From positions 2,868,709 to 2,902,604 of the forward strand of contig LS998015.1 of NCBI GenBank assembly GCA_900498245.1: a stretch of 33,896 nt of DNA, read 5' to 3'. Both the position numbers and the translations under genes were made by a program. Shown in pieces: positions 1-33,896 of the stretch. This stretch comes from Candidatus Zixiibacteriota bacterium. Its GTDB lineage: Bacteria; Zixibacteria; MSB-5A5; GN15; PGXB01. The notes beneath the pieces were generated by a model, which saw nothing but the letters and a program-made list of their open reading frames with translations, did no database searches and was not told where the DNA came from. Within the stretch, counting starts at the first letter, position 1. Each line of letters opens with the position of its first letter.

Positions 1-35
1 TCGGGGTTAATTTCCCGAATATTCTCCCGGATTTC

Positions 36-64
36 AATATAGGCCAAACCGGGCAGAAGGTCAA
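36..64 (-). promoter_or_regulatory. Sigma70-type promoter reading leftward off the window
   Basis: On the minus strand a -35 box TTGACC (59-64) and a -10 box TATATT (36-41) are separated by exactly 17 bases. No gene follows inside the window, so it would serve a minus-strand gene beyond the left edge. Together with the plus-strand promoter at 150-178 it makes this a divergent promoter region. Bases 1-149 hold no other recognisable feature. Confidence 0.5.
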
Positions 65-149
65 GATAGAATTGAGGTTACAAAGGGGTTTTATTGACAA
101 ACGGATCCGGGCTTGAAGCCGGAATCGGCATCCTCTGAGAGCAATTCCC

Positions 150-178
150 TTGACTCCCTACGGTCAAAATGGTATATA
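150..178 (+). promoter_or_regulatory. Sigma70-type promoter of the malic enzyme gene
   Basis: TTGACT (150-155) and TATATA (173-178) are separated by 17 bases. The expected transcription start is near 185, giving a leader of about 45 nt that carries the AGGAGC ribosome binding site at 217-222 before the ATG at 229. Confidence 0.55.
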
Positions 179-228
179 TCTGCTTGTGAAAACTGGTACA
201 AACTTTTAGTCGAAATAGGAGCAATAGA

Positions 229-2490
229 ATGATTACCAAGCAACAGGCTCTTGATTACCATTCTAAGGGCAAGCCGGGGAAAATCGAAGTTACCTCGACC
301 AAGCCCTGCCAGACGCAATTGGATCTCTCCCTGGCATACACCCCCGGAGTGGCACAACCGTGTCTTGAAATCCACAAAAATCCGGCGGATGTATATAAAT
401 ACACTGCCAAGGGGAATCTGGTGGCGGTCGTTTCCAACGGAACGGCTGTTCTCGGTCTGGGAAATATCGGGGCCGCCGCCGGCAAACCGGTAATGGAGGG
501 GAAAGGGGTTCTATTCAAAAGATTTGCCGATATCGATGTGTTCGACATCGAACTCAATACCGAGAATCCCGATGAAATCATCAAATGCTGTCAGTTGTTG
601 GAACCGACCCTGGGCGGCATTAATCTGGAAGATATCAAGGCCCCGGAGTGCTTCTATATCGAAGAGACGCTTAAGGCCTCGATGAATATACCGGTTTTCC
701 ACGATGACCAGCACGGGACCGCCATTATATCCGGGGCGGCCCTGCTCAATGCTCTGGAGTTGGTCAAAAAAGATATTTCCAAAACAAGAGTTGTCTTTTC
801 CGGAGCCGGGGCCGCCGGTATCGCCTGCGCCAAGTTGTACTGCTCCCTCGGTGTCAATCCCGCCAATATTCTCATGACCGATTCCAAAGGGGTTATATAT
901 GAAGGGCGGGGAGATAAATTCAATAAGTACAAACAGGAATTCGTCCGTAAGACAGATCGTCATAATCTGGCCGAGGCGTTAAAAGATGCCGACGTTTTTG
1001 TCGGTGTTTCCGTGGCTAATGCCGTCACCCAGGATATGGTGAAATCAATGGCCAAGGATCCGATAATTTTCGCTATGGCCAATCCCGATCCGGAAATCAC
1101 CTATCCCGACGCCTGCGCCGCCCGCAAGGATGTTATCATGGCTACGGGCCGCTCCGACTATCCCAACCAGGTTAATAATGTCTTGGGATTCCCGTTCATA
1201 TTCCGCGGGGCTCTTGACACGCAGGCCACGGCTATCAACGAAGATATGAAAATCGCGGCGGTGCACGCCCTGGCTTCCCTGGCCAAAGAGGATGTTCCTG
1301 ATGAGGTGGCACGGGCCTATGGCGTGGAGCGATTCAAATTCGGGCGCGACTATATTATCCCCAAACCGTTCGACCGCCGTGTGCTGGTTTGGGAAGCATC
1401 GGCTATCGCCGCGGCGGCGATGAAGACCGGTGTCGCCCGGAGGCAGGTCGATATTGAAGAATATAAGCGGCAGCTGGGGATGCGTATCGGACGCGGACGT
1501 GCTGTCATGGAAGCCATGACCGCCAAAGCGCGAAGCAAATCGAAACGGGTGGTATTTCCCGAGGGGATGTCATCGCGGATTTTGAGAGCCGCTAAAGTGG
1601 CCGCTACGGAGAAAATTGCCGAGCCGATTCTGCTGGGGAACCTGGAGTCAATAAAAACCCTGGCCAAAGAACTCGAAATCAACCTGGACGGTATCGAAAT
1701 CATCGATCCGGCCACTTCGCCGAATCGAAATAAATACGGCGAGAAGTTCTATCAGAAGAGGCAGCGCCACGGTGTCACTCTCGACAGCGCCATCAGCACC
1801 ATGGCCAATCCAACCTATTTTGGGATCATGATGCTCGAAATGGGCGATTGCGACGCCGTATTATCAGGTGTAACCTCGGATTATCCCACTACCATGCGTC
1901 CGGCACTGCAGATTATTGGATTGAGGCCGGGGGTATCGCGGGTATCCGGATTGTTCGCCATGATCCAGAAGGATAAGGTCTATTTCTTCGCCGACACTAC
2001 CGTGAATGTAAATCCTAATGCGGAAGAGTTGGCCGAAATTGCCATAAATGCCGCCAATATGGCCAAGACTTTCAATATTGAGCCGCGCTTGGCAATGCTT
2101 TCTTTCTCGAACTTCGGCTCGGCCCGGTATCCCGAATCGGACAAAGTGGCGGCGGCCACCGCTATTGTCAGAAAGAAGGCCCCGGAGCTCATTGTCGACG
2201 GTGAAATGCAGGCCGATACGGCTTTATTGCCTGAACTGATGAAACGTCATTTCCCCTTCTCCAAACTGGATGGCGAAGCCAACGTCTTCATTTTCCCGGA
2301 TCTCAATTCGGGAAATATCGCCTATAAATTGCTGGAACAGATGGGCGGCCTGATGGCGGTTGGCCCGATTCTGATGGGCCTGGCCAGGCCGGTTCACGTC
2401 CTGCATCGTACCCTGGATGTCAATCAGATCATCGATATGGTCTCTATTGCCGTGACTCATGCCCAGATTTCAAGTGCATCCAAGACTTGA
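229..2490 (+). CDS. maeB: NADP-dependent malic enzyme fused to a phosphotransacetylase-like domain (MaeB type)
   Basis: The 753-residue product has the two-part MaeB architecture. Residues 1 to about 430 form the malic enzyme, which decarboxylates malate to pyruvate with reduction of NAD(P): Tyr37 in the AYTPGV motif and Lys92 in EGKGVLFK fit the catalytic Tyr/Lys pair, HDDQHGT lies at 158-164, and a GAGAAG nucleotide-binding loop is near 191-197. Residues from about 435 to 753 form a PTA_PTB domain, beginning KRVVFPEG. In characterised MaeB proteins this domain regulates the enzyme in response to acetyl-CoA and is not thought to catalyse acetyl transfer. Length is normal for the family. AGGAGC lies 6 nt before the ATG and supports this start. 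The gene is monocistronic: a promoter lies upstream and a hairpin terminator 18 nt after the stop. NADP preference is inferred from the family. Confidence 0.95.
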
Positions 2491-2508
2491 TAAAACCTTT
2501 TAGCGAAA

Positions 2509-2537
2509 AAGCCGGGATTCGTGTCCCGGCTTTTTTT
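2509..2537. terminator. Bidirectional intrinsic terminator between maeB and the rhomboid gene
   Basis: A perfect 9-bp stem (AAGCCGGGA 2509-2517 with TCCCGGCTT 2524-2532) closes a 6-nt loop and runs into a T tract on the plus strand. On the minus strand the A run at 2506-2510 supplies the U tract. It sits between converging genes and can serve both. Confidence 0.85.
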
Positions 2538-2563
2538 ATTCCAATTAAGATCGTCGGGCACTT

Positions 2564-3274
2564 TTAGGACCAATCAAGCCGATAAATTCTCTGACCGTCT
2601 CCCCGGTTCCGGCGCGAGGCAAAAATCTTGAATAATATCCACCCGAAGGCGAACCCTCCGACGTGGGCCATCCAGGCCACCCCACCCTGCGAAGTCGAAT
2701 CGATCATTGACATAAAGATTTGATAGAAGATCCAGAAGCCCAGCACTATGGCCGCCGGAATACGAATTACTCGAATAAAATAAAAAAGGAATATCAGGGT
2801 CAGAATTCGGGCGCGAGGATACAGGACAAAATAAGCACCCATAACACCCGCGATTGCCCCCGACGCGCCCACCAGCGGAATCTGAGAATTGGGACCGATC
2901 AAAATGAAAAGGCCGGCCGCGGCCAATCCCGATGCCAGATAGAACAGGATAAATTTTATCGGCCCAAGATAATCTTCGACGTTATTTCCGAACACCCAGA
3001 GAAAAAGCATATTCCCACCCAGATGGAGGAGGCCGCCATGAAGAAACATGCTGGTTAGAAGCGTCAAATATTCGGGAAAAGACGATCCCGGTATTGACGG
3101 TGTCATATGAAAAATATCATAAGGTATCAATGCGAATTGGGCGATAAAAAGCCGCAATTGCTGTTGAGGAAGAGTCGCTGAATAAAAGTAGATCAGTGTA
3201 TTGACAAGAATTATCGAGATTGTGACGATGGGCTTGCGATGGGTGGGATTATCATCTTTTAAAGGAATGAACAT
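2564..3274 (-). CDS. Rhomboid-family intramembrane serine protease
   Basis: This 236-residue polytopic membrane protein has the rhomboid signature: HGGLLHLGGN at 79-88 in the second core helix, GASGAIAG with the nucleophile Ser138, and the catalytic His204 in WMAHVGGFAFG. Six or so hydrophobic helices span residues 15-220. It begins with FIPLKDDNP, an N-terminus common in bacterial rhomboids. Rhomboids cleave membrane-anchored substrates within the bilayer; no substrate is evident here. It starts 3 nt after the stop of the M23 peptidase gene, so the two are almost certainly co-transcribed and translationally linked; GGGAAG lies upstream of the start inside the end of that gene. A role in envelope protein turnover together with the peptidase is inference. 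Confidence 0.9.
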   Translation of the reverse strand: MFIPLKDDNPTHRKPIVTISIILVNTLIYFYSATLPQQQLRLFIAQFALIPYDIFHMTPSIPGSSFPEYLTLLTSMFLHGGLLHLGGNMLFLWVFGNNVEDYLGPIKFILFYLASGLAAAGLFILIGPNSQIPLVGASGAIAGVMGAYFVLYPRARILTLIFLFYFIRVIRIPAAIVLGFWIFYQIFMSMIDSTSQGGVAWMAHVGGFAFGWILFKIFASRRNRGDGQRIYRLDWS

Positions 3275-3277
3275 AGC

Positions 3278-5545
3278 TCATTTCTTCCCGGCTTTTTTCC
3301 CTTGTCCGACACTGACGATGAACGATGTATTCAGGGTCCTGCTGTTTCCGGCGGCATCGGTGGCGCGCACCTGCAGTTGGTGCGAACCGCCGGCCAATTT
3401 GCGGTCCGGATAGGTCGATAAAATGCCCCGTTCCGGATCATATTCCGGTATCAGCCAGCGGCCGTCGAGAAGGATCTCAATGTCGCGGTCATCCTCGATG
3501 CCGGAAAAATCATCGGTCAAGCGGATTCTGATTTCCGGAAGACTGCTTCTCGTGACTTTCCTTTCGCCCGGAGAGACAAAATATATCTGTGGCGGTTCAG
3601 TATCTTTAATCAATGAAAATTTCCCCAGCGAATTACTCTTCACCGTCAATCTTCCGCCTCGTAATTCCGGCTTCATCCAAAGCCAGCCGTTGTTGGTGGC
3701 CCGGCACAATCCGATTCTTTTATCTTCCGGTCCCGTATACTTCATGGAAATAGAAATCGGATCGGCTAAGGGCTGAATCTGCGGATTAACATCGTACACC
3801 CCGGCCAAGATATTTTTGGTCTGCTGGAACCATCCGGTGGTCGGTTTTACTTCCAGATAAATCGGCTCATAGAAATTACTTCTATCACATAATACCTGAA
3901 TCTCTCCGTAACGCGGGAATAATATCGCCTCCGGCTTGGTTCCGACCAGGGCGATGGAAACATCTTTTGAGTATACGACTCTGTCATGATAGTACAATTC
4001 GAATCTGACAATTCCGGTGGTGATGGCGGGATTATAATAAAAGGCCGCAAAATTATCATTGGATAATGGTCGGGTGGCGATCTTTGCCGTATATCCGTCA
4101 TCATAAACGATCCCGACTTGCGGCGGGAAATACCACGGCGCCGCTGATCTTATTTTGAAATAAAGACCCTTATCGGCAAAATGATAATCCAGGTCAAAGC
4201 GGGGATTATCCCGGTCGGCAAGAGGTATGTAATGCTCATCTTTGAACCACCCCGATTTTCCGGTCACCTCGACATTAATCGCTTTCGGGCGGTTCTTGCC
4301 ATAAGGAAGCTCCAGTCGCAAATCGAGTGAATTTATCCGAGGGCTATTATTATCCTTCAATGCCTGCCACCGACCACTCCCCGAGGCCGCCAAAACAGTA
4401 ATGTTCTCGATATCAAGATTCCGGCTTTCCTCCGATGGCCGCAAATAAAGGACGGAGTCGCCGACCAGATCAAAATCGGTCAAGTCGCCGTGGGGTCCGA
4501 ATACAAACGAAAACTCAATTGTCGATTTATTTCCCGCCGCGTCATAAACCTCCACCAGGCCGCGATGAAGGCCATAGGCTTTTGAGGAGGCAGTCGGGAA
4601 AGTTCCGCCTTCCTTATATAGGGACTTGCTTCCGCTGAATTTGGAATCACCCTCCTGATACAAAACTATCCGGTAATCTTTATTTTCCGCCGCTCCGTAG
4701 TCATAACAGAGATCAACCAACCGGGTTTCGCCGTAATCATAACGATTGAACACGATATCATAGAAGATATAATCGTCTATCAGGAGCCGGGCCCTGTAAA
4801 TGTTCAATCTGGGCCCGCCAGGAAGCATCCGATCAAAGGCTTTAACCTCAATCCCGAACGGGGCATCGAGATAAACCGTCGAATCCAGAACATAATTATT
4901 ACTACCCTTAATTTTCCGAGCCGGACGATAATTTGCTCTCCGGCCGTCCCCGAAAAGAGTCCCTGAATCTACGTATGTGATTCCGATTCCCAATATCGAT
5001 GGCGGGATTTTATCCGACAGAGGAAAACCCTCAGTCAACGGATTCAATGGAATGTTATCGCTTGTCCGCTTTTCAAAATGCAGGTGCGGCGGTCCGGCGC
5101 CAGTCTGCCCCGAATAGGCGATAAGGTCTCCCGCTTTGAGCGGGAAAAAATCCGGTCTGAATTCATCATCGACATAATAGTGGCGTCTCTCATATTGGCG
5201 CTCCCTGACGATTTTTTCCAGCGGTCCCGAAAGCCGCGATAGATGGCCGAAAACATAGATATTGCCGTCATTGCCGCGAAGATACAGGGCTTTGCCATAG
5301 CCGTAGTACGAGTATTTAATCCGCCAAACATATCCGTCGACAGGAGAATAGACTTCCCGCCCTTCCACTCCACCCGTCCTAATATCCAGGCCACCATGAA
5401 AGTGAGCAACACGGTAGTCGCAAAAGCCGGACGACAATTCTATCTCTCCCTTAACGGGCCAGGACACTTTTTGTCCCAATGCCATAGCCGCTGTCGAAAG
5501 GACCAGAATTAAAGCCGTTCTAATTGCGGTCGATAGCTTAAGCAT
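3278..5545 (-). CDS. Exported M23 (LytM) family metallopeptidase with Ig-like C-terminal region
   Basis: The 755-residue product starts with a signal peptide (hydrophobic residues 9-23, likely cleavage near Ala22-Gly24). The LytM domain follows at about 30-165, with the zinc motif HGGLD (His50, Asp54), a GHLS motif with His101 and HLHFE (His154, His156), so the active site looks complete. M23 enzymes cleave peptidoglycan cross-bridges or stems. The remaining roughly 590 residues are beta-rich; the last 100 (IRLTDDFSGI near 640 to ATDAAGNSR) look like a bacterial Ig-like domain. This is far longer than minimal LytM enzymes, so the tail probably binds the cell wall or a partner. The gene is first in an operon with the rhomboid. 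There is no Shine-Dalgarno and the predicted promoter lies very close to the ATG. Confidence 0.88.
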   Translation of the reverse strand: MLKLSTAIRTALILVLSTAAMALGQKVSWPVKGEIELSSGFCDYRVAHFHGGLDIRTGGVEGREVYSPVDGYVWRIKYSYYGYGKALYLRGNDGNIYVFGHLSRLSGPLEKIVRERQYERRHYYVDDEFRPDFFPLKAGDLIAYSGQTGAGPPHLHFEKRTSDNIPLNPLTEGFPLSDKIPPSILGIGITYVDSGTLFGDGRRANYRPARKIKGSNNYVLDSTVYLDAPFGIEVKAFDRMLPGGPRLNIYRARLLIDDYIFYDIVFNRYDYGETRLVDLCYDYGAAENKDYRIVLYQEGDSKFSGSKSLYKEGGTFPTASSKAYGLHRGLVEVYDAAGNKSTIEFSFVFGPHGDLTDFDLVGDSVLYLRPSEESRNLDIENITVLAASGSGRWQALKDNNSPRINSLDLRLELPYGKNRPKAINVEVTGKSGWFKDEHYIPLADRDNPRFDLDYHFADKGLYFKIRSAAPWYFPPQVGIVYDDGYTAKIATRPLSNDNFAAFYYNPAITTGIVRFELYYHDRVVYSKDVSIALVGTKPEAILFPRYGEIQVLCDRSNFYEPIYLEVKPTTGWFQQTKNILAGVYDVNPQIQPLADPISISMKYTGPEDKRIGLCRATNNGWLWMKPELRGGRLTVKSNSLGKFSLIKDTEPPQIYFVSPGERKVTRSSLPEIRIRLTDDFSGIEDDRDIEILLDGRWLIPEYDPERGILSTYPDRKLAGGSHQLQVRATDAAGNSRTLNTSFIVSVGQGKKAGKK

Positions 5546-5557
5546 AAAAGTTGTAAC

Positions 5558-5586
5558 AAATTACCCCCAATGGGGTTCAATGTCAA
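5558..5586 (-). promoter_or_regulatory. Promoter of the M23 peptidase-rhomboid operon
   Basis: On the minus strand TTGACA (5581-5586) and TAATTT (5558-5563) are 17 bases apart. A small inverted repeat (CCCC-AAT-GGGG on the plus strand) sits within the spacer and could be an operator. The predicted transcription start is only about 6 nt before the ATG at 5545, so the transcript would be almost leaderless. Confidence 0.4.
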
Positions 5587-5625
5587 AATATTTTACTAAA
5601 AAGGATAGTCGGCTCAAATAGCGGC

Positions 5626-5653
5626 TTGCCAAATCCCAAATTTCCGATATATT
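5626..5653 (+). promoter_or_regulatory. Promoter of the PpiD-like foldase gene
   Basis: TTGCCA (5626-5631) and TATATT (5648-5653) are separated by 16 bases on the plus strand. The leader of about 35 nt contains the strong ribosome binding site AAGGAG (5682-5687), 8 nt before the ATG at 5696. Confidence 0.5.
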
Positions 5654-5695
5654 AGCGGTTTGTATTGAAAATAAAGCCTATAAGGAGTTCCATAA

Positions 5696-7534
5696 ATGTT
5701 TGCGTTCTTGAGGAAACTGATTGTCCCAATAATGGCAATTGTTCTGGTCCTATTTCTTGCTACCATCATTTTTCAGTGGGGAATGGAAATCACATCATCG
5801 AAGAGTATGGGCAAAGATACCGTGGGAATGGTCAACGGAGAGAAGGTCTCGATTCAGACTTTTGATCAATATTATAGTAACCTCCTGCGCAGTGAACAGG
5901 AAAAGGTCGACTACGATCTCCCCCCGGAGAAGATCGAAGAAATCAGGCGCCAGGCCTGGGATCAATTGGTAAGTGAACTTCTTATGCAACAGGAAATTGC
6001 CAAAAGAAATATATCGGTCAGCGATGATGAAATTTATGGATTCCTCAGAATGTATCCTCCGTCCGACCTCCAAAGTGCCCCGCAATTCATGACCGACGGC
6101 AAGTTTGATTATCAGAAATATGTCAACGCCATGGTCAACAAACAGAATGCTCCTTTCTGGGCCAGCGTGGAACAGTCGATAGTTCCAACTCTGAAGAAAT
6201 ACAAACTGCAGGAAGAAATTATCAATACGGTCCGGGTGACTCCGGCCGAAGTATTTGATGCTTTCAGACAGTCCAAGGATCAGGTCAAGATTGGAGTGAT
6301 TGTTGTACCCGGATATAAAGCGGCCCCGAATCTGCCGCCCCCCACCGCCGACGAACTGAAAAATTATTATGATTCCCATAAGGAGCAGTTTAAGGTCGGC
6401 AATCGGGCGACCTTAGAGATGGTCCTTTTCCCCAAGGAAGCGACTCAAAATGACTGGGATAAAGTCGGTGAAAGAATCAACGAAATATATGATTCGGCCA
6501 AAGCGGGGGCCGATTTTGCCCAGTTGGCTCGGGACTATTCTGAGGACAACTCCGCGCAAAACGGGGGGGATCTCGGATGGTTCACACGTAATCAAATGGT
6601 TCCCGAATTCGATACCGTCGTTTGGTCCCTGCAACCGGGCCGAATCAGCCGCCCGTTCAAGACCCGTTTCGGCTGGCACATAGTGAAACTACTGGGCAAG
6701 AAGACGGAAAAAGAAGCGCCTCCGGGAAAAACGGCCGCTGTTGACGTGGAGAAGGCCGATGCCGCCCATATTTTATTGAAAGTGTCTCCCTCGCAGGAAA
6801 CTTTGGACCAAATAAAATTGAACGCCTCCGATTTTGCCGGGACCGCCGCGACCAAAGGATTCGAGACGACCGCCAAGGATATGAATTATGAAATCAAAAC
6901 GACCACGCCTTTCGGCGAAAGAGGCTTTGTTCAATTCCTGGGTCAGGATCTGGCGGCGTCCGATTTTGCCTTCAATAATGAGGTCGGGAAAATATCGGAT
7001 GTGATGGAAAACAGTTCCGCTTATTATGTTCTCAAAGTGGCGTCTCACTTGCCCGAAGGGTATACTCCGCTGGATCAGGCCACGTCACAATTGACACAGT
7101 TTATTAATCAGGAGAAGGCACGTCAGAAGGCCCTCACCATGGCTAAATCAATATATGATGCCATTAAAAACGGTTCGACACCACAAAGAGCCGCCGAGCA
7201 GTACGGATTGCAGTATACGGAAACCGGTCTGATAAATGAAGATGCCAATATTCCCGGCGCTGGCAGATCACCGGAAATAATGGGCGCCGCCTTTGCCCTT
7301 AAAACTATCGGCGAATATTCGCAGCCTATTCCCCTTGCCGCCGGCGCCGCCATTGTCAGATTGCTGGAAAAAGTATCCCCTAACGTGGAAGAGTTCGGCA
7401 AAATTCAGGATTCCGTGAGAACGACGGTCCTGCAGAAAAAACAACAGGATGTCTATCAGCGCTGGTTTACGGATCTCTACAACAACGCCAAAATTCAAAG
7501 CAATTTGGACAAATTTTACAGTGGCAGTTATTGA
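5696..7534 (+). CDS. PpiD/SurA-like membrane-anchored peptidyl-prolyl isomerase
   Basis: The 612-residue product has a single N-terminal membrane anchor (about residues 6-28) and a periplasmic body, the topology of PpiD. A SurA-N-like helical region occupies about 35-220, including a conserved segment around ELLMQQEIAKR. A parvulin-type PPIase domain lies at about 238-335 (DFAQLARDYSED, NGGDLGWF, and FGWHIVKLL at its end). A more degenerate second parvulin-like region begins near 353 (ADAAHILLKV) and extends to about 560. Such proteins help newly exported polypeptides fold. The start is supported by AAGGAG 8 nt upstream. It is transcribed divergently from the M23 operon from a shared 150-base region. 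I leave the symbol empty because PpiD, PrsA-like and SurA-like proteins cannot be separated on this evidence. Confidence 0.88.
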   Translation: MFAFLRKLIVPIMAIVLVLFLATIIFQWGMEITSSKSMGKDTVGMVNGEKVSIQTFDQYYSNLLRSEQEKVDYDLPPEKIEEIRRQAWDQLVSELLMQQEIAKRNISVSDDEIYGFLRMYPPSDLQSAPQFMTDGKFDYQKYVNAMVNKQNAPFWASVEQSIVPTLKKYKLQEEIINTVRVTPAEVFDAFRQSKDQVKIGVIVVPGYKAAPNLPPPTADELKNYYDSHKEQFKVGNRATLEMVLFPKEATQNDWDKVGERINEIYDSAKAGADFAQLARDYSEDNSAQNGGDLGWFTRNQMVPEFDTVVWSLQPGRISRPFKTRFGWHIVKLLGKKTEKEAPPGKTAAVDVEKADAAHILLKVSPSQETLDQIKLNASDFAGTAATKGFETTAKDMNYEIKTTTPFGERGFVQFLGQDLAASDFAFNNEVGKISDVMENSSAYYVLKVASHLPEGYTPLDQATSQLTQFINQEKARQKALTMAKSIYDAIKNGSTPQRAAEQYGLQYTETGLINEDANIPGAGRSPEIMGAAFALKTIGEYSQPIPLAAGAAIVRLLEKVSPNVEEFGKIQDSVRTTVLQKKQQDVYQRWFTDLYNNAKIQSNLDKFYSGSY

Positions 7535-7557
7535 TAAATTGGGAATAATGATCCAAG

Positions 7558-7585
7558 AAAGGACGCATTCGGCGTCCTTTTTTTT
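7558..7585. terminator. Intrinsic terminator after the PpiD-like gene
   Basis: GGACGC (7561-7566) pairs with GCGTCC (7572-7577) around a 5-nt loop and is followed by nine T residues. The AAA before the stem gives a short U tract on the other strand, where the carbon-nitrogen hydrolase gene ends at 7591, so it may work in both directions. Confidence 0.85.
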
Positions 7586-7590
7586 GGACC

Positions 7591-8376
7591 TCAAAGATTG
7601 GAATCGGTAATATCGATTGTACTATGCTTTTTTTTGTCTCGAAATTCCCGCAATTCGGTTATATCAAAAACCCCAGTCAATATGCAAGGGTCCATTTCCG
7701 AGGAGATATCGACCCTCTGCACTATTCCCCAGGGCGCGGCGATTAGCGATCTTCCCTGAAGCGGTTTTCCAAAAAGCTGACCTGCGCCGCAGCACTTAAC
7801 GATAAATGCCCCGGCTTCCTGCGCTCCGCTCAAATAAATATCATTGTCTCGCTTATGCTTCTCGACACGGGACTCACCGGGCCGATAAGGCGAGGTGGTC
7901 GGGATGAAAATGATATCCACCCCATATTCGCCCAGAAGACCAAAAAGCACGGGATTTAGGGCGTCGGCACAAATGAGGATCCCGATTTTAATGTCATCGA
8001 TCTCCTTAACAAATATTCTATCTCCCGGCAGAATCCCCTTGGCTATTTCACCGCTGACAGGGTTCAATTTGCGATAGCGGCCGATTATGTCCCCGCGATC
8101 AAAAACATAAGAACTGTTGTAAAACAAATCATTGTCAGCTTCAACCACAGAGCCGCCAATCAAACAGGTATTGAGACTTCCGGACAGATCCTTCAGGAGC
8201 GCCAAATTTTCTTTGACATCGAGAGCCGGCCGAATAAAATCGACGGCCTCGGGCCCGATGAGACAATATTCCGGAAGACATACAAAATCGGGCCGTTGTT
8301 TGAAAATAAAGAGCCTTTCCTCCGTCGAAAGCCTGTCCCCTAACCGACTCTGTACTGCGCAAACTTTTATCAGCAT
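7591..8376 (-). CDS. Carbon-nitrogen hydrolase (nitrilase superfamily)
   Basis: The 261-residue protein carries the complete nitrilase-superfamily triad in the expected order: Glu36 (CLPEYCL), Lys103 (RYRKLNP) and the nucleophile Cys136 (GILICADAL). Length is normal for a stand-alone amidase. The family cleaves non-peptide C-N bonds in amides, carbamoyl compounds or nitriles. The sequence does not reveal the substrate, and I see no marker for NAD synthase, Lnt or beta-ureidopropionase. It lies 84 nt downstream of the FAD-binding protein gene on the same strand and is probably co-transcribed. The upstream ribosome binding site is weak. Confidence 0.85.
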   Translation of the reverse strand: MLIKVCAVQSRLGDRLSTEERLFIFKQRPDFVCLPEYCLIGPEAVDFIRPALDVKENLALLKDLSGSLNTCLIGGSVVEADNDLFYNSSYVFDRGDIIGRYRKLNPVSGEIAKGILPGDRIFVKEIDDIKIGILICADALNPVLFGLLGEYGVDIIFIPTTSPYRPGESRVEKHKRDNDIYLSGAQEAGAFIVKCCGAGQLFGKPLQGRSLIAAPWGIVQRVDISSEMDPCILTGVFDITELREFRDKKKHSTIDITDSNL

Positions 8377-8460
8377 GAAATTCCAGCCACTTTCATATTA
8401 TTTATACGCCGACCCGGCTTAACCGGTTACCGAAAGAATTACTTAATTGATCCTTCGGTT

Positions 8461-9225
8461 TCAGTTGAAAGTGTCTATCAGAGGCAAAATTTGCTTCGGA
8501 TCGAATTTGCGTTTTATTTTGAGGGAATAACCAGAAGCGACATCGTCATCAGGACGCTGATATAATTTGAGGAATTTTCGATATTCAAACGGGAGCATTT
8601 TCAGATTTTGGTATTCTTCCTGGAGCGAAAGGGGAAGTACCCTCAGGGTAGCGACCGCAATTAATCCGAGAAGTCCCCACGATGGCGAAAATATCTTCAC
8701 AATATCATATCCGGAAACCGATTTGAAGCAGGCCGAACCGGGCTTGATAATTTCCCCTTCGGGCGTAGCAATTTCGGCCATAAGAAAATAGCGACTTAAC
8801 GGCAAAACGTGTTCGTTTTGATAGGCTGACAGGCCGGCCGCCAGGGCACCACCGACCGAACCGACATAGGGAAGTCCGGAATGAGGAAGGAATAAGTTGA
8901 ATTCCTTCAATTCACGATTGATTTCGCGAAGGGGAAAGCCGGACCCGACAATAATATAGAAATCATCGGGGACAATCCTGAACATGGTGTTCATCCGGTC
9001 TGTCCTGATTGTCACCAGTCCTTCGAATTTTCGGCCCATCGGATCAATTTGATTGCCAAAGCCGGTGATAAACAATGGAAATTCATATCTGTTGGCCAAA
9101 ACAAAGAGCTGTGCCGCTTCGGAAGCCGACTCCGGATGAAAAGTGGGGATCCCTTTCTGATATGTCAGCCGATCTTCCGGGAATTCCGACAATATTACTT
9201 TAATAAAATCCACAAGTTTAATCAC
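8461..9225 (-). CDS. Short GlcE-like FAD-binding (FAD_binding_4) protein
   Basis: The 254-residue product matches the FAD-binding half of the vanillyl-alcohol-oxidase/PCMH fold: TFHPESASEAAQLFVLA in the N-terminal part, a FITGFGNQ loop, IVGSGFPLREINREL, LPYVGSVGGALAAG, and a VSGYDIVKIF segment like the GYD motif of the glycolate oxidase subunit GlcE. The substrate-cap domain of GlcD-type enzymes is absent, and the protein is shorter than GlcE, so it may be a subunit or a non-catalytic flavoprotein; no GlcD or GlcF partner is in the window. The start codon is GTG (9223-9225); an in-frame stop four codons upstream rules out a longer protein. The start is 41 nt from the divergent paralogue array. 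Confidence 0.75.
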   Translation of the reverse strand: MIKLVDFIKVILSEFPEDRLTYQKGIPTFHPESASEAAQLFVLANRYEFPLFITGFGNQIDPMGRKFEGLVTIRTDRMNTMFRIVPDDFYIIVGSGFPLREINRELKEFNLFLPHSGLPYVGSVGGALAAGLSAYQNEHVLPLSRYFLMAEIATPEGEIIKPGSACFKSVSGYDIVKIFSPSWGLLGLIAVATLRVLPLSLQEEYQNLKMLPFEYRKFLKLYQRPDDDVASGYSLKIKRKFDPKQILPLIDTFN

Positions 9226-9237
9226 GAGACAATCTTA

Positions 9238-9266
9238 TTGAAATTGAGACTTCAAGTCAATAGATT
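9238..9266 (+). promoter_or_regulatory. Candidate promoter of the paralogue array
   Basis: TTGAAA (9238-9243) and TAGATT (9261-9266) are spaced by 17 bases. The -10 box abuts the ATG at 9267, so transcription would begin near 9273, inside the longest reading frame. If the promoter is real, translation of the first paralogue must begin at a downstream codon such as GTG at 9303. Confidence 0.3.
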
Positions 9267-11357
9267 ATGGGAAATTGCCCCAAATTGGATGAGCGGCCTG
9301 CAGTGAAAGAAAAAGATAACCATATCTTCTGGATCTTAAATTATTCCCTGGTATTCCTGTATCTTTTGCATCTGGTCCCCTTCGCGCTTCATAATGCCCG
9401 GCTATGGGGACTCAACCATCTAGTTTTCCTTCCCCCGGGCTTTACAATTGTCTATTCAATTCTGGGAATTTTGACTCTTGGCCTGATTTTTATTCCGGCC
9501 GTTCGCGAGAAAGGGAATGCCATCTTCAACTTCACGGCCTCTCTATTATTTGAATCCCGGCACAAATATCTCGCGCGGGTTCTTGTTATTGTTATTGCGG
9601 GGGTGACCTTTTCAATTTTCCCCATGCCGACACACTTCCTTGGTGACGGATATCAATATCTGGAAAACATCGGCTCCTCGTCAGGGACCTTTGTGAAATG
9701 GAGCGAAATGGGTGTCGCCCTTATAGTTCTTGGCCTCCAATCATTAATCGGCCCCAAAAGCCCCGAGAATGCTCTATTGGCTTTCCGAATTGTCGCCGTC
9801 CTTTCAGGCATCATTACGATATGGTTTTATTTTCTGATTGCCGAGATAATGTCTGGGGACAGAACGTATCGACTAATAGTATTCATAATATCGCTTCTTT
9901 CCGGTTCGCTTCTGCTCTTTTTTGGATATGTGGAGTTCTATCCCCTGCTATGGCCTGCAGTGACAGGCTTCATCTATTATGGTCTGAAATATATTAAAAA
10001 AGGCGCTGGTCTTCCCGGCTGTCTCACTTTTCTATTGGGGGGACTGGTAATTCATTTAATAATGGCGGTTTTCATCCCATCTTTTGCCTATCTGGCTATT
10101 TTTACAGGAAAAGGCGCCATCATATATCGCCGCCTTCGGAAGTTGGTCTGGGTCGTCATCTTGACTGCTGTTGCCGTCTGTCTCGCGGCGGTGATATACA
10201 AATTCAAAACCGATCTGGGCTTCGAAAATATTTTCTTGCCTCTTTTTCAGGGGAAATCGATAAATCCGTCCTATGCCCTTATATCCTTGCCGCACCTTAT
10301 AGATATCGTCAATCTTTTGCTACTTTTATCTCCGCTTCTTCCGGTCATGATCCTGGTGCTGATATTTTATCGCGAACGCAATTTATCCAGATCGGAATTT
10401 ATATATCTGGGATGGGCCGCCGCCGGGACCATCCTTTTTCTCTTTGTCATAGACCCTTCTCTGACCATGCCGCGCGATTGGGATCTTTTCTCTTTGTCCG
10501 CTTTTCCCATCACCCTTCTCATCCTTCTAGCCATAAAGCCGGTCGGCAGGACTTTGATATCCGGCCTCTCTTCAACTATCCTTGTCGCCTTAATTGCCTT
10601 CACGATGCCGTTTATTGTGACCAACCTACGGACAGATTCATCGATTGCCTATGTTTCTTCCTTTGTCAATGAAGACCGCGCCAAATCGATGGGCACGGTG
10701 TTTAATCTAAAAGTATATTATGACAGGATAGGGGATACGGCCCGGGCCGATTCAATCAATCATGAACTGAATCTTCACTATCGCGACCTGGTTCTTATCA
10801 ATCAGGCCCTGAAGGCCGTCTATGATAATGACATGAAGACCGCCAATAATCTGATCCCCTTGATTACACCTAACGAATTTTCTAAAGATTATCACCTCCT
10901 GCTCGGGATGTACTACCTGAATATCAGGAAGACCGATTTTGCGCTTATTGAAATAAGAAAGGCCATTCAACTTCAGCCATATTATTACAAGTCATATCTG
11001 GATCTGGCCATCGCATATATGGCCCAGCGGAATCGGGCCAAATCAATTGAATCGCTTAAAGAAGCCCTGAAACTGAAAAATAACGACAGCGAGGTCCTTT
11101 TTGTCCTGGCCTCGGCGTACCTGGGAGAGGGGCAAGCCGACTCGTGTGAATTTTACAGCCGAAATCTTTTGCGAGTTGATTCGAATTATTTTCCGGTCTA
11201 TTATTTACTGGCGAGGGCGGCCATAATCAAGGGCTCAAAATCAGACGCCGAGAGATGGTCAGAGATTTTTATCGAAAAGGGAACCGGCTCACCCGGTTAT
11301 GATATGCAGAAGAATGAACTACTAAAAATGCTCGGCGACTCCATAAAAGTCAAATGA
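9267..11357 (+). CDS. Array copy 1: GT-C-like multi-pass membrane protein with C-terminal TPRs
   Basis: The 696-residue protein has about 12-13 hydrophobic helices over residues 20-452, then a soluble helical tail with TPRs (clearest at 525-650). The first large loop, after the helix ending near 120, carries THFLGDGY (His123, Asp127) and then FVKWSE. Further landmarks are FFGYVE (Glu223) and MPRDWDLFS (Asp404, Asp406). The order of an acidic loop motif with Tyr, a K-containing segment before an LLGLQSLIG helix, and then AFRIVAVLSG parallels PMT_2/GT39 enzymes (DxxxY, KPP, LFG, RLPSAL), which move sugars from lipid carriers. Glycosyltransferase activity is therefore inferred. The ATG at 9267 has no ribosome binding site; GTG at 9303 with GAG 8 nt upstream is a good alternative. 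This copy has Phe where the others have Asn after FFGYVE. Confidence 0.85.
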   Translation: MGNCPKLDERPAVKEKDNHIFWILNYSLVFLYLLHLVPFALHNARLWGLNHLVFLPPGFTIVYSILGILTLGLIFIPAVREKGNAIFNFTASLLFESRHKYLARVLVIVIAGVTFSIFPMPTHFLGDGYQYLENIGSSSGTFVKWSEMGVALIVLGLQSLIGPKSPENALLAFRIVAVLSGIITIWFYFLIAEIMSGDRTYRLIVFIISLLSGSLLLFFGYVEFYPLLWPAVTGFIYYGLKYIKKGAGLPGCLTFLLGGLVIHLIMAVFIPSFAYLAIFTGKGAIIYRRLRKLVWVVILTAVAVCLAAVIYKFKTDLGFENIFLPLFQGKSINPSYALISLPHLIDIVNLLLLLSPLLPVMILVLIFYRERNLSRSEFIYLGWAAAGTILFLFVIDPSLTMPRDWDLFSLSAFPITLLILLAIKPVGRTLISGLSSTILVALIAFTMPFIVTNLRTDSSIAYVSSFVNEDRAKSMGTVFNLKVYYDRIGDTARADSINHELNLHYRDLVLINQALKAVYDNDMKTANNLIPLITPNEFSKDYHLLLGMYYLNIRKTDFALIEIRKAIQLQPYYYKSYLDLAIAYMAQRNRAKSIESLKEALKLKNNDSEVLFVLASAYLGEGQADSCEFYSRNLLRVDSNYFPVYYLLARAAIIKGSKSDAERWSEIFIEKGTGSPGYDMQKNELLKMLGDSIKVK

Positions 11358-11381
11358 CAGGATTCCGGATAAGTTAAATTC

Positions 11382-13424
11382 ATGAATAAGGAAACAGCTC
11401 CATATTCGTACCTGATAGTTACATTACTTGTAATTCTGTGGGGAATACACTTCATACCGCTTCTATCTGAAAAATCTCGAATGTGGGGCTTCAATCATTT
11501 GATATTTCTTCCCCTGCCCGTGATAATAAGTTTTGTGCTGATCGGGATTTCGGTTCTGGCATTGACCCTTTTGCCATGCAGCCGCAGTTGGGATCAAAAT
11601 CTTACATCATGGTTTTCCCGTATTTTTTTCGAGTCCCGGCAAAAATATCTGTACCGGTCCATTTTCGCGGCCGTCTGCGGCATCATTTTCTTACTATTCC
11701 CCATGCCGACCCATTTTCTTGGCGACGGCTATCAGTACTTGAACAATATCGCATCGGAATCGGGGACATTTGTCAAATGGAGCGAAAAGGGAATTACATA
11801 TATTCTGCTCGCAGTCCAAGCTCTTTTGGGCACGAAAGATCTCCATTCGGCTCTAATGGCCTTCAGAACGGTTTCTGTCGCGTCGGGTATTGCCGCAATT
11901 TGGCTGTATTTTTTGATTGCCCAGGAATCGATTTCCGGACCAATTGGACGATTACTTATTTTTGCCACTCTCACATTTTCGGGAAGCCTTCTATTATTTT
12001 TCGGGTATGTCGAAAATTATCCCCTCCTTTGGATAGCCGTCCCGGGTTTGATTTACTTCTGCCTTCGTTATTTGAAGGGGAAATCCGGTCTTTTGGGGGC
12101 ACTTATTTTTCTTCTTTTCGGAATCTTTATCCATCTTCTTACGGCCATATTTCTTCCGGCGGTCATATATGTAATTTTCAGCGTCGGCCGCGGGAAAATC
12201 CTGTTCCAAAAATTCAGGATGGCCTTCATCGCCGCCGGAAGCGTCTTTATCCTGGCGATAATTTATTTGTTTATCCGCCAGTATTCGACCAATTTGTATT
12301 TTGAAAATATATTCCTGCCGTTATTTACAGGCAAACCGATAGACCCCGCATACGCCATATTGAGTTCGTCGCATATTATCGACATGATAAATCTTCTTTT
12401 TTTGCTGTATCCGCTCCTTCCATTATTCGTCGTAGTAGGATTGAGTGAATTTCGCACTATGGCGTCAAAACCGCCAGGCATGTTCCTTCTGCTCGCCGCA
12501 TTGGGGGGCCTGGCATTTCTGCTGGTTATTGACCCGGGTCTGACCATGCCGCGCGATTGGGATCTGTTCAGTCTTAGCGGCCTTGCACTCATCTTGTTTC
12601 TACTGACGAATAGCAGATATGACAGCGACAGAAATCTCATGAGGATCCCGATAATCCCGGTAATTGCAGTCACAATTTTATCCTCGGTACCTTATGTAAT
12701 GGTCAATCTTAACGGCCCTTCTTCCGCGCGGTACGTAGAGAATTTTGTATCGAATGATATGAGTAAATCAATGGGCACTCTGATAACTTTGCGGGAATAT
12801 TTCAAGGAACAAGGCGACATGACCCTGGCTGATTCCGTGAACGACGTCATTAATAGTAAATTTGGCAATTTCAATTTGATGCGTGACGCCATGACCGCCA
12901 TTCAGCGCGGCGATTTGAATCGAGCAGGTCAAATAATAAACCGGATCGCGCCCGATAAATTTTCCAAAAATTATCATCGCCTCATGGCATTTTACCATCT
13001 TCTCGAAAAAAAACCGGGCTTGGCCGCCCAAGAAGCCCGCAAGGCCATTCAGGTACAACCCTATTCGTACGATTCCTATTTGCTGTTGTCGAGTTGCTTT
13101 CAAATTCAGGGCGAGTATGACAGCGCCCTAGCCGTCCTACAGGTCGCCTATCAACTGAATAACAGATCTCTGCCCATTTTGACGGCCCTGGCCGATATTT
13201 CCCTGTTCCAAAGAAATTTTGAATCAGCGCTGATCTATTCATCAAAAATTATTGAAATGGATTCCCTGAATGCCAATGGCCTTTATTTTCTTACCAAATC
13301 GTATTTTGGTGAAGGACGGACGGAGGATGCACGGAAGTACGCCGGAAAATATCTAACATACGAAGCCCGGGATCCATTGTTCGAAACACGTAAGAAGGAA
13401 CTTCATGAGTTGCTCGGGAGATGA
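11382..13424 (+). CDS. Array copy 2: GT-C-like multi-pass membrane protein with C-terminal TPRs
   Basis: This 680-residue protein aligns from end to end with its upstream neighbour, which ends 24 nt before it. The motif positions are THFLGDGY with His111 and Asp115, FFGYVENYP with Glu211, and MPRDWDLFS with Asp392 and Asp394. Just after the last membrane helix comes a conserved N-x-x-x-x-SS-x-x-Y element (NLNGPSSARY), then a linker ending DKFSKNYH and TPRs with the family phrase EARKAIQVQPYSYDSYL. The short N-terminus of about 10 residues before the first helix suggests the ATG is correct, though the ribosome binding site is weak. It overlaps the next gene by 4 nt, so the two are probably translationally coupled. 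A periplasmic location for the TPR half is expected if it follows TMTC topology, but helix counts by eye cannot settle the side. Confidence 0.85.
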   Translation: MNKETAPYSYLIVTLLVILWGIHFIPLLSEKSRMWGFNHLIFLPLPVIISFVLIGISVLALTLLPCSRSWDQNLTSWFSRIFFESRQKYLYRSIFAAVCGIIFLLFPMPTHFLGDGYQYLNNIASESGTFVKWSEKGITYILLAVQALLGTKDLHSALMAFRTVSVASGIAAIWLYFLIAQESISGPIGRLLIFATLTFSGSLLLFFGYVENYPLLWIAVPGLIYFCLRYLKGKSGLLGALIFLLFGIFIHLLTAIFLPAVIYVIFSVGRGKILFQKFRMAFIAAGSVFILAIIYLFIRQYSTNLYFENIFLPLFTGKPIDPAYAILSSSHIIDMINLLFLLYPLLPLFVVVGLSEFRTMASKPPGMFLLLAALGGLAFLLVIDPGLTMPRDWDLFSLSGLALILFLLTNSRYDSDRNLMRIPIIPVIAVTILSSVPYVMVNLNGPSSARYVENFVSNDMSKSMGTLITLREYFKEQGDMTLADSVNDVINSKFGNFNLMRDAMTAIQRGDLNRAGQIINRIAPDKFSKNYHRLMAFYHLLEKKPGLAAQEARKAIQVQPYSYDSYLLLSSCFQIQGEYDSALAVLQVAYQLNNRSLPILTALADISLFQRNFESALIYSSKIIEMDSLNANGLYFLTKSYFGEGRTEDARKYAGKYLTYEARDPLFETRKKELHELLGR

Positions 13425-15508
13425 TGCTCCGGCATTGGCCGAAGAGCCGAAAGGCAATTATGGGATATAATCGGGGCCGCAACTGGTTTCACCTTTCATA
13501 TCTTTTCCTGATCTTGATTTTCCTGCTTCATCTATTTCCTATTGCCGCGTCATCATCGCGAATGTGGGGCTTTAATCATCTGCTGTTTCTGCCTCCTTCT
13601 TATACAATGATTTTTATAATCGCGGCGCTGTTTGCCGTCCTGTTTCCCCTGACCCCCGTCGCCTCGAAATACAGTACTGCACTGGCCGACGGTTTTACAA
13701 CGCTGTTTTACAATTCGTCCCGCCGTTATGTTTATAGAGCCATTGTCATTGCTCTGGCGGCTGTCCTGTTTGTTGCCTTCCCGGCGCCGACTCATTTTCT
13801 TGGCGACGGTTATTCTGTGCTGAATAATATCGCATCGCCATCAGGACATTTCGTCAAGTGGACTGAAAAAGGGATTACCTATATACTCCTCGGGCTGCAG
13901 TCGCTATTCGGCGGCAGTTCACCCAATAACGCCGAAGCCGCCTTCCGTGCGGTTTCTGTGATTTCCGGAATGATCGCCGTCTGGTTCTATTTTCTTCTAG
14001 CCGAGATCATGGCCGACAGCCGAATTAAGAGACTTTTGATCTTCGGAACATTGTTTTTTTCCGGATCGCTTCTTCTGTTTTTTGGGTATGTTGAGAATTA
14101 TCCGCTTCTCTGGCCGGCGGGGAGTGCTTTCATCTATTTTTCGATGAAGTATATAAGGACGGGGCGGGGAATCACGCCGGCATTGGTTATCCTTTTGTTC
14201 GGAATCATGATACATCTTGAAACATCCATTTTTATTCCGACCTTTATTTTCATAGTCTTTGCTCGCGGTAAGCCGCGTAATTTGTACAATAGGTTTCCCC
14301 GGTCATTTCAGGGCTTCACTTTGCTTTTAATCGGCGCCGTCATTTTCCTTTTTTCCCGAAAAATCATGACCGATTTGTATTTTGAAAACATCTTTCTGCC
14401 GCCCTTTGTCGGGAAATCGATCGATCCATCCTATGCGATTTTTTCCGTTCGTCACCTTCTTGACCAATTGAATCTATTACTGCTTCTTTATCCCGCTATC
14501 CCCCTTCTTTTGCTCTGGGGGCTGCGTAGTCTCTCCTGGAAACATTGGGACAAAATAACAATATTTCTGTTTTTGGCCGCCGGCGGCGGTCTGTTATTTA
14601 TGACTGTCATCGACCCCACGCTCGGCATGGCCAAGGATTGGGATTTATTCTCATTGACCGGGCTTGGTTCGGCGCTTTTGCTGCTTTACCTAATAAAGGA
14701 AGAATTCCATTTGACGATCGCGAGAATTTTGGTGCCTTTTTTGCTCCTTATCTCATTATCTACGGTCAATTATCTGGTCACCAATCTCGATAAAGAAAGT
14801 TCGGAAAAATATATAAGGAACATTATCGCTTTTGACGGCAAACGGGCGCTTCACGCTATGATTGTTCTGAGAGACTATTGCCTTCGCGACGGCCGGGTGG
14901 CGGCCGCCGATTCGATCGACAGCGATTTTCGGATCCGGTTTCCCGATGAAGCCGATATTCAGCGCGCCGGCTATGCTCTCGATCAGGGCGATACTCTCCT
15001 GGCGACCGGGATCATGGAAGCGATGCCCGCTCAAAAATTCTCCTATGCTTATCATAATCTGTGGAGCATGATTTATTACTGGGAAAAGAAATATGACAGT
15101 GCTCTAATGCAATCCGATATGGCCGTCACCTTGAACAATTATAATTCAAACCTATTCTTCAACCGCGCCCGCATCTTCAGTCGGATGGAAAATTATGACA
15201 GCGCCATTGGGGCACTGAAAAATGCCTATCTCCTGGACAATTCCAATATTGAGATCATTACCGGCATGGCGGCCCTTTTCATCTACTTCAAGCAACCGGA
15301 TTCCTGCATCAAATATTCCCTCCGGGCACAGGCGATTGATTCCGACCGCCCATCTTCATATTATTTTTTGGCGCAAGCATATAATCTTCTGAATGATCAC
15401 GTCTTGGCCGTCGAAAATGCCCGTCAATATCTGAAACTCGGGGCAAAAGACCCAGCCTTTGCCAGACGAAGAGCGGAAATGATGAGTCTTGTGGGGGATG
15501 CGTTATGA
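13421..15508 (+). CDS. Array copy 3: GT-C-like multi-pass membrane protein with C-terminal TPRs
   Basis: This 695-residue member starts with ATG overlapping the previous stop (ATGATG/TGA). A second ATG at 13460 has AAAGG 5 nt upstream and would remove 13 residues, giving an N-terminus like the other copies; it may be the true start. Motifs: THFLGDGY (His125, Asp129), FFGYVENYP (Glu225), and MAKDWDLFS (Asp406, Asp408). It is the only copy with Lys rather than Arg before DWD, and Ala replaces Pro as in copy 5. The IHLETS segment keeps the His-Leu pair found in all copies in the middle of the membrane domain. TPR-like repeats occupy about 525-680, including YDSALMQSDMAVTLNNYNSN and YDSAIGALKNAYLLDNSN. 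It overlaps the next gene by 4 nt. Confidence 0.85.
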   Translation: MMLRHWPKSRKAIMGYNRGRNWFHLSYLFLILIFLLHLFPIAASSSRMWGFNHLLFLPPSYTMIFIIAALFAVLFPLTPVASKYSTALADGFTTLFYNSSRRYVYRAIVIALAAVLFVAFPAPTHFLGDGYSVLNNIASPSGHFVKWTEKGITYILLGLQSLFGGSSPNNAEAAFRAVSVISGMIAVWFYFLLAEIMADSRIKRLLIFGTLFFSGSLLLFFGYVENYPLLWPAGSAFIYFSMKYIRTGRGITPALVILLFGIMIHLETSIFIPTFIFIVFARGKPRNLYNRFPRSFQGFTLLLIGAVIFLFSRKIMTDLYFENIFLPPFVGKSIDPSYAIFSVRHLLDQLNLLLLLYPAIPLLLLWGLRSLSWKHWDKITIFLFLAAGGGLLFMTVIDPTLGMAKDWDLFSLTGLGSALLLLYLIKEEFHLTIARILVPFLLLISLSTVNYLVTNLDKESSEKYIRNIIAFDGKRALHAMIVLRDYCLRDGRVAAADSIDSDFRIRFPDEADIQRAGYALDQGDTLLATGIMEAMPAQKFSYAYHNLWSMIYYWEKKYDSALMQSDMAVTLNNYNSNLFFNRARIFSRMENYDSAIGALKNAYLLDNSNIEIITGMAALFIYFKQPDSCIKYSLRAQAIDSDRPSSYYFLAQAYNLLNDHVLAVENARQYLKLGAKDPAFARRRAEMMSLVGDAL

Positions 15509-17574
15509 GGGGAAAGTCCCGATTTGTTAAAAGCCCGAAATTTTCGACCGGGCCATTCTGGGTCCCTTATTTAATTCTCTCCGGATTGTTTGCGCTTCAG
15601 TTTCTTCCTCTTCTATTTCCCCGGAGCCGCCTTTGGGCTTTTAACAGTCTAATCTTCCTTCCGCCCGCATACCTGGTTGCATGTATTTTGCTTGCAGCCG
15701 TTGCCCTGATTGCCCCATTTCTCACTTTTATGGCTCCGTTTAACAGCAGGCTAAAATCATGGTTCCAGCAGGTATTTTTCGAGTCCCCGCGAAAATATCT
15801 CTATAGGCTTCTTTTCGTCGGCGTCAGCGTGACACTTTTTATAACGCTTTCCGCGAAAACTCATTTTCTTGGCGACGGTTATGCTCTTCTCGGGAATTTG
15901 GCTTCGCAGACCGGTGAATTTGTTAAATGGAGCGAGCGCGGGGTTACTATTATTCTGATAACGGTCAGATCGCTTTTGGGCGGGCCAAGTGCCGATACCG
16001 CTTTGAATTCTTTCCGGATGGTATCATACCTATCAGGGGCCGTATCACTTTGGTTCATTTTTGCCTTGACCGGTCTGATTTCTTCCGGAGATCGCTATCA
16101 TATTATGGTCTTTTCGGCCCTCCTTTTTACCGGGATGCTTCTTCTTTTCTTTGGCTATGTTGAGAATTACCCCCTCGTCTGGATCGGCCTTACCGGATTT
16201 TCTTTTTTTGCCATTAAATATCTGCGCACGGGGAAAGGAATTGTTCTATCAGGCACATTTCTCCTTTTTGGAATATTTATGCATCTCGAGATGGGCATAT
16301 TCGTTCCGGCATATCTGTTCCTTTTATTTATTCGAGGGGCCGGGAACCGATTTTATAAACGATTTCCGTATTTGGTTTGGATTTTCGTCTGTACTTTAAT
16401 AATTCTGGCACTGTACATATTCCGACACAAATATTCGACCAGTGTTTACTTTCAAAATTTCTTTCTTCCCTTATTCACGGGAAAGCCGCAGGATCCGGCC
16501 TATGCTGTTTTCAGTTGGCCCCACATAATAGATATGCTGAATCAATTGTTCCTGCTATTTCCGTTACTATTGATTCTTCTTCCTTTCGCCTCGAGAGGAT
16601 GGAAAAGACTTCTTAAATCGTCCGAAGGCTTATTTTTAACGCTGATGGCCCTGGGCGGAGTTGCTTTTCTCTCAATTATAGATCCTACCCTGGGGATGCC
16701 ACGGGATTGGGATCTTTTTTCAATCACTGCCTTCGGCCTGATTTTATTAGTCGTCCTGGCAATTCCCGACAAAAAGGAAATTATTCCGGTCAGATTTATT
16801 TTCCCCCTCTTGATGTTTTCCGTAATGATCTCCGGATTGAATATCGCGAAAAATATAAATGTTAACTCATCTCTTGCGTATACAAGGTATTTTGCCCGCC
16901 TTGACACACCCAAATCCCTATCCACTCTGATGGCCATGCACGGATATTTCAAAAATAACAGCGATACTGCGGCCGTCGCCGATCTGCATCTGGAGTTCAG
17001 CGATATCTTCCAGTCCGAACAAAAAATGGAACGAGCCGTCAAGGCGGGAGACAACGGCGATTTTAAATCTCTTAGAGCCCTTCTCGATTCGATACCTCCC
17101 GACAATTACTCGTCCCGCTACCACCTCATCCTGAGCCAGAAAATGGCTTTCGAGGGGCAGTTGCAGTTGTCGCTGCAGGAACTGAACAAGGCCATCCAAC
17201 TGCAGGAGTATAATTTCAATTTATATACACGGCGCTCCATGATTTATGCCATCCTGAATAAATATCCCGAGGCCCTGACCGACCTGCAGATGGCATATCG
17301 TTTGAACAACAGCAACATGGCATTGCTCGAAGGTCTGGCAATTATGCAACTCGAGTGTAACAGACCCGATTCAGCCCTGTATTATACGGAACTGCTGGAA
17401 AAACAGGGTCCGACCGGCACCCTTCTATTTTATATCAGAGCCCGCGCCGGAAGTCTCCTGGGCAATGAGCAACTGGCAAAAATCAATGCCCATCTTTACA
17501 TCGACAAAGCGCTTACTGATCCGAAATACCCGGTTCGAAAAAAGGAAATGGAACAGATTTTGAGACTTCCCTGA
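15505..17574 (+). CDS. Array copy 4: GT-C-like multi-pass membrane protein with C-terminal TPRs
   Basis: This 689-residue copy has the clearest ribosome binding site of the array, GGGGGAT at 15493-15499, and an ATGA overlap with the preceding gene. The loop motif is preceded by SAK instead of the PMP or PAP seen elsewhere, but THFLGDGY itself is intact (His120, Asp124), as are FFGYVENYP (Glu220) and MPRDWDLFS (Asp401, Asp403). The middle His-Leu pair is in FMHLEMG. The TPR half begins after PPDNYSSRYH and contains SLQELNKAIQLQEYNFNLY and YPEALTDLQMAYRLNNSNM. The acidic-rich linker before the TPRs is the most diverged stretch relative to the other copies. It closes the tightly packed part of the array; 129 nt separate it from copy 5. 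Confidence 0.85.
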   Translation: MRGKSRFVKSPKFSTGPFWVPYLILSGLFALQFLPLLFPRSRLWAFNSLIFLPPAYLVACILLAAVALIAPFLTFMAPFNSRLKSWFQQVFFESPRKYLYRLLFVGVSVTLFITLSAKTHFLGDGYALLGNLASQTGEFVKWSERGVTIILITVRSLLGGPSADTALNSFRMVSYLSGAVSLWFIFALTGLISSGDRYHIMVFSALLFTGMLLLFFGYVENYPLVWIGLTGFSFFAIKYLRTGKGIVLSGTFLLFGIFMHLEMGIFVPAYLFLLFIRGAGNRFYKRFPYLVWIFVCTLIILALYIFRHKYSTSVYFQNFFLPLFTGKPQDPAYAVFSWPHIIDMLNQLFLLFPLLLILLPFASRGWKRLLKSSEGLFLTLMALGGVAFLSIIDPTLGMPRDWDLFSITAFGLILLVVLAIPDKKEIIPVRFIFPLLMFSVMISGLNIAKNINVNSSLAYTRYFARLDTPKSLSTLMAMHGYFKNNSDTAAVADLHLEFSDIFQSEQKMERAVKAGDNGDFKSLRALLDSIPPDNYSSRYHLILSQKMAFEGQLQLSLQELNKAIQLQEYNFNLYTRRSMIYAILNKYPEALTDLQMAYRLNNSNMALLEGLAIMQLECNRPDSALYYTELLEKQGPTGTLLFYIRARAGSLLGNEQLAKINAHLYIDKALTDPKYPVRKKEMEQILRLP

Positions 17575-17603
17575 ACGACTCTGTCGCATCCTCAAGTTTC
17601 GGG

Positions 17604-17617
17604 GTCAGTCGACTGAC
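17604..17617. promoter_or_regulatory. 14-bp perfect palindrome, possible operator of array copy 5
   Basis: GTCAGTCGACTGAC reads identically on both strands. It lies 4 nt upstream of the -35 box of the predicted promoter for copy 5, a position typical of activator or repressor sites. No T tract follows directly, so it is not a standard terminator for copy 4. Confidence 0.35.
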
Positions 17618-17621
17618 GAAT

Positions 17622-17651
17622 TTCACTTCCCGATAATAATATTTGTATAAT
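17622..17651 (+). promoter_or_regulatory. Promoter of array copy 5
   Basis: A consensus TATAAT (17646-17651) lies 18 bases after TTCACT (17622-17627, four of six matches to TTGACA). It would give a leader of about 45 nt before the TTG at 17704, and makes copy 5 a separate transcription unit or one with an additional start. Confidence 0.5.
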
Positions 17652-17703
17652 ATTCCGGGCGACCATAAATTTGGGATACATCTATTAATCAACGGGGTTA
17701 TAA

Positions 17704-19764
17704 TTGAAAAAGTGGCCGAACAAGATGGAATTCAGAGTCGCATATATTCTTCTGGCCGCTTTAATCTTAATTCGCTTTATTCCTCTTATTTTTTCCGCCA
17801 GCCGAACGTGGGGATTCAATCAATACATATTTCTGCCCGCCTATCTGACAGTAATATACGCTTTATTCTCCGGACTCCTTTTGTTCTGGCCTTTTTCTCC
17901 TTGGCTGCTTTCATTCGGCGAGAAAATTGCGAAAGAAATTTCCGCATTTCTGTTTTCCTCACCCAACCGTATAAGAAACAGAATTTTAGTTCTGGCAGTT
18001 GCGGCCATTCTTTTCATTTCCCTTAGGATGCCGACCCATTTTCTCGGCGATGGCTATGCATTGCTATCCAATCTGGCGTCCCCTTCGGGAACTTTTGTCA
18101 AATGGACTGAAAAGGGAATCGTTTTCGTCCAGATCGGACTTATGTCGGTTCTGGGAGCCCCAGGAGAATCGACGGCGCTCTGGACATTCAGAATTATTTC
18201 GTTTCTCTCCGGTCTGGCCTCACTCTGGTTCTTTCTTATGATTGCCGATATTCTCGGCGAAACCGGCATCAAGAAATTGTTGATAGTGTCGGTTATAACA
18301 TTTTCCGGAAGCCTCCTTCTCTTTTTCGGTTATGTGGAAAATTACCCTCTTCTCTGGCCGGCATTGGCCGGTTTCACATATTTCGGAGTCAAACACATTA
18401 AGAGCGGTTCAGGACTTTCATTGGCCGCTCTTTTTCTCATTCTGGGGATCATAGTGCATCTGGAAATGGCAATTTTTATGCCGGCCTTGATTTTTATGAT
18501 CTTTGTCCGAGGCCGAGGGTACAAAATATATCGAGCCCTTCGCCCATTCTGGTGGATGACTTTTGCCGCCGTTACGGCATTGCTAATTTTTCTTTTCCAA
18601 TACAAAATCAGAACCGATCTATTTTTCGAAAATATTTTTCTGCCCATTTTTGGAGGGAAACCGATTGCGCCTTCATATTCCATTTTTTCTCCGTCTCATC
18701 TGGCCGATATGGTCAATCTATTCCTTCTCCTGTCGCCCGTTCTTCCGGTCCTGATAATTTTGGCACTTCACCGGACGGACTCGAACCGGGCCGAGAAGAA
18801 TCTTCACACCTTTCTGCTAATATCTTTTTTCGGCGCCCTCTTATTTCTTCTGGCGGTTGATCCCACATTGGGAATGGCACGCGATTGGGATCTGTTTTCT
18901 TTGAGTGCCTTCAGTTTTACATTATTTATTTCCCGCCTGATTTCCTCTGAAACGGAATCGGCACGGAGACTTATGATACCGACCATTACTCTTGCGGCCA
19001 TCGCCGCACTTGCTTTTTTGGCCGTAAATCTCGGGGCCCCTTCTTCGGCGCGATATTGCCAGTACATTATAAACCTGGATCGCAATAAGTCATTTGGAGC
19101 CCTGGTCGCACTTCATAGGTACTATTTGAAAAGCGGTGACATCTATCATGCCGATTCGGTCAACAAAATATATTACGCGGTTTTTGCCGACGAACTCAGA
19201 ATGGATCGGGCCGAGGAAGCACTGGAGAAAGGCGACTATCATGGGGCCCGGGAACTGTCTCAGCATATCACGCCGGATAAATTTTCCTCACGCTACCATA
19301 TGCTGATGAGCAATATCTTTTTTCAAGAGGGTGATCCGGATCGCGCTCTCAGGGAGATGGATCAATCCATTCAATTACAGCCATACAACGGCAAATTATA
19401 TCTGGCGCGGGCGATGATTTACAGCCGGCTGGGGCGCAATGCCAATGCCATACAGGATCTCCGGCAGGGATATCGTTATAATACTCACGATAAAGATATT
19501 TTGGAAGGCCTGGCCGCCTTGTATTTATATATTTCCAGACCGGATTCCGCGGTCTTATATGCCAAAAAACTCGCAGTCGCCGACTCCTCCGGCTCGGATG
19601 GCTATTATTATCTTTCAAAAGCATTTGCTACATTGGGCAACATTGCAGAGGCAAAGAAATATCTAACTGATTTCAGTAATCGTGCCACAATTGCCGAAAT
19701 TGAGCAGACCCGACGGATGGAATTGGAAAAGTTAATATCCAACCTGGAAGCGACAGGCCGATAA
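17704..19764 (+). CDS. Array copy 5: GT-C-like multi-pass membrane protein with C-terminal TPRs
   Basis: The 686-residue frame opens with TTG (17704), which has GGGG 6 nt upstream; ATG at 17725 would remove 7 residues and cannot be excluded. Motifs: THFLGDGY (His112, Asp116), FFGYVENYP (Glu212), IVHLEMA, FFENIFLPIFGGK, and MARDWDLFS (Asp394, Asp396). After NLGAPSSARY the linker ends DKFSSRYH, and the TPRs include ALREMDQSIQLQPYNGKLYL and NAIQDLRQGYRYNTHDKDI. Unlike copies 1-4 it is preceded by its own consensus -10 box and a palindrome, so it may be regulated separately. A strong bidirectional terminator follows the stop and separates it from groEL. Confidence 0.85.
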   Translation: MKKWPNKMEFRVAYILLAALILIRFIPLIFSASRTWGFNQYIFLPAYLTVIYALFSGLLLFWPFSPWLLSFGEKIAKEISAFLFSSPNRIRNRILVLAVAAILFISLRMPTHFLGDGYALLSNLASPSGTFVKWTEKGIVFVQIGLMSVLGAPGESTALWTFRIISFLSGLASLWFFLMIADILGETGIKKLLIVSVITFSGSLLLFFGYVENYPLLWPALAGFTYFGVKHIKSGSGLSLAALFLILGIIVHLEMAIFMPALIFMIFVRGRGYKIYRALRPFWWMTFAAVTALLIFLFQYKIRTDLFFENIFLPIFGGKPIAPSYSIFSPSHLADMVNLFLLLSPVLPVLIILALHRTDSNRAEKNLHTFLLISFFGALLFLLAVDPTLGMARDWDLFSLSAFSFTLFISRLISSETESARRLMIPTITLAAIAALAFLAVNLGAPSSARYCQYIINLDRNKSFGALVALHRYYLKSGDIYHADSVNKIYYAVFADELRMDRAEEALEKGDYHGARELSQHITPDKFSSRYHMLMSNIFFQEGDPDRALREMDQSIQLQPYNGKLYLARAMIYSRLGRNANAIQDLRQGYRYNTHDKDILEGLAALYLYISRPDSAVLYAKKLAVADSSGSDGYYYLSKAFATLGNIAEAKKYLTDFSNRATIAEIEQTRRMELEKLISNLEATGR

Positions 19765-19772
19765 TTGTAATA

Positions 19773-19806
19773 AAAAACCTCTGCCGATTCCGGCAGAGGT
19801 TTTATA
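19773..19806. terminator. Bidirectional intrinsic terminator between array copy 5 and groEL
   Basis: A 12-bp perfect stem (AAACCTCTGCCG 19775-19786 with CGGCAGAGGTTT 19791-19802) closes an ATTC loop. An A tract on the left and T-rich sequence on the right allow termination of both converging transcripts. Confidence 0.85.
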
Positions 19807-19824
19807 AAAAATGTACCGGCCAAA

Positions 19825-21471
<1,647 letters not shown>

Positions 21472-21762
21472 TTACTTGCTGATAATTGCGAGAATATCCG
21501 CTTCCCGCATAATAAGAAAATCATTACCGTCAATGGAAACCTCACTGCCGGAATATTTGCCATAAAGAATCCGGTCGCCCTTTTTGACTTCCATCGGAAT
21601 CTTCTTTCCATCCTCGGTCACTTTGCCGGGACCAACTTCCACAATTTCACCTTCCTGCGGTTTCTCTTTGGCGGTGTCGGGAATAATGATACCCCCTTTT
21701 TTCACCTCGGCCATCTCGATCGGCTTGACCAGGACCCGGTCGGCCAACGGCTTCACTACCAT
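21472..21762 (-). CDS. groES: Co-chaperonin GroES (Cpn10)
   Basis: The product starting [16 protein letters not shown] is 96 residues, normal for GroES, and contains the mobile loop ([21 protein letters not shown]) and the beta-barrel core ending [17 protein letters not shown] longer frame begins at 21783, but AGGAGG (21770-21775) lies 7 nt before the ATG at 21760-21762, which fixes the shorter start. GroES caps the GroEL ring. It is the first gene of the groES-groEL operon and is followed by groEL after 15 nt. Confidence 0.97.
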
Positions 21763-21820
21763 ATCTAATCCTCCTGACATCATTAAGTTAAAAATTTAAG
21801 AGTAATTTCATTTTCTCCTG

Positions 21821-21847
21821 TTAGCACTCAATATCGAGGAGTGCTAA
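21821..21847. promoter_or_regulatory. CIRCE operator (HrcA-binding site)
   Basis: The arms TTAGCACTC (21821-21829) and GAGTGCTAA (21839-21847) are a perfect inverted repeat with the canonical 9-nt spacer. It lies just downstream of the predicted groES promoter, where HrcA binding would block transcription until heat or folding stress. hrcA is not in the window. Confidence 0.95.
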
Positions 21848-21857
21848 CAGGGCGTTC

Positions 21858-21885
21858 AATATATCCTTTTACGAACTATTGTCAA
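21858..21885 (-). promoter_or_regulatory. Promoter of groES-groEL
   Basis: On the minus strand a consensus TTGACA (21880-21885) and TATATT (21858-21863) are 16 bases apart. The expected start lies near 21851, directly before the CIRCE element. Confidence 0.75.
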
Positions 21886-21935
21886 GAAGTTTCAGAAAAA
21901 AAATATTGCAGGCTAAGATATTGCTTAACAATATC

Positions 21936-22706
21936 TTACATATCGAGAAATTGATATTGGGCGACGATTCTGATCCCCTCCAGAGTCAGATTGGGGAGGG
22001 TCATTTCAATGAATCGCGATTCCCCCGCGAATTTGGCTGCCAGTCCGCCCGTGGCGATTATCCTGGGATGGACAGTCCATTCTTCTACGATAACTGAGAT
22101 GATATGATCCACCATCCCGACGATACCGTAAAAAAGGCCGGATCGAAGACACTCGATGCTGCTGCGGCCGATCGCCCTCTCCGGCCGAATAATATCGACC
22201 TCGAAAAGCTGCGCCGCCTTTTCACTAAGTGAAGCACCAGCCGTCACCGGCCCCGGCGCAATAGCGCCTCCGAGATAAATACCATTATCTGTCACGGCGT
22301 CAAATTTTATCGCCGTTCCGTAGTCGACAATCAGAATCGGCCCGCCAAATTTGCTGTAACCGGCCACGGCATTCGCCAGGCGATCCACCCCCAGAGTATT
22401 GGGAGTATGGTACCCCATTGTCAGCGGCGATTTCATTTCGGTGCTGAGAGTCAGCCTTTTGATCTGAAGATTATCTGCGGCGGCTTCATACAATGGTGTC
22501 ATGAACGGCACAACCGAGGCAATGGCCATTAAGTTCAAATCCGCCGTCGCGATATTTGCATCGCGGATGACATTTATAACGTTTTGAATGGTGTCCTCGG
22601 AGGAACGAATTCCCGAGGATTGAACATGCCTCGTCTGCACGAGTCGTTCTCCGTCAAAAAGCCCCATACAGGTATTTGAATTCCCGATATCGATTGCCAC
22701 CATCAT
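21936..22706 (-). CDS. coaX: Type III pantothenate kinase
   Basis: The 256-residue product catalyses ATP-dependent phosphorylation of pantothenate, the first step of CoA synthesis. It shows the CoaX hallmarks of the ASKHA fold: MVAIDIGNSNTCMGLF at the N-terminus, GVDRLANAVAGY, IVDYGTAIKFDAV (the second phosphate-binding motif), GGAIAPGPVTAGASL and a C-terminal TGGLA. A longer frame opens with TTG at 22760, but the family begins immediately before the AIDIGN motif, so ATG at 22706 (or 22703) is preferred even though its ribosome binding site is weak. The gene lies upstream of groES on the same strand, with the groES promoter between them. No birA is adjacent, in contrast to many genomes. Confidence 0.93.
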   Translation of the reverse strand: MMVAIDIGNSNTCMGLFDGERLVQTRHVQSSGIRSSEDTIQNVINVIRDANIATADLNLMAIASVVPFMTPLYEAAADNLQIKRLTLSTEMKSPLTMGYHTPNTLGVDRLANAVAGYSKFGGPILIVDYGTAIKFDAVTDNGIYLGGAIAPGPVTAGASLSEKAAQLFEVDIIRPERAIGRSSIECLRSGLFYGIVGMVDHIISVIVEEWTVHPRIIATGGLAAKFAGESRFIEMTLPNLTLEGIRIVAQYQFLDM

Positions 22707-22840
22707 ATTTTTAATATAGTCCCCGGCATAGAGGGAAGTCAAGCCATTATGGTTGTGCAAATTTTGATCAAGCCGCTTCAGCTCCAGGAAGCAGAGTCCG
22801 ATAAAATACGTACCGCATTATTTTATCAAGGGAGAACCAA

Positions 22841-23395
22841 ATGAATCGAGTCCCTCTATTTTTTATTTTAGCCCTGCTTTTTTATACCATCGGCGGCTGC
22901 GGCGGCGGTGTGGTTGTCGTCAATAAGGAAACTCCTGCCGAGAACCGTAAAACCGATATCCGGCGTTCAGAAAGCAATATCACGGCCGCAACCGAACATC
23001 TCAAGCAGGCCAAAATGTTTTATGCCCGCGACAAATACAAACAGGCTCTGCAACATTGCGAAAAAGCCATCGAGTTTGATAATCGCAACTGGGAAGCGTA
23101 TTATTACCTTGGTCTCTGCATGCAGAAACGCCACGAATATGCCTCCGCGGCCAATGCTCTCAAGCAGGGTCTGCAATATACTCCCGACAATCGCCTCGTC
23201 AGATCTGAAATACATGCCGCTATCGGATATTGCTGGGAGAACCTGGGGAGATTCGAGGATGCCCGTAAAGAGTACAGTGTGTCCCTGACATTTAACCCCG
23301 GCAATCAGAATGCCCAGGATGGGCAGAATCGCGTCAAAGTCGAAAAAACTCTGAAAAATTGGGGCAAAGACAAAAAATCCGACCGCGATGGATAA
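22841..23395 (+). CDS. TPR-containing lipoprotein
   Basis: The 184-residue protein has a type II signal peptide: a hydrophobic stretch at 5-17 and a lipobox TIGGC with Cys20 as the lipidation site. A Gly/Val-rich segment follows, then about three TPR units from 47 to 160 (AKMFYARDKYKQALQHCEKAI, AYYYLGLCMQKRHEYASAANAL, IGYCWENLGRFEDARKEYSVSL). TPRs scaffold protein contacts, so a role in envelope complex assembly is plausible; the partner is unknown. AAGGGAG (22828-22834) lies 6 nt before the ATG. The gene is divergent from coaX and closed by its own terminator, so it is probably monocistronic. Confidence 0.85.
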   Translation: MNRVPLFFILALLFYTIGGCGGGVVVVNKETPAENRKTDIRRSESNITAATEHLKQAKMFYARDKYKQALQHCEKAIEFDNRNWEAYYYLGLCMQKRHEYASAANALKQGLQYTPDNRLVRSEIHAAIGYCWENLGRFEDARKEYSVSLTFNPGNQNAQDGQNRVKVEKTLKNWGKDKKSDRDG

Positions 23396-23416
23396 ACAAT
23401 TTCGTTAAATAGCCCG

Positions 23417-23448
23417 AAGCCGGCCAATCAAATTGGCCGGCTTTTTTT
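23417..23448 (+). terminator. Intrinsic terminator after the TPR lipoprotein gene
   Basis: AAGCCGGCCAAT (23417-23428) pairs over 12 bp with ATTGGCCGGCTT (23432-23443) around a 3-nt loop, followed by a T tract. It insulates the DUF116 gene from the lipoprotein transcript. Confidence 0.85.
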
Positions 23449-23493
23449 GTCGTGGCTGGTACTATTGCCACAAAAATGGCTTATATTATTCGC

Positions 23494-24186
23494 ATGAAAG
23501 ACAAACCGATTCTGACTTTCCACCTCGAGCCTGATTTTTACGACCGTCTCGAAAGATTCACTCAAGGGGTGCTGCAAAAAGGATTCGAAATTTTCAAGCC
23601 GGATTTTCAAAAAATCGACGCCTTTTACGCAACTGCCGTGGCGGATAAATCCGCCCGCGATGATCATGCTTTTCGTCGTACGGCCAAACCGTTTTATTTG
23701 ATTGAGGCCCTTTATTATAAAATCTACGATGAATTTAATCGTGAGGCCTTCAACAGAGCCAAAGAAACGGTCATAATCGTCCCCCAGTGTCTCGCGTTGA
23801 TGCAGGAAAAGTGCCAGAGGAAACGCGGCAAGTACGGCAAAATCTGCAACCGTTGCGTCCCCAATTGCCAGATTAACAAGATTTCGGAAATCGCGTCATT
23901 ATTCGGAGTCGACACCTATTTTTCCAAACGGGGTCTTGAAAAGCAACTGGGACGAATCAAGCGGGCCAAGCCATCTCTTTCGGTCATAGGCATATCCTGC
24001 GTCCTCACCCTGGCCTCCGGCATGAGAACCGCAGCCGAACTGGGTATCCCGGCCCGGGGGGTTTTTCTCAATTTTACCGGCTGTGACCATTGGACCGACA
24101 AACCGTTCGCGACGGAGACTTCATTGGCCCGGTTAAAAGAAATCCTGGAGGAAAAATATGGATTATCTCATCCGTCCTCTTCATGA
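23494..24186 (+). CDS. DUF116 family protein with conserved cysteine cluster
   Basis: From ATG 23494 the protein is 230 residues. It has the DUF116 (Pfam PF01976) cysteine pattern, encoded at about 23788-23868: VPQC, then KCQ, then CNRC and NCQI, five Cys in under 30 residues, plus GISCVLTLASG and FTGCDHW further on. Such spacing suggests an Fe-S cluster or zinc site. The biochemical role of the family is unknown to me; in some Firmicutes DUF116 genes lie in the fmt-rsmB region. Upstream in-frame starts exist (GTG 23452 in the terminator edge, ATG 23476), and none has a clear ribosome binding site; a TATATT at 23482-23487 would place transcription start close to ATG 23494. The 3' end overlaps the GNAT gene by 29 nt, so the pair is probably coupled. 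Confidence 0.8.
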   Translation: MKDKPILTFHLEPDFYDRLERFTQGVLQKGFEIFKPDFQKIDAFYATAVADKSARDDHAFRRTAKPFYLIEALYYKIYDEFNREAFNRAKETVIIVPQCLALMQEKCQRKRGKYGKICNRCVPNCQINKISEIASLFGVDTYFSKRGLEKQLGRIKRAKPSLSVIGISCVLTLASGMRTAAELGIPARGVFLNFTGCDHWTDKPFATETSLARLKEILEEKYGLSHPSSS

Positions 24187-24592
24187 AAGTGACTACGATG
24201 ATCTGATCGCCCTGTGGAATCGCTCCGGGCTTTCCCATCGTCCGCAAGGCCGCGACTCCCGCGAAAAAATGGCCCGGGAATTCGGCCGGGAGGAAACGGC
24301 CTTTATTGGGATGTTTGATGGTGACAAAATGATTGGAGTGGTTTTGGCGACCTCGGACGGCCGGCGAGGAATGATAAATCGCCTGGCCATAGACCCGGAT
24401 TATCGCGGGAAAGGTCTGGCGGGCCAGTTGATCCGCGAAGGAGAGGATTTTCTGCATAGACTGGGGATCAAGGTGATTGCGGCTTTAATCGAAGACGAAA
24501 ACCTTCCTTCCATTTCGGCCTTTCAGAAGGCGGGATATAAATTGCACGACGATATCCTGTATTTCTCCAAACGGACTTCTCCCGAGGATTAG
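24158..24592 (+). CDS. GNAT family N-acetyltransferase
   Basis: The 144-residue product is a single GNAT domain. The acetyl-CoA-binding motif A is RLAIDPDYRGKGLAGQLI (RGKGLA loop), preceded by the beta-strand GMFDGDKMIGVVLATSDG and followed by the motif B region AALIEDENLPSISAFQKAGY. It transfers an acetyl group from acetyl-CoA to an amine; the acceptor cannot be read from sequence. GGAGG lies about 8 nt before the ATG, within the end of the DUF116 frame, so translation initiation is independent of the overlap but likely coupled to it. Small single-domain GNATs often modify antibiotics, peptides or protein N-termini, and none of these is favoured here. Confidence 0.9.
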   Translation: MDYLIRPLHESDYDDLIALWNRSGLSHRPQGRDSREKMAREFGREETAFIGMFDGDKMIGVVLATSDGRRGMINRLAIDPDYRGKGLAGQLIREGEDFLHRLGIKVIAALIEDENLPSISAFQKAGYKLHDDILYFSKRTSPED

Positions 24593-24725
24593 AGCCGCTT
24601 CAGCAATTCGCGCGGAATCTTTTGCCGCCAATTTCCGTTTCCCCGAAATGATTGGAGACTTTTGGATCAATACAGAGGTATAATGCTATCATTAAATCTT
24701 TTTGATCAAAATGGAGGCGTCTTTT

Positions 24726-25574
24726 ATGAAAATAGGATTTATCGGTTTGGGGAACCTTGGCAGGGCTATGGCGCAACACCTTATTTCCGAGGGCCTGAAA
24801 CTTACCGTATGGAACCGAACCATTGAAAAAACCGCAGGACTGCACGCGGAGATCGCCGATTCCCCGGCGGCCTTGATATCAAAGGTCGATATGGTTATTC
24901 TCAATCTAAGCGAGAGTACGGCTGTCAGGGAGGTTCTGACCGGCGAGCGGGGACTTTTGCAGGGTGAAGTCAAAGGCAAAATCATCCTCGATACCACCAC
25001 CAATCACTTTAATGATGTCATTGAGTTTCGCGATTTGGCGGCCAGAATAGGGCTTTCCTATTTGGAAGCCCCGGTAATGGGTAGTGTTGTGCCGGCATCG
25101 CAGGGGAATTTGACCATACTCGTCAGCGGGGACGAAGGTGTATATCGGACCTCCCTGCCCGTTCTCCAGATGATCGGGAAGACAATTCATTTCCTAAAAA
25201 CGCCGGGGCTGGCAACCAAAATGAAATTGATTAACAATCTTTGTCTCGGCTCCTTTATGGCGACCATCGCCGAAGCGGTCGCTTTTGGCGAAGCCGCCGG
25301 AATGGAAAAAGAAAAAATTCTCGAGATTCTATCCGGCGGGGCGGGAAATTCCACAGTTTTGAACGGGAAACGGGACAAACTTCTGCACGAGGATTTCACC
25401 CCTCATTTTTCATCGGCCATGATTTACAAGGACCTTCATTATCTTCAGGATTTGGCCCGAGTCATGAATCGCCCGCTCTGGACGGCCGGCATTCCCAAGG
25501 AACTTTTCGGACTGGCGATTGCGCGGGGTGAAAGAGATTCTGATTTCTCCGCTGTCTACAGGATTTTGAAATAG
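24726..25574 (+). CDS. NAD(P)-dependent beta-hydroxyacid dehydrogenase family reductase
   Basis: The 282-residue protein belongs to the 3-hydroxyisobutyrate dehydrogenase/glyoxylate reductase family. It starts MKIGFIGLGNLGRAMAQHL, a Rossmann GxGxxG loop (7-12). The substrate motif is LEAPVMGSVVPASQGNLTI, and the catalytic Lys is Lys167 in KMKLINN, spaced as usual. The C-terminal all-helical domain is complete. The motif has Met where many members have Ser (APVSGS), which may alter substrate choice; candidates are glyoxylate, succinic semialdehyde and 3-hydroxyisobutyrate. A longer frame starts at 24702, but GGAGG (24713-24717) lies 8 nt before ATG 24726 and decides the start. A lone TATAAT at 24679-24684 without a proper -35 box may be its promoter. 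Confidence 0.9.
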   Translation: MKIGFIGLGNLGRAMAQHLISEGLKLTVWNRTIEKTAGLHAEIADSPAALISKVDMVILNLSESTAVREVLTGERGLLQGEVKGKIILDTTTNHFNDVIEFRDLAARIGLSYLEAPVMGSVVPASQGNLTILVSGDEGVYRTSLPVLQMIGKTIHFLKTPGLATKMKLINNLCLGSFMATIAEAVAFGEAAGMEKEKILEILSGGAGNSTVLNGKRDKLLHEDFTPHFSSAMIYKDLHYLQDLARVMNRPLWTAGIPKELFGLAIARGERDSDFSAVYRILK

Positions 25575-25590
25575 TTTCCGGCAAAATAAA

Positions 25591-25620
25591 GGGCGGCACA
25601 AAAGGGCCGCCCTGGCTTTA
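25591..25620. terminator. Hairpin terminator between the reductase and TlpA-like genes
   Basis: GGGCGGC (25591-25597) pairs with GCCGCCC (25606-25612). On the minus strand it is followed by TTTATTTT, a fair U tract for the TlpA transcript. On the plus strand the following sequence is only loosely T-rich, so it is weaker in that direction. Confidence 0.65.
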
Positions 25621-25635
25621 ATATTTAATTCCAGG

Positions 25636-26166
25636 TCACAAAATTTTATCCATCTGTGCCTTAAATTGATCATAACTGCTCATCCCGATCAGCCTGCCCC
25701 GCTCGACTCCGTTCCTGTCATAAAAAATAGTGGTCGGCACACCGCTGATCTGAAAGGAAATAAGAGCATCCTGATTGGCCAGAAGCATCGTCCAATCCAT
25801 ACCATTATCGGCGGCAAATTTGCGCACCGATTCCGGGGTATCCCTGGTGGCCAACCCGACGAAGATTACCCCCTTGGGGCCGTAATCGGCATAAATTTTC
25901 TTTAAGTCGGGTAGTTCAGCCCGGCATGGCGGGCACCACGTTCCCCAAAAATTCAATACCAGCGGGGACTTCCCCTTATACTCGCTCAAAGTATGAATAT
26001 TACCGTCCAGATCGGGAGTCGCGAAAGTCGGGCTGGATGTCTCCGAAGCCGCCTGCGTACTGACTGTGCCGGTATTGTCGGGCACGGTCTTGTTTTCTGT
26101 CTTCGAACATGATAAAAGCAAAGCCACAAAGATGCCCAACAGGGCCACTAATAAAAACCGCTTCAT
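25636..26166 (-). CDS. TlpA/ResA-like thioredoxin-fold lipoprotein
   Basis: The 176-residue protein has a lipoprotein signal peptide with Cys20 (LLLSC), a Ser/Thr-rich linker to about 45, and a TlpA-type AhpC/TSA-like thioredoxin domain. The redox motif is WCPPC (Cys78, Cys81), followed by a cis-Pro loop GVPTT near 143. WCPPC members usually act as reductants of disulfides outside the cytoplasm, for example in cytochrome c maturation, but no cytochrome genes are nearby. It is 11 nt downstream of another exported thioredoxin-like gene, with AAAGGA before its ATG, so the two form an operon. Confidence 0.92.
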   Translation of the reverse strand: MKRFLLVALLGIFVALLLSCSKTENKTVPDNTGTVSTQAASETSSPTFATPDLDGNIHTLSEYKGKSPLVLNFWGTWCPPCRAELPDLKKIYADYGPKGVIFVGLATRDTPESVRKFAADNGMDWTMLLANQDALISFQISGVPTTIFYDRNGVERGRLIGMSSYDQFKAQMDKIL

Positions 26167-26177
26167 CGATTTATCCT

Positions 26178-26747
26178 TTAATTTTGAGATTTGCTATTGC
26201 GTCCGCCTTTGGACATATAATCCTGGAACGACATTTTTTCGTACAAATCGTCCTTGACAAAATAAAGCAGATCAAGGAATTGATCCGAAGGACGGTACCC
26301 CGGAGCCGGACCGATCCGTTCACTCGTCGATTTCAAAAACCAGAAAGTCGGATAACCGGTCACGCGGTATTCCGATTTCGCCAGATTCGATTCGGTAATT
26401 TTATATCCTTCGATATCGAGTTCATTCGGCGAATCACCGTCGACTTTGATAGGAACGAAATGACTATTGATGAAATTTATTACTTCGGGATTGGCGAACG
26501 TCTCCCTGTCCATCTTTTTACAGTAGGTGCACCACTTGGCCGTAAAATCGACCAAAATATGCTTGCCTGACTGCTTGGCCAATTTCAATCCCGTATCATA
26601 CTGGTACCAGGTAATCGTCGTGGTATCAATCGCCGGTTTAGGATCGGTTTTCGGCTTTTTATCTTTGCCGTCGCCGGCCAGAGTGATGCCGCCGATCAAA
26701 AGTATGATAATAAGAAATCTGGCAATTCTGGTCATACCATCCGTCAT
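26178..26747 (-). CDS. Exported thioredoxin-like protein (Thioredoxin_7/DUF255-like)
   Basis: The 189-residue product has an N-terminal signal peptide or anchor (hydrophobic 9-24) and a charged linker. The thioredoxin domain starts near 45 with a helix ahead of VDFTAKWCTYCKKM (Cys73, Cys76), followed by NPEVINFINSHFVPIKVDGD and the cis-Pro loop VTGYPTFWFL. This is the pattern of the DsbD-C-terminal/SoxW/Thioredoxin_7 group, which often receives electrons from a membrane transporter or acts as a disulfide reductase. GGAAAGG precedes the ATG. It lies 65 nt downstream of dnaE and 11 nt upstream of the TlpA-like gene, so the two may work as a redox pair in the envelope; that pairing is inferred from adjacency. 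Confidence 0.88.
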   Translation of the reverse strand: MTDGMTRIARFLIIILLIGGITLAGDGKDKKPKTDPKPAIDTTTITWYQYDTGLKLAKQSGKHILVDFTAKWCTYCKKMDRETFANPEVINFINSHFVPIKVDGDSPNELDIEGYKITESNLAKSEYRVTGYPTFWFLKSTSERIGPAPGYRPSDQFLDLLYFVKDDLYEKMSFQDYMSKGGRNSKSQN

Positions 26748-26812
26748 AAATTCTACCTTTCCAAGACATAATTCACTATTTTAACATATTCGCCCGGAAA
26801 ATGTTTCGTTAA

Positions 26813-29800
26813 TTATCGCGGCGGCTGAAGATATACCGCCGAATCCCCCATTATTTCCTTCAATTTAAGCAGCATCTTGCTTTCCGGAGCAATATTAAAC
26901 CTCTTTGACCTGATTAAGAATTCCTCCCCGTTGCGGCGCGCCGCGAATATCACCGGTGTTTTCCCCTGGTTTTTCTCCAAAATTGACTGCACGGCACCCA
27001 ATTTTTTTTCGGTAACGGTATCATCAACCTTTATAACCAATTGGCAATTGAACTTCTCAAACAGGGTCTCCAGCGGAAATATCTCTCCGGCAATAACTTT
27101 CGGGGCTTCGCCTTCCCTTGTCGACACGCGCCCGCTGATTATTACCATATTGTCCTCGACAATATGGGCTTTTCCCTTCTCGTACGGATCGGAAAAAATG
27201 ATAACCTCCACCTTTCCCTTGAAGTCCTCAATCGTGACAAATGCCATCCGGTTCCCCCGCTTGTCGTTCATTAATTTCACGGCTGAAATAATGCCCCCGA
27301 ATCGCACTTCCCGCCCGTCTTTGACTTCCGTCAATCTCTCCGTATCGGTGGTTCCAAAGGCCGCCAATTCCGGGCGATACCTGTCCAAAGGGTGCCCCGA
27401 AACGTAAAATCCCAGAGTTTCCTTTTCACTGGATAGTTTTTTGGAGATCGACCAGTCCGGCAAATCGGGAAAAGGTGGTTCCGTTCGCTTAATCTCCGTT
27501 CCGCCGGCCGCGAAAAGATCGACGGCGTTGGCGGAACGAGAGACTTTTTGGCCGAATTCCAGCATCGGCTCAATTACAGCCGATTTTTGGGCCCTATTGC
27601 CCGGCAAGGAATCGAGCGCCCCGGCCGCAATCAGCGATTCCAGAGCCCTCTTGTTGAAATTTCTTAAATTTATCCGGCTGACTAAATCGGCCAGCGAACT
27701 GAATTTGCCGGCCTCATCCCTCGCCGTGATCATCGTTTCCACCGCCGCTTCCCCTACATTCTTTACCGCCAGCAGGCCAAATCTGATCTTGCCGTCCTTA
27801 ACACTGAAGGCCTTGACCGATTCGTTGACATCTGGAGCGAGGACCGTGATACCCATCTTATGACACTCTTCCATAAGAGTGTAAATCCGGTCAGGGGAAT
27901 CGGTCTCGGAGGTCATATTGGCGGCCATGAATTCCTGAGGGAAATAAGTCTTGAGGTAGCCGCACTGATAGGCGATATAGGCATAACCGGTGGAATGCGC
28001 CTTATTGAATCCATAACGGGCAAAAGTCTCGATTTGATCGAATACCGCCTGGGCGATTTTTCTGTCAATCCCCTGCTTTTCGGAGCCGTCGAGGAATTCC
28101 TTCTTCTGTTCGGCCATCAATTCCGCCTGCTTCTTGCCCATTGCTTTTCGAAGGATGTCGGCCCGACCCATCGTGTAGCCGGCCAGAGCGTTGGCGATTT
28201 GAAGGACCTGCTCCTGAAAAACGATGACGCCAAATGTCTCTCTGAGAATTTTCTCCAGCCTTGGATGATCGAATTTTACCTCTTCCCGACCGTTCTTGCG
28301 TTCGATATAGGTATCGATCATCCCGGAATCGAGCGGTCCCGGGCGGTACAAAGCATTCATCACCGTAAGATCGGTCAGGGTTTCCGGCTTCAAGCGGCGC
28401 AGATAATCACGCATGCCGCCTGATTCAAATTGGAAAATACCGACTGTCTCGCCCCGGGAAAACAATCTGTAGACTTTTTTGTCGTTCAAATCAATGGCAT
28501 CAAGATCGATATCCTTGCCGTGATTCTCCTTGATCATGCGGAGGCAATCCTGAATGACTGTCAGGGTGCGAAGGCCCAAAAAGTCCATTTTCAGCAGGCC
28601 GATTTCCTCCACCATTTTCATGTCGAATTGCGTCGTAATTTCGTCTTTCGTTCCCTTGAACAGGGGAATGTATTCGGTCAAAGCTTTGGGCGCAATGACC
28701 ACCCCGGCGGCGTGCGTGGAGGCATGACGAGCCAGTCCTTCCAGCGTCATGGAGAGATCAATCAACTTCTTTACCCGAACGTCCTTATCATACAACTCCT
28801 TCAACTCGGGATTCTGGACCAGCGCCTTTTCCAAAGTCATGTCGGTGGCAAACGGCACCATTTTAGCGATTTTATCCACCTCGGAGTACGGCATACTCAG
28901 GACCCGTCCCACATCCCGCACCACGCCGCGCGCCGCCATGGTCCCGAACGTGATAATCTGGCAGACATTAGCGGCGCCGTACTTGCGGACCACATAATCA
29001 ATTATCCTGTCCCGGCCCCGGTCGGCGAAATCGATATCGATGTCCGGCATCGAAATGCGCTCGGGATTGAGGAATCGTTCGAATAGAAGCGAATACTTGA
29101 TGGGATCAATATTGGTGATTTTCAAGCAGTATGATACCAGCGACCCGGCCGCCGAACCCCTGCCAGGACCGACCGGGATATCCTGGGAACGGGCATAGTC
29201 TATGAAATCTTTGACAATCAGGAAATAACCGGCATAGCGCATCTCTTTTATCACGGCAAGTTCGTAATCAAGACGCTTTCTTATTTCTTCCGTAACTTTC
29301 TTGTAGCGCTCGTTCAGACCTTCCTCGGCCAAATGCATGAGGTAACTGTCGGCATCGACATACGGAGCCGGGATCGGAAATCCGGGAAGGTGCAGTTTGC
29401 CCATTTCCAGTTCGACATTACACTCTTCCGCTATTCTTATCGTGTTCTCGAGGGCCTCTGGAAATTCGCCGAACAAACCGCCCATTTCATCCGGGGATTT
29501 GAAATATATCTGGTCGGTATCATACCGCATCCGATCCCGATCGGAAACAAATTTGCCGGTCTGGATGCACAGAAGAGCGTCGTGGGCCTCCCAGTCCGAT
29601 TGCCTGAGATAATGGCAATCGTTGGTTGCTACCAGCGGAATTTCGGTCTCGCGATGGATCGTATATATCATCGGAATCAATAGGGCCTCTTTATCGAGGC
29701 CATGATTCTGCAGTTCCAGATAAAAATTACCCGTTCCAAATATCTCCTGATATTCGCGGGCGGAGGCGGCCGCCTTTTCGGCGTCGCCCTGGAGCAAATA

Positions 29801-30247
29801 CCAGTTCACTTCCCCCTTCATGCAGGCCGAAAGACCGATTAATCCTTCCGCATGCTCCCGCAATAACTCTTTATCAATTCTGGGGCGATGATAGAATCCT
29901 TCAAGAAACCCGGCCGTTGATAATTTGATGAGATTTTTATAACCTGTCTGATTCTTGGCCAGAATAACCAGATGAAAACCGCCGTCGGGAAATACTGTCG
30001 ATGGCTTTTTATCCATCCTCGATCCCCCCGCCACATAAGCCTCCGTGCCGATGATTGGCTTAATACCGGCCTTCATCGCCTTTTTATAAAATTCGGCGGC
30101 GCCGAAAAGATTTCCATGATCGGTGATTGCCAAGGCCGGCATTTTGAACTGCTTGGCTAACTGGATAGCGGCATCCAGCTGGCAGGCCCCATCTAACAGC
30201 GAATACTGACTATGGGTATGCAAATGAACAAAATTGGCAAACTTCAT
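26813..30247 (-). CDS. dnaE: DNA polymerase III subunit alpha
   Basis: From ATG 30247 the protein is 1144 residues, full length for DnaE. Domains in order: PHP domain (HLHTHSQYSLLDG at the N-terminus, AITDHGNLFG, MKGEVNWYL); Pol3 palm with PDIDIDF (catalytic Asp404 and Asp406); fingers with GYTMGRADILRKAMGKK and FARYGFNKAHSTGY; helix-hairpin-helix region; and a C-terminal OB fold (VRFGGIISAVKLMNDKRGN). PHP histidines look largely conserved, so proofreading-like activity is possible but not shown. The frame also opens with TTG at 30256, three codons earlier, with AGG at -7. I prefer ATG because it gives the usual short N-terminus. It is 165 nt downstream of the asparaginase gene on the same strand. 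Confidence 0.97.
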   Translation of the reverse strand: MKFANFVHLHTHSQYSLLDGACQLDAAIQLAKQFKMPALAITDHGNLFGAAEFYKKAMKAGIKPIIGTEAYVAGGSRMDKKPSTVFPDGGFHLVILAKNQTGYKNLIKLSTAGFLEGFYHRPRIDKELLREHAEGLIGLSACMKGEVNWYLLQGDAEKAAASAREYQEIFGTGNFYLELQNHGLDKEALLIPMIYTIHRETEIPLVATNDCHYLRQSDWEAHDALLCIQTGKFVSDRDRMRYDTDQIYFKSPDEMGGLFGEFPEALENTIRIAEECNVELEMGKLHLPGFPIPAPYVDADSYLMHLAEEGLNERYKKVTEEIRKRLDYELAVIKEMRYAGYFLIVKDFIDYARSQDIPVGPGRGSAAGSLVSYCLKITNIDPIKYSLLFERFLNPERISMPDIDIDFADRGRDRIIDYVVRKYGAANVCQIITFGTMAARGVVRDVGRVLSMPYSEVDKIAKMVPFATDMTLEKALVQNPELKELYDKDVRVKKLIDLSMTLEGLARHASTHAAGVVIAPKALTEYIPLFKGTKDEITTQFDMKMVEEIGLLKMDFLGLRTLTVIQDCLRMIKENHGKDIDLDAIDLNDKKVYRLFSRGETVGIFQFESGGMRDYLRRLKPETLTDLTVMNALYRPGPLDSGMIDTYIERKNGREEVKFDHPRLEKILRETFGVIVFQEQVLQIANALAGYTMGRADILRKAMGKKQAELMAEQKKEFLDGSEKQGIDRKIAQAVFDQIETFARYGFNKAHSTGYAYIAYQCGYLKTYFPQEFMAANMTSETDSPDRIYTLMEECHKMGITVLAPDVNESVKAFSVKDGKIRFGLLAVKNVGEAAVETMITARDEAGKFSSLADLVSRINLRNFNKRALESLIAAGALDSLPGNRAQKSAVIEPMLEFGQKVSRSANAVDLFAAGGTEIKRTEPPFPDLPDWSISKKLSSEKETLGFYVSGHPLDRYRPELAAFGTTDTERLTEVKDGREVRFGGIISAVKLMNDKRGNRMAFVTIEDFKGKVEVIIFSDPYEKGKAHIVEDNMVIISGRVSTREGEAPKVIAGEIFPLETLFEKFNCQLVIKVDDTVTEKKLGAVQSILEKNQGKTPVIFAARRNGEEFLIRSKRFNIAPESKMLLKLKEIMGDSAVYLQPPR

Positions 30248-30352
30248 GTTATTCAATCAGCCTAACGGTAGGTAAATTCCTTTTTACTAATGTTAACAAT
30301 TTTTTGCGCCCGAATAAAGAGCAAATATCAGAAAAAGTCGAATGCTCAGCAA

Positions 30353-30412
30353 AACTGAATTGATAAGCGGGTCCGGAGCGCTTTATTCAGTTGTGTCCGT
30401 CTAGCTTATCAA
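30353..30412. repeat. Two interleaved inverted repeats between the asparaginase and dnaE genes
   Basis: AACTGAAT (30353-30360) is complementary to ATTCAGTT (30385-30392), and TTGATAAGC (30360-30368) to GCTTATCAA (30404-30412). The arms occur in the order A-B-A'-B', the topology of a pseudoknot or of two mutually exclusive hairpins. The element follows the asparaginase stop by 9 nt on the minus strand and precedes dnaE. No U tract follows, so it is not a plain terminator. Confidence 0.4.
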
Positions 30413-30421
30413 AACGGGAGA

Positions 30422-31369
30422 TTAATCTCTATAGATTGCCGTCCAGGGTTCCCCTCCGGACAGATAATATCCCCGATACATTCCCGGCGTATTAAATGGC
30501 AACGCAATATTTCCGCTTGCGTCTATGGCAATAAGCCCACCTGTTCCCCCCAATTTCGTCAAACGCTCAAAAATAGCGGCTTCGGCGGCCTGCTTGAGAT
30601 TCATTCCGCCATGTTCCATTAGCGCGGACACACTGAACGCCGTCACCGCCCGCATGAAAAATTCACCGTGGCCGGTGGTGGAGACGGCACAGGTCAGATT
30701 ATTGGCACATGTGCCAGCCCCGATTATGGGGGAGTCCCCGATCCGCCCGTATCGGCAATTGGTCATCCCTCCGGTTGAAGTCGCCGCGGCCAAGTTCCCT
30801 GACTTATCCAATGCCACCGCCCCCACCGTTCCGAATTTCCGATCTTCATCGGGATTCCCTTCAGAAAGTTCGGTTTTTTCCCGGCCGCTCTCCCTGGCCA
30901 GTGCCGATTGCAGCTGCTTCCACCGTAATTCGGTAAAGAAATAACTATCTGGCACCTGCTCCACTCCTTGGCTTCGGGCAAATTCCTCGGCACCTTCACG
31001 AGCCAGAAGGACATGGTTCGATTTTTCCATGACCAACCGGGCCAGATTTATCGGATTCTTAATATGCCGCACCCCGGCAACCGCTCCTGCCCCCAAATGT
31101 GATCCGTCCATGATGGCCGCGTCCATCTCATTTGTCCCGGCATTGGTGAAAACTGCTCCCCGACCGGCATTAAAAAGCGGCGAGTCTTCCATTACATTGA
31201 CAGCCCTCTGAACTGCCTCCAGGCTGCATCCCCCGGCTTTCAGAATTTTATAACCGGCAGTAAGCGAATCCGCCAACCCTGCCCGGTAAGCCTTTTCTAA
31301 CTTGGGGGTCATGTTAAGTTTTGATATTGCCCCTGCCCCACCATGAATCACGATTCCAAAATCAGCCAT
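30422..31369 (-). CDS. Isoaspartyl peptidase/L-asparaginase (plant type, Ntn hydrolase)
   Basis: The 315-residue precursor begins with the family motif IVIHGGAGAI. It has NAGRGAVFTNAGTNEMDAAIM, and the self-cleavage site FG-TVGAVALD, making Thr181 the new N-terminal nucleophile of the beta subunit. Downstream are ATSTGGMTNCRYGRIGDSP and GAGTCANN, substrate-binding segments of the type 2 asparaginases. The enzyme hydrolyses isoaspartyl dipeptides and asparagine. No signal peptide is visible, so a cytoplasmic role in isoaspartyl peptide breakdown or asparagine use is likely. Length is typical. AAGAG lies about 10 nt before the ATG. The gene is followed by 165 nt and dnaE. Confidence 0.93.
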   Translation of the reverse strand: MADFGIVIHGGAGAISKLNMTPKLEKAYRAGLADSLTAGYKILKAGGCSLEAVQRAVNVMEDSPLFNAGRGAVFTNAGTNEMDAAIMDGSHLGAGAVAGVRHIKNPINLARLVMEKSNHVLLAREGAEEFARSQGVEQVPDSYFFTELRWKQLQSALARESGREKTELSEGNPDEDRKFGTVGAVALDKSGNLAAATSTGGMTNCRYGRIGDSPIIGAGTCANNLTCAVSTTGHGEFFMRAVTAFSVSALMEHGGMNLKQAAEAAIFERLTKLGGTGGLIAIDASGNIALPFNTPGMYRGYYLSGGEPWTAIYRD

Positions 31370-31689
31370 GACATTTAACTCTTTATTTTATCAACGGTTA
31401 TCGATCAATATTACGGTCGCCGGCAGACGGATATGATCAATAATACAGTTTTAAATTATTTCTTTTTGAGCGATTTGGCAAGTATTCTCTAAATTTAATA
31501 CGGCTCGGGGGAAAACTCTTGTTGGGTCATCTGTAAAAGCGGATTTATAATGTCGTTTTTTTGCCGCATTTGCCCCATTTTCCCCAATAAGCGGATTTGG
31601 GTTTGAGGAATTTGCGACGGCGCCAATTTTCAGCCCGTAATTTGGGGAAATTTTCACGCGCAAAAAAGAGAATTTTATTCAAAAATTTG
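31370..31689. other. AT-rich intergenic sequence without a recognisable gene
   Basis: I see no coding region here. It contains a 10-bp direct repeat AAGCGGATTT at 31537-31546 and 31589-31598 (52-bp period) and a 9-bp inverted repeat TTTCCCCAA (31579-31587) with TTGGGGAAA (31642-31650). Short minus-strand frames across it are low-complexity and overlap the promoter that follows. Confidence 0.5.
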
Positions 31690-31717
31690 TTGACACTACA
31701 TTGTAAGTTATTATATT
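31690..31717 (+). promoter_or_regulatory. Promoter upstream of the VWA protein gene
   Basis: Consensus TTGACA (31690-31695) and TATATT (31712-31717) are separated by 16 bases. Transcription from here would make a leader of about 370 nt before the ATG at 32094, unusually long, and it includes the structured region at 31898-32025. A further isolated TATAAT occurs at 31803-31808. Confidence 0.6.
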
Positions 31718-31782
31718 TAAAGCGGCTACCTCTTTTATTACTGGTATTTGGGCTGACCAAAAAAGTAATAAATATTTTAATA

Positions 31783-31843
31783 ATTGAATGAAGTTGATGT
31801 TCTATAATTGCACCTAGAGCATCTTCGAGCACAATCATTCAAT
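31783..31843. repeat. 9-bp inverted repeat in the VWA gene leader
   Basis: ATTGAATGA (31783-31791) is perfectly complementary to TCATTCAAT (31835-31843). The pair encloses a TATAAT-like box at 31803-31808. It could be a regulator-binding site or an RNA stem; no homologous site is seen elsewhere in the window. Confidence 0.3.
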
Positions 31844-31897
31844 CAGTTAACTGGACATTTATAAATATTCATCTTTCACCGGAGGATGATGCAGTAT

Positions 31898-32025
31898 TGA
31901 TCAAGGTCAACTGACCGAGCCTACCAGGCCGAGTCATATTTCCCGTCGGGGTCTGTTGTATTTACCGCCGGTTTTCCTGAATTAGGTTACGGCTGTTTCC
32001 CTGCCGGGAGCCATATGCTTGATCA
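31898..32025 (+). ncRNA. Candidate structured leader RNA or riboswitch-like element
   Basis: An 8-bp closing stem (TGATCAAG 31898-31905 with CTTGATCA 32018-32025) encloses several local hairpins: TGAC/GTCA plus GCCT/AGGC around a symmetric CGA/CGA internal loop (31912-31936); CCC/GGG (31942-31950); GCCG/CGGC with inner CCT/AGG (31967-31993); and GGCT/AGCC with inner CCC/GGG (31991-32012). The last two share bases 31991-31993, so they are mutually exclusive, as in a switch. I could not match it to a known riboswitch; the c-di-GMP-I (GEMM) core motifs are absent. It is located 69 nt before the VWA gene start. Folding was by eye only. Confidence 0.35.
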
Positions 32026-32093
32026 CTTGAGACCGAATCACATATCCGAAAAAAATAATATTTTCATAGAGCAATCTAGGGAGCAACGCTTTT

Positions 32094-33896
32094 ATGGGAA
32101 AATTGCTAACGATTTTATTGATCGCGATGCTATCCATCGCTAGTTCGGTTTCGGCTCAGATAGTTATAGGGCCGCCCGACGATGAAACCATCATTGATAC
32201 GACAATTCCTCCCGGGCCGATTCCTCGCCCGCCTGTCAGCATGATTTATGGGGGAACGACAACTCAGACGACTGACGCCGTTAACATCTCTCAAATCGAT
32301 TGTTCGAATTTCCCCCTTATATGTCTGTATGTCGATGTTCTTGATATCAACGGCGATCCTATTCCGGGGATGACGGCCGATAGTTTCTGTGTGACTCAGG
32401 ATGGCAATCCGATCGGCAGCTATACTGTTCAGCAGCTGACCCAGGACTCCTGCATCACTTCGGTCTGCTTTGTGGTTGACGTGAGCGGCAGCATGGGGGA
32501 TAACCATAAGCTCGATTCGGCCAAGTCGGCCATGCATACTTTCGTCAATAATATGGACCCCTTTGACCGGGTGGCCATTGTCCCATATTCCAATTGCATT
32601 GGCACGATCACCAATTTTACAAGCAATAAAACCACTCTTCATAATGCCATTAACGCCTTGGCGGCAGGCGGTAATACGGCCTGCTTCGACGGCATTTATA
32701 AGGGCGTCGATATTACCCGGCTGGAGTTGGGAAGCAAAGCCGTTATTGCCTTCACCGATGGTCTTGAAAACCGGAGCCAATATTGTTATCCGCCGCCCGA
32801 TGGAGTTGGCGACCATCATTATAATGACGATTCTACTTTGATCTGCAACCTGGCTAACGCATCCGGTATTCCCATCTATACATTTAACGTGGGCCCGATT
32901 GACAATACCTGGTACAACCCCGAAGCCCTTCAGGCCTTTGCCGCCGGAACGGGCGGTTCCTGGGACCAGGCCCCTACCGGCGCGGAAATTAGCGCTCTCT
33001 ACGCCAGAATCAAGCAGAAACTCTGCAGCCGTTATTACATTTGCTACACCAGTCTTGATACAGTTCAAAACGGCGAGTACCATACCACGGTTATCTGCCA
33101 TAAAAGCGGTACGACCTGCTCCCCATGTGATACCGCTACTTGCCAGGAAAAGGATAACCCCCATGGACATCGCACGCCGGCGACAATAGCTCTCAGTGAT
33201 ACTTGTCAGTCCGACAACAACAATGTCACGATTTGCACCTATGTTACCGATCTTGACACTCCCCCCAGCGGCCTGACGGTGACGCTTTTTTACCGGGTTA
33301 CAGGACAAACCAGTTATACCTCCGCACCTATGAGTGCGCCTCCCGGAGACAGTACATTCTGTGCCACCATCGCCGCATCCATCTTGAATTGCAAAACAAA
33401 CCTTGATTACTATATAACCGCTTCCGACGGTGACGCGACCGTCTCTGATCCTCAAATTAATCCGCAGGTGTCTCCATACACATTTGAAATCTGCCCCAAT
33501 CATCCTCCGGTGGCAAACGCCGGAACCGATCAAACAATAGCCCAGTGCGCCGCGGCTCCGATCTGCTGGCCAGCATCCTGTAGTGATATCGACAGCAACC
33601 TGATGTCCCAGCAATTGATCAGCGGTCCCGGCACCTACGACGGTAGCCAGATTTGTTTCACGCCGGCGGGGACCCTTAACTATGAATTTGTTCTGAAAGC
33701 CACCGATAGTTGCGGCGCAACCGCCTATGATACGGTGGTGATTTATTATACTCTCAATCATGCCCCCGTGGCCAATGCGGGTCGGGACTCGACCCTGTTC
33801 CAGTGTGTGGCGGCGCCGATCTGCTGGCCGGCCTCGTGCAGTGATTTTGACGGTAATCTCACCAACTGCGCCCTTATTTCCGGTCCGGGAACCTAT
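32094..33896 (+). CDS. Secreted VWA-domain protein with Cys-rich PKD-like repeats (5' part, runs off the window)
   Basis: The frame is open for 601 codons to the right edge. AGGGAG (32078-32083) precedes the ATG by 10 nt. A signal peptide (residues 1-21, SVSA/Q cleavage) is followed by a Pro-rich linker and an N-terminal beta domain rich in Cys. A von Willebrand factor A domain spans about 120-320, with the MIDAS motif DVSGSMG (Asp129, Ser131, Ser133) and FTDG (Asp222), so divalent metal binding is likely. After an Ig-like segment (about 365-465) come 86-residue repeats with AAPICWPASCSD and SGPGTY. Cys is unusually abundant throughout, indicating disulfides outside the cytoplasm. It is probably an adhesin or surface protein, with function otherwise unknown. 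A 543-codon frame on the opposite strand is a shadow of this gene. Confidence 0.85.
   Translation, partial: MGKLLTILLIAMLSIASSVSAQIVIGPPDDETIIDTTIPPGPIPRPPVSMIYGGTTTQTTDAVNISQIDCSNFPLICLYVDVLDINGDPIPGMTADSFCVTQDGNPIGSYTVQQLTQDSCITSVCFVVDVSGSMGDNHKLDSAKSAMHTFVNNMDPFDRVAIVPYSNCIGTITNFTSNKTTLHNAINALAAGGNTACFDGIYKGVDITRLELGSKAVIAFTDGLENRSQYCYPPPDGVGDHHYNDDSTLICNLANASGIPIYTFNVGPIDNTWYNPEALQAFAAGTGGSWDQAPTGAEISALYARIKQKLCSRYYICYTSLDTVQNGEYHTTVICHKSGTTCSPCDTATCQEKDNPHGHRTPATIALSDTCQSDNNNVTICTYVTDLDTPPSGLTVTLFYRVTGQTSYTSAPMSAPPGDSTFCATIAASILNCKTNLDYYITASDGDATVSDPQINPQVSPYTFEICPNHPPVANAGTDQTIAQCAAAPICWPASCSDIDSNLMSQQLISGPGTYDGSQICFTPAGTLNYEFVLKATDSCGATAYDTVVIYYTLNHAPVANAGRDSTLFQCVAAPICWPASCSDFDGNLTNCALISGPGTY
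33498..33896 (+). repeat. Tandem 86-codon repeats in the VWA protein gene
   Basis: Copy one runs from 33498 to 33755 and copy two from 33756 beyond the edge, a period of exactly 258 bases. Both begin NH(P/A)PVANAG, then share C(A/V)AAPICWPASCSD(I/F)D and SGPGTY. The protein match is closer than the DNA match, which has many silent differences, so the duplication is not very recent or is maintained by selection. The layout resembles PKD-type repeats stabilised by disulfides. Confidence 0.75.

Follow-up and report, generated by a model that had tools for sequence, protein, structure and literature searches.

The five consecutive genes described here are best explained, with a probability of roughly 0.6, as old paralogues, all intact, from a family of GT-C glycosyltransferases with periplasmic TPRs that occurs across Zixibacteria; they would take sugar from a lipid-linked donor and transfer it to an acceptor presented by the TPRs. 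They lie in a window (the whole stretch of DNA analysed, 33,896 nucleotides) of a genome that consists of one contig of 3,508,505 bases.

The array and its neighbourhood

The array comprises five same-strand ORFs of 680-696 aa, which fill positions 9267-19764 of the window and are homologous over their whole length. These genes and the two that bound them are listed below in window coordinates.

8461..9225, minus strand: divergent neighbour, FAD_binding_4 protein (GlcE/lactate-dehydrogenase-like), 254 aa; from Pfam and solved relatives
9267..11357, plus strand: copy 1, predicted GT-C/TPR protein, 696 aa; from ORF and alignment
11382..13424, plus strand: copy 2, predicted GT-C/TPR protein, 680 aa; structure modelled
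13421..15508, plus strand: copy 3, predicted GT-C/TPR protein, 695 aa; Lys in place of the EL5 Arg
15505..17574, plus strand: copy 4, predicted GT-C/TPR protein, 689 aa; sub-threshold PMT_2 match
17704..19764, plus strand: copy 5, predicted GT-C/TPR protein, 686 aa; start at TTG 17704 or ATG 17725
19825..21456, minus strand: GroEL, right-hand boundary of the array

The alignment of copies 1-5 has 705 columns with a mean column identity of 57%, and identity to copy 1 is 34-40% across the other copies. Full-length profile scores exceed 1000 bits for the family, so homology by chance is not an issue. ORFs and alignment agree with the sequence-only reading of the locus as five tandem homologues that align end to end with no other gene inserted. 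The C-terminal TPRs that it assigned to every copy were likewise retrieved with Pfam in all five, in copies 3 and 4 only under the curated cut-offs, and are also present in the structure model of copy 2. Copies 1 and 2 are separated by 24 bp, overlaps of 4 bp occur twice and 129 bp precede copy 5; these short gaps and overlaps would be compatible with a single operon for all five copies. A promoter-like site at 17622-17651, which is a consensus match only, lies upstream of copy 5, and a separate internal promoter may be present there. No Rfam matches were retrieved in the window. Further downstream, at 32094-33896 (plus strand), a gene for a large von Willebrand A-domain protein, which has repeated 'VANAG' modules, begins and runs past the window end.

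FAD_binding_4 is the only domain of the divergent neighbour, which is shorter than the usual oxidases of its type. Of 60 relatives, 54 carry its gene, each in a single copy, and in 12 loci from several families of the order it adjoins or lies near GT-C/TPR genes. This neighbourhood is read as conserved synteny only, and a functional link is putative. A role as a DprE1-like partner was considered and rejected: among solved structures, the protein is closest to GlcE and lactate dehydrogenase subunits, and in most f4 genomes its gene lies at a distance from the family. Between the FAD gene and groEL, related genera have two copies (G003, G008 and G011) or one (G004). The short copy that adjoins the FAD gene in G005 was not taken for a pseudogene, as a run of 100 N at that point is likely an assembly gap.

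Elsewhere, the neighbours of the members examined are unrelated (GroEL, DNA polymerase III, proteases, TsaD and NAD kinase), no recognisable polysaccharide clusters surround them, and the array locus itself has no linked acceptor or glycan gene. Dockerin-domain proteins, one of them with a subtilase domain, are encoded beside dispersed members (L090:5567-7954 and L093:6434-8305); they are possible acceptors or a coincidence.

Fold of the membrane half and conserved residues

Whole-protein structure and sequence searches gave only TPR proteins, and the membrane half was for this reason aligned, modelled and searched alone. The AlphaFold model of copy 2 had a pLDDT of 93.5 for the whole protein and, for the membrane part, a pLDDT of 93.2 and a pTM of 0.93; in it, the core has about 11 transmembrane helices and is preceded by an N-terminal hairpin of two helices. 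The best Foldseek matches of the membrane half were AglB, STT3, ArnT, PglB, DPY19 and AftB. All 50 VIA-align rows were GT-C-fold proteins (Z 8.7-19.3), namely oligosaccharyltransferases, PMTs, ArnT, ALG enzymes, a GPI-transamidase subunit, DPY19 and mycobacterial arabinosyltransferases, with yeast Stt3 (Z 19.3, 317 residues, 5.5 Å) as the best match and Pmt2 (Z 18.2, 334 residues, 4.8 Å) and ArnT (Z 17.1, 296 residues, 4.4 Å) among the others. The match spans approximately residues 76-470, while residues 1-75, which form the hairpin with a conserved WGxNHLxFLP motif, are mostly outside it. Transporters appeared in Foldseek only at probability ≤0.25, and no polymerases were among the structure-match lists, although absence from a list is not proof against an O-antigen polymerase. 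Judged from the model and its matches, the membrane half almost certainly has the GT-C fold that the sequence-only reading had expected.

This fold is shared with ArnT, PMT and PMT_2 proteins, but the array family carries a TPR tail where ArnT has its periplasmic domain and Pmt its MIR domain. Stt3, AglB and PglB, which gave the best structural scores, have an EL1 aspartate in common with the family; in contrast to them, its C-terminal domain is a TPR solenoid, and nothing points to pyrophosphate-linked oligosaccharide donors.

The sequence-level tie of the family to known GT-Cs appears weak. A profile of the membrane half retrieved nothing from PDB sequences at E≤10, NCBIfam gave no match of note for it, and neither Pfam nor NCBIfam has a dedicated model of this half. 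Pfam PMT_2 was matched by 2 out of 57 members (best 5.6e-5). Copy 4 reached 18.4 bits against PMT_2 (PF13231), for a cut-off of 26.1, with an E-value of 0.004 in the genome search; no window copy matched PMT_2 at E≤1 in the Pfam-wide scan. TMEM260-like proteins (PF11028) are membrane glycosyltransferases of the same broad class, and no more than one of the 57 members gave even a weak match to their profile (E 0.22). Profile comparisons with hhalign gave a probability of 69% over 115 columns for the genome's own PMT_2 proteins and of 2% for its TMEM260-like proteins. This genome is rich in GT-C candidates: besides the nine members of the family, it contains ten PMT_2 and four TMEM260-like matches over the cut-off, one protein being in both lists.

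Several polar residues are nearly invariant among the 57 members (copy 2 numbering): D115 (56/57), E211 (55/57), H251 (56/57), H331 (57/57), R391 (56/57) and D394 (56/57). The statement that all catalytic-looking motifs are retained in every copy holds for eight residues (D115, E211, H251, H331, D334, D392, W393 and D394), which are kept in all five; the exception is R391, which is Lys in copy 3, a conservative replacement and the only change among the conserved polar residues in the array. By the helix boundaries of the copy 2 model, from which loops were assigned with no residue-level superposition, D115 follows core TM1, E211 precedes TM4, H251 follows TM5, H331 and D334 precede TM8, and R391-D394 precede TM10. 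The loops so assigned, EL1-EL5, are those where ArnT and the TMTCs have their ligand-binding residues, and the active-site Asp of ArnT is Asp55 (PMC7801869). The VIA-align rows for ArnT start at 86 to 26 and 85 to 25, placing D115 at ArnT position 55 if TM1/EL1 align ungapped, as these are range offsets and not a residue alignment. The acidic loop residue proposed from the letters is thus located in EL1, at the active-site position by this offset. The EL1 motif of the family is GDG, the residue after D115 being Gly in 56 of the 57 members. K+R per residue is 0.14-0.27 in predicted cytoplasmic loops vs 0.00-0.11 in predicted periplasmic ones; from the model and this positive-inside pattern, we infer that the conserved polar residues and the C-terminal TPRs are on the periplasmic side.

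A divergent sub-branch common to two genera (L091:7897-9966, near 799911 of this genome, and L108:4494-6587 of G008) no longer has the EL1 aspartate motif, with DSG or GNG in place of GDG, nor His251; Glu211 is missing as well from the copy in this genome. Selection may have kept these as non-catalytic paralogues. With one dispersed paralogue lacking the catalytic Asp, not every family member need be an enzyme.

Distribution and history of the family

Four dispersed full-length members are encoded in the same genome, at 136522, 212084, 799911 and 3087459, bringing the total to nine. In a search of related genomes for copy number and synteny, the membrane half was present in 113 of the 132 genomes of the phylum set (E≤1e-15). 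Related records are nearly all labelled Candidatus Zixiibacteriota, candidate division Zixibacteria or GN15; outside the phylum, a degenerate-pattern scan, which detects only relatives carrying the scanned motifs, retrieved one Gemmatimonadota record and two labelled only 'bacterium'. Tandem pairs and triplets are common among the relatives, and no run longer than five was seen among the matches listed. Our literature search found no paper on this GT-C/TPR family. Full-length TMTC-like GT-C/TPR homologues have, however, been reported in prokaryotes (PMC7801869); the kind of protein is therefore known, and what is new is the family, its hairpin and its expansion.

A genus-mate, whose sequence is split over two contigs, has clear orthologues of copies 2, 4 and 5 (support 100/100) and a C-terminal fragment with 60% identity to copy 3; in place of copy 1 it has a gene with only about 40% identity to any of the copies. 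These orthologues indicate that the array copies are older than the split of the two species. The orthologues of copies 2-5 are about 60-62% identical, with pN of 0.21-0.26 vs pS of 0.70-0.79, the latter being near-saturated; by this measure, copies 2-5 are demonstrably maintained by purifying selection. The five paralogues are 41-52% identical in the GT-C core and 26-34% in the TPRs. The ratio dTPR/dGT-C is 1.28-2.34 between them and 0.77-1.03 in three orthologue pairs; TPRs that diverge more than the core between paralogues, yet are conserved like the core in these pairs, would point to copy-specific roles of the TPRs. This is suggestive only, as orthologue pairs from a second genus are mixed (1.28 and 1.82).

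Proposed function and alternative readings

From the modelled fold and the conserved residues, the array proteins are very probably active glycosyltransferases that use lipid-linked sugars at the outer face of the inner membrane. A polyprenyl-phosphate donor that enters from the membrane would supply the sugar; the EL1 aspartate, D115 in copy 2, would serve as catalytic or metal-binding acid, and the donor phosphate would be held by the EL5 Arg, or by Lys in copy 3. The sugar would then be transferred to an acceptor presented by the TPRs, most likely exported or membrane proteins, and the copies would differ probably mainly in acceptor. The chances that the acceptor is a protein are about even, and we give similar odds to each copy having acceptors of its own. 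A different acceptor or sugar for each copy, as the sequence-only reading had suggested, is plausible as a hypothesis. A GT2 of this genome, akin to ArnC and dolichol-phosphate-mannose synthase, could be the donor synthase; a search of the same genome found no GtrA flippase.

Alternatively, the same GT-C enzymes might modify lipids or surface polysaccharide, as ArnT and AftB do, with the TPRs docking to envelope assembly machinery. The presence of ArnT, AftB, ALG9/12 and PimE among the structural matches fits such a role; however, the best matches also include the protein-modifying Stt3 and Pmt, and the members examined sit outside recognisable polysaccharide clusters, so we consider it rather unlikely. 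Redundancy of the copies, with duplication serving dosage and divergence reflecting drift, would account for the varying copy number at the FAD-GroEL site, but is improbable: redundancy should lead to loss or homogenisation of copies, whereas orthologues of copies 2-5 have been retained across a genus with pN far under pS and the paralogues differ widely in both halves.

The sequence-only reading had likened the array to eukaryotic TMTC O-mannosyltransferases. The layout of TMTC1-4 is indeed shared, as in both a GT-C membrane core precedes C-terminal TPRs that lie on the lumenal or periplasmic side, where the active site is, and both have an EL1 acidic residue and a conserved EL5 Arg (PMC7801869 for the TMTCs). 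Membership of the family did not stand. TMTC1-4 have a DUF1736 loop between TM7 and TM8, a strictly conserved DD in EL1 and an ERxxY motif, whereas the array family has GDG and RDWD, the extra N-terminal hairpin and no detectable sequence match to them; neither the whole genome (E≤0.1) nor any of the 57 members (E≤1) gave a match to DUF1736 (PF08409). Despite the common order of parts and the reported prokaryotic homologues, it is thus highly improbable that the array proteins are true bacterial orthologues of the TMTC/DUF1736 family.

The reading of the array as intact GT-C/TPR paralogues adds to a phylum, Zixibacteria, known mainly from environmental assemblies, a previously unannotated family of likely glycosyltransferases with up to 9-10 per genome, which may let the cell decorate several different proteins. 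More tentatively, with the odds against it, the family could represent a phylum-wide and repeatedly expanded protein glycosylation, in which the TPRs of each paralogue serve its own exported proteins and the TMTC layout was reached independently of the TMTCs. The array is a natural set of paralogues for asking whether TPR domains dictate the acceptor choice of GT-C enzymes, a question that bears on the human TMTCs.
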